A DNA stretch of 64,000 nucleotides. Source: Phascolarctobacterium sp. (GTDB taxonomy: Bacteria > Bacillota > Negativicutes > Acidaminococcales > Acidaminococcaceae). The position numbers and the translations under genes were made by a program. Under the pieces are notes generated by a model that saw only the letters and a list, made by a program, of their open reading frames with translations, made no database searches and was not told the origin of the DNA. The stretch is taken from NCBI RefSeq assembly GCF_030531065.1, contig NZ_JAUNOQ010000002.1:63953-127952 (forward strand), given 5' to 3'. Shown here one piece after another: positions 1-64,000 of the stretch (position 1 is the first letter of the stretch; every line of letters begins with the position of its first letter).

Positions 1-98
1 TTCTGAGCAGCAGCTTTCGGAGCAGAAGCTACGGAACCAGCTTCTTCAACTTCAACTTCGTATGCGGTACCATTAACGGTGATAGTATACTTTTTCAT
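1..98 (-). CDS. mmdC: Methylmalonyl-CoA decarboxylase gamma subunit (biotin carrier), N-terminal part
   Basis: Only the first 32 codons lie in the window; the gene runs off the left edge. It begins MKKYTITVNGTAYEVEVEE and then enters an Ala/Pro-rich linker, the usual start of biotin carrier subunits of Na+-pumping decarboxylases. The biotin-attachment motif would lie outside the window and is not seen. An AAGGAGG ribosome site sits just upstream. It is the last visible gene after mmdA and mmdD, the order expected for this enzyme. The carrier would take the carboxyl group from MmdA to the membrane decarboxylase subunit, which is also not in the window. The family call rests on the N-terminus and context. 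Confidence 0.85.
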   Translation of the reverse strand, partial: MKKYTITVNGTAYEVEVEEAGSVASAPKAAAQ

Positions 99-153
99 GG
101 ATATAATCCTCCTTAAAATCTCGTTTTTTAATTAAAATTGCAAACAATATGCA

Positions 154-504
154 TTAGAAGCATTCTTTACGAACGCTGATAGCTTCAACACGTGCATTTA
201 CAGTCCAGCTAGCGTTCGGCAGACGACGTACGCAAGCGATTTGGTCTGCACTAACGCCGCAAGCTGCAACTGCTGCAGCGATAACAGCGATAATTTCGCT
301 ATCATCTTGAACCGGGGCAGCAACTGCTGCCGGTGCGGGAGCTGCTGCCGGGGTAGGAGCTACTGCCGGTTTAGCAACTTTTTTTTTAGTCGGATCGACA
401 ACTTGGATTAAGCTCATCAATACGCCCAACGCAATCAAAACGCCGAATACGATGGTCATATTAATCAATGCGATTAACCAAGGATTAGTAGTAACAGGAC
501 CCAT
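154..504 (-). CDS. mmdD: Methylmalonyl-CoA decarboxylase delta subunit (OadG/MmdD-like membrane anchor)
   Basis: This 116-residue protein has one N-terminal membrane helix (about residues 9-34), a Lys-rich stretch, an Ala/Pro linker (about 45-66) and a compact C-terminal domain. That is the layout of OadG/MmdD, the small subunit that holds the carboxyltransferase and the membrane pump together. The length matches the roughly 115 residues known for Veillonella MmdD. It lies between mmdA and mmdC with short gaps, so co-transcription is likely. No separate epsilon subunit was found in the window. Sequence similarity in this family is low, so the assignment leans on architecture and neighbours. 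Confidence 0.85.
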   Translation of the reverse strand: MGPVTTNPWLIALINMTIVFGVLIALGVLMSLIQVVDPTKKKVAKPAVAPTPAAAPAPAAVAAPVQDDSEIIAVIAAAVAACGVSADQIACVRRLPNASWTVNARVEAISVRKECF

Positions 505-563
505 TTATTTCACCTCATCTTATCTTAAAATAGGTTTTTAAGCACTAAGCAACTGCTTGTGAA

Positions 564-2090
564 TTACAAAGGAATATTGCCGTGGCGTTTTGCCGGACGG
601 GTTTCGCGTTTGCTTTCCAGCATTTGCAGAGCGTTGATGATGGTGGGACGAGAGTTTTTCGGTTCGATAACCATGTCAACCATGCCGCGCATTGCTGCTT
701 GGTACGGAGTTGCGAAGTTGTCGATGTACTCTTTGGTCTTAGCTTCAACATCAGGATCTTTACGGAAAATGATGTTAGCAGCGCCAGCAGGACCCATAAC
801 TGCGATTTCAGCGGTCGGCCATGCGATAACTTGGTCAGCGCCCAGGTCTTGAGAGCACATTGCCAGATAGGAACCGCCGTAAGCTTTACGGGTTACCAGA
901 GTGATTTTAGGAACAGTTGCTTCGGAGTAAGCATACAGCATCTTAGCGCCGTGACGGATAATGCCGCCGTATTCTTGGTTGCAGCCAGGCAGGAAGCCAG
1001 GAACGTCAACCAGGTTCAGCAGAGGAATGTTGAATGCGTCGCAGAAACGGATAAAACGAGAGGATTTGTCGGAAGCGTTGATATCCAGGCAGCCAGCCAT
1101 AACTTTCGGTTGGTTAGCGATAATACCAATGGTTTGACCATCCATACGAGCGAAGCAGGTAATGATGTTCTTTGCCCAGTATTTTTGGTTCTCGTAGAAT
1201 TCACCGTTATCAACGATAGCCTTAATTACATCGTACATGTCGTAAGCTTGGTTAGAGTTATCCGGCAGTAAGGTGTTCAGGCTTTCTTCGGTACGCATCG
1301 GGTCGTCGCCAGTCTCTACGATCGGAGCGGTTTCCATGTTGTTGGAAGGCAGGAAGGAGAGCAGGTAACGAATTTGTTGCAGGCAGTCTTCATCGTTTTC
1401 AGCAGCGAAGTGAGCAACACCGGAAGTGGAGTTATGAGTCATAGCGCCACCCAGTTGTTCTTGGGTTACATCTTCACCGGTTACGGATTTAACTACTGCA
1501 GGACCGGTAATGAACATCTTGGAAGTGTTCTTTACCATGTAGATGAAGTCGGTCAGTGCCGGGCTGTATACAGCGCCGCCAGCGGAAGGACCCATGATAG
1601 CGGAAATTTGCGGTACAACGCCGGAAGCGATGGTGTTCTCGAAGAAGATCTTACCATAGCCAGCCAGAGCGTCGATAGCTTCTTGAATACGAGCACCGCC
1701 GGAATCGTTCAGGCCAACCAACGGAGCGCCCATTTTCAGAGCCAGACGTTGAACCTTAACGATTTTAGCAGCATGCATTTCGCCAAGGGAACCGCCTTCA
1801 ACGGTGAAGTCTTGTGCGAATACGTATACCAGACGACCGTCAACAGTACCGTAACCAGTGGTTACGCCTTCACCCGGAAGTTCTTTCTTTTCTTGACCGA
1901 AGTTGGTGCAGCGATGACGAACGAAACGATCCAATTCTACGAAGGAACCTTCGTCGAGGAGTGCAGCGATTCTTTCACGAGCAGTCATTTTGCCGGATTC
2001 ATGTTGTTTAGCAACACGTTTTTCGCCGCCAGCAGCCAGAATTACTTCGGACTTTTTGAGCATTTTCTCAATTTTTTCTTGAGTAGACAA
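564..2090 (-). CDS. mmdA: Methylmalonyl-CoA decarboxylase alpha subunit (carboxyltransferase)
   Basis: This 508-residue protein is a full-length acyl-CoA carboxyltransferase. MmdA moves the carboxyl of (S)-methylmalonyl-CoA to biotin on MmdC, giving propionyl-CoA; the membrane part then releases CO2 and exports Na+. Recognisable blocks are GLNDSGGARIQEAIDAL in the N-terminal half and a C-terminal DVPGFLPGCNQEYGGIIRHG segment with AYGGSYLAM after it. The start is a TTG preceded by GGAGG at 7 nt; the next in-frame Met would cut into the conserved N-terminus. It follows mce after a 128-nt gap holding a hairpin. Propionyl-CoA carboxylase beta chains are close relatives; the mmdD/mmdC neighbours decide the call. 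Confidence 0.95.
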   Translation of the reverse strand: MSTQEKIEKMLKKSEVILAAGGEKRVAKQHESGKMTARERIAALLDEGSFVELDRFVRHRCTNFGQEKKELPGEGVTTGYGTVDGRLVYVFAQDFTVEGGSLGEMHAAKIVKVQRLALKMGAPLVGLNDSGGARIQEAIDALAGYGKIFFENTIASGVVPQISAIMGPSAGGAVYSPALTDFIYMVKNTSKMFITGPAVVKSVTGEDVTQEQLGGAMTHNSTSGVAHFAAENDEDCLQQIRYLLSFLPSNNMETAPIVETGDDPMRTEESLNTLLPDNSNQAYDMYDVIKAIVDNGEFYENQKYWAKNIITCFARMDGQTIGIIANQPKVMAGCLDINASDKSSRFIRFCDAFNIPLLNLVDVPGFLPGCNQEYGGIIRHGAKMLYAYSEATVPKITLVTRKAYGGSYLAMCSQDLGADQVIAWPTAEIAVMGPAGAANIIFRKDPDVEAKTKEYIDNFATPYQAAMRGMVDMVIEPKNSRPTIINALQMLESKRETRPAKRHGNIPL

Positions 2091-2136
2091 ATCTTACACC
2101 TCCATCATTATTGGGAGAACAAATTTATATACATAT

Positions 2137-2167
2137 GCTGAAGGCATATCACTTGTACGCCTTCAGC
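2137..2167 (-). other. Hairpin in the mce-mmdA gap
   Basis: GCTGAAGGC (2137-2145) pairs perfectly with GCCTTCAGC (2159-2167) around a 13-nt loop. It sits inside an apparent operon and has no clear U-run on the transcribed strand. It may be a processing or mRNA-stability element rather than a terminator. Confidence 0.5.
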
Positions 2168-2218
2168 AGCATGTATCGTAGATTAGTACCCTCTGATTAG
2201 ATTAACTTTAAGCGCTAA

Positions 2219-2650
2219 TTAATCAACGTAGGTAGCAGCAGGTTGGCACAGCTCAAGCAGCAGGCCTGCAGATTTCGGATGAACGAAAGCGATCTTCATT
2301 TGACCAGCGCCATTGCGAGGAGCTTTATCGATCATGCGAACGCCAGCAGCGGTCAGGTCAGCGATAGCAGCTTTGATGTCGTCAACGCGCAGAGCCATAT
2401 GTTGGATGCCAGGGCCGTTTTTAGCAACATATTTGCCGATAGGGCCGTCGTTGTTTTCAGTAATATCAACGAGGAGTTCGATCAGGGTTTCGCCGCAGGG
2501 AACAAATACGGTTGCAACGCCTTGTTCTTTAACTTCTTCAGTACCGGTAGCTTTCAAGCCCAGAACCTCAGTGTACAGTTTAGCAGCTTCTTCCAAGGTG
2601 CCAGAGCAAGCGATACCTACATGGTCAACACAAATAGTTTTGAATGCCAT
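2219..2650 (-). CDS. mce: Methylmalonyl-CoA epimerase
   Basis: This 143-residue vicinal-oxygen-chelate (glyoxalase-fold) protein interconverts (R)- and (S)-methylmalonyl-CoA, linking the mutase product to the decarboxylase substrate. The N-terminus reads DHVGIACSGTLEEAAKLYTE, with the metal-binding His in DHVGIA; GIQHMALRVDD carries the second His, and a C-terminal LLLELCQP supplies the metal-binding Glu of the second half. Length is normal for the family. The ATG start has a CCTCCT-complement ribosome site upstream. It lies between meaB and mmdA, the position expected for this step. Confidence 0.95.
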   Translation of the reverse strand: MAFKTICVDHVGIACSGTLEEAAKLYTEVLGLKATGTEEVKEQGVATVFVPCGETLIELLVDITENNDGPIGKYVAKNGPGIQHMALRVDDIKAAIADLTAAGVRMIDKAPRNGAGQMKIAFVHPKSAGLLLELCQPAATYVD

Positions 2651-2684
2651 AATAATTCCTCCTAAAATTTGTTTTTTGGTGGTT

Positions 2685-3623
2685 TTATTTTAAAACTTTA
2701 CCAACAATATCATCAACGACAGAATAAGGCTCGATCTCGCGGGTCTGCATCTTAACTACCAAATCGTCAAATGCTTCCGTTTGAATAACCTCTTTGTCGA
2801 TGTAGCGGTTTACGCGATCATTAAGCATAGCCGTAACTTCGTTTTTAATACGTTTCTTACGGATATCGCTCAATTTTCCGGAGTCAACCAAATATGCCTT
2901 GTGGGCTTCAATGGAATCCACAACAGCCTCTATACCTTCACCCTTGCTAGCAATGGTCCTGTTAATCGGAGGACGCCAGCCAACATGTTCGGGATTTAAT
3001 TCGAGCATCATTTCAATCTCAATGTTGAGCTTGTCTGTACCTTCACGGTCAGCTTTGTTAATCGTGAAAAGGTCACCGATTTCAAGTATACCTGCTTTAA
3101 TTGCCTGGATATCGTCGCCCATACCGGGGATGACAACAACCATCGTAGTATCCGCAGTCTTAACAATATCAACTTCGGATTGACCTACGCCTACGGTTTC
3201 AACGATAATAACATCCATGCCAAAAGCATCCATCAATTTTACTGCGTCGCCTGCTTTTTGGGACAGGCCGCCGAGACTGCCGCGGGTAGCCATAGAACGA
3301 ACAAAGATACCTTCGTCCGCCATCAAATCCATCATTCTGATGCGGTCGCCCAAAATAGCGCCGCCGGAATATGGGCTGGTGGGGTCAATTGCTACAATAC
3401 CAACGGTTTTGCCGCGTTTACGATATTCTTTTGCTAATTTATCTGTCAGAGTACTTTTACCAGCGCCCGGAGGGCCAGTGATACCAATTACATAAGCATT
3501 ACCAGTATGAGGATAGATCTCTGTCATAATTTTGACAGCGTCATCATATTCATTTTCAACAGCAGTGATTGCCTTAGATAATGCAAGACGAGAATGATTT
3601 AATAATTTATCTACTATTTCCAT
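2685..3623 (-). CDS. meaB: Methylmalonyl-CoA mutase chaperone GTPase MeaB (ArgK family)
   Basis: This 312-residue G3E-family GTPase carries Walker A GPPGAGKST at about residues 50-58, the DPTSPYSGGAILGDRIRM block, ETVGVGQSE and NKAD for guanine recognition. MeaB gates adenosylcobalamin loading and protects the mutase from inactivation. It lies directly downstream of the cobalamin-binding mutase subunit, separated by a 10-bp GC-rich hairpin. Older annotations call this family ArgK/LAO transport kinase; that is not supported by the context. Confidence 0.95.
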   Translation of the reverse strand: MEIVDKLLNHSRLALSKAITAVENEYDDAVKIMTEIYPHTGNAYVIGITGPPGAGKSTLTDKLAKEYRKRGKTVGIVAIDPTSPYSGGAILGDRIRMMDLMADEGIFVRSMATRGSLGGLSQKAGDAVKLMDAFGMDVIIVETVGVGQSEVDIVKTADTTMVVVIPGMGDDIQAIKAGILEIGDLFTINKADREGTDKLNIEIEMMLELNPEHVGWRPPINRTIASKGEGIEAVVDSIEAHKAYLVDSGKLSDIRKKRIKNEVTAMLNDRVNRYIDKEVIQTEAFDDLVVKMQTREIEPYSVVDDIVGKVLK

Positions 3624-3662
3624 AATTCACACCGCCTTGTCAGATTGTGAATATTTTATAAG

Positions 3663-3687
3663 GCAAGCCGGGACAAGCCCGGCTTGC
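3663..3687 (-). other. GC-rich hairpin between mcm small subunit and meaB
   Basis: A perfect 10-bp stem, GCAAGCCGGG pairing with CCCGGCTTGC, closes a 5-nt loop in the 80-nt gap. The transcribed strand shows no run of U after it, so partial termination or mRNA processing is more likely than full termination. Confidence 0.55.
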
Positions 3688-3703
3688 AACTTATGGGATA
3701 AAA

Positions 3704-4093
3704 TTATTTAACGTTAGCGTTGATGAAGTCAACGATCTTGCTGGTCGGGGTGCCAGGAGTGAATACTTCAGCAATGCCAGCAGCCTTCAGGCCAGGGATA
3801 TCAGCGTCAGGAATAACGCCGCCGCCGATAACCAGAACATTGTCCAAACCTTTTTCTTTCAGCAGTTCAACTACTTTCGGGAACAGGGTGTTGTGAGCGC
3901 CGGACAGCAAGGACAAAGCAACAACTTGTACGTCGTCTTGCAGAGCAGCTTCAGCGATTTGTTCCGGGGTCAGACGGATACCGGTATAGATAACTTCAAA
4001 ACCAGCGTCGCGCAATGCACGAGCTACAACTTTAGCACCGCGGTCATGGCCGTCCAGACCCGGTTTAGCAACTAAAACTTTAACGTTAGCCAT
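3704..4093 (-). CDS. Methylmalonyl-CoA mutase, cobalamin-binding C-terminal subunit
   Basis: This 129-residue stand-alone B12-binding domain has the base-off signature [11 protein letters not shown] near the N-terminus (His supplies the lower cobalt ligand), SLLSGAH in the middle and [11 protein letters not shown] near the C-terminus. It pairs with the large catalytic subunit encoded immediately upstream, so the mutase here is split into two chains, unlike the one-chain MCM of many bacteria. It binds the adenosylcobalamin used in succinyl-CoA/methylmalonyl-CoA rearrangement. The start is ATG with a GGAGG ribosome site. Confidence 0.93.
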
Positions 4094-4128
4094 TATAAAA
4101 TACCTCCGTATATGTCAGTGTTTACAAA

Positions 4129-5778
4129 TTAGAGAGTGGTATGAGGTTGGTATTCGCCGAATACTTTTCTCATAACGCCGCAGATTTCACCTTCGGTAGC
4201 ATATGCACGAACAGCGTCGAGGATCAAAGGCATCAGGTTTACAGACTCGTCTGCGCAGCCAGCTTCCAGAGCAGCCAAGGTTTCAGCAACTTTAGCATTG
4301 TCACGGCGAGCTTTCAGAGCAGCGATCTTTTCAGCTTGCAGTTTGCCTACAGAGCCGTCTACGCGCAGCAGGTTTTTCGGAGGTTCTTCCTCTTGGGTGA
4401 ATTTGTTAACGCCAACGATGATACGGTCGCCTTTTTCGATTTCCATCTGCCATTTGTAAGCGGAATCTTGGATTTCTTTTTGGATGTAGCCTTTAGCGAT
4501 TGCTTCAGGAGCGCCACCGATTTCGTCGATCTTTTTGATGTATTCCCAAGCTTCTTTCTCGATCTTGTCGGTCAGAGCTTCTACATAGTAGGAACCGCCC
4601 AACGGGTCAACGGTGTCAGCCAGGCCGGATTCGTAAGCAACAATTTGTTGGGTACGCAGAGCGATGGTTACGGACTCAGTGGTCGGCAGAGCCAAAGCTT
4701 CGTCCTTGGAGTTGGTGTGCAGGGATTGCGTACCACCCATTACAGCAGCAGCAGTTTGCAGAGCAACACGAACGATGTTGTTGTTCGGTTGTTGAGCGGT
4801 CAGCATGGAGCCAGCAGTTTGGGTATGTACGCGCAGCATCATGGATTTGGGTTTCTTAGCGCCGAAACGCTCTTTCATAACTTTAGCCCATACACGACGG
4901 GAAGCACGGAATTTAGCAACCTCTTCCAATACGTTGTTATGAGCGTTCCAGAAGAAGGACAGACGACCAGCGAAAGCGTCAACGTCCAGACCAGCTTTGA
5001 TAGCAGCTTCTACATAAGCAATGCCGTCAGCGATGGTGAATGCGATTTCCTGAGAAGCGGTAGAACCAGCTTCACGGATATGGTAACCGGAAATGGAGAT
5101 GGTGTTCCACAGCGGTACATTCTTGGAGCAATATTCAAAAATATTGGTGATCAAACGCATGGACGGTTTCGGCGGGAAAATGTAGGTGCCGCGAGCAGCG
5201 TACTCTTTCAGAATATCGTTCTGAATGGTGCCGCGCAGTTTGTCAGCGGAAACGCCTTGTTTTTCAGCAACTGCAATGTACATAGCCAGCAGTACGGATG
5301 CAGGAGCGTTGATGGTCATAGAAGTAGAAACTTTATCGAGGGAAATTTGGTCGAACAGGATTTCCATATCAGCCAAGGAGTCGATAGCTACGCCTACTTT
5401 ACCAACTTCGCCTTCAGCCATCGGATCGGTGGAGTCATAACCAATCTGGGTCGGCAGGTCGAATGCGCAGGACAGGCCGGAACCACCGTTAGCCAGCAGG
5501 TAACGATAACGTTTGTTGGATTCTTCAGCGGTGGAGAAACCAGCATACATACGCATGGTCCAGAAACGGCCACGATACATGGTGGGTTGTACGCCACGGG
5601 TATAAGGATATTCACCGGGGAAGCCCAGTTTAGTCATGTAGTCAAAGTCTTCACCAAGATCTACCGGGGTGTACAGTCTGTTAGGAACCAGGTTTGCGCG
5701 TTCAGGGTTTTTTACCAGTTTAGCTTCAACATCAGCATGATATTTCTCTAAACCAGCTTTAATTTCTTCAAATGCCAT
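4129..5778 (-). CDS. Methylmalonyl-CoA mutase, large catalytic subunit
   Basis: This 549-residue TIM-barrel subunit binds the CoA substrate. Clear family blocks include [46 protein letters not shown] and [14 protein letters not shown]. It lacks the C-terminal B12 domain, which is encoded by the next gene 35 nt downstream. The start is ATG at 5778, preceded by AAGGAGG; an upstream in-frame ATG would place that ribosome site inside the coding region and is rejected. It converts succinyl-CoA to (R)-methylmalonyl-CoA in propionate formation. The isobutyryl-CoA mutase large subunit is a relative, but the epimerase and decarboxylase neighbours favour methylmalonyl-CoA. Confidence 0.95.
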
Positions 5779-5863
5779 TCTCAAATCCTCCTTAAAATAT
5801 TTGGTTTGCATATTTCGGATTGGACGGATCCGAAATGATGGTGAGAGTGTCCGTCAGTGACGG

Positions 5864-5892
5864 TATATGGCAAAGCCTCAGGGCCTCGTCAA
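5864..5892 (-). promoter_or_regulatory. Candidate promoter of the mutase-decarboxylase operon
   Basis: On the minus strand TTGACG (5887-5892) is followed after 17 nt by CATATA (5864-5869). The implied leader of about 80 nt holds two short hairpins (CCGTCA/TGACGG and TTTCGGAT/ATCCGAAA). The -10 is not a strong match. Confidence 0.45.
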
Positions 5893-5905
5893 CTTTTTTA
5901 TATAT

Positions 5906-5938
5906 ACTTGCCGATAGGACTCGCACCTATCGGCAAGT
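5906..5938 (-). other. Strong hairpin after the CoA-transferase gene
   Basis: A perfect 13-bp stem (ACTTGCCGATAGG with CCTATCGGCAAGT) closes a 7-nt loop, between the CoA transferase stop and the mutase promoter. No U-run follows on the minus strand, so termination may be incomplete; it could instead protect the upstream mRNA 3' end. Confidence 0.5.
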
Positions 5939-6000
5939 ACCTTAACATAGTTTAACCTATTTTGAGAAACTTCTCAAGGGGTATTGAAAAGTTTTTTTGA

Positions 6001-7530
6001 TTATTTAACCATGCCTTCCATGGAGCCGGTTTCGTTGAACAGTTTGTAGCAATCGAAAGCTTCTGCCAGGATGTGCGGGGTTTGGCTGTTGCCGCAAGCT
6101 TCACAAGCGCGTTTGAAGTAATCATACAGCCAGGGTTGATATTTCGGGTTAGCGATTTGATCGATGATGATAGGAGCTTTCTCTTTCGGGGACAAGCCGC
6201 GCAGGTCTGCAACGCCGCGTTCGGAAACGATAACGTCAACGTCCAGAGTAGCATGGTCGATGTGGCTGCAGAACGGAACAACAGAGGAAATCTTGCCGCC
6301 TTTAGCCAGAGAGTTGGTGAAGAATACGGTCAGGAAACCGTTACGAGCAAAGTCGCCGGAACCGCCAACGCCGTTCATCAATTTAGTACCGCAAACGTGA
6401 GTGGAGTTAACATTGCCATAGATGTCGACTTCGATAGCGGTGTTCATAGCGATAACGCCGATACGACGAGCAACTTCCGGGCTGTTGGAAACTTCTTGCG
6501 GACGGAGCAGCAAGTATTTCTTATATTTGTCAACATTCTCGTAGAATTTCTTTTGGCACTCAGGAGACGGGGTCAGAGCAGTACCGGAAGCAACTCGCAG
6601 TTTGCCGGCGTCGATCAGGTCGAACATACCGTCTTGGATAACTTCGGTATAAACGGTCAGGTCTTCAAAGTCGGAGTTAACCAGACCGTTGATAACTGCG
6701 TTAGCAACGGAGCCTACGCCGGATTGCAACGGCAGCAGGTTCTTCGGCAGGCGGCCTTCCTTAACTTCGTTTTTCAGGAAGTCAACCAGGTTTTTGCCCA
6801 TATGCTTAGCGTCTTCGTCGATTTCGCCTAACGGACGAACTTTATCAGTGATGTCACAAGGAACTACTGCAACGATCTTGTCTACTTCACAAGGAATGTA
6901 GGTGGTTCCGATGCGGTCTTCCGGAGCGCAAACAGGAATCGGTTGACGGTTAGGAGGATCCAGAGGAACATAGGAGTCATGCATGCCTTCCAACTCTTTC
7001 GGTTGGGTGGTGTTAACTTCTACGATAACCTTCTTAGCGCCAGCTACATAAGAGGAGCTGTTGCCCATGGAAGTGGTCGGGATCAGGCCTACCATGCCGT
7101 TGCCCAGATCGTTGATTTTGCAAACCTCGACGATTGCAACGTCAACGCCTTTGCGGTTAGCCATAAAGCCGTAACGAACCATTTGAGCCATATGGGACAG
7201 ATGAATATCAGCATATTTTACTTTGCCAGCGTTGATAGCTTTACGCATGGTGGCGTTGGTCTGATAAGGCAGACGGCGGTCGATGCAGTCAGCTTCTACC
7301 ATTGCTTGGTCAATTTCGGGGCCAACGGAAGCGCCGGTCCAAACATTAACTTTGAAAGGAGTTTTTTTAGCTTTTTCAGCCAGAGCCAGAGGTACAGCTT
7401 TCGGATAGCCGGACGGAGTAAAGCCGCTGACACCTACGTTGTCACCGTCTTTTACAAATTCTGCAGCAGCTTCAGCGCTCATAACTTTGCCAGCTACTAC
7501 GTCACAAATGCGATCTTTAATGTCGATCAT
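6001..7530 (-). CDS. scpC: Propionyl-CoA:succinate CoA transferase (acetyl-CoA hydrolase/transferase family)
   Basis: This 509-residue class I CoA transferase matches succinate/acetate CoA transferases over its whole length. Visible blocks are GDNVGVSGFTPSGYPKAVP near the N-terminus, GVGSVANAVINGL, YTEVIQDGMFDLID (with the likely catalytic Glu) and NGVGGSGDFARNGFL. It would move CoA from propionyl-CoA to succinate, closing the succinate-to-propionate cycle without ATP cost. Its place at the head of the mutase/epimerase/decarboxylase block supports propionyl-CoA as donor, although acetyl-CoA:succinate transferases look very similar. The ATG has AAGGAGGAAGG upstream. A long structured leader precedes it. 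Confidence 0.9.
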   Translation of the reverse strand: MIDIKDRICDVVAGKVMSAEAAAEFVKDGDNVGVSGFTPSGYPKAVPLALAEKAKKTPFKVNVWTGASVGPEIDQAMVEADCIDRRLPYQTNATMRKAINAGKVKYADIHLSHMAQMVRYGFMANRKGVDVAIVEVCKINDLGNGMVGLIPTTSMGNSSSYVAGAKKVIVEVNTTQPKELEGMHDSYVPLDPPNRQPIPVCAPEDRIGTTYIPCEVDKIVAVVPCDITDKVRPLGEIDEDAKHMGKNLVDFLKNEVKEGRLPKNLLPLQSGVGSVANAVINGLVNSDFEDLTVYTEVIQDGMFDLIDAGKLRVASGTALTPSPECQKKFYENVDKYKKYLLLRPQEVSNSPEVARRIGVIAMNTAIEVDIYGNVNSTHVCGTKLMNGVGGSGDFARNGFLTVFFTNSLAKGGKISSVVPFCSHIDHATLDVDVIVSERGVADLRGLSPKEKAPIIIDQIANPKYQPWLYDYFKRACEACGNSQTPHILAEAFDCYKLFNETGSMEGMVK

Positions 7531-7785
7531 GTTTACCTTCCTCCTTAATAATTAGGACATTGTGTTTTATAAGGGTCGCCCCTTTGCTTATAACTTGTCT
7601 GCAGTTCTGCACGCAAACCTCCAGACAAGGTATTGCCTCGGTCAAGCATTTCACAAACATTTCATACTTGACTATATAGTCTTTTCGACACTGGCAGGAA
7701 AACTCCTGCTAGTTTCAGGAATATTTTTTATAAAATTTGCTTCTCTTTCTGCTACAATTATAACACATTTTTCCAAAAACTTCAC
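7531..7785 (-). promoter_or_regulatory. Promoter and long structured leader of the CoA-transferase gene
   Basis: A minus-strand TATAAT (7757-7762) with an upstream TG (extended -10) and a weak GTGAAG -35 (7780-7785, 17-nt spacing) would start a leader of about 220 nt. The leader holds successive inverted repeats: GCAGGA/TCCTGC, the palindrome GACTATATAGTC, CTTGTCTG/CAGACAAG and TTATAAG/CTTATAA. It matches no riboswitch I recognise. No gene is seen between here and the hydrogenase terminator. Confidence 0.5.
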
Positions 7786-7915
7786 TTCTTTTTCAGAAAT
7801 AATTTCCTACTCATTAGTGAAGCGAGCTTCTATGACCCATCAGTCAGATTGACGCTCAACGCTTACTATGATACCAATAAAACTGTAACATAGCAAGCTT
7901 TTTCTTTACAATTTT

Positions 7916-7952
7916 AAAAAATCCCCTGCCTTTTTTCACATTCAGGCAGGGG
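7916..7952 (-). terminator. Rho-independent terminator of the hydrogenase operon
   Basis: On the minus strand CCCCTGCC (complement of 7945-7952) pairs with GGCAGGGG (complement of 7923-7930), followed by A and a run of six T. It lies about 20 nt after the hndD stop. Confidence 0.85.
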
Positions 7953-7973
7953 ACTTGTATTGTTCTGTTATGC

Positions 7974-9704
7974 CTAATCGCGGTTTTGCGCTTTGTAGTG
8001 CGTATGCAATAGACTATGGGCTTTTTCTCCGAGAGGTTCGCCAAGCCAAGTAGCATAAAGCGTTTTTATTTCCGGATTATCATGGGATTTTCGTAATTCG
8101 CTGGCACGATCGCAGGCAAGCAGCCCTTCGCGACGCATTTTGCGTATCCCGCCGCTTACCGGTATGGGCTGTCCGCCGCCGCCGATGCAGCCTCCCGGAC
8201 AGGCCATAACTTCAATAAAATGATAATCAGCCGTTCCCGCCTTCATACGCTCCAGCATTTTTTTAGCGGAGCCCAAGGTATTGCAGACCGCTATCTTCAC
8301 CGCCGTACCTGCCACGTCTACGACCGCCTCGCGGGTTTCCGCCATGCCGCGTACCTCGGTATAATCTACTTTAGGCAGGCTTGCTCCCGCCACGACGTCG
8401 GCTACAGTACGCAGAGCCGCTTCCATAACGCCGCCCGTCGTACCAAAAATTACCGCCGCGCCGGTACCGGTACCCAAAGGCGAATCGTACTGGCTTTCCG
8501 GCAGCGAAGCAAAATTAATGCCTGCCTCGCGGATCATGCGTCCCAGCTCCCGCGTAGTAATGACAATATCCACGTCGCGGTAGCCGCTGCTGCACATTTC
8601 CTCTCTGGCAGCCTCCGCCTTTTTAGCCGTACAGGGCATTACGGATACGCTGACGATCTGTGCCGGGTCAATCCCGGCTCTTTCGGCATAGTAGGTTTTC
8701 GCTATAGCGCCGAACATCTGCTGCGGCGATTTAGCCGTGGATAAATGGGGCAGCAGCTCAGGATATTTCATTTCAATCATATTTACCCAGCCGGGGCTGC
8801 AGGAGGTAATCATAGGCAGCACGCCGCCGTTCTGCAGGCGCTCTAAAAATTCGTGCCCCTCCTCCATAATCGTCAGATCGGCTGAAAAATTAGTATCGAA
8901 TACTTTATCAAAGCCCAGCTGCCGCAAAGCAGTGACCATTTTCCCCGTCACAATCTCGCCGGCGGGAATGCCCAGTTCCTCGCCCAAGGCCACGCGCACT
9001 GCCGGAGCTGTCTGCACGACGACTACCTTGCTGTCGTCGTTGATGGCGTTCCAAACCCTTTCCGTATCGTCCTTTTCCACAATGGCGCCCGTAGGACAAA
9101 CGCTGGCGCACTGGCCGCAGTAGCTGCACTGAGAATTAAGCAGATCATGCTCGAAGGCCGTCGAAACGATGGTATTGAAGCCGCGTCCGGCAAAGCTGTA
9201 GACATTCATGCCCTGAACGTCGCGGCAAACACGTATGCAACGGCCGCACAAAATACATTTTTCCTGATCGCGTACCAGCGACGGATTGCTACTGTCGATA
9301 GTATGCGCCTTAGTTTCGCCGCCCTCAAAGCGCAGCTTGCGCACGCCCAAATCGGCCGCCATATTCTGCAGCTCGCAATCGCCGCTTTTTTGGCAGCACA
9401 AGCAGTCCTTGGGATGGTTTGTCAAAAGCAGCTCGATAACCGTTTTACGCGCCTCGCGCACTTTATTGGTATTGGTTTTGACCACCATACCCTCGCTTAC
9501 AGGATAAACGCAGGAAGCAACCAGGGTACGCGCGCCGCTGGCCTCTACCATGCACAGGCGGCAGGCTCCCTCAGCCCGCAGGTCGGGATGATAGCACAGC
9601 GTAGGAATATAGATACCGGCGGCACGAGCCGCCTCCAGGACGGAGCTTCCGGCAGGAGCCTGGATCTGCCGGCCGTCAATCGTTAAATTTACCATTTTCA
9701 TCAT
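7974..9704 (-). CDS. hndD: NAD-linked [FeFe]-hydrogenase catalytic subunit (HndD/HydA)
   Basis: This 576-residue catalytic subunit has, in order, a 2Fe-2S plant-ferredoxin-like domain (Cys near residues 37, 48, 51 and 65), the His-ligated cluster motif HPKDCLCCQKSGDC (97-110), two 4Fe-4S motifs (CILCGRCIRVC from 150, CSYCGQCASVC from 193) and the H-cluster domain. The H-cluster signatures are TSCSPGW (300-306), MPCTAKK and EVMACPGGCIGGGGQP. The start is ATG with GAGGGGG upstream; a longer frame upstream overlaps hndC and is rejected. With hndC, hndB and hndA it should form an NAD(H)-linked, possibly electron-bifurcating, hydrogenase. L1 reads TSCS rather than the common TSCC. Confidence 0.95.
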   Translation of the reverse strand: MMKMVNLTIDGRQIQAPAGSSVLEAARAAGIYIPTLCYHPDLRAEGACRLCMVEASGARTLVASCVYPVSEGMVVKTNTNKVREARKTVIELLLTNHPKDCLCCQKSGDCELQNMAADLGVRKLRFEGGETKAHTIDSSNPSLVRDQEKCILCGRCIRVCRDVQGMNVYSFAGRGFNTIVSTAFEHDLLNSQCSYCGQCASVCPTGAIVEKDDTERVWNAINDDSKVVVVQTAPAVRVALGEELGIPAGEIVTGKMVTALRQLGFDKVFDTNFSADLTIMEEGHEFLERLQNGGVLPMITSCSPGWVNMIEMKYPELLPHLSTAKSPQQMFGAIAKTYYAERAGIDPAQIVSVSVMPCTAKKAEAAREEMCSSGYRDVDIVITTRELGRMIREAGINFASLPESQYDSPLGTGTGAAVIFGTTGGVMEAALRTVADVVAGASLPKVDYTEVRGMAETREAVVDVAGTAVKIAVCNTLGSAKKMLERMKAGTADYHFIEVMACPGGCIGGGGQPIPVSGGIRKMRREGLLACDRASELRKSHDNPEIKTLYATWLGEPLGEKAHSLLHTHYKAQNRD

Positions 9705-9714
9705 GCAGACCCCC

Positions 9715-11505
9715 TCAGCTCTTAATAATAGCCTTAAACGGACACGCCGACATGCAAGCGCCGCATTTAATACACTTAGTCTGATCGATAACATGCTGCT
9801 TTTTCACAGCGCCGCTGATAGCCTTCGCCGGACAATTGCGCGCGCATAAGCCGCAGCCGCGACAAGCGTCGGTAATAGTATAACGCGCCATCTTTTCGCA
9901 TACGGCCGCCGGACAGCGCTTTTCTTTAATATGAGCCTCGTACTCGTGGCGGAAATACTTCAAGGTAGACAGCACAGGGTTAGGCGCGGTCTGTCCCAAG
10001 CCGCACAGAGCCGTTTCCTTGATATTCTTCGCCAGATTTTCCAGCAGCTTGATATCGCCCTCGCGGCCCTGCCCTTCCGTAATACGGTTCAAAATCTCCA
10101 GCATACGCTTCGTTCCCTCGCGGCAGGGAGTACACTTGCCGCAGGATTCGGACTGGGTGAAATTCAGGAAGAACTTAGCCACGTCCACCATGCAGGTGTC
10201 TTCGTCCATAACGACCAGGCCGCCGCTGCCCATCATAGCTCCGGCAGCGATCAAAGAATCGTAGTCTACAGGCAGGTCCAGCATGCTTTCCGGCAGGCAG
10301 CCGCCCGACGGGCCGCCTATCTGCACCGCTTTGAACTTTTTGCCGTTGGTGATGCCGCCGCCGATATCGTAAATAATTTCGCGCATGGTGATGCCCATGG
10401 GAACCTCGGCCAGACCGGTATTATTTATCTTGCCCGTTAAAGCGAAAACCTTGGTGCCCTTGGATTTTTCCGTGCCGAACTGGCAGTACCAGTCCGCGCC
10501 GTGTACAATAATCTGCGCCACGTTAGCGAAGGTTTCGACGTTGTTAATATTCGTCGGTTTGCCCCACAGTCCGGATACGGCCGGGAAGGGCGGACGGGGA
10601 CGCGGCATACCGCGCTTACCCTCGATGGAGGCCATCAGCGCCGTTTCCTCGCCGCAGACAAAAGCGCCTGCGCCCTCTTTAATATGCAGCTTAAAGCTAA
10701 AACCGCTGCCGAAAATATTCTCGCCTAAAAGGCCCATCTCCTCTGCCTGCTGAATAGCGATACGCAGGCGTTTAATAGCCAAAGGATATTCGGCGCGCAC
10801 ATAAATATAGCCTTCGTCAGCGCCGATAGCATAGCCGCAGACAGCCATGCCCTCCAGCACGCGATGGGGGTCGCCCTCCAGTACGCTGCGGTCCATAAAC
10901 GCGCCCGGATCGCCCTCGTCCGCATTGCAGATAACATATTTTTTATCGCTGACCGAAGCTTTGGCAAACTGCCATTTCATGCCCGTGGGAAAGCCGCCAC
11001 CGCCGCGTCCGCGCAGCCCGGATTTTTTTACCTCCTCTACCACTTGCTCGGGAGTCATTTCCGTTACGGCCTTAGCCAGCGCCTCATAACCGCCTACGGC
11101 GATATATTCTTCAATAGCCTCCGGATTGATAGCGCCGCAGTTGGCCAGCACCAGACGATGCTGCTTTTTGTAAAACCCAATCTCAGAATAATTAGGCACT
11201 CTGTCCTGGGTTAAAGGCTCATGGTACAGCAGGCGCTGCACAATGCGCCCCTTATATAAATGCTCTTCGACAATATCCTTAACGTCCTCGTTTTTGACGC
11301 CGCAATAAAAGGTGCCTTCAGGATATACGATAACCAGCGGGCCATGCTCGCAAAAGCCGTGGCAGCCGGTTTCAACCACCATTACCTCGTCCTGCAGCCC
11401 AAAGCTTTGCAGCTCTTTGGCAAAGGCTATCTGGATTTCCTTGGAACCGTTGGCCTTGCAGCCCGTACCGCCGCAAACCAACACATGAGCTCTGATATGC
11501 TGCAT
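9715..11505 (-). CDS. hndC: NAD-linked hydrogenase flavoprotein subunit (HndC/HydB, NuoF-like)
   Basis: This 596-residue protein has an N-terminal thioredoxin-like 2Fe-2S domain (CGGTGCKANG, then ETGCHGFCEHGP), a NuoF-type FMN/NAD domain (GRGGGGFPTG and CNADEGDPGAFMDR), the SLBB region, a 4Fe-4S motif ESCGKCTPCREG and a C-terminal pair of 4Fe-4S motifs (CRGCGLCARNCP and CIKCGACMSACP). This is the complete layout of HydB/HndC. It oxidises or reduces NAD(P) and passes electrons to HndD, encoded 10 nt downstream. The ATG start has a GGAGG ribosome site. Confidence 0.95.
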   Translation of the reverse strand: MQHIRAHVLVCGGTGCKANGSKEIQIAFAKELQSFGLQDEVMVVETGCHGFCEHGPLVIVYPEGTFYCGVKNEDVKDIVEEHLYKGRIVQRLLYHEPLTQDRVPNYSEIGFYKKQHRLVLANCGAINPEAIEEYIAVGGYEALAKAVTEMTPEQVVEEVKKSGLRGRGGGGFPTGMKWQFAKASVSDKKYVICNADEGDPGAFMDRSVLEGDPHRVLEGMAVCGYAIGADEGYIYVRAEYPLAIKRLRIAIQQAEEMGLLGENIFGSGFSFKLHIKEGAGAFVCGEETALMASIEGKRGMPRPRPPFPAVSGLWGKPTNINNVETFANVAQIIVHGADWYCQFGTEKSKGTKVFALTGKINNTGLAEVPMGITMREIIYDIGGGITNGKKFKAVQIGGPSGGCLPESMLDLPVDYDSLIAAGAMMGSGGLVVMDEDTCMVDVAKFFLNFTQSESCGKCTPCREGTKRMLEILNRITEGQGREGDIKLLENLAKNIKETALCGLGQTAPNPVLSTLKYFRHEYEAHIKEKRCPAAVCEKMARYTITDACRGCGLCARNCPAKAISGAVKKQHVIDQTKCIKCGACMSACPFKAIIKS

Positions 11506-11572
11506 AATTTCTCCTCCAGTCCGCTGCCCGCCGTTGGCAGCCTATGCCGCAGCTGCCAACTGCGGCAGTATT

Positions 11573-11938
11573 TTATTCGTCTATTTTACCGACTACCAGC
11601 TCTTCCACAATTCTGCCGTTGACCACATGCTCGGCAATAATTTTCGGCACATCCTCCGGCTTCACCTTGCCATAGGTAATGCGGGCTTCGCCGGGACGCA
11701 CCACATCCACCAGCACCTCTTTTTCACACATGCCGATGCAGCCCGTCTGCTGTACCTGTACCTCCAGCAGCCGCCGCTTATTAAGCTCGTCCAAAATTGC
11801 CTTCATGACCTCGCGGGCTCCGGCAGCGATACCGCAGGTCCCCATGCCCACAATAATCTTGGTTCCCGTTTCCTTCCGCAGCTTGATATCCGCTTTCAAT
11901 TTATCACGCAAAGCGTGCAGATCCGCTAAGCTTTTCAT
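11573..11938 (-). CDS. hndB: 2Fe-2S thioredoxin-like ferredoxin subunit (HndB-like)
   Basis: This 121-residue protein carries the four Cys of a thioredoxin-like ferredoxin: Cys in GMGTCGIAAGA, then QTGCIGMCEKE. It matches HndB of NAD(P)-reducing hydrogenases in size and motif spacing, although only two Cys lie in the second motif and one is visible in the first. It is encoded one nt from the preceding HATPase gene and 67 nt before hndC, so it is probably part of the complex or an electron relay. Confidence 0.88.
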   Translation of the reverse strand: MKSLADLHALRDKLKADIKLRKETGTKIIVGMGTCGIAAGAREVMKAILDELNKRRLLEVQVQQTGCIGMCEKEVLVDVVRPGEARITYGKVKPEDVPKIIAEHVVNGRIVEELVVGKIDE

Positions 11939-11939
11939 T

Positions 11940-12488
11940 TCATAACCTCCCTTGCAGCTTCGCCAGCTGCTGTCCTAAATACTGGCTCAGCCAAGCGTAA
12001 ATTTCGGAATTGGCAAAATCGCAGGCGTCGCCCAAAATATCCCGCACCTCCTGCGTTGTAAAGATAAAGCTGCCGCCTGCGCAGCTATACTTAAAATACA
12101 ATTCTATCTGCGGCGCTCCCGCCAGCAGCACGGCAATGCTGTCCGCCAAATCGCCTAAAGGCGGGCGGTCAATATTATCCGCAGCAAAATAAGCGGCCAG
12201 CTCCGTGCCCTTACCCGGCGCCGAAGCGATGTCCAAACGGCCGCCGCACTGCTGCGTTACCATATCCATGAAAGGTATGCCCAGCCCTACCTTGCGCGTC
12301 TTACGCGACGTAACGAAAGGGTCGCGCACCTGGCGCAGCATTTGCGCGTCCATACCGCAGCCGTCGTCGCTGACGCGAAAGACAAAAAAGCCGGCTTCAT
12401 TTTCATTGACCTCGATAGCGATATGCTTCGCTCCGGCAGCCACCGAATTCTGCGCAATATCCAAAATATGCAGCGACAGCTCCCGCAT
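11940..12488 (-). CDS. HATPase-fold (anti-sigma/kinase-like) ATP-binding protein in hydrogenase operon
   Basis: This 182-residue protein has a GHKL ATP-binding domain: N-box region LHILDIAQNSVAAGAKHI (about residues 6-23), G1-like SDDGCGMD, and VGLGIPFMDM. There is no dimerisation/phosphoacceptor domain of ordinary histidine kinases and no membrane segment, and the last 60 residues form a separate C-terminal part. It sits between hndA (stop 2 nt before its ATG) and hndB, fully within the catalytic operon. Such proteins recur in [FeFe]-hydrogenase operons of anaerobes, but their role is not established. A redox-linked switch is inference. Confidence 0.8.
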   Translation of the reverse strand: MRELSLHILDIAQNSVAAGAKHIAIEVNENEAGFFVFRVSDDGCGMDAQMLRQVRDPFVTSRKTRKVGLGIPFMDMVTQQCGGRLDIASAPGKGTELAAYFAADNIDRPPLGDLADSIAVLLAGAPQIELYFKYSCAGGSFIFTTQEVRDILGDACDFANSEIYAWLSQYLGQQLAKLQGRL

Positions 12489-12489
12489 T

Positions 12490-12999
12490 TTATTTATACC
12501 TGTCTAAAATGGCCGCCAGCTTATCTGTAGTCAGACGACCGTGAGTGTCCTCGTTGATTTGCATAACGGGAGCTAAACCGCAGGCGCCTATACAAGCCAC
12601 CGTTTCCAGCGTAAACCGCAAATCCTCGGTGGTATGCCCCGCCTTAATGCCCAGCTGCTTTTCCAAAGCCTGCAAAATCGTTTTGCCGCCGCGCACATGG
12701 CAGGCAGTCCCCTGGCACACGCGGATAATATTGCGTCCGCGGGGATTCAGATGGAACAGGGAATAAAAGGTAACTACGCCGTAAATATCGGCAATGGGCG
12801 TGCCCGTCTGCTTAGCGATGTATTCCAGCACATCCTTGGGCAAATAATTATACAGATTCTGCACCTCCTGCAAAATCGGAATCAAGGGTCCCTTTACGTC
12901 CCTGTACTTGGCCAGAATAGCGTCGATGCGCACCCGTTCTGGATTTGCGCCGCCGCAGCAGCTGCAATTATGCTCCAGCCTGTTTTCACTGATGCTCAT
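12490..12999 (-). CDS. hndA: NAD-linked hydrogenase NuoE-like 2Fe-2S subunit (HndA/HydC)
   Basis: This 169-residue NuoE-family subunit carries an N-terminal CSCCGG and helical bundle, then the 2Fe-2S motif CQGTACHVRGG followed by ETVACIGACGLAPVM, the four Cys of a thioredoxin-like ferredoxin. The YGVVTFYSLFHLNPRG block is typical. It joins HndC in the diaphorase part of the complex. The ATG has GGAGGG upstream. A promoter-like sequence in the 116-nt gap before it suggests the structural genes can be expressed apart from the upstream signalling genes. Confidence 0.93.
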   Translation of the reverse strand: MSISENRLEHNCSCCGGANPERVRIDAILAKYRDVKGPLIPILQEVQNLYNYLPKDVLEYIAKQTGTPIADIYGVVTFYSLFHLNPRGRNIIRVCQGTACHVRGGKTILQALEKQLGIKAGHTTEDLRFTLETVACIGACGLAPVMQINEDTHGRLTTDKLAAILDRYK

Positions 13000-13043
13000 G
13001 GTATCCCTCCTCCAAAAAGGAATATGAATATATTACTAAATTA

Positions 13044-13072
13044 AGTATAGCATTATAGTAAAGTTTAAGCAA
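13044..13072 (-). promoter_or_regulatory. Candidate internal promoter before hndA
   Basis: On the minus strand TTGCTT (13067-13072), 17 nt, TATACT (13044-13049), with start expected near 13037, about 38 nt before the hndA ATG. Confidence 0.5.
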
Positions 13073-13115
13073 CGCTGTATGCTGTATGCCCTGCTTATAG
13101 CATACTATATTTCTA

Positions 13116-13886
13116 TTATTTTTCGCAGAAATCCGAAAATTTTCCTGGCAATAAGCTGCGCCCGCCGTATCCCGCCAAAGCCAGCTGCAGCTCCTGCAGC
13201 GTCAGCGCTTCTACGGTAAGCAGATTTTTCGGCCCCTGCACAAAGTCCAGTATATTATGGGCGTCCGAATCAGTCACATAGGGCAGATAGCCCGCCAATC
13301 GCTGCAAAGAGGACTGTACGCTGCGCCGCCAGCCTGCGGCAGAAATTTCCGCCGCCGCAAAGCCAAAGCCCGGCTCGATAAAGCCCAGCTGGCCTACAAT
13401 GCTGTAGGCCGGGCGGTCGATATGCGCGGCAATGGTTAAGCCGCCTAAGGCCGCCACCTGGCGCACCACCTGCTCAGCAGTTAAATTGAGAGGAGCCAAC
13501 ATCAGCCGTTCCTCCTCCCGCACAAATTCATCCTCCGAATCCACCACGAACTGCGCTCCAAAGCGGGCGGCGTCGTTAAGCCTGCCGTTCATATGCTTAT
13601 CCACTACCTGCTGCCAAGCTTCCAGCTGCTCCAGCGTATCGAACAGCGCCACAATATGCGCCTCCTCCAGACATTCCACCTCCATGCCCGGAAAAACCTT
13701 CACGCCGTATTCTTCGCCGCAGCGCACGGCAGCCGCCGCATTGGCGCTGGCATTGTGGTCCGTAATAGCGATTGCGCCAATGCCAAATTCCGCAGCCCGC
13801 AGCACAATATGATGGGGCGTCATTTCTACCTCGGCGCAGGGCGAAAGCAGCGTATGAATATGCAGATCGGTTAAAACGCGCTGCAT
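13116..13886 (-). CDS. PHP-domain phosphoesterase-like protein
   Basis: This 256-residue protein begins with the PHP signature DLHIHTLLSPCAEVEMTP, followed by AITDHNASANA, EVECLEEAHIVALF, TIAAHIDRPAYS and a C-terminal SDAHN, giving the metal-binding His/Asp set of the PHP/TrpH family. It is probably a metal-dependent phosphoesterase acting on a nucleotide or phosphorylated substrate; the substrate is unknown. It follows the DRTGG gene by 3 nt and belongs to the signalling half of the hydrogenase locus. Confidence 0.88.
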   Translation of the reverse strand: MQRVLTDLHIHTLLSPCAEVEMTPHHIVLRAAEFGIGAIAITDHNASANAAAAVRCGEEYGVKVFPGMEVECLEEAHIVALFDTLEQLEAWQQVVDKHMNGRLNDAARFGAQFVVDSEDEFVREEERLMLAPLNLTAEQVVRQVAALGGLTIAAHIDRPAYSIVGQLGFIEPGFGFAAAEISAAGWRRSVQSSLQRLAGYLPYVTDSDAHNILDFVQGPKNLLTVEALTLQELQLALAGYGGRSLLPGKFSDFCEK

Positions 13887-13889
13887 AGC

Positions 13890-14240
13890 CTATGCCCGGC
13901 CCACGCCCAGGGCGTACAGCTTACCAATAACCTCAAAGGCAGGTTCCTCGGTAGCGGCGATGACCACATCGTTCAGATTAGCCTTGTTCAGCGTATCGGC
14001 GGCAACGGGTCCGTCGCCTGCCACAATCACGGCGGATAAGCCTATGAGAGAAGCGACGGCAGCCACGTTCTGATGCCCCTGCATCGTCACCCACACCATG
14101 CCCGGCTGGGCCTGTCCCATAGCGTTGCTCAGCAGGTCGGACGCATAACCGCCCTCCACGTCGGCATACAGCGCATCCTCGGATACATCCTTAGTCAGCA
14201 GCTTTAAATTCAGTGCATCGATCATTTCTTTAACCTTCAT
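13890..14240 (-). CDS. DRTGG-domain protein (second copy)
   Basis: This 116-residue protein shows the DRTGG-type fold pattern: LLTKDVSEDALYADVEGGYASDL, then a Gly/Val-rich segment with GHQNVAAVASLIGLSAVIV and a C-terminal GKLYALGVG. The ATG at 14240 has GGAGG 9 nt upstream; an ATG 9 nt earlier directly abuts that site and is less likely. It overlaps the upstream hydrogenase-like gene by 11 nt, suggesting translational coupling. DRTGG domains are found in phosphotransacetylase and CBS proteins; here the ligand and role are unknown. Confidence 0.78.
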   Translation of the reverse strand: MKVKEMIDALNLKLLTKDVSEDALYADVEGGYASDLLSNAMGQAQPGMVWVTMQGHQNVAAVASLIGLSAVIVAGDGPVAADTLNKANLNDVVIAATEEPAFEVIGKLYALGVGRA

Positions 14241-15603
14241 TATGCTCATCCTCCGTATTATTCAACATCTTAGGCTCATGATAAATAGGAATCTGCCTTG
14301 CCAGCTCCAGCATTCCCTGGGAAAGCTTATGCACGCTGGCGCGCAGCTTAAAGATACAGTCAATCTCGTGCGCCTTGCCCTGCACGATATCCTCTGCCAA
14401 TCCCTGACAGCTGGGCGCGCCGCAGGCGCCGCAGTCCAGCCCCGGCAGGGAACACAGTACCTCCTCCATGCGCTCGAACTTTTTCATCGCTTCCATAATA
14501 TCGTCGTCCAGCTGCATCATAGGCCGCGGCACCAGCTTTTTGCGGTAAGCCGCCGAGGTGGGGAAATCCTGCAGCACCATGGTCTGCGCCATAGCCGCAT
14601 GCCTGTCGTCAGGCTCTGCGGCGCGCATAGCGCTGATGCGCTGCCGCAGATTGCATTCCGCTACAAATTTATTTTCCGCTGTCAAAAGGCCGCCCAGGCA
14701 GCCGCCCTTACAGGACAAGCATTCCACATAATCCAGCTGCGGCATTTTATTCATGGAAATCTGCTCTAAAATATCATATACATTATCGATGCCATGCACC
14801 GATAAGCCGTTAGTAATCCCGGCAGAAACAATTTCCCCTCCGTAAGCGCCCCAGCTAAGCCCATAGGAAGAGCCGGTACGCACATGCAGCTCGTGCCCGC
14901 CGCCAAGATTTTTCAACAGCAGGCCATAAATCTCCGCCAGGCCAAAGCTGCCGGAAAGCTCCGTATGCTGTACATCCACCGACTGGCGGATATTTGTTTC
15001 CTTGGACGGACAGGGCGAGATAAACCAAACGCCGATCAGCTCCGGCGGCATTTGCAGCCGGGCGACCGCCTCGCGCTTCACATAAATAGCCGCCGCCTCC
15101 ACCGGAGCCAGCACCGGCACCACCTGCTTAATCAGCTCGGGGAATTTTACCTGAATCAAACGCAACACAGCCGGACAGGTGCTGGAAATCAGAGGCTTGC
15201 GCCCGCCTGTATAATTTTTAATATAGTCCTCTATCTCGCAGGCTATATATTCGGAAGCCAGCGAAACGTCAAAAATCTCGTCGAAGCCAAGATTGTGCAG
15301 CCCCTGCCAAATATCCGTCAGCGGTACGCTGGCCGGAAACTGGGAATACAGCGACGGCGCAGGCAGCACAATATTATAGGCATATTTGGTCAGCCCCTCC
15401 AGCGTGTCGGAACGCACGGAAAAGGCATGGTAGGGACAACCAGCGGCGCAGGCTCCGCAGTCGATGCAGCGGTCAGCCAGAATTTCCGCCTGACCGTTGC
15501 GCACGCGAATAGCCTCCGTCGGACAAAGCTTAACGCAGGATACGCAGCCCTGACATTTATCCTGCTGCAGCTGCACAGAATGATAGTATTTAGTAGGAGC
15601 CAT
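14230..15603 (-). CDS. [FeFe]-hydrogenase-like iron-sulfur protein, probable sensor type
   Basis: This 457-residue protein carries two N-terminal 4Fe-4S motifs (CQGCVSCVKLCP from 17, CIDCGACAAGCP from 46), a [FeFe]-hydrogenase large-chain domain and a C-terminal 4Fe-4S domain (Cys 384, 391, 394 and 399 in CSLPGLDCGACGAPSC). H-cluster loops are present but altered: L1 is STCPAV (Cys143), L2 SPCPSK (Cys198), L3 CLSCKGGCLGG (Cys298 and Cys302) without the usual GGGQP. Retained Cys plus altered L1 and L3 resemble regulatory rather than catalytic hydrogenases. The ATG at 15603 has AGAGG at 8 nt; a GTG 9 nt upstream has no room for a ribosome site. It sits among HATPase and DRTGG genes. Confidence 0.82.
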   Translation of the reverse strand: MAPTKYYHSVQLQQDKCQGCVSCVKLCPTEAIRVRNGQAEILADRCIDCGACAAGCPYHAFSVRSDTLEGLTKYAYNIVLPAPSLYSQFPASVPLTDIWQGLHNLGFDEIFDVSLASEYIACEIEDYIKNYTGGRKPLISSTCPAVLRLIQVKFPELIKQVVPVLAPVEAAAIYVKREAVARLQMPPELIGVWFISPCPSKETNIRQSVDVQHTELSGSFGLAEIYGLLLKNLGGGHELHVRTGSSYGLSWGAYGGEIVSAGITNGLSVHGIDNVYDILEQISMNKMPQLDYVECLSCKGGCLGGLLTAENKFVAECNLRQRISAMRAAEPDDRHAAMAQTMVLQDFPTSAAYRKKLVPRPMMQLDDDIMEAMKKFERMEEVLCSLPGLDCGACGAPSCQGLAEDIVQGKAHEIDCIFKLRASVHKLSQGMLELARQIPIYHEPKMLNNTEDEHNEG

Positions 15604-15664
15604 GCGTATCACCTCTCTCTCAAAATATATTCAAGGCTGACGCCCAAGGGCCCAGCCGGCAACC

Positions 15665-16108
15665 TTACAAATCCTCGCTCTGATGCTTAAAGCACATAAC
15701 AATCGTCGTGCCCTGCCCCACAGCGGACTGAATATCAAATTCGTCGGAGCATTTCTGCATGTTAGGCAGGCCCATACCGGCGCCAAAGCCCATCTGACGC
15801 ACATAATCGGGCGCTGTGGACCAGCCCTCCTGCAGCGCCTTGTTGATATCGGGAATACCCGGCCCCTTATCGCTGACGGTAATCACTGTTTTATCAGGAA
15901 AAACCTCGGCCGCCACATTGCCGCCGCCGGCATGAATAATGACATTCATTTCCGCTTCATAGGTACCGATGGCGATACGGCGCACAATATCCGCCGGAAT
16001 ACCCAAACGCTGCAGCATCTTTTTAATTTTAGAGGAAGCCTCGCCGGCGCGTTCAAAGTCCCCGCCCACACAATCAAAAGCTATTTTTACAGATTTACTA
16101 TCGCCCAT
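15665..16108 (-). CDS. RsbW-like HATPase (anti-sigma-type) protein
   Basis: This 147-residue protein has the RsbW/SpoIIAB layout: GTYEAEMNVIIHAGGG as N-box region, VSDKGPGIPDINKALQEG as G1 and GFGAGMGLPNM as G2 box. The ATG at 16108 has AAGGAG; an in-frame upstream start would overlap the previous gene and has no good ribosome site. It lies 1 nt after the first DRTGG gene and before the hydrogenase-like sensor. The family usually controls partner proteins by phosphorylation or sequestration; no sigma factor or STAS partner is seen nearby, so its target is unknown. Confidence 0.85.
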   Translation of the reverse strand: MGDSKSVKIAFDCVGGDFERAGEASSKIKKMLQRLGIPADIVRRIAIGTYEAEMNVIIHAGGGNVAAEVFPDKTVITVSDKGPGIPDINKALQEGWSTAPDYVRQMGFGAGMGLPNMQKCSDEFDIQSAVGQGTTIVMCFKHQSEDL

Positions 16109-16109
16109 T

Positions 16110-16466
16110 CTATTTACTCCTTTTATGGCAGCCGCGAATCCCGGCCCCGTACAAAATACCGCAGGCTTCAAACAGCGAATAGCCTGTTACCAGAACCGGC
16201 AGCATATTTTCCTCTGCCGCAACCAGAATATCCTTGTCCGGGCGCTTATCGCGTACAAATACCAACGCGCTCAGCTCGGTCATTTCGGCAGTACGTACCA
16301 CCTGCATATTAGTCAGCCCTGTACACAGCAGCGTATTGCGCTTGGTAAAGGCTAATACATCGCTCATCATATCGCTGCCGCAGCAGGTTTCTACCTGACG
16401 TTCCAGATAATCCCGCCCCGCCAATACCTCGGCGTCCAGCAGCCTTTGCACATCTTTAAGATTCAT
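16110..16466 (-). CDS. DRTGG-domain protein (first gene of hydrogenase locus)
   Basis: This 118-residue protein resembles the other DRTGG protein of this locus: NLKDVQRLLDAEVLAGRDYL, CCGSDMMSDVLAF and a C-terminal LFEACGILYGAGIRG. The ATG at 16466 has GGGAG 8 nt upstream; earlier ATGs at 16472 and 16481 have poorer sites. It is the first gene after the locus promoter. Binding of a nucleotide-like ligand is possible from the family but unproven. Confidence 0.75.
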   Translation of the reverse strand: MNLKDVQRLLDAEVLAGRDYLERQVETCCGSDMMSDVLAFTKRNTLLCTGLTNMQVVRTAEMTELSALVFVRDKRPDKDILVAAEENMLPVLVTGYSLFEACGILYGAGIRGCHKRSK

Positions 16467-16518
16467 ACACATCGCTCCCATATGCTCGATCGTCAGTCTG
16501 ATATACTTATATAAATTT

Positions 16519-16547
16519 ATTGTACACTGTTCGTGGTAAGATGTAAA
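16519..16547 (-). promoter_or_regulatory. Promoter of the hydrogenase/signalling operon
   Basis: On the minus strand TTTACA (16542-16547), 17 nt, TACAAT (16519-16524), about 50 nt upstream of the first DRTGG gene. Confidence 0.6.
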
Positions 16548-16616
16548 TAAAGCGAGCCGATTCCGTCAGGATTTTTTCCTAACTACTGCTGCACTGTAAT
16601 TTTGCTTACATAAGCG

Positions 16617-16648
16617 CAAAAAGGACTGCGCCCTAAGGCATCAGTCCT
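16617..16648 (-). terminator. Terminator after metY
   Basis: On the minus strand AGGACTG pairs with CAGTCCT around a GC-rich loop and is followed by TTTTT. It is about 25 nt past the metY stop. Confidence 0.8.
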
Positions 16649-16673
16649 AAAAATAATTTACATACTCCAGCGT

Positions 16674-17960
16674 TTACTCTATTGTCGCTAACGCCTGCGC
16701 CAAATCGGCGATAATATCGTCTTTATCCTCCAAGCCGCAGGAAATACGCACCAGTCCTGCCGGTATCCCAGCCGCAGCCAGCTGCTCGTCCGTCAACTGA
16801 CGGTGAGTCGACGTCGCCGGATTCAGGCAGCAGGTACGGGCGTCGGCCACATGGGTTTCGATAGCCGCCACCTGCAGCCGCTTCATAAAAGCTTCCGCCG
16901 CCGAACGTCCGCCCTTTAAATTAAAGGAAACTACGCCGCAGCCGCCATTGCCCAAATATTTCTGCGCCAAAGCGTAATATTTATTGGAGGGCAGGCCGGG
17001 ATAATTAACATATTCCACCTGCGGCTGCTTTTCCAAAAATTCGGCCACGGCCTGCCCGTTCTCCACATGGCGCGGCATGCGCACATGCAGCGATTCCAAG
17101 CCCAAATTCAGGATAAAGGCGCTTTGCGGCGATTGGCTGCAGCCAAAATCGCGCATCAGCTGCGCCGTAGCCTTCGTAATAAACGCGCCTTCCCTGCCAA
17201 ATTTTTCGGCATAGGTAATGCCGTGGTAGGAGGCGTCGGGACTGCATAGGCCGGGGAACTTTTCAGCGTGCGCCAGCCAGTCGAACTTGCCGCCGTCCAC
17301 TAACGCGCCGCCGACGCAGGAGCCGTGCCCGTCCATATACTTAGTGGTGGAATGCGTAACGATATCCGCGCCCCATTCGATAGGACGGCAATTAACAGGC
17401 GTGGGGAAGGTATTGTCCACAATCAGCGGTACGCCGTGCTGATGCGCAGCTTTGGCAAATTTTTCGATATCCAGAACCGTCAGCGCCGGATTGGCAATGG
17501 TTTCGCCAAAAACAGCCTTAGTATTATCCTGAAAGGCCGCGTCCAGCTCCGCCTGCGTGCAATCGGGACTGAGAAAAGTAGCCGTCACGCCCATCTTCGC
17601 CATAGTAACCGCTATCAAATTAAAAGTACCGCCGTAAATCGACGACGACGCTACAATGTGCCCGCCGTTTTCGCAGATATTAAAAAGCGCGAAGAAATTA
17701 GCCGCCTGCCCCGACGAGGTCAGCATGGCCGCCGTGCCACCCTCCAGTTCGGCGATTTTAGCCGCCACAAAATCACAGGTAGGATTTTGCAGGCGGGAAT
17801 AAAAATAGCCGCTGGCCTCCAAATCGAACAGCTTGCCCATGGCCTCGCTGGTGTCGTATTTAAAAGTAGTGGATTGAATAATGGGAATCTGACGCGGCTC
17901 GCCGTTACCCGGCCTGTAGCCTGCCTGGATGCATTTGGTATTGAGATTGACATTGCTCAT
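16674..17960 (-). CDS. metY: O-acetylhomoserine sulfhydrylase (Cys/Met metabolism PLP enzyme)
   Basis: This 428-residue PLP enzyme has the size of O-acetylhomoserine aminocarboxypropyltransferases (about 430) rather than cystathionine synthases (about 380-400). The PLP-Lys region is THSTTKYMDGHGSCVGG; other blocks are GGTAAMLTSSGQAANFFA and VDNTFPTPVNCRP. It makes homocysteine directly from O-acetylhomoserine and sulfide. It lies 29 nt downstream of metA under the same T-box. The acetyl-type MetA next door supports the substrate. Confidence 0.93.
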   Translation of the reverse strand: MSNVNLNTKCIQAGYRPGNGEPRQIPIIQSTTFKYDTSEAMGKLFDLEASGYFYSRLQNPTCDFVAAKIAELEGGTAAMLTSSGQAANFFALFNICENGGHIVASSSIYGGTFNLIAVTMAKMGVTATFLSPDCTQAELDAAFQDNTKAVFGETIANPALTVLDIEKFAKAAHQHGVPLIVDNTFPTPVNCRPIEWGADIVTHSTTKYMDGHGSCVGGALVDGGKFDWLAHAEKFPGLCSPDASYHGITYAEKFGREGAFITKATAQLMRDFGCSQSPQSAFILNLGLESLHVRMPRHVENGQAVAEFLEKQPQVEYVNYPGLPSNKYYALAQKYLGNGGCGVVSFNLKGGRSAAEAFMKRLQVAAIETHVADARTCCLNPATSTHRQLTDEQLAAAGIPAGLVRISCGLEDKDDIIADLAQALATIE

Positions 17961-17989
17961 GATTTCGTTCCCTCCGTTATGATAATTGC

Positions 17990-18994
17990 TTATTTTTTGA
18001 TGTCCGCGCCCAACTGCTGCAGCTGCAGCAAAATCCTGTTATACTCGTTCAGCGCCTTATTCAGCTTATCGCCATTGGCTGGAGCCAGCTGCGTCAAATC
18101 ATAAGGCGTATCCTGATAAACGATGTTCAGCCAATTCATATAAAACAGATGCGCATAGCTGCGCCATTTAAACACCGGCTGCTGCGTCGTATCGTTATCG
18201 GGAAAATAGTATTCCGGGATAGCGATGGGCAGGCCTTTTTTCTTATCGCGATAATATTCGTCCGCCAGCGTATAACGGTCGTACTCAAAATGTCCCAGCA
18301 CAAAAATCCGGCGCAAATCTTTAGTCGCGCAGATATTGATGCCGTTTTCTACCGAACGCGATAATACCTGCAAAGCCTTGCAGGCGTCGATAGCGTCGTC
18401 GTCCACCGCCGTATGCCGCGACTGGGGAATAAAATACCGGTCGTCAAAGCCGCGCAGCAGGGGATGGTTGCGCACCGTCAGCCCATAAGGGAAAATACCG
18501 AACATTTTGGCCGGAAGCACAGTCTTGTTGACGCCATAATAATGGTATAACGCCGCCTGTGCGCCCCAGCATAATGTCATAGTAGAATAACAGTGAAACT
18601 CTGCCCAATCCAAATAGGCGACAATTTCCTGCCAGTAATCCACGTTCTCAAACGCGTAGGTTTCTACCGGCGCGCCCGTCATCAAAAAAGCGTCGTAATA
18701 ACGGTTCTTGACGTCCTTAAACTCTAAATAGGCCCTGTCCAGATAGGAATTATCCGTATGGGTGGTTTCACGGCTTACTGTGCGGCAGAAATCCACCTCA
18801 ATCTGCAAGGGCGAATTGCCCAGCAGGCGCAGCAGCTGAATTTCCGTGGGCTTTTTTAGCGGCATCAAATTAAGAATGCACACCTTCAGCGGACGCACGC
18901 GCTGGTTGTTAGCACGTTCCTCCGTCATGGTAAAAATTCCTTCCTCCTGCAGTTGCACAATGGCCGCTAAATTATCGTTGACTTTAATCGGCAT
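17990..18994 (-). CDS. metA: Homoserine O-acetyltransferase (MetA family, Glu111 type)
   Basis: This 334-residue MetA-family acyltransferase carries Cys142 (TLCWGA) as nucleophile and the GHFEYDRYTL block with the catalytic His and Glu. Residue 111 is Glu in the block MTGAPVETYAFENVDYW; in studied MetA enzymes Glu111 marks acetyl-CoA use and Gly marks succinyl-CoA. So, despite the usual name homoserine O-succinyltransferase, acetyl transfer is expected (established knowledge applied to this sequence). It is about 25-30 residues longer than E. coli MetA at the C-terminus. It is the first gene after the T-box. Confidence 0.92.
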   Translation of the reverse strand: MPIKVNDNLAAIVQLQEEGIFTMTEERANNQRVRPLKVCILNLMPLKKPTEIQLLRLLGNSPLQIEVDFCRTVSRETTHTDNSYLDRAYLEFKDVKNRYYDAFLMTGAPVETYAFENVDYWQEIVAYLDWAEFHCYSTMTLCWGAQAALYHYYGVNKTVLPAKMFGIFPYGLTVRNHPLLRGFDDRYFIPQSRHTAVDDDAIDACKALQVLSRSVENGINICATKDLRRIFVLGHFEYDRYTLADEYYRDKKKGLPIAIPEYYFPDNDTTQQPVFKWRSYAHLFYMNWLNIVYQDTPYDLTQLAPANGDKLNKALNEYNRILLQLQQLGADIKK

Positions 18995-19074
18995 AACAGT
19001 TCCTCCTCCCGGCGGCGCGCCTGCCTGCGCGCCTTTATTTTACAACGCCTTTACAGGAACCGTCACGAGGCAAT

Positions 19075-19372
19075 AAAAAAGCTTCCGTTCCTGTAATACA
19101 TACAGGGACGAAAGCGTAAATTCCGTGATACCACCCTATTTCGTCCATACGTCGCCGCATGAACCTCTTCAAGTACGCAGGGATTGGCTACCCTTTAATA
19201 CTCCAGCGCTGTAACGGGCGCTCCCGGACGGCCTAAATGCGTACATCTCAGCCCATCGACTCCAAGACCATCTTCAATGAAACCATCTGCTCCCCCTTGC
19301 ACCACAGCGGAGGCTCTCTGCGCCAGACTCGCCCATCTACTCTTCTCTTCATAGTCCAAATATTAAGCTATG
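19075..19372 (-). promoter_or_regulatory. T-box leader, methionine type, of metA-metY
   Basis: The minus strand holds the T-box core GGGTGGTATCACGG (19123-19136), which lets uncharged tRNA pair through TGG. A terminator stem follows: GCTTTCGTCCCTGTA with TACAGGAACGGAAGC, then TTTTTT (19075-19116). Upstream is a stem I region with an AGAGAGCC block. The triplet ATG in GAAGATGGTC (19266-19275) is the best specifier candidate, fitting methionine. Low charged tRNA-Met would prevent termination and switch on metA-metY. Confidence 0.88.
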
Positions 19373-19378
19373 TGCTAG

Positions 19379-19407
19379 ATGATACAACACTAAACGCGCC
19401 GCGTCAA
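19379..19407 (-). promoter_or_regulatory. Promoter of the metA T-box transcript
   Basis: On the minus strand TTGACG (19402-19407), 17 nt, TATCAT (19379-19384), just upstream of the T-box leader. Confidence 0.6.
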
Positions 19408-19477
19408 CAAAATTTGCAAAATTTTACAGCAGCCAATTTTATGCCGCGCCGAATGTAAATAATATTACACAGCGCTC

Positions 19478-20797
19478 CTAATCCTGCCGCTCATAAGCGT
19501 TCAGCTTCCAGCACAGCATCGTCAGCCCGCCCAAAAGCCAAAAGAGCAGACCCATCTGCGTATTGAAATAGACGTGATCCGTCAAGCCGCCTACGGCAAT
19601 GCCCACCGTCGCCAGCACATAGCCGCGCCCCATAGCGCGCAGCCACAGGCCGCGCCCTCGGAACGCCAGGCGCCAGCCCGTGCGCAGAAAGACGCCCCAC
19701 CACACCAGCAGGAAGGCAAACAGCCCGTGCCAGCCCAGCTCGGCTAAAACATTTAGGAAAATATTATGGCAATGGTACATGATGACGCTGGTATCCGCAA
19801 GATAATAATTATATTCAGGATACACGAAGCGATAGCCGTACCACCCCACGCCCCAGGGAAATTTCTCAATAATCCATTTTGTACTTTTCAGATAAGCCAG
19901 GCGCAGCGCCGCCGACGTATCCTCGCCGCTGCTAATGGACGATAAGCGGTGCAGCACTGTCTGCCCGCCCAAGGCCAGGACTGCCGCCCCGCCCGCCAGC
20001 ACCGGCACAAAGGCCTTGCGGCAGAACAGCACGCAGAAGGCCAGCAGCACGGCGGCGCAGGCCAACCAGTTGCCGCGACTGTAGGTATATAACAAGCAGA
20101 CAGACGCCAAAACGCCCGTGAATAAAAATGCCAGCCGCCAGCGCCTGCTGCCCTTCGCCGCCTGAAAGAAAGCGGCGGCATAAGCAATCACCAGCACCAG
20201 ATACCCTGCTAAGATATTGGGGTTCACCAGCGTGGAATAAACGCGCACCTTCAAATCGGGAAACTGCGCCGGGTCCGACCACACGCCGTCGCCGGCAATC
20301 CCCAGAATTTTCTGGGCGATGCCCACGCTACTGACCACAACCGATACCGCAAGGAAAGCTCCAATCAGCTGCAAAGGCCGCGGCAAAGCGCAGAAGCGCT
20401 GCCAGCAGCCCCGCCAACCGGCAGCATACGCCTGCTTCTGCTCCGCGCCGCCAAAGACCTGCGGCCGCAGCCAGCCGTACCGCAGCAACACAAATAATAG
20501 CGCTCCGTACTGCCCCGCCACGTACACATAATTCCACGAGGAAATAAACCTGTCGCGCGAAAAATGCAGGGACAGCCAGCCTATAGCCAGCAGCAGATAC
20601 AGCGCTCCCTGCTGCCATTTTTGCAACACGCAGGGCTGCCGCCGTCCCTTGACCGCCGCCGTCAGCAGCGCCGCCAAAAAGGTTACGGCCACACAGCAGG
20701 CGGTAAATTCCTGATGCAAAGGAATCACCGCCACTGTAAACAGCAGCATATAATATATTTTTGTATCGAGATAATCTGCAATCCTTTGTAAATTCAT
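19478..20797 (-). CDS. O-antigen ligase/polymerase-like membrane protein
   Basis: This 439-residue protein has about ten hydrophobic segments and the Wzy_C/O-antigen ligase pattern: VRVYSTLVNPNILAGYLVLV, TYSRGNWLA and a large loop before WHGLFAFLLVW. Such proteins join or polymerise lipid-linked glycans at the outer side of the inner membrane, fitting a diderm. The ATG at 20797 is preferred over an upstream TTG that would extend it by 13 residues; its ribosome site is weak. It follows folC by 45 nt and may share its transcript. The acceptor glycan is unknown. Confidence 0.8.
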   Translation of the reverse strand: MNLQRIADYLDTKIYYMLLFTVAVIPLHQEFTACCVAVTFLAALLTAAVKGRRQPCVLQKWQQGALYLLLAIGWLSLHFSRDRFISSWNYVYVAGQYGALLFVLLRYGWLRPQVFGGAEQKQAYAAGWRGCWQRFCALPRPLQLIGAFLAVSVVVSSVGIAQKILGIAGDGVWSDPAQFPDLKVRVYSTLVNPNILAGYLVLVIAYAAAFFQAAKGSRRWRLAFLFTGVLASVCLLYTYSRGNWLACAAVLLAFCVLFCRKAFVPVLAGGAAVLALGGQTVLHRLSSISSGEDTSAALRLAYLKSTKWIIEKFPWGVGWYGYRFVYPEYNYYLADTSVIMYHCHNIFLNVLAELGWHGLFAFLLVWWGVFLRTGWRLAFRGRGLWLRAMGRGYVLATVGIAVGGLTDHVYFNTQMGLLFWLLGGLTMLCWKLNAYERQD

Positions 20798-20842
20798 ACC
20801 GCTACCTACCGGCGCTCTGCGCCCAGTCCAGCCCAAACGATT

Positions 20843-22147
20843 TTAATGCAGCCGCTGCCGTTCCGCCAACAGCAGCTTTTTAAATTCGCCCACCAGATAC
20901 AGGCTGCCGCAAACGCAAACCACGCCGTGCTCGCCAGCGGCCTGCAAGGCTTGGCCGTAAGCCTGCGCCAAATCGTCAACCGGCACGGCGTTGGGTCCGA
21001 CAAGCTTAGCCAAATCTGCCGCTTCTGCCGCGCGCGCGCCCTGGTCGGCGCGCACCGTGTAAACGACGTCGTCTTGATGAATCAGCGTCTTGATAACGCC
21101 GCTCATGTCTTTGTCGCCCATCATGCCGAAAACAAAGCATACCCTTTGCCCCGGATAATACTTATCCAAGGCCTTGCGCAGCGCTTCCGCGCCATTGGGA
21201 TTATGCGCGCCGTCCAAAATAATGTCCGGCTGCTGCGAGATGCGCTCCAAGCGCCCCGGCCACACGGTATTGGCCGCGCCCAAATGCAGCGCCAGCTCGT
21301 TAATGCGGTCGTCCTGCTTGGACACCAGCTTAGCCGCCACGATAGCTACGCTGCTGTTTTTAATCTGATGCTCGCCCGGCAGCTTAATCTCGTAATCTGA
21401 GCTGTACACATCTCCAGCGTGCAGCGTAAATTTTTGTCCTGCCATAGAGCTGCTGACTTCCTCGCCATAAAAGGCTTTGCCGTACAAATATACTGGAGCA
21501 TTTTTAAACATGGCAAAGCTTACTATCGGACCTAAAGCTTCGTTCCCCTCCGCCGCCGTCACCACGGGCACGTTTTCCTTAATAATGCCCGCCTTCTGCA
21601 TGGCGATGCGCTCCACCGTCTTGCCGCAGCGATCCGTATGGTCCAGCGCCACGTTGGTAATAACCGATACCACCGGCGTAATGACGTTCGTAGAATCCCA
21701 CAGGCCGCCCATGCCGACCTCGATGACCGCGTAATCCACCTTTTGCAGATAAAAATATAGGAACGCCGCCGCCGTCAGCACTTCAAATTGCGTAGGCTGC
21801 TGGCAGACGCCCTTTTTCACCACGCTCTCGGCGGCAACCTTGACAGCGCTGATAACCGTCGCAAAATCCTCGTCGCTGATGTCCTGCCCGTTCAGGTTGA
21901 TACGCTCGTTATATTTCACCAGATGGGGCGAAGTAAATTTGCCCACCTTTAAATTGGCGGCCAGTAAAATATTGGCAATCATACTTGACACGGAGCCCTT
22001 GCCGTTGGTGCCGGTAACGTGTACCGTTTTAAGCTTCTGTTCCGGGTTATCCAGCTCCCGCAGCAGTCCTTCGATGCGCTCCATGCCCAGCTGAATGCCG
22101 AACTTGCCCAACCCGTCCAAATACGCCAGGCTTTCAGTGTAATTCAT
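20843..22147 (-). CDS. folC: Bifunctional folylpolyglutamate/dihydrofolate synthase
   Basis: This 434-residue Mur-ligase-type enzyme has the folate synthase signature HVTGTNGKGSVSSMIANIL, SPHLVKYNERI, EVGMGGLWDSTNV and ILDGAHNPNGAEALRKAL. It adds glutamate to dihydropteroate or tetrahydrofolate. It is downstream of valS, with a perfect GC palindrome in the 50-nt gap, so it may be partly co-transcribed with valS. Start ATG with GGAGG. Confidence 0.95.
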   Translation of the reverse strand: MNYTESLAYLDGLGKFGIQLGMERIEGLLRELDNPEQKLKTVHVTGTNGKGSVSSMIANILLAANLKVGKFTSPHLVKYNERINLNGQDISDEDFATVISAVKVAAESVVKKGVCQQPTQFEVLTAAAFLYFYLQKVDYAVIEVGMGGLWDSTNVITPVVSVITNVALDHTDRCGKTVERIAMQKAGIIKENVPVVTAAEGNEALGPIVSFAMFKNAPVYLYGKAFYGEEVSSSMAGQKFTLHAGDVYSSDYEIKLPGEHQIKNSSVAIVAAKLVSKQDDRINELALHLGAANTVWPGRLERISQQPDIILDGAHNPNGAEALRKALDKYYPGQRVCFVFGMMGDKDMSGVIKTLIHQDDVVYTVRADQGARAAEAADLAKLVGPNAVPVDDLAQAYGQALQAAGEHGVVCVCGSLYLVGEFKKLLLAERQRLH

Positions 22148-22170
22148 AATAACCTCCGTAATATAAGAAA

Positions 22171-22190
22171 GCCTCCCCCGCGGGGGAGGC
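22171..22190 (-). terminator. Perfect palindrome between valS and folC (attenuator/terminator)
   Basis: A 20-bp perfect inverted repeat, GCCTCCCCCG followed by CGGGGGAGGC, is followed on the minus strand by TTTCTTATAT. It can act in either direction; with folC starting 24 nt later it may only attenuate. Confidence 0.6.
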
Positions 22191-22197
22191 TAAAATG

Positions 22198-24852
22198 TTA
22201 CAGCGTAGCGAGATAAGCTAAACGCTCGTTGATAGCGGCCTTCTTGCCGTTCAGCTCGTCAGCCTTAGCCTTCTCCTTGGCGATAACGGCCTCCGGAGCC
22301 TTAGCCAGGAAGCCCGCGTTGCCCAGCTTGCCCTCCACGCGGCTCAGCTCCTTAGCGATAACGGCCAGCTCCTTCTGCAGGCGCTGGTTTTCCTTTTCCA
22401 CATCGATCAGCCCGGCTAAAGGCAGGTAAACCTCGATACCGGCAACAACGGCGGCCATAGCGTTTTCCGGCTTAGCCGCAGTATCGTCCAGCACCGTCAG
22501 CTCGCTGATAGCACCCATCAGGTGCACATAATTGGCGTTAGCCTCCACGCCGGCCTTCAAATCGCCCGCCACCAGCATAATTGCCGGCACCTTCTTTCCT
22601 GGCGGCACATTAACCTCGGCGCGCATATTGCGGACAGCCTTAATGCTTTCCATAATCGCGCCCATCAAGCGCTCGGCCTCGTCGTCGATTAAAGCGGGGT
22701 CGGCCTCCGGCCACTTGGAAATCATAATGCTTTCAGCCTCGTGCGGCAGGCATTGGTAAATTTCCTCCGTGATAAACGGCATATAGGGATGCAGCAACTG
22801 CATAGCGCTCGTCAGCACCTTAGCCAGCACGTGCTGCGCCGTAGCGCGTTCAGCGGCATTTTCTTTATTATACAGGCGCGGCTTAGCCAGCTCTATGTAC
22901 CAGTCGCATACCTCGCCCCAGATGAAGTCGTAAATCATGCGGCCTGCTTCGCCCAGCTCGAATTTTTCCAGCATTTCTGTAACGCCCTTGGCGGTATGCT
23001 GCAGGCGGGACAAGATCCACTTGTCGGCCAACGTATAGGGAGCCAGCTCGGCCTTGGGGTCGTAGCCTTCAATATTCATCAGTGCAAAGCGGGAAGCGTT
23101 CCAAATCTTATTGGCAAAATTGCGGGTAGCCTCCACGCGCTCCCAGTAGAAGCGCATATCGTTGCCCGGCGTATTGCCGGTAATCAGCATAAAGCGCAGG
23201 GTATCCGCGCCATATTTATCGATAACCTCCAGCGGGTCGATGCCGTTGCCTAGGGATTTAGACATTTTGCGACCCAGGCTGTCGCGTACCAGACCGTGGA
23301 TAAAGACCTTCCCAAAGGGCACGTCCTGCATAAATTCCATACCCATAATCAGCATACGCGCTACCCAAAAGAAAATAATATCGTAGCCGGTAACTAACAC
23401 GCTGGTGGGATAGAACTGCTTTAAGAGCGGCGTCTTATCGGGCCAGCCCATCGTGGAGAAAGGCCACAGAGCGCTGCTGAACCAGGTGTCCAGCGCGTCC
23501 TCGTCCTGATGAATGTGAGTGCTGCCGCACTTGGGGCAGGCGGTCAAATCGGTACGACTGGCGCTCATTTCGCCGCAGTCGTCGCAGTACCAAACGGGGA
23601 TACGATGCCCCCACCAAATCTGACGGGAAATGCACCAATCGCGGATATTATCCATCCAGCCGGTATAGGTTTTAGTAAAGCGTTCGGGCACAAATTGCGT
23701 GCGCCCGTCCTCCACGCAATCCACAGCAGCCTTTACCAAAGGCTCCATCTTGACGAACCATTGAGTGGAAACCAAAGGCTCCACAACGCAGCCGCAGCGC
23801 TGGCAATGGCCTACGGCATGGGAATGCTCCTCAATCTTCACCAAATAGCCCTGTTTCTTCAAATCGGCGACGATATTTTTGCGGCACTCCTCGCGGGTCT
23901 GACCTGCGTACTTGCCGGCCTCGTCAGTCATTTTGCCGTCCATACCGATAACGACGATACTGGGCAGATTGTGACGAATGCCCATCTCATAGTCGTTGGG
24001 GTCGTGGGACGGAGTAATCTTTACTGCGCCGGTACCAAATTGCAAATCAACATAGCTGTCGGCAATAATAGGAATGATGCGGTCGGTAGTAGGCAAACGC
24101 AAGGTTTTGCCCACCAGCTTGCCGTAACGCGGGTCCTCGGGGTTGACGGCCACGGCCGTATCGCCGGGAATCGTTTCCGGACGGGTGGTAGCGATGGTCA
24201 GATAGGTGCCTTCTTCCTCCACAACGGGGTAACGCACATACCATAAATGACCGGGATCGTCCTTATGCTCTACCTCGATATCGCTCAAAGCGGTATTGCA
24301 GTTTACGCACCAGTTAGTAATGCGCGTGCCTTTATAAATCAGGCCCTTTTCAAACAGCGTGCAGAAAACCTCGCGCACGGCGCGGGAGCAGCCCTCGTCC
24401 ATAGTGAAGCGCTTGCGCTCCCAATCGCAGGAAACGCCCAAATGCTTCAGCTGGTTGATGATACGGTCGCCGTACTGCTCCTTCCAAGCCCAAACGCGCT
24501 TTAAAAATTCCTCGCGGCCCAAATCGTAACGGGTCTTGCCCTCTTCCTTCTTAATTACTTCCTCTACCTTAATCTGCGTAGCCAGACCGGCATGGTCGTA
24601 GCCGGGCATCCACAGAGTGTTGTGCCCCATCATGCGGTGCCAGCGAATCAGAATATCCTGCAAAGTATTATCCAACGCATGGCCCATATGCAGCTGGCCG
24701 GTAATATTCGGCGGCGGAATAACGATACTAAAGGCCTTATTGCCTTCCTCTACCTCGGCGTGAAAATAACGGTGCTCCTCCCAAAATTTATACCACTTCT
24801 TCTCTACGGAAGCAGGGTCGTATACCTTAGGGATGTTGTGTTCTTCAGACAT
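22198..24852 (-). CDS. valS: Valyl-tRNA synthetase
   Basis: This 884-residue class I synthetase has the HIGH motif as PNITGQLHMGHAL, the KMSKS motif as GRKMSKSLGNGIDP, the editing-domain block TTRPETIPGDTAVAVNPED, and the C-terminal coiled coil rich in Glu/Lys typical of ValRS. Length is normal. A T-box leader precedes it, agreeing with a tRNA-regulated synthetase. Start ATG with GGAGGA. Confidence 0.98.
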   Translation of the reverse strand: MSEEHNIPKVYDPASVEKKWYKFWEEHRYFHAEVEEGNKAFSIVIPPPNITGQLHMGHALDNTLQDILIRWHRMMGHNTLWMPGYDHAGLATQIKVEEVIKKEEGKTRYDLGREEFLKRVWAWKEQYGDRIINQLKHLGVSCDWERKRFTMDEGCSRAVREVFCTLFEKGLIYKGTRITNWCVNCNTALSDIEVEHKDDPGHLWYVRYPVVEEEGTYLTIATTRPETIPGDTAVAVNPEDPRYGKLVGKTLRLPTTDRIIPIIADSYVDLQFGTGAVKITPSHDPNDYEMGIRHNLPSIVVIGMDGKMTDEAGKYAGQTREECRKNIVADLKKQGYLVKIEEHSHAVGHCQRCGCVVEPLVSTQWFVKMEPLVKAAVDCVEDGRTQFVPERFTKTYTGWMDNIRDWCISRQIWWGHRIPVWYCDDCGEMSASRTDLTACPKCGSTHIHQDEDALDTWFSSALWPFSTMGWPDKTPLLKQFYPTSVLVTGYDIIFFWVARMLIMGMEFMQDVPFGKVFIHGLVRDSLGRKMSKSLGNGIDPLEVIDKYGADTLRFMLITGNTPGNDMRFYWERVEATRNFANKIWNASRFALMNIEGYDPKAELAPYTLADKWILSRLQHTAKGVTEMLEKFELGEAGRMIYDFIWGEVCDWYIELAKPRLYNKENAAERATAQHVLAKVLTSAMQLLHPYMPFITEEIYQCLPHEAESIMISKWPEADPALIDDEAERLMGAIMESIKAVRNMRAEVNVPPGKKVPAIMLVAGDLKAGVEANANYVHLMGAISELTVLDDTAAKPENAMAAVVAGIEVYLPLAGLIDVEKENQRLQKELAVIAKELSRVEGKLGNAGFLAKAPEAVIAKEKAKADELNGKKAAINERLAYLATL

Positions 24853-24915
24853 GAAAAATCCTCCTTACAAAAGCGGCGGCTGCTAAAGCAAGCAGACTGC
24901 GACCGCTTTAAATGC

Positions 24916-25170
24916 TAAAAAATAATCGCCCCATCCGTAAGGGACAGGGCGAAAAGCTTCGTGGTACCACCTATCTTCCCTGTAAATATATACAGGGCGC
25001 TCAAAGCGCGTAACGTGCGCCGACGGCTCTGCCTACTGGCTTTCAGCAAAGCGGCTCCCGGACTACAATTTTTACACCGCCGCAGCAGCTTGCACCACCC
25101 GCTGCCTCTCTGACCCGGCTGACGGTAAAAATCCTTCCGTTCCTTGCCTGTGAATATATAAATTTTATAC
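24916..25170 (-). promoter_or_regulatory. T-box leader of valS
   Basis: The minus strand holds AGGTGGTACCACGAAGC (T-box core, 24956-24972) followed by a terminator stem (TCGCCC at one arm, GGGCGA at the other, 24926-24952) and a T-rich run. The upstream stem I region has GTCAGAGAGGCAGCGGG and an apparent specifier segment TTGTAGTCCGG; GTA or GTC, both valine codons, fit. Which one is read cannot be fixed by eye. Confidence 0.87.
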
Positions 25171-25175
25171 ATTAT

Positions 25176-25204
25176 ATCTTAGCAAGTTCGGGAGCAGGTG
25201 TCAA
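25176..25204 (-). promoter_or_regulatory. Promoter of the valS T-box transcript
   Basis: On the minus strand TTGACA (25199-25204), 17 nt, TAAGAT (25176-25181). A TATAAT lies 5 nt further downstream but at 22-nt spacing. Confidence 0.55.
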
Positions 25205-25247
25205 CAATTTTATGCACTAGCGGCAGAAAATCTCCGCTTAAACAAGC

Positions 25248-25412
25248 TCAAGCCTGCATGTGCGGCGTCTCCTCGGCCACAAAATTTAAAACGGTCATCA
25301 CCGCTTGAGATACGCGGCTTTCCGAGCCGTCCAAACAGGCAACGCCAAAGAACACAGCCGCCGCCAGCAGCAAAAACATCACATCGTCCATATGTCTTTT
25401 TATCAATTCCAT
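25248..25412 (-). CDS. Small predicted membrane protein (54 aa)
   Basis: This 54-residue frame starts at an ATG with GAGGAAATGAGGCG upstream and reads MELIKRHMDDVMFLLLAAAV and onward; one hydrophobic helix spans about residues 11-27. The rest is amphipathic and ends with HMQA. It lies alone between valS and the OFA transporter on the same strand. I do not recognise a family. A TTGAAT/TATACT promoter-like pair with 15-nt spacing lies upstream. It could be a real small membrane protein or a chance frame; the good ribosome site and hydrophobic segment favour real. Confidence 0.5.
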   Translation of the reverse strand: MELIKRHMDDVMFLLLAAAVFFGVACLDGSESRVSQAVMTVLNFVAEETPHMQA

Positions 25413-25558
25413 GCTATCGCCTCATTTCCTCAAATTTACTGTTAAGTATAATGAAGCAAAATTAAATTCAACTGAACTCAAAGCCCGGTACCGGCAGTGG
25501 GACGGGACCGGGCAGCGGCGCAATTAAATTTAGCTTAACACTTCACACTTCTCCATAC

Positions 25559-25604
25559 AAAAAGCCTTCGAGCCCTCCGGTTTTCCGGAACGCTCGAAGG
25601 CTTT
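25559..25604 (-). terminator. Terminator after the OFA transporter
   Basis: AAAGCCTTCGAG (25561-25572) pairs with CTCGAAGGCTTT (25593-25604); on the minus strand it is followed by TTTTT. The stem is nearly symmetrical, so it may work on both strands. Confidence 0.8.
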
Positions 25605-25630
25605 TGACATCCTCGCTCCCCTATAAATTT

Positions 25631-26848
25631 TTATGCCTTGCGCACATCCGCCTTAAATTTCAGCACGACAGCTACTGCCAAGCTTACGACAAAACAAGCG
25701 CTGAAGAAGTACAGCGTCACGCTATAGCTATGAGTGCGCTCATAGATTTGCGACAGCAAGAGCGGCCCGACGATTCCCGCCAAGCCCCAGGCCGTAAGAA
25801 TGCGCCCGTGAATAGCGCTGAGCTGTTTCGTTCCGTACAAATCGCTTAAATACGCAGGCATACAGGAAAAGCCGCCGCCATAGCAGGTGATGATAATGAA
25901 AATCAGCAGCTGGAAAAATAAACTGTCCGTCACGCCCGCCAACAGGTAGAAGGCAACGATTTCAATCGCAAAAAACGCGATATACGTATTGCGCCGTCCC
26001 AAATAATCGGAAATCGTGGACCAAACTATGCGCCCGCCGCCGTTGAGCAAGCCGATAACGCCCACCATGGACGCAGCCTCCATGGGCGACATTTTGATAA
26101 CCTCCTGCGCCATAGGCGACGCTACAGCCAGCAAGCCGATGCCGCAGGTAATGTTGGTGAAGAACACCCACCACAAAGCGTAAAACTGCCAGGTGCGCAT
26201 AGCCTCCTGCACGCTGAACTGCCCCTGCTGCTCCGGCAGCTGCACCTTAAAATTACCTTTAGAGGTCAGCTCCGGCATTTTCGGCGGCTCTAAATACAAA
26301 GCGGAGGCCGTCATAACCACAACATAAGCGCAGCCTAAAATTATAAAATTCTCAATCAAGCCGTACTTAGCAATTAAAAGCTGCATTACCGGCCCGGCAA
26401 TCAGGCTGGCAAAGCCAAAGCCCATAATGGCCAGACCGGTCGCCAAGCCGCGGTTCTGCGGAAACCATTTAACCAAGGTGGAAACCGGCGTAATATAACC
26501 CACGCCCAAACCGATGCCGCCGATTACGCCGTAGCTTAAATACAGCAGCGGCAGGCTGTGCCGGCTTAAAGCGTAAGCCGTTCCCAGCATACCGACGCCA
26601 AAAAAAGCGGCGGCTGTCAGCCCGCTTCTGCGCGGGCCGTAGCGTTCCACATAAGTTCCCAAAAAGCCTGCGGACAAACCCAGAAATAAAATCGCCAGCG
26701 AAAAAGTCCAGGTGACCTGCTGTAAGATGAAGCCCATTGCCTGCATAATGGGCCGCGTCAATACGCTCCAGGCGTAAACTGACCCGATGGAAATGTGAAT
26801 CCCGATAGCCGCCAGAACGATAAGCCATTTGTTTTTTGTTTGCTGCAT
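25631..26848 (-). CDS. OFA-family major facilitator transporter
   Basis: This 405-residue protein has 12 predicted membrane helices and the OFA (oxalate/formate antiporter) pattern: an N-terminal HISIGSVYAWSVLTRPIMQ, GLGVGYITPVSTLVKWFP, RGLATGLAIMGFG and GGGRIVWSTISDYLGRR. The family moves small organic anions, including oxalate, formate, lactate and pyruvate. It is a single-gene unit with its own promoter, ZTP riboswitch and terminator. Control by ZTP, which reports low 10-formyl-tetrahydrofolate, makes formate the leading substrate candidate (inference). Start ATG; the immediate upstream has only a weak ribosome site. Confidence 0.87.
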   Translation of the reverse strand: MQQTKNKWLIVLAAIGIHISIGSVYAWSVLTRPIMQAMGFILQQVTWTFSLAILFLGLSAGFLGTYVERYGPRRSGLTAAAFFGVGMLGTAYALSRHSLPLLYLSYGVIGGIGLGVGYITPVSTLVKWFPQNRGLATGLAIMGFGFASLIAGPVMQLLIAKYGLIENFIILGCAYVVVMTASALYLEPPKMPELTSKGNFKVQLPEQQGQFSVQEAMRTWQFYALWWVFFTNITCGIGLLAVASPMAQEVIKMSPMEAASMVGVIGLLNGGGRIVWSTISDYLGRRNTYIAFFAIEIVAFYLLAGVTDSLFFQLLIFIIITCYGGGFSCMPAYLSDLYGTKQLSAIHGRILTAWGLAGIVGPLLLSQIYERTHSYSVTLYFFSACFVVSLAVAVVLKFKADVRKA

Positions 26849-26903
26849 TGTGATTACCTCTTTTCTTCATCATAAATAATGAATATTCAGCAGCCTTGCC
26901 CAT

Positions 26904-27000
26904 AAAAAATCTGGGCAGCAACTGCTTGCCCAGACGGTCGGCCATATCACAACGCAGTCCACGTGGTAAACTCCACTTATCCGTCAGGAGCCGCATTGCT
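26904..27000 (-). promoter_or_regulatory. ZTP (pfl-type) riboswitch before the OFA transporter
   Basis: The minus-strand leader shows the ZTP aptamer marks: P1 made by CAATGCGG (26991-26998) and CTGCGTTG (26950-26957), the CTGACGG element, a GTGG/CCAC hairpin followed by GTGGACTGCG, and the 3' conserved block GCCGACCGTCTGGGCA. The last part doubles as a terminator arm: TCTGGGCA pairs with TGCCCAGA (26910-26934) and TTTTTT follows (26904-26909). Ligand binding would hold the conserved block in the aptamer and allow read-through. Confidence 0.85.
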
Positions 27001-27017
27001 TTTTAAGTTATGTCTTA

Positions 27018-27045
27018 ATTATAGCCCATTCCATGAAATTGTCAA
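27018..27045 (-). promoter_or_regulatory. Promoter of the ZTP riboswitch transcript
   Basis: On the minus strand TTGACA (27040-27045), 16 nt, TATAAT (27018-27023). Confidence 0.75.
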
Positions 27046-27100
27046 GATAGTGTAGCGTAATTTTTCTTACCCACTATATATAGTAAAGCTTGTTACATAA

Positions 27101-27286
27101 TCACTTTTCACAGCATTTATGCTTGGTATCAATCTTAGGCGTTTTTATTTCGGTGCAATGACAGCAGCCGCTCTTACCGCAGTCGTCACAGCCTATGCAG
27201 CCGCCGTTTTTATGAGCGCGCAACACATGCTTGGCCGCCAAATAAACAGCGCCGATAACAATTAAACCTACAATCCAGGTTGCCAT
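27101..27286 (-). CDS. FeoB-associated Cys-rich membrane protein
   Basis: This 61-residue protein has one N-terminal membrane helix (about residues 3-18) and a Cys-rich tail with CIGCDDCGKSGCCHC and a C-terminal CC. This matches the small FeoB-associated Cys-rich proteins encoded after feoB. It may bind Fe(II) at the cytoplasmic face, but the role is not proven. ATG 27286 has GAGGTG 5 nt upstream; a longer upstream frame lacks a ribosome site. It is the last gene of the feo operon. Confidence 0.85.
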   Translation of the reverse strand: MATWIVGLIVIGAVYLAAKHVLRAHKNGGCIGCDDCGKSGCCHCTEIKTPKIDTKHKCCEK

Positions 27287-27325
27287 AACGCACCTCGCTT
27301 TCCACAAGCTCCTAACGGAGGGTTG

Positions 27326-27354
27326 GGCTGCCAATGCTTAGCACTGGCAGCCCT
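27326..27354. other. Hairpin between feoB and the Cys-rich gene
   Basis: GGGCTGCCA pairs with TGGCAGCCC. A run of seven T follows only on the plus strand (27359-27365), where no gene lies upstream, so its job on the feo transcript is unclear. A second stem (ATCAAGCGC/GCGCTTGAG) lies near 27375-27400. Confidence 0.45.
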
Positions 27355-27402
27355 GATAATTTTTTTATCGCAGATCAAGCGCCAGCTGCGCTTGAGTCTT
27401 TT

Positions 27403-29556
27403 TTATTTTGCGTCAACGCTCAGTACGTTAGCGCCCTCAGAGGTCTTTTTAGCCGGACGTACCAAGAGGTAGATGAACGCTCCCAGGAACACGGCGGCAA
27501 CGGCCGTACCTGCGCTGAAGCCTTCGCCGCCTACAAAGACGCGGCCAAACTGATAGATGATAAGGCAAACAACATAAGCGTACACGTTTTGGAAAATAAT
27601 GGTTGCCCAGGTCCATTTCTTACTGTTCATTTCCTGGCTCATGGTAGAAATAGCAGCCAGGCACGGGGAATCCAGCAGGTTGAATACCAGGAAGGAGAAG
27701 GCGGCCACAGCGCTGGGGAACATAGCCATAACGGCAGTCCACAGGTCGGGCTCTTCTTCGGTCGCTTCAGCCAGGCCAGCCAGAATAGCCATGGTGCTGA
27801 CGATTGCTTCCTTAGCCACAAAGCCGGAGAAAGCGGCGGCCACAGCCTGCCAGCTATCGAAGCCCAGAGGGGAGAAGATGGGAGCCAGCGCATTACCGAT
27901 AACGGCGATGAAGCTTTGCTCGGTTTCTTCTACCATAGCTAGGCTGCCGTCAACCAAGCCGTAGCTTGCCAGGAACCACATAGCTACGCAGCACAGGAAG
28001 ATGATGGTACCGGCTTTTTTCAGGAAGCCGGCAACGCGCTCCCAGGTGTGCAGCAATACGTTTTTCGCAGCGGGCAGATGATACGGCGGCATTTCCATTA
28101 CGAAGGGAGCAGGATCGCCTGCGAACAGCTCGCTCTTTTTCAAAATGATGCAGGAGGTAACAACGGCGAAGAAGCCGACAAAGTACATAATAGGAGCCAT
28201 GTACCACTCGCCGCCCATAATCGCGCCGCTCAGCAAAGCGATAACCGGCAGCTTAGCGCCGCAGGGGATAAAGGTGGTGGTCATGATGGTCAAACGGCGA
28301 TCCTTTTCATTTTCAATAGTACGGCTGGCCATGATGCCGGGAACGCCGCAGCCGGAGGAGATCAGCAGAGGAATGAAGCTCTTGCCGCTCATGCCGAACT
28401 GACGGAAGAAACGGTCCATAATAAAAGCCACGCGAGCCATATAACCGCAGTCCTCAAGGAAGCTCAGCAGCAGGAAAACGATAGCCATTTGCGGTGCGAA
28501 GCCGATAGGCGCGCCGATACCGCCGATAATGCCGTCAACAACCAAAGAAACCATCCAGTCCTCAGTACCGGCAGCTTCCAGATTTTCCTGAACCCAGGGC
28601 ATAATCCACTCGCCGAACAGGGTATCGTTGGTAAAGTCGGTAACAATCGTACCCAGGGAATCCACGGCGATATAATAAACAAGGAACATAACGACTGCAA
28701 AGATAGGCAACGCCAGGAAGCGGTTGGTAACGATGCGGTCGATTTTATCAGAGGTAGTCAGGCCGGTCTGCCCCTTTACTACAGCCTGCTGCATCAGCTG
28801 GCCGATGAAATTGTAACGCTCGTTGGTAATGATGCTTTCGCTGTCGTCGTCCATTTGCTCCTCGCAAGCGGCTACGATTTCTTCCAGCTTAGCCTTTTCG
28901 CCTTCGCTGAAATTCAAAGCGCTCATAATCTTAGCGTCGCGTTCAAAAATTTTAATAGCCAGCCAACGCTCGCTGGCGCCGGAAATCTTCTTGCCTGCTT
29001 CGCGGGTGATGGCTTTCAAGGCTTCCTCTACCTCAGCGCTGAAACGCATATAACGGGGCGCAGCTCCGCCTGCGGCGCTGATGGCCGCTTCTGCTGCGGC
29101 GCTGGTGCCTTCGCCCCGCAAAGCGGAGGTTTCAACAATATGACAGCCCAGTTCGCCGGACAGCTTTTTAATATCCAGCTTGTCGCCGTTTTTGCGAACG
29201 ATATCCATCATGTTCATAGCGATGGCTACGGGAATACCCATTTCCATAACCTGCGTAGTCAAATAGAGATTACGCTCAATATTGGAACCGTCTACCAGAT
29301 TCAAAATAGCGTCTACCTTGTCCTCCAGCAGATAATTACGGGAAATTACTTCCTCCAAGGTGTAAGGAGACAGGGAATAAATACCGGGCAGGTCGGTAAC
29401 AATTACGTCATCATGCCCTTTCAGACGACCTTCCTTTTTCTCTACAGTTACGCCGGGCCAGTTGCCTACATATTGCTTGGAACCGGTCAAATCATTAAAC
29501 ATAGTGGTTTTGCCGCAGTTAGGGTTGCCAACTAAAGCAATTTTTATCTCTTTCAT
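27403..29556 (-). CDS. feoB: Ferrous iron transporter FeoB
   Basis: This 717-residue protein has an N-terminal G domain: G1 GNPNCGKTT (10-18), DLPGIYSL as G3 and NMMD as G4, followed by the helical GDI-like region, then two Gate regions with Cys-containing blocks (SGCGVPGIMASRTIENEKDR and FIPCGAKLPV) and about eight membrane helices. It imports Fe2+ across the inner membrane. The ATG at 29556 has GGGGAGG 6 nt upstream; a GTG directly before it is less likely. Two feoA genes precede it. Confidence 0.97.
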   Translation of the reverse strand: MKEIKIALVGNPNCGKTTMFNDLTGSKQYVGNWPGVTVEKKEGRLKGHDDVIVTDLPGIYSLSPYTLEEVISRNYLLEDKVDAILNLVDGSNIERNLYLTTQVMEMGIPVAIAMNMMDIVRKNGDKLDIKKLSGELGCHIVETSALRGEGTSAAAEAAISAAGGAAPRYMRFSAEVEEALKAITREAGKKISGASERWLAIKIFERDAKIMSALNFSEGEKAKLEEIVAACEEQMDDDSESIITNERYNFIGQLMQQAVVKGQTGLTTSDKIDRIVTNRFLALPIFAVVMFLVYYIAVDSLGTIVTDFTNDTLFGEWIMPWVQENLEAAGTEDWMVSLVVDGIIGGIGAPIGFAPQMAIVFLLLSFLEDCGYMARVAFIMDRFFRQFGMSGKSFIPLLISSGCGVPGIMASRTIENEKDRRLTIMTTTFIPCGAKLPVIALLSGAIMGGEWYMAPIMYFVGFFAVVTSCIILKKSELFAGDPAPFVMEMPPYHLPAAKNVLLHTWERVAGFLKKAGTIIFLCCVAMWFLASYGLVDGSLAMVEETEQSFIAVIGNALAPIFSPLGFDSWQAVAAAFSGFVAKEAIVSTMAILAGLAEATEEEPDLWTAVMAMFPSAVAAFSFLVFNLLDSPCLAAISTMSQEMNSKKWTWATIIFQNVYAYVVCLIIYQFGRVFVGGEGFSAGTAVAAVFLGAFIYLLVRPAKKTSEGANVLSVDAK

Positions 29557-29569
29557 CACTAGCCTCCCC

Positions 29570-29791
29570 TTATTCTACAACGATGTTTTCAGCCTCGCCC
29601 TTGCGCAGGCTCAGCTCGTAGCCGCGAACGGTTACTTCGATAGGATCGCCCAAGGGAGCCACCTTGCGAACGAAAATCTCAATGCCCTTGGTTACGCCCA
29701 TGTCCATAATACGGCGTTTCAATGCGCCTTCGCCAGTCAATCTTTTTACTACTGCTTTTTGGCCTACGGCCACGTCCTTTAAAGTAGTCAT
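29570..29791 (-). CDS. feoA: FeoA-domain protein (proximal to feoB)
   Basis: This 73-residue SH3-like FeoA protein reads TTLKDVAVGQKAVVKRLTGE, then RRIMDMGVTKG and DPIEVTVRGYELSLRKGEA, the full FeoA pattern. FeoA helps FeoB work in Fe2+ uptake. The second ATG of the ATGATG pair (29791) gives 5-nt spacing from GGAGG. The stop lies 13 nt before feoB. Confidence 0.92.
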   Translation of the reverse strand: MTTLKDVAVGQKAVVKRLTGEGALKRRIMDMGVTKGIEIFVRKVAPLGDPIEVTVRGYELSLRKGEAENIVVE

Positions 29792-29804
29792 CATGCCCTC
29801 CAAT

Positions 29805-30017
29805 TCAAATAAAAATTTTAGCGGCCATTACCTTGCTCAAGGCAACGCGTGCATCCTTAACGCTGACGATTAAATTACCGTCAAATTCGCTTACCACAGT
29901 AATTGCTGCGCCTATAACAAATCCCATGCTTTCCAAAAAACGTTTGGTTTCCGCTTTGCCATGCACTGCTGCAATGGTATTTATTTCTCCGCGTCTTGCC
30001 ATCAGTAAAGGCATCAT
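29805..30017 (-). CDS. feoA: FeoA-domain protein (promoter-proximal, divergent copy)
   Basis: This 70-residue FeoA-like protein (MMPLLMARRGEINTIAAVHG at the start, RFLESMGFVIG, DGNLIVSVKDARVALSKVMA at the end) is clearly diverged from the other FeoA. It is the first gene of the operon. ATG 30017 has GGAGG 5-6 nt upstream; a TTG six codons earlier is rejected. Paired FeoA genes before feoB occur in other Firmicutes; the reason for two is not known. Confidence 0.88.
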   Translation of the reverse strand: MMPLLMARRGEINTIAAVHGKAETKRFLESMGFVIGAAITVVSEFDGNLIVSVKDARVALSKVMAAKIFI

Positions 30018-30069
30018 ATTTTCCTCCGTTTTCAATGTCAGTCTAAGCTAACTGTAGTCAAAAAATTAT

Positions 30070-30127
30070 GTAGTTAGGTCTTCCTAACTACTAAAATAAG
30101 TTTACACTTGCTGGAAATATTTGTCAA
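30070..30127 (-). promoter_or_regulatory. feo promoter with palindromic metalloregulator-like operator
   Basis: On the minus strand TTGACA (30122-30127), 17 nt, TAAACT (30099-30104) forms a strong promoter. At the expected start lies a 9-4-9 inverted repeat, GTAGTTAGG then CCTAACTAC (30070-30091). The TTAGG/CCTAA half-sites resemble DtxR/IdeR-type iron-regulator sites more than Fur boxes. The regulator gene is not in this window. Confidence 0.7.
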
Positions 30128-30210
30128 GCGGAATTTTGCTAAAGCAAGTACTAATTATCATATTATGTTAGCTTATGCTGATATTTTAGCTGTTAAAATA
30201 AATAAGCAAA

Positions 30211-30233
30211 GGGCCGACGCCAAGCGCCGGCCC
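30211..30233 (-). terminator. Terminator after the P-type ATPase gene
   Basis: GGGCCGACGC pairs with GCGCCGGCCC; on the minus strand the stem is followed by TTTGCTTATTTATTTT, about 25 nt past the stop. Confidence 0.65.
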
Positions 30234-30256
30234 AAAATTATTTCATCAGTTCCAAT

Positions 30257-33200
30257 TTATATTTTCTTATACAGAATGCGGATGGAATTCAATACGCACA
30301 GCAGGGATACGCCCGTATCGGCGAACACTGCCGCCCACATGGACGCATAGCCCATCAGACCGGCAACCATAATGATAACCTTTACCGCCAGCGCGAAGAT
30401 AACATTCTGCCAGGCGATAGCGCCCGTAGCGCGGGCAATGGCGATAGCCTGAGGAATAGCTTTGACCTCGGAGTTCATGAATACTACGTCCGCAGCCTCG
30501 ATAGCGGCGTCCGCGCCGCTGCCCATGGCAGCGCCTGCGTCCGCACCGGCCAATACCGGAGCGTCGTTAATGCCGTCGCCGACGAACATTACCGGGCCGT
30601 ACTTATTGCGCAGCATATTCAGCTCGCTCAATTTATCCTGCGGCAGCAGCTGAGCGCGTACTTCGTCGATGCCTGCGGCGGCGGCCACAGCCTCCGCTTC
30701 CTTCTGCGCGTCGCCTGTCAGCATAGCGGTAACCAGACCCTGCTTCTTGAGCGAAGCGATGGCGTCCTTAGCGTCCTCTTTCAAAGTATCGTTAATCAAA
30801 AGCTGGCCAAGATAAATTTTATCGTCGGCTACCAAAACTTCGCTGCCGCTAATCGTGGGAGTGTAACCGCCGTAATCGACGCCAAAGCGTTCCAGCAGCT
30901 TAGCGTTGCCGCACAGCAGGCGGCGCGCGCCAAAGTAAGCTACCAGGCCTTCGCCTGCGATTTCTTCAAATTTATTGGGACGCACCAGCGGCAGTTCCTT
31001 GCCCTTAGCGGCTTCCACAATACTTACCGCGATGGGGTGCGTAGACACCAGCTCGGCGCTGGCCGTCAGTTTAAGCAATTCGTCTTTATCGATGCCCTCG
31101 GCAGCGTTAACCTGCTGCAGAACGAAGTTGCCTTTGGTAACAGTGCCGGTTTTATCCATAACTACGGCGGCAATATTTTTCAAAGCCTCCATAGCTACGC
31201 CGCCCTTGAACAGAATGCCGTATTTGGAACCCGTGCCGATACCGCTGAAGAAGGCCAGAGGCACGCTCAGCACCAAAGCGCAGGGACAGCTGATTACCAG
31301 GAAGGTCAAGGCGGTGTAAATCCATTTTTCCCATTCGCCGGTAATCAAGGAAGGAACAACGGCAGTCACTACTGCGGCGGCTACTACAAAGGGAGTATAA
31401 ATCCGCGCGAAGCGGGTAATGAAGCGGTCGATGGTCGGCTTGGAAGCGGCGGCGTTTTCTACGCTGTCCAGAATGCGAGTTACCATGGATTCAGACAGAA
31501 CCTTTTCCACGCGGATTTTCAGCATACCGCTGGTATTCACGCAGCCGGAAACGATTTCATCGCCATAAGTGCGCTTTACAGGTACGGGTTCGCCGGTTAC
31601 CGGGGAAGTATCAACCAGGCTTTCGCCCTCGATAACTACGCCGTCCAAAGGAATACGGTCGCCTACGCGCACCAGCAGGATATCGCCTACATGAGCGTCC
31701 TCAGCCGGAATAACCTTTACTTCTTCGCCTACCAGCAGGTTGACAACCTCCGGACGCATATCCACGGCGTCCATAATCTGGCCGCGGCTTTTTTCTACGG
31801 CGCGCTGCTCGAAGTATTCGCCCACGCGGTAGAAGAACATTACTCCTACAGCTTCTTCCCATGCCTGAATGGCGAACGCGCCCAAAGTAGCGACAGTCAT
31901 CAAAAAGTTTTCATCAAAGACATTGCCCTTAGCTATATTTTTCAGCGCCGTCAGCACAATGCGTCCGCCCAGCAAAATATAAGCGAAAATCAGGCAGTAC
32001 ATATGATAGGCTTCGGGAATCAGCCCCAGCCATTCGGTAACGATGAAAACCGCGCCGCCCAAAACGATTTCAATTAAGGTTTGCTTTTCGCTGAGCGTCG
32101 AGAAGATGCCGCCTGCTTTTTTGCGCTCTTCCAGCTCCGGCGCCAAATTAGGCTTGGAAGCGGCTTCTACCAGCACTACGCCTTCCTCTACTTTATCGGT
32201 AACGGCCTGCATTTTTTCCAGCAAACCGTCGTAATTCTGAGCCTTAACGCGCAGCTTTTTCGTCGTAAAGGTCAAGGTTGCACTTTCAATCTCCGGCATA
32301 GCGGCCAAAGCGCGCTCGATTTTAGCGCCGCAGTTAGCGCAGTCCAGGTTCTGCACCAAATAAACGTGCCCGCTGTCCTTGCTCAAGGTAGGCCGTTTAT
32401 CGCGGGGCACTACCTCTACGTCAGATTCAATGGAAGTACAAATTTCCTGAATAATCGGCAGTAAGGCGTCGTGGTCGGCGGCGCTCAAGCGCAGCTGCTT
32501 AGTCGCAAAGCTGATGTTAGCATAGGTTACTCCCGGCAGCTCCTTGATTTTGTATTCCATCTTGGCGGCGCAGTTAGCACAGCCCAAATTCTTCAATATA
32601 TATACGCGCTTTACCTTATCGGCGTCCGGCATACGGCAGGTGCAATTAGCCAAGCTCTCGCCGCACACATCGCAATATTCCTCGTGCGGATGGCAAATTT
32701 CGCACTGGCAATCATCGGGATGCCCCGGAACATGGTGACTATGATTATGAGCGTGCTCGTGGCCGTGGTCATGCCCGCAGCCGCACTCGTCGCCGTGTTC
32801 GTGATGATGTTCTTCGTGCGCATGAGCGTGACCTTCATGCTCATGGCCATGGTCATGCCCGCAGCCGCATTCGTCGCCGTGGTCATGATGATCCTCTTCT
32901 TTGTGCCCATGCCCGTGGTCGTGTCCGCAGCCGCATTCGTCTCCGTGCTCGTGATGATGCTCTTCATGCTCGTGACCATGGTCGTGCCCGCAGCAGCAAT
33001 CCGCCCCATGCTCATGATGATCTTCTTCATGGTCGTGGTCATGCGCGTGATCGTGGGAATGAACGTCCCCATCGCCATGAGTATGGGCAGGAACATGACC
33101 CATCGTTTCATGGCTGTGGTCCTTACCGCAGCGCCCGCAGGTGCAGCCGTCCGGGTGGTTGCTATAATCCTCAGCGCCGCTAATGCGTCCATCGACATGA

Positions 33201-33265
33201 CGGAAGGAGCGTACATCGCCGGAGCCAATGCGCACGTCTTCTAAGTCGCGTACTTCTTTCTTCAT
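30257..33265 (-). CDS. Zn/Cd/Pb-type P1B ATPase with His/Cys-rich repeat region and two HMA domains
   Basis: This 1002-residue heavy-metal exporter has an unusual N-terminal region (about residues 37-210) with four copies of a CGHDHGH repeat and extra Cys pairs, then two HMA domains with CANC motifs at 229-232 and 309-312, then the P1B core: TGEP actuator loop, membrane CPC (ISCPCALVLS), DKTGT phosphorylation site, the STHP nucleotide-binding His-Pro and GDGINDAP. CPC and the Lys- and Asp-containing last helices fit the Zn/Cd/Pb class (P1B-2) rather than copper. Most family members have 700-800 residues. It is a single gene with SmtB-like operators upstream. Confidence 0.93.
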   Translation of the reverse strand: MKKEVRDLEDVRIGSGDVRSFRHVDGRISGAEDYSNHPDGCTCGRCGKDHSHETMGHVPAHTHGDGDVHSHDHAHDHDHEEDHHEHGADCCCGHDHGHEHEEHHHEHGDECGCGHDHGHGHKEEDHHDHGDECGCGHDHGHEHEGHAHAHEEHHHEHGDECGCGHDHGHEHAHNHSHHVPGHPDDCQCEICHPHEEYCDVCGESLANCTCRMPDADKVKRVYILKNLGCANCAAKMEYKIKELPGVTYANISFATKQLRLSAADHDALLPIIQEICTSIESDVEVVPRDKRPTLSKDSGHVYLVQNLDCANCGAKIERALAAMPEIESATLTFTTKKLRVKAQNYDGLLEKMQAVTDKVEEGVVLVEAASKPNLAPELEERKKAGGIFSTLSEKQTLIEIVLGGAVFIVTEWLGLIPEAYHMYCLIFAYILLGGRIVLTALKNIAKGNVFDENFLMTVATLGAFAIQAWEEAVGVMFFYRVGEYFEQRAVEKSRGQIMDAVDMRPEVVNLLVGEEVKVIPAEDAHVGDILLVRVGDRIPLDGVVIEGESLVDTSPVTGEPVPVKRTYGDEIVSGCVNTSGMLKIRVEKVLSESMVTRILDSVENAAASKPTIDRFITRFARIYTPFVVAAAVVTAVVPSLITGEWEKWIYTALTFLVISCPCALVLSVPLAFFSGIGTGSKYGILFKGGVAMEALKNIAAVVMDKTGTVTKGNFVLQQVNAAEGIDKDELLKLTASAELVSTHPIAVSIVEAAKGKELPLVRPNKFEEIAGEGLVAYFGARRLLCGNAKLLERFGVDYGGYTPTISGSEVLVADDKIYLGQLLINDTLKEDAKDAIASLKKQGLVTAMLTGDAQKEAEAVAAAAGIDEVRAQLLPQDKLSELNMLRNKYGPVMFVGDGINDAPVLAGADAGAAMGSGADAAIEAADVVFMNSEVKAIPQAIAIARATGAIAWQNVIFALAVKVIIMVAGLMGYASMWAAVFADTGVSLLCVLNSIRILYKKI
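32730..33020 (-). repeat. In-frame tandem repeats encoding CGHDHGH units
   Basis: Four imperfect tandem copies (spacing 21-33 residues) encode HG-x-x-C-x-CGHDHGH within the P-type ATPase N-terminus, about residues 84-178. The DNA is correspondingly repetitive, so copy number may vary between strains and assembly may be fragile here. Confidence 0.85.
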
Positions 33266-33296
33266 TATATATACCGCCTTTCTTTTTGGTTTTATG

Positions 33297-33404
33297 TGAG
33301 TACTTATTCATATGTTTTGCCAAAAATAAACTGAAAGCCTAGATTTTTTGTATCCGAACTTTCATCGTTTATAGATATATTATAACACATGAATGAGTAT
33401 TCAT
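33297..33404 (-). promoter_or_regulatory. Promoter and two ArsR/SmtB-like operators of the P-type ATPase gene
   Basis: The minus strand has an extended -10, TGTTATAAT (TATAAT at 33379-33384). The inverted repeat ATGAAT-4 nt-ATTCAT (33389-33404) covers the -35 region, and a second copy, TGAGTA-2 nt-TATTCA, lies at 33297-33310 in the leader. Both resemble the TGAA/TTCA sites of the SmtB/ArsR/CadC family of zinc and cadmium repressors. No repressor gene is seen nearby. Confidence 0.7.
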
Positions 33405-33430
33405 CTATACCTTTTTGAAAATTTTTTTAG

Positions 33431-33456
33431 TTGGGTACGGCTTGAGCCGTACCCAA
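33431..33456 (-). other. Perfect hairpin after the ABC-transporter operon
   Basis: TTGGGTACGGCT pairs with AGCCGTACCCAA with almost no loop. It is 22 nt past the last gene of the operon. On the minus strand CTAAAAAAATTTT follows, not a pure U-run, so termination strength is uncertain. Confidence 0.5.
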
Positions 33457-33477
33457 TATGGAGATGAAAAGGAAATA

Positions 33478-34452
33478 TCAATCAAACAAGTGGCAAGCCA
33501 CCCAATGTCCATGCTCAATTTCCCTCAAGACCGGTTTATTTTGCAGGCAATGCTCAGTGCAATGCTCGCAGCGGCTGGCAAAAGGACATCCAGGAGGTAA
33601 GTCCAACGGGCTGGGGATTTCGCCCTCCAAGGGCTCGATCTTATAATGCTCGTCGGCGGCTACCTTAAATACCGCTTTCATCAAGGACTTAGTGTACGGA
33701 TGCTTGCAGTGCTCGCCGATGCGGCCTGTTTCCATCCATTCCACCACGTTGCCCAAGTAAAGCACAGCAACCTGATGGCACATCAAATCCACCAAGCCCA
33801 AATCATGGGCAATAAACAGATAAGTGATGTTCTTTTCTTTTTGCAGCTTGCACAGCAACTCGCAAACCTTTTCTTGTACGGAAACGTCCAACGCGGAGGT
33901 TGCTTCGTCGCACACAATAATCTTTGGCTCCAAAGCCAAAGCGCGGGCGATACCCAGACGCTGGCGCTGACCGCCGGACATACTGTGCGGATAGCGGTCC
34001 TTAAAGGACGCAGGCAGCTCTACCATTTCCAAAAGCTCGGCAGCCTTAGCGTCTACCTCGCTGTTTTTGATCATGCCGAAGTTTTTCAAAGGCTCGGTCA
34101 GGATATCCTTTACCAGCATTTTCGGGTTAAACGCAGCGTTAGGATCCTGGAACACCATCTGAATCAGCTTACGGTTCTGACGTTTTTCCTCGCCTTTAGC
34201 CTTTAAAATATCCTTACCGTTAAAAATTGCCTCGCCGGAGGTAGTGGACTGAATGCCCAGCAGGCAGCGTACCAAAGTGGATTTGCCGCAGCCGGATTCG
34301 CCGATAATGCCCAGCGTGCGCCCTTCAAAAGCGCGTAAGGTAATATTATCACAAGCAGTCAAGAACTTGCCGCCGTCCACGGGGAATTTTTTCGTCAGGT
34401 TGTTAATTTCCAGTACGACCGGTGTACGTTCATAGGACGTAGGATTATTCAT
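33478..34452 (-). CDS. Nickel/peptide-type ABC transporter ATP-binding protein (NikE/DppF-like)
   Basis: This 324-residue ATPase carries Walker A GESGCGKST, signature SMSGGQRQR, Walker B IIVCDEATSALD and the C-terminal oligopeptide-type extension with CPFASRCEHC, whose Cys can bind a 4Fe-4S cluster in this family. It overlaps the preceding ATPase gene by 8 nt. It is the last gene of the five-gene operon. The substrate is set by the other subunits and is not known. Confidence 0.9.
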   Translation of the reverse strand: MNNPTSYERTPVVLEINNLTKKFPVDGGKFLTACDNITLRAFEGRTLGIIGESGCGKSTLVRCLLGIQSTTSGEAIFNGKDILKAKGEEKRQNRKLIQMVFQDPNAAFNPKMLVKDILTEPLKNFGMIKNSEVDAKAAELLEMVELPASFKDRYPHSMSGGQRQRLGIARALALEPKIIVCDEATSALDVSVQEKVCELLCKLQKEKNITYLFIAHDLGLVDLMCHQVAVLYLGNVVEWMETGRIGEHCKHPYTKSLMKAVFKVAADEHYKIEPLEGEIPSPLDLPPGCPFASRCEHCTEHCLQNKPVLREIEHGHWVACHLFD

Positions 34453-35236
34453 AGTAGCATTTACCTCCTATTACAGGTACTGCGGCCAGCAAGGACTTGG
34501 TGTAATCCGTCTGAGGATTGCTCAAAACCTCGTAGCGGCTGCCGCTTTCCTCTACGCGCCCGCCCTTCATAACCATAATCTTATCGGACATATAGCTTGC
34601 TACGCCCAGGTTATGGGTTACGATGATGACGGCGACGCCGAATTGATCGCGCACGTCGATGATCTGGCGGATAATCTGCGCCTGTGTAGTTACGTCCAAA
34701 GCGGAGGTAGGTTCGTCGGCCATCAGAATTTTAGGCTGGAACACCATCGCCATAGCGATACCAACACGCTGGCGCATACCGCCGGAAAGCTCGAAAGGAT
34801 AGCTGTTCATAATATTGTCCGGATTAGGCAAGCGCACATTGGTCAGCATAGCGGTAGCCATCTTATAAGCCTGATCCTTAGATTTACTAGAATCATGCGC
34901 TTGGATATAATCGATGAACTGTACGCCGATACGACGAATAGGATTGATCATATTGCCGCTGTCTTGGAAAATCATGGACATTTCCGTGCCGGAAAGCTTA
35001 CGCCAGTCTTCCTTCGTATTTTTCAGCATATCACGGCCTTCAAAGGTAATGCTGCCCTTGCTAACGTGTCCTGCGCCCGGCAAGCAGCCCATTGCGGCGC
35101 GGATAATGGTCGTTTTACCGGAGCCGGATTCGCCTACGATGGATAGGATCTCACCTTTATCCAATTCTACATTGGCACCGGTTACGGTGAGCTTGTCACC
35201 GTAACTGATGTCCAAATCTTTAATTTCAAGAAGCAT
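34445..35236 (-). CDS. Nickel/peptide-type ABC transporter ATP-binding protein (NikD/DppD-like)
   Basis: This 263-residue ATPase has Walker [10 protein letters not shown], signature LSGGMRQR and Walker [13 protein letters not shown]. It is shorter than typical DppD (about 320-330) because the C-terminal Cys-containing extension is missing, and is near the NikD length (about 254). That length, with the riboswitch, favours a metal-type system. Start ATG; spacing to the upstream binding-protein gene is 39 nt. Confidence 0.88.
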
Positions 35237-35275
35237 GTAGCGATACCTTCTTTTTCAAAGATTTACAGAAAGCGC

Positions 35276-36847
35276 TTATTGCGCGGGTTTAATATCTTTA
35301 GTCAGCCAGTAGTAGTCGCAGGGCAGAATTTCTGCATCAGCAACAACTTTGCTGGAAACCATGTTGGTCTGCGGATGGCCGAATACCAGAGAAGCGGCGT
35401 CGTTCAAAATAACCTTCTGCATAGCAATAATGATTTCGCGTCGTTTAGCAGGATCAAACTCTACGCTCAATTTATCGGACAAAGCATCATATTCAGGATT
35501 GCTGTAACCGGAACCGTTTTGTTCTTGGCCGGTAGTCAGGTATTGTTTCATAAATACCTCCGGATCGCCGGCTTGCAAGCACAGAATATTGGAAATGCAC
35601 AGGTCGTATTCGCCGCGGCGGCCAATGCCGTCCAGTACGTTATAGTCTACGTTCTTCAGATTTACTTTAATGCCAACCTTCTTAGCGTCAGCCTGGGTAG
35701 CTTCTGCATACAGAGGCAGCTCCGCACGACCGCTGTAGAAAATGAAATCCATTTCCAAGTTCTTGCCGTCTTTATCAACGTAACCGTCGCCGTTGGTATC
35801 CTTCCAGCCTGCTTCTTCCAGCAGCTTCTTAGCGCTTTCAGGATTGTATTGGTTAGGATCTTGCTTGTACAGTTCGTCATAACCGTAGTCAACGGAAGGA
35901 GGCAGGTATGGGCCGCCGGGAACGAAGGTGTCTTTCAGCAGAACCTTGTTATAGGTTACGCGGTCCAGGCTGCGCAGCAACGCTTGGCGAACTTTCAAAT
36001 CGCCCAACGGACGTTCAGGTCTTACGTTCAAACGAGCCAGTACGTCGCGCAAGGAAGAGATTTCGGAAATGTTAAATTTGTTTTTATCCTTGAACAACTG
36101 CAAATCGCCGGCGGCAATGTTAATAGCGAAATCAATCTCGCCTTTTTGCAGAGCCATGGCGCGGGTATTAGGATCGTCGATGGTCAGGATATCAACGGCT
36201 TTGAAAGGAACGGGGCCGTCCCAATAATGCTCGTTGCGTACCATTTCGGCTTTAGCTTTGCTGTAGGTCTTAACAGCGTAAGGACCGGTGCAGATAGCGC
36301 CTTGTTTTGCGGTATCGCGGTCTTTAATAGTGGAGGTATCGACAATGATGAACAGCGGGTCGCCCAGCATGCCCGGCAGTGTCGGCACGGGTTTCTTAGT
36401 TTTAATAATTACGTTCTGACCTTCGCCCTTAATGGATTCGTACTCGAACATGGATTGAGCGCGCGGAGCTTTTTCAAAGGTACGCAGGATGGAAGCAGCT
36501 GCGATTTCACCGGTCAGCTTATTGCCGTTCGAGAAGCAGGCTTTATCGTTAATATGGAAGGTCCAGGTCAGCTTATCGTCGGAAATAGTCCATTTATCGG
36601 CCAACCACGGAGTGGAATTCATTTTCTTATCGAATTTAACCAGGCATTCGCCCAGGCCGTAGCGCATTACAACCCAACCAAAGTAGTTATCGGTAGTTTC
36701 CAAGGAATCGGCGAAGTTGGTAACGCCCATTTTTACGACTTCTTTCTTTTCAGCCGCTTTTTTATCGCCGCCGCCGCAGCCTGCCGCTGCAAAAGCCAGT
36801 AAACCGATCATAGCCGCCGCTGCGCTAGCTTTGAATAATTTTTTCAT
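35276..36847 (-). CDS. NikA/DppA-family substrate-binding lipoprotein
   Basis: This 523-residue solute-binding protein family 5 member has a signal peptide ending in a lipobox (LAFAAAGC, Cys near residue 24), so it is anchored on the outer face of the inner membrane. Family blocks are WTFHINDKACFSNG, ICTGPYAV, YNPESAKKLLEEAGW and SGYSNPEYDAL. ATG 36847 has GGAGAG; an upstream start lacks a ribosome site. The ligand cannot be read from sequence: nickel, cobalt chelate, peptide or heme-like compounds are all possible. The cobalamin riboswitch favours a cobalt- or corrinoid-related ligand. Confidence 0.88.
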   Translation of the reverse strand: MKKLFKASAAAAMIGLLAFAAAGCGGGDKKAAEKKEVVKMGVTNFADSLETTDNYFGWVVMRYGLGECLVKFDKKMNSTPWLADKWTISDDKLTWTFHINDKACFSNGNKLTGEIAAASILRTFEKAPRAQSMFEYESIKGEGQNVIIKTKKPVPTLPGMLGDPLFIIVDTSTIKDRDTAKQGAICTGPYAVKTYSKAKAEMVRNEHYWDGPVPFKAVDILTIDDPNTRAMALQKGEIDFAINIAAGDLQLFKDKNKFNISEISSLRDVLARLNVRPERPLGDLKVRQALLRSLDRVTYNKVLLKDTFVPGGPYLPPSVDYGYDELYKQDPNQYNPESAKKLLEEAGWKDTNGDGYVDKDGKNLEMDFIFYSGRAELPLYAEATQADAKKVGIKVNLKNVDYNVLDGIGRRGEYDLCISNILCLQAGDPEVFMKQYLTTGQEQNGSGYSNPEYDALSDKLSVEFDPAKRREIIIAMQKVILNDAASLVFGHPQTNMVSSKVVADAEILPCDYYWLTKDIKPAQ

Positions 36848-36927
36848 AAAGACACTCTCCATTTCTTACTACATTATTATGATAAAAAATAATATTGAAA
36901 ACAATTCTATAAGCAGATAAGCCCCGC

Positions 36928-37764
36928 TTATTCGATAGCGTTGTTGCGCGGGTCTAATACGTCGCGCAAATTGTCGCCCCACAGGTTGAAAATAACGACG
37001 GTTACGAAAATCGCAAGACCGGGGAAAACCATCAACCAAGGAGCCGTTTGCAGCTGCTGACGGCCTTCGTTCAACATCAAGCCCCATTCGGGAGCTGGCG
37101 GCTGGCTGCCAAAGCCCAGGAAGGACAAGCCTGCCAGTTCCATCATCAACGCGCCGATATCAGCCGCCGCGGTAACTACCATCATCGGCAGAATGTTCGG
37201 GAGGATGTGAACCCACAAAATATGCGAGGAGCTGCCGCCGTTTACAATAGCCGCATCAACGAAGTCGCGGCGTTTAATCTGCAATACAAGGCTACGCGCC
37301 AAACGCGCGTATTTCGTCCAGCTTACAATGGTCAAAGCGATAACGGCATTAACCAGACTGCCGCCCATAATACCGGCAACGGCGATTGCCAGAATCATAC
37401 CGGGGAAGGAAATCATCATATCGGAAATACGCATGATGACTATATCCACCTTGCCGCCGAAATAACCGGAAAGCACGCCCATGGTAGTGCCGACGATAAA
37501 TACGCTGGCTACCAGGAAAAGCACGCCGCTCAAGGATGCGCGCGCGCCGTAAAGCACGCGGCTGAAGCAGTCGCGGCCCAATTTATCGGTACCAAAAATA
37601 TGCTGCGCGCCGGGCTCTAAAAAAGCGTCCTTCATCGTCGCCTGCGTCGGGTCGTAGGGAGCCAAGACAGGCGCGGCCACAGCTACCAGCAATAACAGCA
37701 CTACCAAGATACTGGTAACGGCAAAGGCGCGATTATTTTTAAAACCGTTGACTAATGTTTCCAT
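36928..37764 (-). CDS. Nickel/peptide-type ABC transporter permease (NikC/DppC-like)
   Basis: This 278-residue permease has an N-terminal helix, an extracytoplasmic loop with HIFGTDKLGRDCFSRVLYGA and four to five further helices with the EAA-type loop ILWVHILPNILPMMVV. It pairs with the permease encoded 4 nt upstream to form the channel. Start ATG. Confidence 0.9.
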   Translation of the reverse strand: METLVNGFKNNRAFAVTSILVVLLLLVAVAAPVLAPYDPTQATMKDAFLEPGAQHIFGTDKLGRDCFSRVLYGARASLSGVLFLVASVFIVGTTMGVLSGYFGGKVDIVIMRISDMMISFPGMILAIAVAGIMGGSLVNAVIALTIVSWTKYARLARSLVLQIKRRDFVDAAIVNGGSSSHILWVHILPNILPMMVVTAAADIGALMMELAGLSFLGFGSQPPAPEWGLMLNEGRQQLQTAPWLMVFPGLAIFVTVVIFNLWGDNLRDVLDPRNNAIE

Positions 37765-37768
37765 GCCC

Positions 37769-38710
37769 TTACCTTACCTTTCTCAAGCGCGGATCAAGAT
37801 AATTGTAAGACAGATCCACGATCAAATTGATTACCATATACATCAAAGCAATCCAAACTACAACGCCCTGTACCAGCTGGAAGTCGCGGTAGGTGATAGC
37901 TTCAATAGCCAGACGGCCAAGCCCCGGCCAGGAAAATACCATCTCGATAACCGCCGCGCCGCCTAACAAACTGCCCAAGGACAAGCCCAGCAGCGTAATC
38001 AACGGCAGCATAGCGTTCGGCAGGACTTCCTTCCACAGAATGTGGCTTTCACTCATGCCGCGGGCGCGCGCGCCCACTACGTAATCCTGCCCCAGCTCCT
38101 CCAAAATAGCTGTGCGCACCTGGCGCGTGTACTTGGAGGCCATGGCGATAGCCAGTGTAGCCGCCGGTAAAATAATCGTATCAACGCCGATCGTACCGCC
38201 GACAATGGGCAGCAGATCCAGCTTCAGGCCAAAAATCCACAACAGCATCAAGCCGACCCAGAAGCCCGGCATGGATACGCCCATAAAAGTAAATGCGCGC
38301 ACAATGTTGTCAATCCAACCGCCGCGCTTTACTGCGGAATAAATGCCCATGGGAATGGATACTACCATCATCATTACCAGAGAAGCCAAAGACAGCAAAA
38401 TAGTGCCGGGCAAACGCTCAAACAATTCTTCCACCACAGGCTTTTTCGCCATAAAGGAAAAGCCAAGGTTGCCTTGCAAAGCGCGTCCCAGCCAATCCAG
38501 GTATTGGAAGAAGAAGGGTTTGTCCAAGCCTAATTCCGCGCGCAAAGCGTCGATTTCAGCCTGGCTAACGATAATATCCTCGTTGCCTGCGATCATCTGA
38601 CGGGCAACATCGCCGGGCGCCAGCATTACCAAAGCAAAGGTAATAAAGCTGATGCCCAGTAATACGAGGACGATCTGACCCAAACGAGCCAGAATTTGCT
38701 TTTTAGTCAA
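37769..38710 (-). CDS. Nickel/peptide-type ABC transporter permease (NikB/DppB-like)
   Basis: This 313-residue permease has a long first helix (LVLLGISFITFALVMLAPGD), an APGD motif, and the EAA-type loop ILWKEVLPNAMLPLITLLG. It is the first gene of the operon. An in-frame TGA lies three codons before the TTG at 38710, so TTG is the only start that keeps the first membrane helix; GGAG lies 10 nt upstream. The non-ATG start may keep translation low. Confidence 0.9.
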   Translation of the reverse strand: MTKKQILARLGQIVLVLLGISFITFALVMLAPGDVARQMIAGNEDIIVSQAEIDALRAELGLDKPFFFQYLDWLGRALQGNLGFSFMAKKPVVEELFERLPGTILLSLASLVMMMVVSIPMGIYSAVKRGGWIDNIVRAFTFMGVSMPGFWVGLMLLWIFGLKLDLLPIVGGTIGVDTIILPAATLAIAMASKYTRQVRTAILEELGQDYVVGARARGMSESHILWKEVLPNAMLPLITLLGLSLGSLLGGAAVIEMVFSWPGLGRLAIEAITYRDFQLVQGVVVWIALMYMVINLIVDLSYNYLDPRLRKVR

Positions 38711-38737
38711 AGCGCATCATCTCCATACATAAAATAA

Positions 38738-38935
38738 CCTTCTCCGCTCGCAGCAGAAAAGGTATATAACATAACGTGCACTATTATGCAATATATTTCT
38801 GTCTCAAGCGGAAATATATCAAACTGAGGCAGAGGTCTGACTTGCGCAAAGGCTTCACAGTGGCTGGACCGTTACGGATTTGCACCGTATTCCCATTTTA
38901 TCTCCGTTTATTTAGAGACAACCTCAGCAGATTTA
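38738..38935 (-). promoter_or_regulatory. Cobalamin riboswitch with terminator, upstream of the ABC operon
   Basis: The minus-strand leader contains the conserved series GGGAATACGGTGCAAATCC, the core GCCACTGTG and the B12-box-like AAGTCAGACCTCTGCC, closed by CTGAGG/CCTCAG pairing. Then comes a terminator: CCTTTTCTGC with GCGGAGAAGG (38738-38762), followed by TTATTTTAT. Cobalamin binding should favour termination and shut off the transporter. The core departs slightly from the commonest GCAACTG form. Confidence 0.87.
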
Positions 38936-38997
38936 ATAATTTTATTATTATCGTAAAGCGTACTATTGATAAATTTTACACATAACGCTTTGTATCT

Positions 38998-39026
38998 ATA
39001 ATAGCACTGGTTCTCAATAATTGCAA
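38998..39026 (-). promoter_or_regulatory. Promoter of the cobalamin-riboswitch operon
   Basis: On the minus strand TTGCAA (39021-39026), 17 nt, TATTAT (38998-39003), about 60 nt before the aptamer. Confidence 0.6.
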
Positions 39027-39057
39027 GGCTTTTGCCACTTTTTTGTCGATAATTTGT

Positions 39058-40368
39058 CTATTGTGTGATTTTTTTCTTAAGCCCCGGCAAATAGCACAAC
39101 AATACTACGGACTGCGCCAGCATGAAGCACAGCAGCGCCAGCCACAAGCCGGAATTGCCCCACAACGGTACTAAAAAATATTGCGCCAGGTAAAAAACGC
39201 CCAAAGCCAGCAGCATCATATTGCGTATAGGCGCCGTATAGGTCGCGCCGCAGAACACGCCGTACAGCACCATGCCGATACCTGCGCAGACCGGATAAAA
39301 GAGCACATAAATATCGTAAGCCTTGGCTGCTGTTATTACTTCGTCAATACCGGTAAAGAGACGGATACAATAATCGCTGGTCAGATAATACCCGCCCATT
39401 AAAAGCGCCGCCAGTACGCCCAGCCATTTATAAGTCACGCTGATGGTTTCATTGAAGAGCTGCTTGCTGCCGGCGCCCACTGCGCGCCCGGAAAAAATCG
39501 CCGCGCCGTTCGCCATACCGTCGATAAGGTAGCTCATGATATCCTTCAGCTGCAAAAGCACGGCGTTGGCCGCCAGCACTACCGTTCCCAGCGACGCGCC
39601 CACGGCGGCGATAATATTATTTACCGTCAGCAGGCAGGCAGTGCGGATCATCAAATTGGCGTTGACCTGCAACATGCCTACAAAGGTGCGCCAGTCCAAA
39701 AGTTCGCCCCAGGGCAAGCTGCCGTAATCGAAATCGCCGTAAATATACATCAGCAAAGCGCCTAAAAGCCCGCCGTACAGCTGGCTCAGCAGCGTCGCCA
39801 GCGCTACGCCCACAATATCCATATGCAGCCAGAAAACGAACCAAACGCTTAAAAACATATTAAGCACATTCATGGACACCTGCATAAAGACGCTGGCGCG
39901 CACCCGCGTCTGCCCCATCAGCCAGCCCAACGCCACATAATTGAAAAGCACCAGCGGCGCGCCCCAAATCAAAATATAATAATAGCTGCGGCACAGCTGG
40001 TTGACCTCCGGCGCCGCGCCAATCATGCCCAAATATAAATCGACGATGGGATTTTGCAGCACGATGCAAAAAAAACTTACCAAAAGCGCCAAAACCAGCG
40101 GTTTGAAAAACGCCAGCAGACCCAACCTCTTATCCGCCGCGCCGAAAGCCTGAGCTGCATAGCCCGTAGTGCTGACGCGCAGAAAGCCGAAAAGCCAGTA
40201 AAGATTATTAAACAAAATTGCGCCAAGCGACACAGCCGCAATATACTTTGGGTCGGGCAGCTGCCCCATCACGGCGGTATTCACCGCTCCCATCAACGGC
40301 TGGGTCATAGTGGACAGCATGAACGGTACTGTCAAGCCAAGATATTCCTTATCAGTCAATATACGCAT
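39058..40368 (-). CDS. MATE-family multidrug/metabolite exporter
   Basis: This 436-residue protein has 12 predicted membrane helices in two homologous halves and MATE-type segments: LTVPFMLSTMTQPLMGAVNT at the start, FRVSTTGYAAQA-like FLRVSTTGYAAQAFGA, and LKDIMSYLIDGMANGAAIFS opening the second half (DinF-like branch). It probably exports cationic drugs or an unknown metabolite using Na+ or H+. Divergent to the deacylase gene. Start ATG with GAGAGGTAAG upstream. Confidence 0.88.
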   Translation of the reverse strand: MRILTDKEYLGLTVPFMLSTMTQPLMGAVNTAVMGQLPDPKYIAAVSLGAILFNNLYWLFGFLRVSTTGYAAQAFGAADKRLGLLAFFKPLVLALLVSFFCIVLQNPIVDLYLGMIGAAPEVNQLCRSYYYILIWGAPLVLFNYVALGWLMGQTRVRASVFMQVSMNVLNMFLSVWFVFWLHMDIVGVALATLLSQLYGGLLGALLMYIYGDFDYGSLPWGELLDWRTFVGMLQVNANLMIRTACLLTVNNIIAAVGASLGTVVLAANAVLLQLKDIMSYLIDGMANGAAIFSGRAVGAGSKQLFNETISVTYKWLGVLAALLMGGYYLTSDYCIRLFTGIDEVITAAKAYDIYVLFYPVCAGIGMVLYGVFCGATYTAPIRNMMLLALGVFYLAQYFLVPLWGNSGLWLALLCFMLAQSVVLLCYLPGLKKKITQ

Positions 40369-40416
40369 TACTACTTACCTCTCTTATTGGGATATTATTT
40401 TATTTATAATTACCTC

Positions 40417-40446
40417 TTGTGTGAAAAGATTATCACATGTTATAAT
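40417..40446 (+). promoter_or_regulatory. Promoter of the M14-like deacylase gene
   Basis: TTGTGT (40417-40422), 18 nt, TATAAT (40441-40446) with an upstream TG giving an extended -10. Confidence 0.6.
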
Positions 40447-40496
40447 ATTTGGCAAGAGAGAAAATATGGCAAAATATCAAGTAAGGAGTTGTAATA

Positions 40497-41471
40497 ATGT
40501 CTAACACCCTCAAAATATGCGGCTTAACCATCGAACAAGGACAAAAGCTGCGTACCTTTTTACCTGTTCCCGACACCCAGGTAAAAATCCCTATTACTAT
40601 TATCAACGGCTGCGAGGACGGCCCCACGCTGCTCATCACCGCCGGCATTCACGGCGGCGAATACCCAGGGATTGCGGCGGCTATGGAGCTGGGACGCGAC
40701 ATAGAACCCAGCGATTTGCGCGGCACGCTCATTCTGATGCACCCGGTAAATATCCAGGGCTTCTGGGCGCGCAGGGAAATGATTGTTCCTGAGGACGGCA
40801 AAAACCTGAACCGCGTATTCCCCGGCGACCCGCTGGGCACTCTGGCGGATAAAACCGCTTATCTCATCAGCAGCAACTTCTTCCCCATCGCCGATTTTTA
40901 TGTGGATATGCACAGCGGCGATATTCACGAAAGCCTGCACCCTTATGTGTATTATCCCGGCCAGCCCACTCCGGAGGTGGAAAAGAAATCCCGTTCCATC
41001 GCCCGCGTGCTGGATATGGAATATATGGTGCGTTCGCTCGCTACCGGCGGCGCTTATAATTATGCCGCCAGCACCGGCCTGCCGTCCATTCTTATCGAAC
41101 GCGGCGGGGCGGGACTGTGCCTGCACGAAGACATCGAAGCCTACAAGGACGACGTGCGCAATATTCTGCGCAAGCTGAAAATGTTCTCCCTGCCCGTTAA
41201 GCCGCGCCGTCACAGCCCCCGCGACGTAGAAAACCTCATCTATCTGGAAGCGCTGGAAACAGGCTGCTGGCTGCACCACATTCACAGCGGCGACTTCGTA
41301 GAAGAAGGCCAGGTTTTGGGCCGCATTACCGACGTTTTCGGCAATACGCTCACCACCTACTACGCCGAACAGACCGGCGTTATCCTGTATGTATGCCCGG
41401 CGCTGGCTTCGCCCAAGGGCACTATTTTAGTAGCCTACGGCACACTTAAAGAATTTGATGACGAAGATTAA
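40497..41471 (+). CDS. Succinylglutamate desuccinylase/aspartoacylase-family deacylase (M14-like)
   Basis: This 324-residue zinc carboxypeptidase-like protein has the metal-binding GIHGGEYPG (His and Glu), the third ligand in FYVDMHSGDIHE, an Arg-containing NLNRVFPG block and the catalytic Glu in SILIERGGAG. The C-terminal 80 residues form a barrel-sandwich part with SGDFVEEGQVLG. The family removes acyl or aminoacyl groups from amino acids or peptides; the substrate is unknown. ATG with AAGGAG. Its own promoter and terminator make it a single-gene unit. Confidence 0.85.
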   Translation: MSNTLKICGLTIEQGQKLRTFLPVPDTQVKIPITIINGCEDGPTLLITAGIHGGEYPGIAAAMELGRDIEPSDLRGTLILMHPVNIQGFWARREMIVPEDGKNLNRVFPGDPLGTLADKTAYLISSNFFPIADFYVDMHSGDIHESLHPYVYYPGQPTPEVEKKSRSIARVLDMEYMVRSLATGGAYNYAASTGLPSILIERGGAGLCLHEDIEAYKDDVRNILRKLKMFSLPVKPRRHSPRDVENLIYLEALETGCWLHHIHSGDFVEEGQVLGRITDVFGNTLTTYYAEQTGVILYVCPALASPKGTILVAYGTLKEFDDED

Positions 41472-41490
41472 AATTAAAACGCGCATAGCA

Positions 41491-41528
41491 AAAAGCTGCC
41501 GCCCCTGGACAAAGGGCGACAGCTTTTT
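41491..41528 (+). terminator. Terminator after the M14-like deacylase
   Basis: AAAAGCTGCCGCCC pairs with GGGCGACAGCTTTT with one mismatch and ends in TTTTT, 20 nt after the stop. Confidence 0.8.
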
Positions 41529-41622
41529 AGTTTTGCATTCTATGAAGTTGTAGGGGGTGTGTATGTATAAGCAGCTAAAAGCCTGTAAAATAATCTCTAT
41601 GCTAAGAACTTACTGAAAAAGA

Positions 41623-42381
41623 TTAATTGGCGCCGAAATAAGAACTATAGATATTTTTATACTCGCCGCTACGGCGCAATTCTGCCAGCGCTTTATTCAT
41701 ATCTTCCGCCAAAGCTTTGTTGTCTTTAGCTACAGCTATGCCGATATTATCGGTGAGCAATTCTTTTTCATCGGCGAATTTCACTTTGTCGCCATACCCG
41801 TGCGCAATGAAAAAACCTGCGGATACGGAAGAAGCCACGGCGCAGTCAGCCAAACCCTCGCTAACGGCTTTTAAGGTTTCTTCCACGCCTTTTACCGGCA
41901 GCAGCTTAGCGGCGCCGTTCTGGCGAGCCAATTCCATAGAATAACTGCCTTCTTCCACTGCTACTGTTTTGCCGCTCACTAAGAATTTACCGTTCTTGTT
42001 CTTCGCTACGATAATGCGGTAACTGTCCGCAACATAAGGCTCGGTAAAAGTAGCTAATTTTTCACGTTCCGGAGTAATAGTCATACCGGCAATTGCGGCG
42101 TCGTATTTTTTCTCGTTCAGTCCGGTCAGGATATCTTTAAAATCAACGTTGATGTATTCCACCTTGTCGTAGCCCATGCTTTTTGCCAAAGCGTTCATTA
42201 AGCCGATATCGAAGCCAGTGTGAACCTTAGTCTTTTCCTGGTAATATTCATACGGCGGGAAATTAGCGTCCGTCGCCACTTTTAAAATCTTACCGGCAGC
42301 TTTCTCCTTAGAAGAGTTGCCGCACCCAGCCATGGCAACCGCCAAAAGTACGCAAAAAACAAGCAACAATAATTTTTTCAT
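41623..42381 (-). CDS. Amino-acid-type ABC substrate-binding lipoprotein (SBP family 3)
   Basis: This 252-residue protein has a signal peptide with lipobox (LLAVAMAGC, Cys near residue 19) and the family 3 pattern: NFPPYEYYQEKTKVHTGFDI, DFKDILTGLNEKKYDAAIAG, MTITPEREKLATFTEPY and a final SGEYKNIYSSYFG. It binds a polar amino acid or a similar ligand outside the inner membrane. No permease or ATPase gene lies beside it, so it works with a transporter elsewhere or is an orphan. ATG 42381 has GGAGG at 8 nt. Confidence 0.9.
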   Translation of the reverse strand: MKKLLLLVFCVLLAVAMAGCGNSSKEKAAGKILKVATDANFPPYEYYQEKTKVHTGFDIGLMNALAKSMGYDKVEYINVDFKDILTGLNEKKYDAAIAGMTITPEREKLATFTEPYVADSYRIIVAKNKNGKFLVSGKTVAVEEGSYSMELARQNGAAKLLPVKGVEETLKAVSEGLADCAVASSVSAGFFIAHGYGDKVKFADEKELLTDNIGIAVAKDNKALAEDMNKALAELRRSGEYKNIYSSYFGAN

Positions 42382-42442
42382 CTGTAATTCCTCCACTGTT
42401 ACTTAAATTTTGTGAGAGTGTGCGCATTCATGCTATGCTTTT

Positions 42443-42470
42443 ATTATAGCGCATTTTAGTCATATGTCAA
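42443..42470 (-). promoter_or_regulatory. Promoter of the amino-acid-binding lipoprotein gene
   Basis: On the minus strand TTGACA (42465-42470), 16 nt, TATAAT (42443-42448). Confidence 0.75.
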
Positions 42471-42534
42471 TATCTGCTCATATGTTCTTTCTTTTGTTTT
42501 CAAAGATACTGAACACTTTGGCGTTAATGTACAG

Positions 42535-42572
42535 AAAAAAGCAGGCAGGAACGCCAAAGCAGTCCTGCCTGC
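42535..42572 (-). terminator. Terminator after SLH porin 1
   Basis: GCAGGCAGGA pairs with TCCTGCCTGC; on the minus strand TTTTTT follows. Confidence 0.88.
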
Positions 42573-42606
42573 AATTTTTCTCCGTATTGCTTTTGTCAAA
42601 ACAAAA

Positions 42607-43866
42607 TCAGAAAGTTATAATGAGCTGCGTCCACAGCGTTTTATAATCGTCCTGGTTATCGTCCGGGTCAAGGTCAAACCATTCTACGCCAGCCACCATA
42701 TTCTTAGCCACCGTATAATAACCGGCCAGCTTATAACCCTCAAAGCCGACGCTGGGATTCTCGTTGCTCCACGCGAAGGGATAGTCGCCGTTCATCGTAT
42801 GCGCTACCGCTACGCCAGCAGGCAAATCCATATATTGCGCAACTAGGCCGAAGCTGCCGACCTTGTTAGGACGCGCCTTGCCGTAGGAAAGCTGCACAGA
42901 ATAGCCGTCCTCGTCCGAATTATTATCTAAATCCGTATAGTAATAGGACGCGCCTAGGTTGGCCTTACCAAAAGAATAATTAGCGCCTACATACCAGATA
43001 TTATTATCCTCTAATTTTTGCCCATGCACATGCTTTAAATTACCTTTGCTATCAGTGTAAGGATTATCTCCATCTGCACCAAAACGATAGTAACCGGCGG
43101 ATAAATTCAGCTTATCAATATTGCCGCTCAAGGACGCGCCAATCAAGCTTTCATAATTCCAGCCAAATTTATCATTAGTGCCGGTCGGTTTGCCGTAAAC
43201 GGCCTCCAGCTTAACATCCTTGCCATAGGACAGAACCACGCCGTCCATATTCTCGTCGTAAATATTGCCGTCGCCCAAATAAATCCAGGTACGGCCTGCG
43301 CGCACGTTCACGCCGCCGATTTTACCATTGACAAAAGCCCAGTTAAAGTCTGTTTTTTCATCGCCGGTATTATTTCTGAAATTTTGGATATTCTCGATAC
43401 GCCCGGTATAAGTCCAATCTTCATTGAGCTGTCCGTTGACGAACAAGCGGGTACGCAGCTTGGAGCCGTAGCTGCCGTTACGCTTAGCGGCATTTTTATA
43501 CGAAGCGTAGTGAGCGCGGATATTACCGGTTATTTTTACGTTATCTGTTTTCTTTTCCAAATTGGCTACACGCACGCCCAAGGTATCCAGCTCGTCGGCA
43601 AATTCAGCGGCCAGCTTATCCACGTCAGCCCCTTTCGCCATAGCCTTTGCTACGATTTGAGCCATTTCGTAGCGGGTCATCAACTTGTCGCCGCCAAAAG
43701 CAGCGTCGCCATAACCGTCGACAACGCCTGCTGCCGCCAGCTTATTCACACTATCATAAGCCCAATGCCCTGCCGGGACGTCGCTGAAGGGATTCGCTGC
43801 GTAAGCGGAGGCAGTAACGCCCAATACCATTGCCATAGCCAATAATAACGGCTTTTTCATATTCAT
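42607..43866 (-). CDS. SLH-domain outer-membrane porin (copy 1)
   Basis: This protein of about 419 residues has a signal peptide (KKPLLLAMAMVLGVTASAYA), an SLH domain right after it (NPFSDVPAGHWAYDSVNKLA, GYGDAAFGGDKLMTRYEMAQ) and a short coiled-coil (LDTLGVRVANLEKKTDNV). A porin-type beta-barrel follows, ending in an aromatic residue (LIITF). This is the Negativicutes OmpM-like plan, where SLH binds modified peptidoglycan and tethers the outer membrane. Start is ATG at 43866 or two codons later at 43860; GAGGAG lies 4 or 10 nt away. A paralogue lies about 1.5 kb upstream. Confidence 0.9.
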   Translation of the reverse strand: MNMKKPLLLAMAMVLGVTASAYAANPFSDVPAGHWAYDSVNKLAAAGVVDGYGDAAFGGDKLMTRYEMAQIVAKAMAKGADVDKLAAEFADELDTLGVRVANLEKKTDNVKITGNIRAHYASYKNAAKRNGSYGSKLRTRLFVNGQLNEDWTYTGRIENIQNFRNNTGDEKTDFNWAFVNGKIGGVNVRAGRTWIYLGDGNIYDENMDGVVLSYGKDVKLEAVYGKPTGTNDKFGWNYESLIGASLSGNIDKLNLSAGYYRFGADGDNPYTDSKGNLKHVHGQKLEDNNIWYVGANYSFGKANLGASYYYTDLDNNSDEDGYSVQLSYGKARPNKVGSFGLVAQYMDLPAGVAVAHTMNGDYPFAWSNENPSVGFEGYKLAGYYTVAKNMVAGVEWFDLDPDDNQDDYKTLWTQLIITF

Positions 43867-44010
43867 CACACTCCTCAAAAGTATCGCAATCAATACTATT
43901 AAGTTCGCCTGCATTTACGCCTTTTATTCTTAACAGAAATAATTGCTATTTATATTATAGCTTTCTTTATCTTTTATTACAAATCAGCGTTTTTTATGTA
44001 TACGATAAAT
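43867..44010 (-). promoter_or_regulatory. Promoter and leader of SLH porin 1
   Basis: On the minus strand TATAAT (43956-43961) lies 17 nt after TTGTAA. The leader of about 85 nt carries CTGTTAAGAA, CTTAATAGT and TGATTGCGATA, which also appear in the same order in the leader of porin 2. Confidence 0.6.
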
Positions 44011-44130
44011 TACAAGCTAATTGTCAGACAAATTGTGGATAGATAGGCACAAACTATCACCAACTTCCGAAAATATCAAGGTGTTACTTCCGACTTTATC
44101 GCTATTCTGCTTCCGCAAATGCAAACAAAA

Positions 44131-44153
44131 GTGGGACGGCTCACGCCGTCCCG
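44131..44153 (-). repeat. GGGACGGC hairpin, copy 1
   Basis: GGGACGGC (44133-44140) pairs with GCCGTCCC (44145-44152). Near-identical stems lie at 44794-44814 and 45336-45360. This one lies just past the DUF3800 remnant on the minus strand and could end its transcript. Confidence 0.6.
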
Positions 44154-44170
44154 CCTATAAACGCCAAATT

Positions 44171-44640
44171 TTAAATCCAACTTTTCTTAGACAAAGGCTT
44201 CAAATAATTCTTCTTTAAATCACGTTCATTACCAAAAAAATATATTTCAGACCTTGAAAGAAAATTGCTTTCTAATTTCAGTTGAATCAAATACATAGTA
44301 CAAAGTAAATCAGCAACTTGAAATAACTTATATTGTGAAGGCACAACTTTACGAAATTCAACTTTTGGTAATAACGCATTAAAAACAGAAGATAGAATTT
44401 TATTAACTTCCACTTGACCATTATCATAATAAATCTTTACATTATCAAAATGAAGAAAATCCAAATAATGTTCACTAGTTTATATAAGACAGTTCTTTTT
44501 CCAGATTCATAATAGCCGCTTCAATTAAGGAGTCCTGAACATGGAATACCATAGTTATAATATAATACGGAGAATGCGGTTCATAAGCGCCAAAATCTCC
44601 AGATTCATCAATAAATACACTTAATTCCTTCATTTTCATT
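44171..44640 (-). pseudogene. Decayed DUF3800-family gene
   Basis: The remains read on the minus strand. From ATG 44640 the frame gives KELSVFIDESGDFGAYE, the conserved acidic N-terminus of DUF3800 proteins. An extra A in TATGAAACCG then shifts the frame; the +1 frame continues PHSPYYIITMVFHVQDSL and stops at TAG (44475-44477). The C-terminal part resumes in 44171-44464 (FQVADLLCTMYLIQLKLE and a final KNYLKPLSKK). Intact members have about 200-250 residues, so roughly 80-100 central residues are missing. So there is one frameshift, one stop and an internal deletion. The family is RNase H-like and often linked to mobile or defence loci; the function is lost here. Confidence 0.78.
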
Positions 44641-44848
44641 TTATCCGCCTAAAAAAATTGGCGGGGAACTTCCCCGCCTGTGATGGACCCAGGTCTTATG
44701 ACCAGCCCAATCAGTTGCACTGATTTTCTAAATATATTGTAAAAAAAAGCTCTAAAAAGTCAAGTAATTTGCAAGGTTGTTTTCAACACAAAGCGGGACG
44801 GCTGCGCCGTCCCGTAGAAAAAACATTTTTCTTTAGACAATCTTGTGA
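44641..44848. other. Intergenic region with inverted repeats
   Basis: The region holds GGCGGGGAA/TTCCCCGCC (44660-44680), TGGACCCAGG followed by a short decayed stretch, and GGGACGGC hairpin copy 2 (44794-44814). No gene is seen. Confidence 0.5.
44794..44814. repeat. GGGACGGC hairpin, copy 2
   Basis: CGGGACGGC (44794-44802) pairs with GCCGTCCCG (44806-44814). The stem and its TGC/GCA loop are identical to copy 3. There is no T-run directly beside it on either strand. Confidence 0.7.
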
Positions 44849-44854
44849 TATAAT
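44849..44854 (+). promoter_or_regulatory. Extended -10 promoter of the small toxin gene
   Basis: TGATATAAT gives TATAAT (44849-44854) with an extended -10 TG. The -35 is weak. The start would lie near 44862, about 55 nt before the GTG. Confidence 0.5.
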
Positions 44855-44916
44855 TGTACCCATGAGATAGTTTGATGGTCGGTTCTTCTCCACTGTCGGT
44901 GGGGAGGTGGTAAGCC

Positions 44917-44994
44917 GTGAGAATATATGAAGCGCTATCTTTGATGATAGCATTCGGTATCCTTGTAGCCACCATTATTTCTGCTTGTAAGTAA
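44917..44994 (+). CDS. Putative holin-like type I toxin (25 aa)
   Basis: A 25-residue frame from GTG reads MRIYEALSLMIAFGILVATI and then ISACK. GGGGAGGTGG lies 6-10 nt upstream. The YEALxLMIAFG core with a single membrane helix and a short charged tail is the pattern of the small holin-like toxins of Firmicutes, whose translation is normally blocked by an antisense RNA. A stem, AGAGC/GCTCT (45017-45041), follows as likely terminator. A rival promoter-like pair (TTGGCG, 18 nt, TGTAAT) on the minus strand downstream could drive the antisense RNA. It is too short for standard gene calling. Confidence 0.68.
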   Translation: MRIYEALSLMIAFGILVATIISACK

Positions 44995-45330
44995 GATTTT
45001 GCTTATAAAATGAAATAGAGCCACTCTTGGCAAGCAGCTCTTCTTTCACACATATTACACTTTGGAGAAAGCTGACACGCCAACATCAAGCTATCTCTTT
45101 TATTATTATAAACTCAAAAATAAAAACCGTCAACGCTTTGCGTTGCATTTTGCATCGATTTATATAGATGTAGAAAAGCACTCAGGCGCTGCGCGCTAGC
45201 TTCCCTTACAGAGGAGCCTGGAAAGAACTAAAAGAACAGCACCCCATCGCATTTAACTTATTTTCTGCATTTTAACTCAAATTATGTTAAAAGTCAAATT
45301 TTAAGTTAAGTATCTTCTCTTTCGCACAGC
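44995..45330. other. Gene-free region downstream of the small toxin
   Basis: The region holds the candidate toxin terminator and antisense promoter (45017-45100) and then AT-rich sequence. A segment near 45195-45225 has CTTCCCTTACAGAGGAGCC, reminiscent of decayed GC-rich palindromes. No open frame with a ribosome site was found. Confidence 0.45.
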
Positions 45331-45360
45331 AAAAAAGCGGGACGGCTGCGCCGTCCCGCT
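45331..45360 (-). terminator. Terminator after SLH porin 2 (GGGACGGC hairpin copy 3)
   Basis: AGCGGGACGGC pairs with GCCGTCCCGCT around TGC; on the minus strand TTTTT follows. It is 34 nt past the porin stop. Confidence 0.88.
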
Positions 45361-45394
45361 TGCGAAATTTTTGCGTTGTATTGTTGGGAAGGGA

Positions 45395-46660
45395 TTAGAA
45401 TTTGAATACAACAGTGGAGTACAAGGTTCTATCAGTATTGCTGGAATTATCTTTGTCTTCCAAATCATACCATTCAACGGAACCAACAATATTCTTAGCC
45501 AAAGTCACATCCAAACCAACGCCATAACCTTTGAAGCCATTAGTACCAAAATTACCATCGGCATTACCATTCATAGTATGAGCGATAACGGTACCGGCAG
45601 CTTGGTCATAATATCTAGCCCAAACGCCATAAGAACCTGCTTTTGCAGCTTTAGCGCCTTTCCAATTCAAGCCGATTACATACCCGTCGTCGTCAATGGA
45701 TTTACCAGTGTAATCTTTATCAAGATCAGATTTTAGGTATACAGCAGACAACTTCAAATCTTTAACGATAGGTACGGCAGCTCCAACGGTCCAAATTTCA
45801 GTATCTTGACCTTCTCTACCGATAGAAGTGTCACGACCGAACTTCTTTACATCATCAAATTTGTAATAGCCCACATGAGCGTCAATTACGCCAAATTTGC
45901 TGGACAAAACACCATAAGCCATATCGCCAGCAGCGGAAGTACCTGCAGAAGTACCGCTCTCAGCTTTATTAGCCGCTTTACCAAAACCAGCAGTTAAGTT
46001 AACATCCTTGCCATAGGAAAAAACGATACCATCGGCACGATGATCGTAAATATTGCCATCTTCCAAGAACTCGGCATAACGACCGGCAGTAACTTTTACG
46101 CCGCCCAATCTACCGTTTACAAAAGCACGTTGGAAAGAAGTATCTTCTTCACCAACAGAGTTATGGCTGAACTTCTCAATATTTTCCAGCATTCCGGTGT
46201 AAGACCAAGTATCGTTGATTTGACCATTGATGTAAATACGGGAACGAGCTACGGTGCTGTTATTACCATTAGCTTTTTCCTTAGAACCGCTGTACTCAAA
46301 ATGACGGAAACGAACTTCACCGGTAATCTTTACATTGTCGGCTTTCTTTTCCAAATTAGCAACGCGCACGCCCAAGGTGTCCAGTTCATCGGCAAATTCA
46401 GCGGCCAGCTTATCGACGTTGGCGCCTCTTGCCATAGCTTTGGCAACGATTTGAGCCATTTCATAACGGGTCATCAGCTTGTCGCCGCCGAAGGTAGCGT
46501 CGCCGTAACCATCGATAACGCCTGCTGCTGCCAACTTATTGACGCTGTCATAAGCCCAGTGACCAGCAGGAACATCGCTGAACGGATTGGCTGCATAAGC
46601 GGAAGCGGTAACGCCCAATGCCATGGCCATAGCCAATACTAAGGATTTTTTCATGTTCAT
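45395..46660 (-). CDS. SLH-domain outer-membrane porin (copy 2)
   Basis: This paralogue of the porin at 42607 has about 421 residues. Signal peptide, SLH domain and coiled coil are almost identical (VANLEKKADNVKITGE), but the barrel is strongly diverged and the two loops carry different charged inserts. The protein ends in a Phe (STVVFKF), as porin barrels do. Start ATG 46660, or ATG 46654, with AGGAG upstream. Near-identical anchors with diverged barrels suggest duplication with different pore selectivity or antigenic pressure. Confidence 0.9.
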   Translation of the reverse strand: MNMKKSLVLAMAMALGVTASAYAANPFSDVPAGHWAYDSVNKLAAAGVIDGYGDATFGGDKLMTRYEMAQIVAKAMARGANVDKLAAEFADELDTLGVRVANLEKKADNVKITGEVRFRHFEYSGSKEKANGNNSTVARSRIYINGQINDTWSYTGMLENIEKFSHNSVGEEDTSFQRAFVNGRLGGVKVTAGRYAEFLEDGNIYDHRADGIVFSYGKDVNLTAGFGKAANKAESGTSAGTSAAGDMAYGVLSSKFGVIDAHVGYYKFDDVKKFGRDTSIGREGQDTEIWTVGAAVPIVKDLKLSAVYLKSDLDKDYTGKSIDDDGYVIGLNWKGAKAAKAGSYGVWARYYDQAAGTVIAHTMNGNADGNFGTNGFKGYGVGLDVTLAKNIVGSVEWYDLEDKDNSSNTDRTLYSTVVFKF

Positions 46661-46778
46661 CACACTCCTGTAAATTATCGCAATCAGAACTATTAAGCAC
46701 TGCGGTATTTAACGCTTAGCCGTTCTTAACAGAAATGATTACTAGCTATATTATAATATTCCTTGCACATTATTGCAA
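46661..46778 (-). promoter_or_regulatory. Promoter and leader of SLH porin 2
   Basis: On the minus strand TTGCAA (46773-46778), 17 nt, TATAAT (46750-46755). The leader of about 85 nt shares CTGTTAAGAA, CTTAATAGT and TGATTGCGATA with porin 1. Confidence 0.7.
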
Positions 46779-46859
46779 GTAACTTTTTTCATAAATTTCA
46801 CTTATGTGACGCTCGCTCAAAATTTTCCGGCGCAGCATGGCAAAGTTCAGACTTTAGGT

Positions 46860-46865
46860 TATAAT
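46860..46865 (+). promoter_or_regulatory. Candidate -10 of the thioredoxin-reductase fusion gene
   Basis: TATAAT lies 48 nt before the ATG. The -35 at the right spacing (ATGGCA) is poor. Confidence 0.4.
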
Positions 46866-46913
46866 ATACATAGAAGCGTTACCAGAATCAAAACGACACA
46901 AGGAGTTGATATT

Positions 46914-48176
46914 ATGGCTATACTGCACGCAGACGCCGCGCAATTCCGCAAAATGCTGGCGGAGGGTAAAACTTTTCTAGCCGATTTTTACGCCCAATGG
47001 TGCGGCCCCTGCAAAATGTTAGGCTACGTGCTGGACGATATAAATAAGCAAATGGGCGAGCGCATTGATATTGTAAAAATCGATATCGACCAGGAGCCGA
47101 GACTAACGGAGGAAATGGACGTTACCATTATCCCCGGCTTGTTCTTTGTAAAGGAAGGAAAAACAGTCTCCCGTTACACGGGCTTTTTGCCGTTAGAACG
47201 CTTGCAGCCGCGGCTGGAAAAGCTTTTAGGCAGCCAACCGCCGACGGAAGCCGCGCCCGACGAAAATTACGATTTAATTATCATCGGCGGCGGCGCGGCA
47301 GGACTGACCGCCGCAATTTACGCCCGCCGCGCCGGTTTGAAAATTCTGGTGCTGGAGGCCTTCGCTCCCGGCGGCAAGCTCATCAAAACCTTTGAGCTGG
47401 AAAACTGGCCGGGCCTGAAACAAGTCAACGGTTCCCAGCTGGCCTACGATATTTACGAACAGGCCATGGCGCTGGGCGCCACCTATTTATACGAAAAAGC
47501 CGAATCCATCACCCAGGAGGGCAAGCTGCACCGCGTCAGCTGCGCCAGCGGGCTGCAGTTCAGCGCTCCGGCTGTTATTATCGCCACCGGTACGGTAGAA
47601 CGGCTGCTGCATATTCCCGGCGAGCAGGAAATGATCGGCCGCGGCGTCAGCTTCTGCGCCGTCTGCGACGCCGCCTTTTACCGCGACAAGCCGGTTATTA
47701 TTATCGGCGCAGGCAATTCCGCCTTTGAGGAATCCCTGTATCTGGCGGAGTTCGCTTCTCACATCACTATCTTAGCCCGCAGCGATAAATACAGCGCCGA
47801 GCAAATTATTCAGGATAAGGTAACCGCCCATCCTAAAATCACCGTGCTGCCCTGGCGTATTCCCCAGGAAATACTCATTGCAAATAATCGCGTTGCCGGC
47901 GTGCGCGTGCTGAACAAAAACACGGGCTCAGAAGAAATTTTGCAAGCGAAGGGCGTTTTCCCGTATATTGGCGCCGACCCGGTAACGGATTTCTGCCGCC
48001 AGCTGGGCATTACCAATCAATACGGCTATTTGGCGGTCAATAACGATATGTCCACCGCCGTTCCCGGCGTCTTCGGCGCAGGCGACGTCTGCGACAAGGT
48101 GCTGCGGCAGGTGGTGACGGCCACCAACGACGGCGCTATCGCCGCGCAAAGCGCGATTAAATATCTGCGCGGCTGA
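46914..48176 (+). CDS. Thioredoxin-thioredoxin reductase fusion protein
   Basis: This 420-residue protein joins an N-terminal thioredoxin (WCGPC at 29-33, the cis-Pro near 74 in TIIPGLFF) to a complete thioredoxin reductase (FAD motif IIIGGGAAG at 122-130, redox-active CAVC at 248-251, NADPH motif IIIGAGNSA near 262-270, and a C-terminal GVFGAGDV). The order, thioredoxin first, is the reverse of the known mycobacterial fusion. The linker is about 15 residues. It should pass electrons from NADPH to protein disulfides within one chain. The ATG at 46914 has AAGGAG; upstream in-frame codons are not coding-like. Confidence 0.93.
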   Translation: MAILHADAAQFRKMLAEGKTFLADFYAQWCGPCKMLGYVLDDINKQMGERIDIVKIDIDQEPRLTEEMDVTIIPGLFFVKEGKTVSRYTGFLPLERLQPRLEKLLGSQPPTEAAPDENYDLIIIGGGAAGLTAAIYARRAGLKILVLEAFAPGGKLIKTFELENWPGLKQVNGSQLAYDIYEQAMALGATYLYEKAESITQEGKLHRVSCASGLQFSAPAVIIATGTVERLLHIPGEQEMIGRGVSFCAVCDAAFYRDKPVIIIGAGNSAFEESLYLAEFASHITILARSDKYSAEQIIQDKVTAHPKITVLPWRIPQEILIANNRVAGVRVLNKNTGSEEILQAKGVFPYIGADPVTDFCRQLGITNQYGYLAVNNDMSTAVPGVFGAGDVCDKVLRQVVTATNDGAIAAQSAIKYLRG

Positions 48177-48221
48177 CAAAAGCAACGCTTACCTTTAAGA
48201 AAAATATTTCAAAAATTATGC

Positions 48222-48250
48222 TTGACAAAGCTTTGGCTAACCGCTTATAC
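48222..48250 (+). promoter_or_regulatory. Promoter of the NiCo-riboswitch/CDF transcript
   Basis: TTGACA (48222-48227), 17 nt, TTATAC (48245-48250). Confidence 0.7.
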
Positions 48251-48293
48251 TACAAATAATCTCTTTGCACTGCGATATTTGAGCTACAGTACA

Positions 48294-48403
48294 AACTGAT
48301 CAGGCGGTAAACCTGCAAGGGTTTTTGCAGCCGGGCCCCTTGGGGCAGCAGACAGCGTTTCAACGTCTGCGGGACAGTTAATTACTATTCCGCAGGCGTT
48401 TTT
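48294..48403 (+). promoter_or_regulatory. NiCo riboswitch with terminator before the CDF exporter
   Basis: The leader shows the czcD/NiCo pattern: AACTGATCAGGC at the start, a hairpin ending in GCAGCCGGGC, then GGGGCAGCAGAC and GTCTGCGGGACAGTT at the end, with AACTG pairing CAGTT to close the four-way junction (48294-48379). The last helix overlaps a terminator: CGTCTGCGG with CCGCAGGCG, then TTTTT (48364-48403). Ni2+ or Co2+ binding should stabilise the aptamer and allow transcription of the exporter. Confidence 0.88.
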
Positions 48404-48477
48404 CTATGCGCGCCTGCCTGTTTGCAAAGACCATTGCGGCTGGCATTGCCAGCCCCTTATTTCAAGGAGGTTTTAGT

Positions 48478-49419
48478 ATGAACTTTAGTAACGAAGAAGA
48501 ACGTATCGCCATGGTGGTGTCCTTCAACAGCATCGTTGCCAACCTGGCTCTTTCGCTGGGCAAGCTGGCGGCGGGCTTTATGGCTCAATCCGCCGCTATG
48601 ATTTCCGACGGCATTCATTCCGCGTCCGACGTTTTCAGCACCTTTGTGGTGATGGCAGGAGTTAAGCTTTCCAACAAGGCGTCCGACGCCGAGCATCAAT
48701 ACGGGCACGAACGCATGGAATGCGTGGCCGCCATTATTTTGTCCGTTATGCTGACGCTGGTAGCGCTGCTCATCGGCTACAGCGGCTACGAAAAGGTTTT
48801 TGTCGCCGACGCATCCGAGCTCGTCGTTCCCGGTCAACTAGCGCTGTGGGCGGCGCTGATTTCCGTCGTAGTTAAAGAAGCTATGTTCTGGTATACGCGC
48901 AACGCTGCCAAAAAAGTTAATTCCGGCGCTCTGATGGCCGACGCCTGGCACCATCGCAGCGACGCTTTGTCCTCCATCGGCTCCTTCGTGGGCATTTTGG
49001 GCGCGCGCATGGGCTACCCCGTGCTGGACCCTATCGCCAGCATGGTCATTTGCGTAATGATTTTGTATGCCGCTTACGAAGTTTTTAAAGACGCTATGGA
49101 TAAAATGGTGGACCGCAGCTGCGACGAAGAAACCACGCAAAAGCTGGAAGCTTTAGTTGCCCGCGTTCCCGGCGTAGAGCATTTGGACAGCCTGACCACG
49201 CGCATTTTCGGCAGCCGCCTTTATGTGGACGTAGAAATCAGCGTTAAGGATAATCTTTCCCTGCTGGCGGCTCACGCCATCGCCGAAACGGTACACACCG
49301 CCATCGAAGCAAATTTCCCACTGGTTAAGCACTGCATGGTTCACGTTAATCCCGTCAGCGAGAAAATCCACGAACGCTGTCCGCTGCTGCCGCCGGAATT
49401 GCGCCCCAGCAACAGATAA
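48478..49419 (+). CDS. Cation diffusion facilitator (CDF) metal exporter
   Basis: This 313-residue CDF protein has six predicted membrane helices, the first metal site in SAAMISDGIHSASDVFSTF (Asp and His), the second in DAWHHRSDALSS, and a C-terminal ferredoxin-like cytoplasmic domain with HLDSLTTRIFGSRLYVDVEI. It exports divalent metal by proton exchange. The NiCo riboswitch in its leader points to Ni2+ or Co2+ rather than Zn2+. The ATG at 48478 has AAGGAGG; an upstream frame overlaps the riboswitch and is rejected. Confidence 0.93.
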   Translation: MNFSNEEERIAMVVSFNSIVANLALSLGKLAAGFMAQSAAMISDGIHSASDVFSTFVVMAGVKLSNKASDAEHQYGHERMECVAAIILSVMLTLVALLIGYSGYEKVFVADASELVVPGQLALWAALISVVVKEAMFWYTRNAAKKVNSGALMADAWHHRSDALSSIGSFVGILGARMGYPVLDPIASMVICVMILYAAYEVFKDAMDKMVDRSCDEETTQKLEALVARVPGVEHLDSLTTRIFGSRLYVDVEISVKDNLSLLAAHAIAETVHTAIEANFPLVKHCMVHVNPVSEKIHERCPLLPPELRPSNR

Positions 49420-49433
49420 TTTTAAATAAACAG

Positions 49434-49471
49434 AGACCGAAAGGCTAAAGCGATAGCCCTTCGGTCTTTTT
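49434..49471 (+). terminator. Terminator after the CDF gene
   Basis: AGACCGAAGGCT pairs with AGCCCTTCGGTCT and is followed by TTTTTT, 15 nt after the stop. Confidence 0.85.
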
Positions 49472-49489
49472 TATTGCTCATATTTTTCA

Positions 49490-49533
49490 TAAAAAAATCC
49501 CGAAAGCCAGCTTCGAGCTAACCTTCAGGATTT
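49490..49533 (-). terminator. Terminator after clpB
   Basis: An imperfect stem between AAATCCTGAAGGTTAGC and its partner ending GGGATTT is followed on the minus strand by a run of T. It lies after the second, original-looking stop at 49548. Confidence 0.75.
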
Positions 49534-49547
49534 ATAAGCGATATACT

Positions 49548-49613
49548 TTATTTTACGACTACGTCGATAGCGCCGTTCTGCAGGACAACCTCTGCCCTGG
49601 AGCCGTGTTTAAT
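49548..49613 (-). pseudogene. Detached C-terminal tail of clpB
   Basis: In frame directly after the clpB stop, 21 codons read IKHGSRAEVVLQNGAIDVVV and a final Lys before TAA. This matches the ordinary end of ClpB proteins. It is therefore untranslated tail of the same gene unless the TAA is read through. Confidence 0.75.
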
Positions 49614-52088
<2,475 letters not shown>

Positions 52089-52158
52089 CTCAATAACCTC
52101 CTCTATACACTGCGGCAGGTTAATCCTCGCCGCTTGCTTTAAAGTCCTTACACTTGAT

Positions 52159-52187
52159 ATTATAACAGTAAAAGTCAAAAAGTCAAA
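52159..52187 (-). promoter_or_regulatory. clpB promoter with tandem AGTCAAA repeats
   Basis: On the minus strand TTGACT (52181-52186), 16 nt, TATAAT (52159-52164) with extended TG. On the plus strand two AGTCAAA heptamers (52173-52179 and 52181-52187) cover the -35. CtsR sites use such heptamers with a 10-nt period; here the period is 8. Confidence 0.6.
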
Positions 52188-52229
52188 TAGGAGATTTTGT
52201 TAAATCCGTGAAATATTCGCCTCTTTTCC

Positions 52230-52258
52230 TTGACAATGATATATGAGTATGTCACAAT
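52230..52258 (+). promoter_or_regulatory. Promoter of lrgAB
   Basis: TTGACA (52230-52235), 17 nt, CACAAT (52253-52258). Confidence 0.6.
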
Positions 52259-52295
52259 GGAACATGCTTTTTGCTATAGAGGAGGAAAAATTATT

Positions 52296-52655
52296 ATGTC
52301 ACCCACATCCCTGCTCAGGGGTACCGCTTTTTTGCTTTTACTGCAATGGATATCTACAATCATCATCAACGCTATCGGCCTGCCCTTTCCGCCGTCCCTT
52401 TTAGGAATGCTGATTTTAACGGCGTTGCTATGCGGTAAAATTATTCCCGCATCTTCCATAGAAGACGTCTGCGATATTCTCATTTCTAAAATGGGTATGC
52501 TCTTTTTGCCGGCCGGGGTCAGCGTCATGCTCTATGCCGACGTTATCAGAGCCGAATGGCTGCCGATACTTGCAACCATTATTACCGGCAGTCTGGCCGT
52601 CTTGGCAGGCACCGCTCTGTTTCTGGAATTTTTATTAAAAAAAGGAGACCGCTGA
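52296..52655 (+). CDS. lrgA: LrgA/CidA-family membrane protein
   Basis: This 119-residue holin-like protein has four predicted membrane helices and the CidA/LrgA motif GLPFPPSLLGMLILTALL. The ATG at 52296 has GAGGAGG; the extra 22 codons upstream are not used. It is followed 1 nt later by lrgB. The pair was first described as modulators of murein hydrolase release; related pairs act as pyruvate transporters in Bacillus. Either role fits a fermenting organism. Confidence 0.9.
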   Translation: MSPTSLLRGTAFLLLLQWISTIIINAIGLPFPPSLLGMLILTALLCGKIIPASSIEDVCDILISKMGMLFLPAGVSVMLYADVIRAEWLPILATIITGSLAVLAGTALFLEFLLKKGDR

Positions 52656-52656
52656 C

Positions 52657-53367
52657 ATGTTTCCCGAAGCTTTAATCAACTCGCCCCTTTTCGGCATCGG
52701 CCTGACCGTTATCGTGTACGCCATCAGCGAAATTATCGTCGACCGGTTAAGGCTCAGCGTCATTCCGCCTATTTTACTCGCCTGCCCCGTCATTATCGCC
52801 GTCATCGTTTTCTGCCCCAGCGTGGAATACGAGCATTATGCAGCCGGTGCAGATTTTATTAATTTTCTGCTGGGGCCTGCGACTATCGCGCTGGCCTTGC
52901 CGCTGTATAACAACCGTGCGGTTATTGTCCAAAACGCTGCGGCTATCATCAGCAGCATAACATTAGCGACTGTCGTTGCGATTATTGCCATTTACGTCTG
53001 CGCCAAAGGACTGGGCGCCAGCGACCAGGTACTTTTAAGCCTACTGCCTAAATCAGTAACCACGCCCATCGCCATCGAGGTATCCAAGACCATCGGCGGC
53101 ATCCCGGCGCTTACCACCGCCGCCGTTATCTTTACAGGTATTTTAGGCGCTACCTTTAATCACAAGCTGCTGGCTGTCTTCGGCATTAAAAGCGACTTGG
53201 CCGCAGGGCTGGCCATCGGCGCGTCCAGCCACGGCATTGGCACCAGCGCCTGCGCCGCCGTCAGCGCTATGCAGCTGGCCATCGGCGGTGTGGCTATCGC
53301 CCTGACGGGCATTGCCACCTCCATCTTTGCGCCCCTGCTGCTGCCGCTTCTGCAAAGCGTTTGGTAA
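52657..53367 (+). CDS. lrgB: LrgB/CidB-family membrane protein
   Basis: This 236-residue protein has about eight helices and the LrgB block LLPKSVTTPIAIEVSKTIGG, then GASSHGIGTSACAAVS. It forms a unit with LrgA, encoded immediately upstream. ATG with AAAGGAG. Substrate pyruvate or a murein-linked function cannot be distinguished from sequence. Confidence 0.92.
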   Translation: MFPEALINSPLFGIGLTVIVYAISEIIVDRLRLSVIPPILLACPVIIAVIVFCPSVEYEHYAAGADFINFLLGPATIALALPLYNNRAVIVQNAAAIISSITLATVVAIIAIYVCAKGLGASDQVLLSLLPKSVTTPIAIEVSKTIGGIPALTTAAVIFTGILGATFNHKLLAVFGIKSDLAAGLAIGASSHGIGTSACAAVSAMQLAIGGVAIALTGIATSIFAPLLLPLLQSVW

Positions 53368-53403
53368 AGCGGCCAGCGCTACGTAATAACAGCATAAATA
53401 GTC

Positions 53404-53442
53404 AAAGCCTGCTTTCGCGCATACTGTGGAGGCGGGCTTTTT
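53404..53442 (+). terminator. Terminator after lrgAB (terminator pair, copy A)
   Basis: AAAGCCTGC pairs with GCGGGCTTT and T follows. The whole stem-loop resembles the one after brnTA at 54122 (same CTGC..TTCGC..ATACTG order). Confidence 0.75.
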
Positions 53443-53502
53443 ATATTAAAGCAATTAAAATTACCTGGCATAATTACACAAAAACCGTTCATCTCCAACC
53501 TC

Positions 53503-53539
53503 TTGACTTATACTTATTTTATAATTATAATATAAGTAT
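53503..53539 (+). promoter_or_regulatory. brnTA promoter with flanking operator repeat; near-leaderless start
   Basis: TTGACT (53503-53508), 17 nt, TATAAT (53526-53531). The start is expected about 7 nt later, at or next to the brnT ATG (53538). The inverted repeat ATACTTAT (53510-53517) and ATAAGTAT (53532-53539) brackets the -10 and could bind the BrnA antitoxin. Confidence 0.65.
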
Positions 53540-53828
53540 GGAAGAATTATATTTCGAGTGGGATGAAAATAAAAATTCCATCAACAAAAAGAAACATAAA
53601 ATTTCCTTTGAAGAAGCGCAAACCGTTTTTGAAGATGTCGAAGCAAGGATAATTACGGACCCAGACCATTCAGAACAGGAGGAAAGATTTATTATTTTAG
53701 GCTTTAGCATAAAAGCAAATCTTTTGGTCGTTTGTCATTGCTACAGGAAGAATGACTCTGTAATCAGAATTATTTCGGCACGAAAAGCTACTGCCAAGGA
53801 AGCCCGTCAATATCATGATTTCTTATGA
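53538..53828 (+). CDS. brnT: BrnT-family toxin (RelE-fold RNase)
   Basis: This 96-residue protein has the BrnT/DUF497 pattern: FEWDENKNSINKKKHKISFE at the start, AQTVFEDVEARIITDPDH, RFIILGF and a C-terminal IRIISARKATAKEARQYHDF. BrnT toxins cut mRNA. The ATG at 53538 coincides with the expected transcription start, and there is no ribosome site before it. It overlaps nothing; the antitoxin gene starts 14 nt after its stop. Confidence 0.9.
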   Translation: MEELYFEWDENKNSINKKKHKISFEEAQTVFEDVEARIITDPDHSEQEERFIILGFSIKANLLVVCHCYRKNDSVIRIISARKATAKEARQYHDFL

Positions 53829-53842
53829 AAAGAGGTGTAATT

Positions 53843-54067
53843 ATGAGAGAAGAATATGATTTCACCAATTCTGTTAAAAATCCTTATGCCAAACGTATAA
53901 AAAAACAAGTAACGATGAATCTCGACAGCTCTGTCGTTATTTATTTTAAAGAACTAGCCGCACAAACAGGAATACCTTATCAAACGCTTATCAATATGTA
54001 TTTATCATACTGCGCAGAGCACAAACTGCAACTGCAAACTATGTGGAAAGAAAAAGCCGCAGTATAG
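53843..54067 (+). CDS. brnA: BrnA-family antitoxin (ribbon-helix-helix type)
   Basis: This 74-residue basic protein has the CopG-like C-terminal pattern KKQVTMNLDSSVVIYFKELA followed by GIPYQTLINMYLSYCAEHK. It should bind BrnT and repress the operon. ATG 53843 has AGAGGTG 6 nt upstream; an earlier ATG overlapping brnT would add six residues and uses no clear ribosome site. Confidence 0.85.
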   Translation: MREEYDFTNSVKNPYAKRIKKQVTMNLDSSVVIYFKELAAQTGIPYQTLINMYLSYCAEHKLQLQTMWKEKAAV

Positions 54068-54121
54068 TACAAGTAGTAACTACACAGCAGAATATCTTTA
54101 GGAATCTTACAAACTAGCAAC

Positions 54122-54160
54122 AAAAGCCTGCCTTCGCCAATACTGCGGAGGCAGGCTTTT
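54122..54160 (+). terminator. Terminator after brnTA (terminator pair, copy B)
   Basis: AAAAGCCTGCC pairs with GGCAGGCTTTT. It is close in sequence to the stem at 53404, suggesting a shared origin. Confidence 0.8.
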
Positions 54161-54183
54161 AGTTTTATAGTGATATTTTACTT

Positions 54184-54229
54184 TTCGGACAAAATAGGAC
54201 TGCTATCCAATTTTGTCCGAAGGTTTTTT
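54184..54229 (+). terminator. Second terminator facing the minus-strand hypothetical gene
   Basis: TTCGGACAAAAT pairs with ATTTTGTCCGAA, and GGTTTTTT follows on the plus strand. It may also end the transcript of the convergent gene at 54234, though the minus strand lacks a clean U-run. Confidence 0.7.
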
Positions 54230-54233
54230 GTTC

Positions 54234-54494
54234 TCACAAATGATTAATCATGCCGCGCAGCTCCGTAAAGACGACGCCCGCTTTATCGGCAGGAAATACC
54301 TGACAGGGCAAGGCGCGCAAATCGTCCACGCGCCAGCCCGCGTTCCGCTCCGCCAGCTTGTTCAGCGCTTCCTCCATATCGGCAGCCACCACAATAGCCA
54401 ACGCATCAAGATAAAATTCGTTGTTTACGCAGGGCTCCTCGATCATGCTGTGACTGTGATAGGTCTTGTTATGACGCCATAAGTAAATATTCAT
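54234..54494 (-). CDS. Small hypothetical protein (86 aa)
   Basis: An 86-residue protein begins MNIYLWRHNKTYHSHSMIEE and continues with NNEFYLDALAIVVAADMEEA, then GWRVDDLRALP and a C-terminal GVVFTELRGMINHL. It has a strong AAGGAGGTG ribosome site and a TATAAT upstream, so it is very likely translated. There is no membrane segment or known motif. I do not recognise the family. It is the first gene after metH, in the same direction. Confidence 0.72.
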   Translation of the reverse strand: MNIYLWRHNKTYHSHSMIEEPCVNNEFYLDALAIVVAADMEEALNKLAERNAGWRVDDLRALPCQVFPADKAGVVFTELRGMINHL

Positions 54495-54671
54495 CCGCGC
54501 ACCTCCTTGCTTATCCTGATATTATTATACCACAAGGGCATAAGTTCTGCTAAGCTCTGCGTTCGCCTTTGGCTCCGCAATCGCTAAGCATTCACTTAAT
54601 ATCATGACTCCCGCGGCTCTGCCATTATCTGCGTCGCTTCACTTGAACCACACATAAAATTTTAGCCGTTT

Positions 54672-57029
54672 TCACTTTCCAAAGACGCTGTTCACATAAT
54701 TAACCGCGCTGACGGCGTTGGGCGCGTAATGTTCAGCGCCGATGGACGCGGCGTATTCCTCCGTCAGCACCGCGCCGCCTACGACCACCTTGCAGTCGCT
54801 CACCTTGCGCAGCTCCGCAATCGTTTCCTCCATTGCGCCTACGGTCGTCGTCATCAGCGCCGACAGGCCCACCACCTTAGCGCCGCTTGCCTGAGCCGCC
54901 TCTACAATAGTATTTACCGGCACATCCTTGCCCAAATCCAGTACGCGATAGCCGTAATTTTCCAGCAGCACTTTCACAATATTTTTGCCGATATCGTGAA
55001 TATCGCCGTGTACTGTGGCGATAATCACCGTTTCGCCCTGAGTTTCGCCTACGCCCACAGCGTCGCGGATCACCTCGAAGGCGGCCTTAGCGGCGTCGGC
55101 GCTCATTAAAAGCTGGGGCAGGAACATAGTTTTCTTTTCAAAGCCATTGCCCACAAAATCCAGCGCCGGAATCATATATTTATTGATAACCTCCAAGGGA
55201 GCTTCCTGCGTTAAAGCAGCGGCCGCAGCCTTGCGCGCTTCTCCCTGCAGACCCTTGACGATAGCGTCGTAAAGCCCCATTTCGCTGACCGCAGTCGCCG
55301 CAGCCTTAGGCGCGTCGGCGTAACGCTGCACATATTCCTTGCAGCCCGCATCATAGCCGCTCAGCGCACGGTAGCCGTAAAAAGCGTCCAGCATGGGCTT
55401 GCTCTGCGGATTTATAATGCCGCAGGACAGCCCCGCCGCCAGAGCCAGCGTAAAGAAAGCGCTGTTGACGGCCTCGCGTCCCGGCAAGCCAAAGGAAATA
55501 TTAGACACGCCCATGACCGTGTTAATGCCACGAGCCTTCATAGCGCGAATCACCTCGCAGGCAATAGCGGCGTTTTCCGCGCCGGTGGAAATAGTCAGCG
55601 CCAGAGGGTCCACTACGATATTGCGGCTATCGATGCCGTATGCGGCAGCGCGGGCGATAATTTTATCCGCCACGGCAATGCGTCCTGCCGCAGTGCTGGG
55701 AATACCGCCGTCGTCCAGGCACAAAGCTACCAGCACTGCGCCGTATTTTTTCGCCAGCGGCAGCACATGGTTCAGACTATCTTCCTTGCCGTTGACGGAA
55801 TTGAGCATGGGCTTGCCGTTATACAAGCGCAGCGCCTTTTCCATAGCGTCGTAATTAGAGGTGTCGATTTGCAGCGGCGTATCGGTAATAGCCTGCAAAG
55901 CCGGCACGGCCTTAGCGATCATAGCAGGCTCGTCGATACCGGGAGAACCCACGTTAACGTCAAGAATATGCGCGCCGCTGTTGATTTGCTCCAAGCCCAG
56001 GCGGCACACATAATCCAAATCGTTATTGGCTAAAGCTTCCTTCAGGCGTTTTTTGCCCGTCGGGTTAATGCGCTCGCCGATGATAACAGGCCCTTCGCCC
56101 AAATGCACGGCCCGTCCATAGGAAGATACCGCCGTCAAGCGGCAGTCGCGACGTCCTCCGGGCGGCAATTCGCGACATTTAGCAATCATCGCCGCAATAT
56201 GCTGCGGCGTCGTACCGCAGCAGCCGCCGACGATGCTCGCGCCCTGCCGCGCTAAATCGTACATCAATTCGGCATATTCCTCCGGCCCTACGTCAAAGCA
56301 GGTCTTGCCGTCGCGCTGCACGGGCAAACCGGCGTTAGGGTTGATAATTACGGGCAGGCTCGTCGCCGCCAGCATTTGCGGCAGCAGCTTGCCCACCTGC
56401 ACCGGCCCCAGGCCGCAGTTAAAGCCTACGGCGTCCACGCCCAGGCCCTCGCACATCAGCGCCGCCGCTTCCACGGTAGCTCCGGTCAACAGCTTGCCGT
56501 CCTCGTCGAAGGTCATCGTCACGCAAACCGGCAAATCGCAGTTTTCCTTAGAAGCCAAAACGGCAGCCTTGAGTTCATAGGTGTCGCTCATGGTTTCTAT
56601 TAAAATCAAATCGGCTCCGGCAGCCGCGCCGTAGCGCACCATTTCGCCGTAGGCTGCCACAGCCTCTTCAAAGGGTAAATCGCCGTAGGGAGCCAACAGC
56701 TTGCCCGTCGGCCCCAAATTGAGAGCGACAAATTTATTTTCCCGGCCGCCGCAGGCTTTCTTGGCGATAGCCACAGCCGCCTCGATAGTTTCCTTGCAGT
56801 CCAGTCCCGTTCCTTTCAGCTTAATGGGGTTAGCGCCGAAGGTATTGGACTTTACAATATTGGAGCCCACATCCAGATAGCCGCGGTGGACAGTCTCGAC
56901 GATTTCCGGATGAAGAAAATTCCAGCTTTCCGGCAGTTCGCCGGGCTGCAGGCCGCGCGCTTGTAATTGGGTGCCGGTCGCGCCGTCAAAAAACAGCATT
57001 TGCTTACCTAATAGTTCCTTAAAATTCAT
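54672..57029 (-). CDS. metH: Cobalamin-dependent methionine synthase, short form without activation domain
   Basis: This 785-residue protein has the homocysteine-binding module with the zinc Cys pair GGCCGTTP, the pterin-binding module (GERINPTGKKRLKEAL, then NSVNGKED) and the B12 module with its cap and DIHDIGKN (about residues 675-682). The E. coli enzyme has about 1227 residues; the C-terminal activation domain is absent here and a separate activation-like protein is encoded at 57242. It makes methionine from homocysteine and 5-methyltetrahydrofolate. ATG start. Confidence 0.95.
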   Translation of the reverse strand: MNFKELLGKQMLFFDGATGTQLQARGLQPGELPESWNFLHPEIVETVHRGYLDVGSNIVKSNTFGANPIKLKGTGLDCKETIEAAVAIAKKACGGRENKFVALNLGPTGKLLAPYGDLPFEEAVAAYGEMVRYGAAAGADLILIETMSDTYELKAAVLASKENCDLPVCVTMTFDEDGKLLTGATVEAAALMCEGLGVDAVGFNCGLGPVQVGKLLPQMLAATSLPVIINPNAGLPVQRDGKTCFDVGPEEYAELMYDLARQGASIVGGCCGTTPQHIAAMIAKCRELPPGGRRDCRLTAVSSYGRAVHLGEGPVIIGERINPTGKKRLKEALANNDLDYVCRLGLEQINSGAHILDVNVGSPGIDEPAMIAKAVPALQAITDTPLQIDTSNYDAMEKALRLYNGKPMLNSVNGKEDSLNHVLPLAKKYGAVLVALCLDDGGIPSTAAGRIAVADKIIARAAAYGIDSRNIVVDPLALTISTGAENAAIACEVIRAMKARGINTVMGVSNISFGLPGREAVNSAFFTLALAAGLSCGIINPQSKPMLDAFYGYRALSGYDAGCKEYVQRYADAPKAAATAVSEMGLYDAIVKGLQGEARKAAAAALTQEAPLEVINKYMIPALDFVGNGFEKKTMFLPQLLMSADAAKAAFEVIRDAVGVGETQGETVIIATVHGDIHDIGKNIVKVLLENYGYRVLDLGKDVPVNTIVEAAQASGAKVVGLSALMTTTVGAMEETIAELRKVSDCKVVVGGAVLTEEYAASIGAEHYAPNAVSAVNYVNSVFGK

Positions 57030-57077
57030 ATTTCCTTTTCTTCTCCTCGTTGTTTAATATGTCGACTTATGAAAAAG

Positions 57078-57210
57078 ACTAACTCCCTCAGTCATTTTGC
57101 TACGCAAAATGCCAGCTCCCTCAAAGAGGGAGCAAAAGTAATGTTTAAGCACTAATTTTTCTTGCCCCCTCTAAGAGGGGGCTGTCACCGAAAGGTGACT
57201 GGGGGAGAAA
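57078..57210. repeat. Composite palindromic repeat (MITE-like) between the activation-like gene and metH
   Basis: Two linked hairpins lie here. The first is ATTTTGC/GCAAAAT with flanking CTCCCTCAGTC and GCTCCCTC. The second is CCCCCTCT/AGAGGGGG with CTGTCACC/GGTGACTGG and an end reading GGGGGAG. Similar elements recur between genes in many gut Firmicutes. There is no transposase or open frame. It separates metH from the activation-like gene. Confidence 0.65.
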
Positions 57211-57241
57211 TAAGTAAAACAGTCAATAAATCTATAAATCT

Positions 57242-57871
57242 TTATACCCCATTTTCCCTATAAGGGCAGTTTATGTTGCCGCACGTCATACACCTGTTCC
57301 AAACGCATTCCGTTTTTTCCGACAGGCCGATAATCGCCGTTACCGATTTGGACGGAGCCATCATCAAGCCGTCGGTCAGCGCCAGGCCGATGAGCTTAGC
57401 GCAGTTTAAAACGGGAAAGAGCAACCGCTGCTCCTGCAAATCCCAATCGCCGTAGCCCGGGGAAAAACGCGGGCGTTGGGCCAAGCCGCCGGTATCCGCC
57501 GCAGCCTGCACTTGGTCGCAATAGCTTTCAATCAGCGACGCAGCCACAGCCTGAGCCGCCGCGCCTTCGGCCACGCTGCCCAAGGCCAGACGGCGAATAG
57601 CCACGTCCACCCTGCTGCCCAGCGTCGCGCCCAGCAGCAGCGCCTCGCCGCAGCCCTGCAAATGCCGCGCCAGGTCGCGGGAGGTCAAACGCACACCGCA
57701 GTCCAGAGTTACGCCCTCCGCGTCCACCTGCACCCTGTGCTTTTGCAGAACATGGCGCGCCTGCACCTCGTTGCGCAGCTTCAGATACACCGTATCCACC
57801 AGCACGCCGGACGCTTCGTCGCGCATATCCGCCCGCAGATACCGCAGCGCCTCTCTTCTATTAAAGTCCAC
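57242..57871 (-). CDS. Methionine synthase activation-domain-like protein
   Basis: This 209-residue protein carries the reactivation-domain mark RFSPGYGDWDLQEQRLLFPV, close to the RxxPGYxxxP motif of MetH, plus a C-terminal Cys cluster (CMTCGNINCPY). It lies between metF and metH, so it is probably the separate activator that, with a flavodoxin-type donor, re-methylates oxidised B12 on MetH. The start is GTG with AGGTGA 7 nt upstream. It begins 11 nt past the metF stop. Confidence 0.85.
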   Translation of the reverse strand: MDFNRREALRYLRADMRDEASGVLVDTVYLKLRNEVQARHVLQKHRVQVDAEGVTLDCGVRLTSRDLARHLQGCGEALLLGATLGSRVDVAIRRLALGSVAEGAAAQAVAASLIESYCDQVQAAADTGGLAQRPRFSPGYGDWDLQEQRLLFPVLNCAKLIGLALTDGLMMAPSKSVTAIIGLSEKTECVWNRCMTCGNINCPYRENGV

Positions 57872-57882
57872 AGTACATCACC

Positions 57883-58752
57883 TTATTTTACAATTTCCGA
57901 CAGATTACGCATAATACCGCCGATAATTTCCGGGCGGTTCATAGTGTAAATATGTACATGATTAAAGCCGTTGGCCACCAAATCGATAATCTGACCCGTA
58001 GCGTAAGCAATGCCCGCCTGCTGCAGAGCCACCGGTTTGTCGGCAAATTTTTCCACCATCGCGCGGAATTGCGGCGGCAGCTTCGTCCCGCTCAGCTGGC
58101 AGATACGGTTAATCTGATTAGCGTTGGTCACAGGCATAATGCCCGGCACTACGGGCACGTTAATGCCTGCCGAAAGCAGCCGGAACATATAATTATAAAG
58201 GATGGTATTATCAAAAAACATCTGCGTTACCAAAAAGTCCACGCCGGCTTCGACTTTATATTTAGTGTTATCGATATCCCGCGCCATGCTGCCCGATTCA
58301 GGATGACCTTCGGGATAAGCGGCACCGCCGACGCAGAAATCGCCCTGCTTTTTAATAAAGCGCATCAAATCGCTGGCATGGGCAAAGCAGCCGCCGGTTC
58401 CCTGTGCGCCTGACGGAATATCGCCCCGCAGCGCCAAAATATTTTGAATGCCGTTATTTTTCATTTCGCCCAGCACCCGGGTTATTTTAGCTTCGTCAGC
58501 CTGTACGCAGGTCAAATGCGCCAAGGCCGGAAGGCCATAGCTCTGCACCTCTTTAGCCAACGCTGCGGAATAGCCCACGGTACTGCCGCCTGCGCCGTAG
58601 GTAACGCTGATGTAGGAGGGCCGCGCCTCCGTAATTCTTTTTACAATGCCCAAGCTGTTCTGCAGCTCCGTGCCCTGCTTAGGCGGAAAAACTTCGCAGG
58701 AAATACAAACCTTATCGCTGTTAAAAATGTCAGTTAATTTTATAGAACCCAT
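57883..58752 (-). CDS. metF: 5,10-methylenetetrahydrofolate reductase
   Basis: This 289-residue TIM-barrel protein has the MetF blocks CISCEVFPPK, SVTYGAGGS, ALAHLTCV, NILALRGDIP and a VTQMFFDN. It makes 5-methyltetrahydrofolate for MetH. The ATG at 58752 has GAGAGG; a longer upstream frame is rejected. It heads a metF-activator-metH operon. Confidence 0.94.
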   Translation of the reverse strand: MGSIKLTDIFNSDKVCISCEVFPPKQGTELQNSLGIVKRITEARPSYISVTYGAGGSTVGYSAALAKEVQSYGLPALAHLTCVQADEAKITRVLGEMKNNGIQNILALRGDIPSGAQGTGGCFAHASDLMRFIKKQGDFCVGGAAYPEGHPESGSMARDIDNTKYKVEAGVDFLVTQMFFDNTILYNYMFRLLSAGINVPVVPGIMPVTNANQINRICQLSGTKLPPQFRAMVEKFADKPVALQQAGIAYATGQIIDLVANGFNHVHIYTMNRPEIIGGIMRNLSEIVK

Positions 58753-58789
58753 TACGCGCCTCTCCCTTATTTTTACATATTTGATAGCT

Positions 58790-58818
58790 ATTGTAGCAGT
58801 TAAGCTCTTATTTTGCAA
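58790..58818 (-). promoter_or_regulatory. Promoter of the metF operon
   Basis: On the minus strand TTGCAA (58813-58818), 17 nt, TACAAT (58790-58795). No SAM riboswitch or T-box is seen in the short leader. Confidence 0.6.
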
Positions 58819-58937
58819 ACGTAACGATATATTTTACCAAATTGCTAGGCTTTCAGGAAAAGGAGTGCTAAAAAGGTTACAATTTATATCGTCATACAAA
58901 AAATCCTGCGGCACACGTCGCAGGATTGCTTTTTCTT

Positions 58938-59028
58938 TGGCGGAGACGGTGGGATTCGAACCCACGTGCCGCGTAAACGGCAAACTGATTTCGAGTCAGC
59001 CGCGTTATGACCACTTCGCTACATCTCC
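58938..59028 (-). tRNA. tRNA-Ser (anticodon CGA)
   Basis: The minus strand folds as a class II tRNA. The acceptor is GGAGATG with CGTCTCC. The anticodon stem GCTGA/TCAGT encloses CTCGAAA, with anticodon CGA. A long variable arm reads TGCCGTTTACGCGGCA, and the T arm is GTGGGTTCGAATCCCAC. The discriminator is G and CCA is encoded. It reads UCG serine codons. Confidence 0.95.
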
Positions 59029-59052
59029 ATTGAAATAATATTATAGCTGAAA

Positions 59053-59541
59053 TTACTGCTTTTGGCAAGAGCCAGCTTTGCGCTCTTTATTTTCCTGCCG
59101 CCGCCGCTTAAAAAAATCCTTCATCACCTGGGCGCATTCCTCCTCGCACACCCCGGCGATAACCTCGGCGCAATGATTAAGATTAGGATTCGTAATAATA
59201 TTGAAGATGGATTCCGCGCCGCCTGCCTTCACGTCCGGGCAGCCGTAAACCACCGTATCGACGCGGCTGTTGACAATTGCGCCGCTGCACATGGGGCACG
59301 GCTCCACCGTAACGTACAGCGTGCAGCCGCTCAGGCGCCAGCGGCCCAACCGCTTGCAGCCCTCACGAATGACGAGCATCTCGGCATGAGCGGTACCGTC
59401 CTGCCAGGTCTCGCGCATATTATGCGCCGCCGCGATCACCTGCCCGTCATGCACCAGCACCGCACCGATAGGAATTTCGCCCAGCTCCGCGGCCTTACGC
59501 GCTTCCGCCAAGGCCAGCTGCATATAATGCTCGTGGTTCAT
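59053..59541 (-). CDS. tadA: tRNA-specific adenosine deaminase TadA
   Basis: This 162-residue zinc deaminase has TAHAEMLVI (catalytic Glu and His) and EPCPMCSGAIVNSRV (Cys pair). It makes inosine at the wobble base of tRNA-Arg. The ATG at 59541 has AGGAG 5 nt upstream, lying inside the end of the ABC-F gene, so the two are coupled. An upstream extension is rejected. Confidence 0.94.
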   Translation of the reverse strand: MNHEHYMQLALAEARKAAELGEIPIGAVLVHDGQVIAAAHNMRETWQDGTAHAEMLVIREGCKRLGRWRLSGCTLYVTVEPCPMCSGAIVNSRVDTVVYGCPDVKAGGAESIFNIITNPNLNHCAEVIAGVCEEECAQVMKDFFKRRRQENKERKAGSCQKQ

Positions 59542-59543
59542 GC

Positions 59544-61478
59544 TCACTCCTCCGCCGCTTCCATCAGCGCTTCCCATTTTTCCATCAGCTCCGCGATTTT
59601 ATTTTCGTAAGCCGTATGCTCCGCCGCCATTGCCGCGCTATGCTCCGGGTCGGCGTGATTAGCCGGGTCGGCCATTTGCTTTTCCAAAAGCCCCATCATG
59701 GCCTCCTGCTCGCGAATCTGCAGCTCCACCTTGGGCAGCAGCTTAGCCGCCTCCTCAGCGCTGTAACGCTTGGGTTTAGCCTCCGCTTTTTTTACCGCAG
59801 TCTGTACAGCAGCTGGTGCTTTACCAGCCCGCTGCGCCGCCTCCTGCGCTTTGGCCAATTCCGCAGCCGCTTCGGCCTCGGTCTGCGCCAGCCGCTGCTT
59901 TTCTTCCAAATAAAATTCGTAATTTCCTTTATAATCCTTGACCTGCCCGTCCTCGATTTCCCAAATGCGGTCTGCCACCTCGTTGACAAAATAACGGTCG
60001 TGGCTGACCAGCAAAACCGTGCCGTCAAAGGCCGCCAGCGCCGCCTCCACCGTTTCCCGCGCCATAATATCCAAATGGTTAGTAGGCTCGTCCAGCACTA
60101 AACAGTTAGCGCCGTCCAATACCAGCTTGAGCAAAACCAGCCGCGCCTTCTGCCCACCGCTCAGTTCGCCGATACGCTTAAACACATCGTCCCCGTGAAA
60201 AAGCATGCCGCCCAGCATCGAGCGCGTATGCTCCTCCGTAAAGCCGTATTCAATAACAAAATTTTCCAGCAGCGTTTGCCTGGAGTCCAGCCGCTCATAG
60301 CTTTGAGAAAAATAGCCCACCTGCACCCGGTTGCCAATTTTCGCCCTGCCCTTGAGCGGCGCAATCTCGCCTAAAATAGTGCGCAGCAGAGTTGTCTTGC
60401 CCGTGCCGTTAGCGCCCAGCAGCGCCGTTTTTTCTCCGCGCCGCAGCGTCAGGTTAATACCCTTGGCTAAAACTTTTTCGCCGTAGCCAATGGTCAAATC
60501 CTCCATAATTAAAACGCGCTCGGCGCATTCAGCCGCAGGCGGCAAACGCAGCTCAAATTCCTCGTGCCGCACCGGCGCGTCCATGCGTTCCATGCGGTCC
60601 AGCTGTGACTGCCGCCCCCGCGCCATTTTACTTTTAATGCCCGCCTTAAAACGGCGAATATAGGCCTCCGTGCGCGCGATATAATCCTGCTGCGCGCTAT
60701 ACGCCGCCTCCAGCGTCGCCGTCTGAACAGCCTTCTGCTGCAAATAGCGGCTGTAATTGCCCTTAAAGGATTGTAACTTGCCGCCTTCCATCTCCAAAAT
60801 GCGCACCGCCACATTATCCAGAAAGGCGCGGTCATGGCTGACTACCAGCAGTCCGCCTTTAAATTCCTGCAAATATTTTTCCAGCCATTGGGTCATCACA
60901 ATATCCAAATGGTTGGTGGGCTCGTCCAAAATCATAAAATCGGGATTGCGTACCAAAGCGGCCGCCAGCATTAAGCGGGTCTTTTGTCCGCCGCTCAGCG
61001 TCAGGGCCTGCTGCTGCCACCACTCCTCCGTATAACCCAAGCCGATAAGCACGCGCTTGATGCGGCTTTCAAAATTATAACCGTCGATAAATTCATAGCG
61101 CTTCGTTACCCGCCCGTATTCCTCCAGGCAAGCGTCCAGCGCCTCGCCCTGCAGCCCGGCAGAGTCGGCTTCCAGCTGCGCCAGCTTCTGCCGCAGCTCC
61201 GTAATTTCCGGACAAGCCTCCAGCATAAACTGCCATATTGTGCCGTGAATTTCGGCAAAGCCCTGCTGCACATAGCCCACGCTGATGCCCGGCTCAAACT
61301 TTATACTGCCGGCGTCCACCCAATCGGGCTGCAGCAAACAGCGCAGCAGCGTCGTCTTACCGCTGCCATTGACGCCCACCAGACCCACATGCTCGCCCTT
61401 TTCTATCATAAAGCTTACGTCTTTAAATATTTCATGAATGCCAAAGGCCTTGGCAATTTTATCTACCACTAGCTGCAT
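59544..61478 (-). CDS. ABC-F family ATPase
   Basis: This 644-residue protein has two ABC domains: Walker A GVNGSGKTT and GANGTGKTT, two signature motifs (LSGGQKTR, LSGGQKAR) and two Walker B regions, each ending DEPTNHLD. Between them lies the P-site tRNA-interacting linker rich in Lys/Arg/Gln. A charged coiled-coil tail follows (about residues 530-640). There are no membrane helices. Members act on ribosomes in translation or antibiotic protection; a specific role cannot be read from sequence. Start ATG with GGGAGAA. Confidence 0.92.
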   Translation of the reverse strand: MQLVVDKIAKAFGIHEIFKDVSFMIEKGEHVGLVGVNGSGKTTLLRCLLQPDWVDAGSIKFEPGISVGYVQQGFAEIHGTIWQFMLEACPEITELRQKLAQLEADSAGLQGEALDACLEEYGRVTKRYEFIDGYNFESRIKRVLIGLGYTEEWWQQQALTLSGGQKTRLMLAAALVRNPDFMILDEPTNHLDIVMTQWLEKYLQEFKGGLLVVSHDRAFLDNVAVRILEMEGGKLQSFKGNYSRYLQQKAVQTATLEAAYSAQQDYIARTEAYIRRFKAGIKSKMARGRQSQLDRMERMDAPVRHEEFELRLPPAAECAERVLIMEDLTIGYGEKVLAKGINLTLRRGEKTALLGANGTGKTTLLRTILGEIAPLKGRAKIGNRVQVGYFSQSYERLDSRQTLLENFVIEYGFTEEHTRSMLGGMLFHGDDVFKRIGELSGGQKARLVLLKLVLDGANCLVLDEPTNHLDIMARETVEAALAAFDGTVLLVSHDRYFVNEVADRIWEIEDGQVKDYKGNYEFYLEEKQRLAQTEAEAAAELAKAQEAAQRAGKAPAAVQTAVKKAEAKPKRYSAEEAAKLLPKVELQIREQEAMMGLLEKQMADPANHADPEHSAAMAAEHTAYENKIAELMEKWEALMEAAEE

Positions 61479-61607
61479 AATTTTCTCCCTGTAAAGCCTG
61501 CCATGCCGCCTGCAAAAGCATACACGCCGCTCAAATTCTACTATAAATTTCTATCGTATTTTTTATCATATCATCAATACGGCGAAACTGCAACCATGGC
61601 TATAAGC

Positions 61608-61640
61608 AAAAACAGCGCCCGTCCTAAGACGAGCGCCGTT
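61608..61640 (-). terminator. Terminator after the flavodoxin gene
   Basis: AACAGCGCCCGTC pairs with GACGAGCGCCGTT; on the minus strand TTTTT follows. Confidence 0.8.
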
Positions 61641-61676
61641 AACATCATTATAATAAAATATCTTTCGCAGCAGCTT

Positions 61677-62207
61677 TTACATATTCTTATAAAAACGCTC
61701 GAACATATCCAAGAAGTTTGTCATATAATCGCGCGCTTCCTGCAAATCCTGAGCGTCGGGATGGCTGGCAGCAGCGGCCCAGCGAGCTTCCGTTTCCGGA
61801 TTGGGCGCATGCGGGCTGCCTGCGGGCATCTTGCGCATCATAGCGATAAGCTGCGGGTCGATAGCGCCGCGGAAGGATAAAACGCCCAGTACGCTGTTGC
61901 TTTCGTCCAACAGCTTGCCCGCGTTGGCAACGGAGGCCATAGCATGCTCGCTCTTAGGCTCCGCGCCTAAGGTTTGGAATAAAACTACCTTCTTATTCTT
62001 CAGCGTCGGCAAATATTTCTGCATATTAGCGTTGGGCATACCGCGATCCACCCAATAGCCGGCAAAAACTACGCTGAAAGCGTCAGCGGCGGGAGCCTCG
62101 TCACAGCGGCAGAGCAGCGCTCTTGCGCCTGCGGCCTCGGCCAAAGCCTTAGCCACCTTTTCCGTATTGCCTGTTTTGCTGTCGTAAACAATTAAAATAT
62201 CCTGCAT
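61677..62207 (-). CDS. Flavodoxin-family protein
   Basis: This 176-residue protein begins with the FMN phosphate-binding loop DSKTGNTEKVA and continues with VVFAGYWVDRG and LFQTLGAEP, the FMN-contact regions. It is a likely single-electron carrier. The C-terminal half, with PHAPNPETEARWAAAASHPD, resembles the BilS-type flavodoxin-like proteins of gut anaerobes, which partner a bilirubin reductase, but no reductase gene is next to it. It could equally serve other reductases, including MetH reactivation. ATG start. Confidence 0.85.
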   Translation of the reverse strand: MQDILIVYDSKTGNTEKVAKALAEAAGARALLCRCDEAPAADAFSVVFAGYWVDRGMPNANMQKYLPTLKNKKVVLFQTLGAEPKSEHAMASVANAGKLLDESNSVLGVLSFRGAIDPQLIAMMRKMPAGSPHAPNPETEARWAAAASHPDAQDLQEARDYMTNFLDMFERFYKNM

Positions 62208-62694
62208 CTTCGTACTCCTCGTATAATATATTCAGAAGCCAAAAGCAGCTTCCGTTAAATTAACATATTTGTGTAATCGGCTTAGTCAAGCCCATGATAT
62301 AATTGACTTTACTTTAAATTTTTCATCGCGCCCAGCATTTTCTGCCCGGCGTCCTCAAACAAATTCCAGCAACCTTTTCTTTGTTAGTCAAGGCTCACTC
62401 ATCGCTAAAGTTAATTTTAGTATATCATTAAGACTGAAACACGTCAATGCGCAAGTACCAAATTACTAACGGCAAAATATAAAACAGCCTTCTGCCGCGC
62501 TCTGTCCAACGCAGTAGAAGGCTGTCTTGCAAAAAGCTCCTAACATATTTGCCAATGTCCCCTAAGCAAGTATATCAAGAAGAAGGTATTGTGCATTCGT
62601 CTATCGATTTGTCTGATCCAAGCAAGTGTAAAATTTGTATCTCAAGAAAATTTTTTAAGGAGAAAAATGTTGTTGTGAAAAAGTTTTATACGCT
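62208..62694. other. Gene-poor region with remnants and terminator
   Basis: The promoter for the flavodoxin gene may lie at 62265-62290 (TTGACT, 16 nt, TATGTT on the minus strand). On the minus strand near 62310-62380 a short coding-like stretch reads KGCWNLFEDAGQKMLGAMKN and then LK before TAA, without a start. A terminator lies at 62481-62525 and a 47-codon frame on the plus strand at 62555. No full gene is seen. Confidence 0.5.
62481..62525 (-). terminator. Terminator of the DASS-type transporter
   Basis: ACAGCCTTCTGC pairs with GCAGTAGAAGGCTGT with a small bulge; on the minus strand TTTTATATTTT follows. It lies 170 nt past the stop. Confidence 0.65.
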
Positions 62695-62698
62695 TTAA
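62555..62698 (+). CDS. Doubtful 47-aa open frame, convergent with the DASS transporter
   Basis: A frame from ATG reads MSPKQVYQEEGIVHSSIDLS, then SKCKICISRKFFKEKNVVVK and a short tail. It overlaps the end of the transporter by 4 nt. It has no clear ribosome site. It may be a remnant of a lost gene rather than a live one. Confidence 0.25.
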   Translation: MSPKQVYQEEGIVHSSIDLSDPSKCKICISRKFFKEKNVVVKKFYTL

Positions 62699-63990
62699 GC
62701 GGCAGCGGCTGCTGCGCCAGCGGCTGGGAAGAAGGGCCATACTACCGGAATAACCAGAATGGATACTACCAGGCACACGGCGACCAAGCCGGAACCGCAT
62801 TTTACATAGTCCATGAATTTATATTTGCCGGGGCCCAGTACCAAGGTATTCGGCGGAGTGCCTACAGGAGAAGCGAAAGCGCAGCTGGAAGCAATCAGGA
62901 TAGCCATCAGCACGGCCTTCGGAGAAGCGCCCATTTGTGCGGAAAGCGCAATGCCAACCGGGCACAGCAGAGCTTTAGACGCGGTGTTGGACATGAACTG
63001 AGTCAGCACCACAGCCAAGCAGAACAGTACGGCGGTAACAGTGTAGGGAGAAGGATCGCCGCCCATCATATTGACGGTAGCTTCAGCGATCAGCTTGCCT
63101 GCGCCGCTGGAATTCATAGCGTTAGCTACGGGAATCATGCCTGCAAACAGGAAGATTGTTACCCAGTCGATGGAATTATAGGCTTGCTTTTCGGTGATGC
63201 AGCCTGTCAGTACGCACAGTACCGCTCCCACAACAGCAGCCAGCTCCAGGGGTACTAGGCTGGTAGCCATGCACAGGATAACGCCTGCCATAATCACGCC
63301 GCAGATGATCTGCTTTTTGGTGCTGGTAGCGTTGGCTTCAAACTCCTGCTCCACATCAGCCTCAACCTCGACTACATCGTTGGGCAGGAAGTATTTGCCA
63401 ACAAACATCATATAAAGGATACCGGCAACCGTAATGGGAATGCCGATGTAAGCATATTCAAAGAAGCCGAATTGCAGGTTTTCCATACCGGCAGCTTTCA
63501 AGGCTACGTTAGCCAGAATGTTAGGCGGCGTGCCGATCAGGGTAATAGTGCCGCCCAAGCCTGCGGCGAAAGCCAAAGGCATCAGCTCGCGGGAGCTGGA
63601 CAGCTTGGCGTTAGCGCAAATGCCCAGAACTACCGGAATCAAGCAAGCCGTAGTACCGGTGTTGGAAAGAAAAGCGGACATCAAAGCCGCAATAACCATA
63701 ATACCGAACATCAAGCTGTTTTCGCCTTTGCCAAACAGCTTAACGACAGCGCCGCCGATCTTCTGTGCCAAACCGGTGTAAAACATGGCAGCGCCAACCA
63801 CGAACATACCGCCGAACAAAACTACGGTAGAATCGGCCAACCCCAGAAAAATTTGATTTTCTGGTACCAGACCCAAAGCGCTGCAGGCTACAGCCGCCAT
63901 TACTGCCGTCATTGCCAACGGAACCATTTCAGTGACAAAGAGCAGAGCGACTACTGCCAAAAGAATTAAGCATTTAATTGCCGGACTCAT
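62695..63990 (-). CDS. SLC13/DASS-family anion transporter (dicarboxylate candidate)
   Basis: This 431-residue protein has about eleven membrane helices and two SNT motifs, SNTGTTACLIPVVLGIC and SNTASKALLCPVGIALS, each marking a DASS half, plus GLGGTITLIGTPPNILAN. The family moves di- and tricarboxylates or sulfate with Na+. In a succinate-fermenting cell, succinate is the most likely substrate (inference). The gene starts at 63990, 10 nt inside the right edge, with GAGGGA upstream. Confidence 0.87.
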   Translation of the reverse strand: MSPAIKCLILLAVVALLFVTEMVPLAMTAVMAAVACSALGLVPENQIFLGLADSTVVLFGGMFVVGAAMFYTGLAQKIGGAVVKLFGKGENSLMFGIMVIAALMSAFLSNTGTTACLIPVVLGICANAKLSSSRELMPLAFAAGLGGTITLIGTPPNILANVALKAAGMENLQFGFFEYAYIGIPITVAGILYMMFVGKYFLPNDVVEVEADVEQEFEANATSTKKQIICGVIMAGVILCMATSLVPLELAAVVGAVLCVLTGCITEKQAYNSIDWVTIFLFAGMIPVANAMNSSGAGKLIAEATVNMMGGDPSPYTVTAVLFCLAVVLTQFMSNTASKALLCPVGIALSAQMGASPKAVLMAILIASSCAFASPVGTPPNTLVLGPGKYKFMDYVKCGSGLVAVCLVVSILVIPVVWPFFPAAGAAAAAA

Positions 63991-64000
63991 ACTATCCCTC

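Follow-up and report, generated by a model that had tools for sequence, protein, structure and literature searches.

The locus

The window, that is, the whole 64,000-nucleotide stretch of Phascolarctobacterium sp. DNA analyzed here, carries on its minus strand a full-length open reading frame of 405 amino acids (26848-25631) for an MFS carboxylate transporter, predicted to import formate. Its ATG is preceded by a ribosome-binding site, AGAGGT (26863-26857, minus strand), read directly from the sequence, as was the intrinsic terminator upstream of it (26933-26904, minus strand; CTGGGCA-AGCAGTTGC-TGCCCAG-ATTTTTT). The terminator overlaps a ZMP/ZTP riboswitch aptamer of the class RF01750 (27002-26921, minus strand), assigned by an Rfam covariance match and by covariation in its P1 stem. 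Directly upstream of the aptamer lies a predicted sigma-70-type promoter (27045-27018, minus strand; TTGACA-16-TATAAT), which matches the consensus at 12 of 12 positions. The first base of its -35 box, 27045, is also where the initial annotation had ended the feature.

The window holds other regulatory RNAs as well. T-box leaders precede a valyl-tRNA synthetase-like gene (leader 24942-25153, minus strand; gene 22198-24852) and a gene for a MetA-like homoserine acyltransferase (leader 19101-19361, minus strand; gene 17990-18994). A NiCo riboswitch (48286-48379, plus strand), a cobalamin riboswitch (38811-38941, minus strand) and a DUF3800-XI RNA (44663-44709, minus strand) are also present. A P-type metal ATPase-like protein of 1002 amino acids (30257-33265, minus strand) has a long N-terminus rich in His and Asp, with HDHGHEH-type repeats; its gene adjoins a FeoB-like gene (27403-29559).

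A ZTP riboswitch with an overlapping terminator

That the leader is a ZMP/ZTP riboswitch is nearly certain. The initial annotation had read P1, a hairpin and the CTGGGCA block of this class in the leader and had proposed a covariance-model search as a check. The search bore this reading out: RF01750 matches over its full length (model positions 1-86) with 45.7 bits, against a gathering score of 39, and with an E value of 2.8e-4 when the 64-kb window was searched with all of Rfam, or 2.5e-6 when the organism's own genome was searched alone. The aptamer core, GCCGACCGTCTGGGC, is conserved among the transporter-linked leaders of relatives. For comparison, 24 such leaders from the Negativicutes were assembled, each an Rfam-located aptamer with its downstream sequence. 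These have the GCCGACCG..CTGGGC core together with P1 and P2 of RF01750, and compensatory changes were seen at all nine of the nine predicted P1 pairs. A chance match to the aptamer was considered and rejected, given the Rfam scores, the ZTP leaders of relatives, the conserved core and the P1 covariation.

The aptamer's own CTGGGCA block (26933-26927, minus strand) doubles as the 5' arm of the terminator, so the last block of the aptamer is used twice, as had been claimed at the outset. Equivalent stems, overlapping the CTGGGC block and followed by four or more T residues, occur in 21 of 22 transporter leaders. In the 24 aligned leaders, the terminator stem with the CTGGGC block is conserved mainly by G-U/G-C exchanges. 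A simple terminator scan did not pick up the terminator at 26933-26904 because its loop is 9 nt long, and a minimum-energy fold of the leader alone did not show aptamer and terminator together. Because the two structures compete for one block, ligand binding should prevent the terminator from forming. The architecture, as written in the sequence, is thus that of a transcriptional ON switch; we infer the response of this leader to ZTP from its riboswitch class.

Tandem arrangements were also seen. Two ZTP aptamers in tandem lie 5' of the transporter gene in a Sporomusaceae MAG (L157; 1335-1417 and 1452-1534) and in G061:C17, G093:C100 and G096:C138. Tandem ZTP riboswitches are already known (PMC9481103); the tandem-ZTP passages of that paper do not mention a transporter as their target. 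They do describe tandem ZTP riboswitches at moeA, which a further case resembles, where tandem aptamers stand 5' of a MoeA-like gene (L227; G126:C1:486800-490800).

The genes under ZTP control

Earlier work has described the ZTP riboswitch class and tied it to formyl-THF (PMC2864571, PMC7266159). Published targets include purH, fhs, pfl, glyA and folD, and according to Weinberg et al. the other targets are mostly enzymes (PMC2864571). The leader studied here shares with the class (the pfl motif, RF01750) its consensus sequence and structure and its overlapping terminator. The class controls genes for 10-formyl-THF and purines; here, by contrast, the controlled gene encodes a transporter. No link between ZTP and a transporter of the OFA/SfMCT type was found in the searchable literature, although an earlier mention is possible.

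The organism's own genome carries ZTP riboswitches at two places, before the AICAR transformylase gene and before the transporter gene, and the formate-THF ligase Fhs was detected in it. Among 61 relatives, 57 have a ZTP match. The first genes 3' of their aptamers are pflB, pflA-like, fhs, AICAR transformylase, fchA-like, folP-like and the transporter, names given partly by eye from N-termini, with pflB and fhs also backed by coordinates.

Of 150 evenly sampled Negativicutes genomes, 66 have a homolog of at least 52% identity. A ZTP leader lies directly upstream of that homolog in 62 of the 66, a count in which 20 leaders were recognized by their core motif, outside the listed covariance-model matches, and which includes a degraded-looking copy at contig ends in G014. 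The gene in that genome (L007, L107) appears to have frameshifts or stops and is split over contigs. In two genomes outside the 62, G015 and G020, a gene for PurC (SAICAR synthetase) lies shortly before that of the transporter, and pfl carries the ZTP leader. A second set, of 80 named homologs, comprises 27 from the Negativicutes and 53 from elsewhere. All 27 of the former have a ZTP leader, 25 at the Rfam gathering score and two by core motif.

The transporter protein

The solved structure nearest in sequence is SfMCT, the Syntrophobacter L-lactate transporter (6g9x; E value 9e-36), followed by the oxalate:formate antiporter OxlT (8hpj; 2e-26), and matches to these two fix the predicted fold. 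Family models are less decisive. The protein passes the NCBIfam equivalog NF049980, "L-lactate MFS transporter," with 393.5 bits against a cut-off of 320. It reaches neither the cut-off of TIGR00890 (OFA; 218.9 bits against 374.85), which SfMCT also misses with 224.8, nor that of TIGR04259 (OxlT; 162 bits against 335). The OFA family named by the initial annotation is a loose label, since the OFA model is missed and the SfMCT "L-lactate" model is passed. The latter is itself too broad to discriminate, because Bacillus proteins linked to PurT or to formate dehydrogenase score 454 and 459 on it, above the 407 of SfMCT. The model probably mislabels many transporters.

The predicted pocket consists of Y25, Y118, F144, N269, R273, Y323, F327, L351 and W354, with a single arginine. 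This set is invariant in 76 aligned proteins linked to ZTP leaders, PurT, formate dehydrogenase (FDH) or fhs, save for one gap at W354. SfMCT has equivalents of six of these residues (Y29, Y119, N276, R280, Y331 and F335), but has L145, F359 and C362 where F144, L351 and W354 stand here. Rooting the tree on OxlT places the ZTP clade of the Negativicutes together with the FDH/PurT clade of the Bacillales, and SfMCT stands apart, outside the formate-linked clade. The homologs of the window's transporter have formate-related neighbors.

In OxlT, oxalate is bound by two basic residues, Arg272 and Lys355, and neither is dispensable (PMC10070484). The present protein shares with OxlT (8hpj/8hpk) the fold, an aromatic pocket and the equivalent of Arg272 (R273), but Lys355 is replaced by Trp354, here and in essentially all context-linked homologs. 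This disfavors oxalate. Oxalate as the main substrate was rejected on this replacement and on the missed TIGR04259 cut-off.

Gene neighborhoods of homologs

Outside the Negativicutes, where homologs are 51-58% identical, a formate gene lies at most 1.6 kb away in 46 of the 53 named homologs. Neighbors were identified by NCBIfam in representatives and by BLAST clustering to these in the remaining members. In 7 of the 46, the gene directly upstream, in the same orientation, encodes PurT, the formate-dependent GAR transformylase; FdhF/YdeP-like proteins, formate dehydrogenase alpha or FdhD are encoded near 36, pflB-pflA lie near two and an FNT channel near one. In Bacillales (L135-L191), the transporter gene is repeatedly separated from the FdhF/YdeP-like gene by one for a small protein with an MpsC domain (PF10057).

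Distant Negativicutes paralogs (about 37% identity) have comparable surroundings. The fhs gene is adjacent in L226 (1039 bits), L237 and G038:C32, folD is adjacent in L236, and the paralog in L225 (also about 37%) has a ZTP leader.

Across phyla and operon types, formate is the one thing that these neighbors have in common, and apart from the pfl case each of them uses it up or transports it. That case is a Verrucomicrobia homolog in a pflB-pflA operon, where export would be at least as likely as import.

Distribution of pyruvate formate-lyase and FocA

Neither pyruvate formate-lyase (PFL) nor a FocA/FNT channel was detected in the organism's own genome, which is 99.5% complete. The family was sampled with 29 near-complete Acidaminococcaceae genomes, the family being placed via L151, Acidaminococcus intestini. 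PFL or FocA/FNT was found in 2 of the 14 genomes with the ZTP-transporter versus 14 of the 15 without it (Fisher p = 2.2e-5); PFL itself is absent from all 14. Replacement is visible within genera. In g13, two genomes carry the transporter but lack PFL, and five show the opposite pattern; in g14, the transporter occurs in one genome and FocA in four. FocA/FNT channels have a fold unrelated to that of MFS proteins but the same predicted physiological role, moving formate across the membrane, and genomes of g14 carry one or the other. One further member of the family, G021 (1.3 Mb, 98% complete), was searched for PFL, FocA and a close transporter homolog, and none was detected; its fhs is under ZTP control.

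Across the 150 Negativicutes genomes, PFL is found in 29 of the 62 with a ZTP-transporter versus 57 of the 88 without (p = 0.03). This pattern is weak because genomes of the Selenomonadaceae and Veillonella types often have both. A rule that the ZTP-transporter occurs only where PFL is absent was therefore rejected for the class, with its 29 PFL-positive cases; it holds only in the Acidaminococcaceae. Among PFL-positive genomes, ZTP control of either pfl or the transporter is a trend (7/37 versus 22/49, p = 0.013; G108 and G166 are included in the counts) that ignores phylogeny. The presence/absence tests all do so, of course, and genomes of one lineage are not independent observations.

What is transported, and in which direction

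These gene neighborhoods, which converge from separate phyla, make formate the likely substrate. Formate had been proposed in the initial annotation, and the proposal gains support from the PurT, FDH, FdhD and pflB-pflA neighbors, from fhs and folD beside paralogs, from the ZTP regulon and from the distribution of PFL and FocA. Presumably, the transporter works as an importer, coupled for example to H+ symport. Nothing on an OFA-PurT link or on this clade as formate transporters was found in the searchable literature.

Other substrates must, of course, be weighed. A transporter that scores above the cut-off of NF049980, and whose nearest solved relative is SfMCT, might import a monocarboxylate such as L-lactate or pyruvate, which would feed one-carbon metabolism after conversion through pyruvate to formate; some genomes with the transporter do have the PFL for this. 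However, the organism's own genome and the 14 Acidaminococcaceae with the ZTP-transporter are without PFL, and lactate could therefore not give formate by the PFL route in them. Further, the enzymes encoded beside homologs (PurT, FDH, Fhs) use formate, lactate dehydrogenase is not among the recurring neighbors, SfMCT scores below the FDH- and PurT-linked proteins on the very model that suggests lactate, and pocket positions 144, 351 and 354 are unlike those of SfMCT. This explanation is held to be unlikely. Still more improbable is import of a different one-carbon or folate precursor anion, such as p-aminobenzoate or glyoxylate, and the chance of it is put very low. The ZTP-controlled folP-like gene in one relative (L074, named by eye) implies that folate supply can belong to the regulon, but genes for pABA, folate synthesis or glyoxylate are not among the recurring neighbors of homologs, and neither compound is of use in the FDH and PurT contexts.

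The direction of transport may also be questioned. The protein shares its fold with an oxalate:formate antiporter, and the Verrucomicrobia operons of pflB, pflA and transporter would suit a formate exporter, or an OxlT-like antiporter of formate and another anion, serving pH or redox balance. Yet ZTP signals a shortage of 10-formyl-THF, under which loss of formate would be harmful. The PurT, FDH and Fhs contexts use formate up, no PFL was detected in the organism's own genome as a maker of formate, and Lys355 of OxlT is absent. Export or antiport is accordingly given little credence. A transcriptional ZTP ON switch for a formate importer that feeds formate-THF ligase is, in our judgment, quite probably the correct description of the unit.

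A proposed mechanism

Under this description, a shortage of 10-formyl-THF would stall AICAR transformylase, and ZMP and ZTP would accumulate. ZTP would then stabilize the nascent aptamer, making the CTGGGCA block unavailable; the terminator would not form and the transporter would be made. This MFS transporter, of the SfMCT/OxlT type, would bring formate into the cell, where Fhs would convert it to 10-formyl-THF for purine synthesis. AICAR would be formylated and the signal would fall. In the genome of this gut anaerobe, where PFL and a FocA-type channel were not detected, the importer may do what ZTP-controlled pfl does in many relatives.

Implications

The same reasoning may extend beyond this locus. 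On balance, we favor the view that a widespread, formate-associated clade of SfMCT/OFA-like MFS transporters, at present labeled "OFA" or "L-lactate transporter," is a second bacterial family of formate transporters besides FNT/FocA, deployed in ZTP regulons in the Negativicutes, in purT operons in Bacillus-type species and in FDH/fhs clusters elsewhere, and replacing PFL as the source of one-carbon units in the Acidaminococcaceae. This would give a large and poorly named transporter clade a testable substrate, many of whose members may well be misnamed by the automatic label "L-lactate MFS transporter." It would also widen the ZTP alarmone regulon, in which one-carbon units would be imported as well as made. 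For the organisms themselves, the prediction is that gut Acidaminococcaceae without pyruvate formate-lyase rely on formate that their neighbors release, which would be a specific cross-feeding link.
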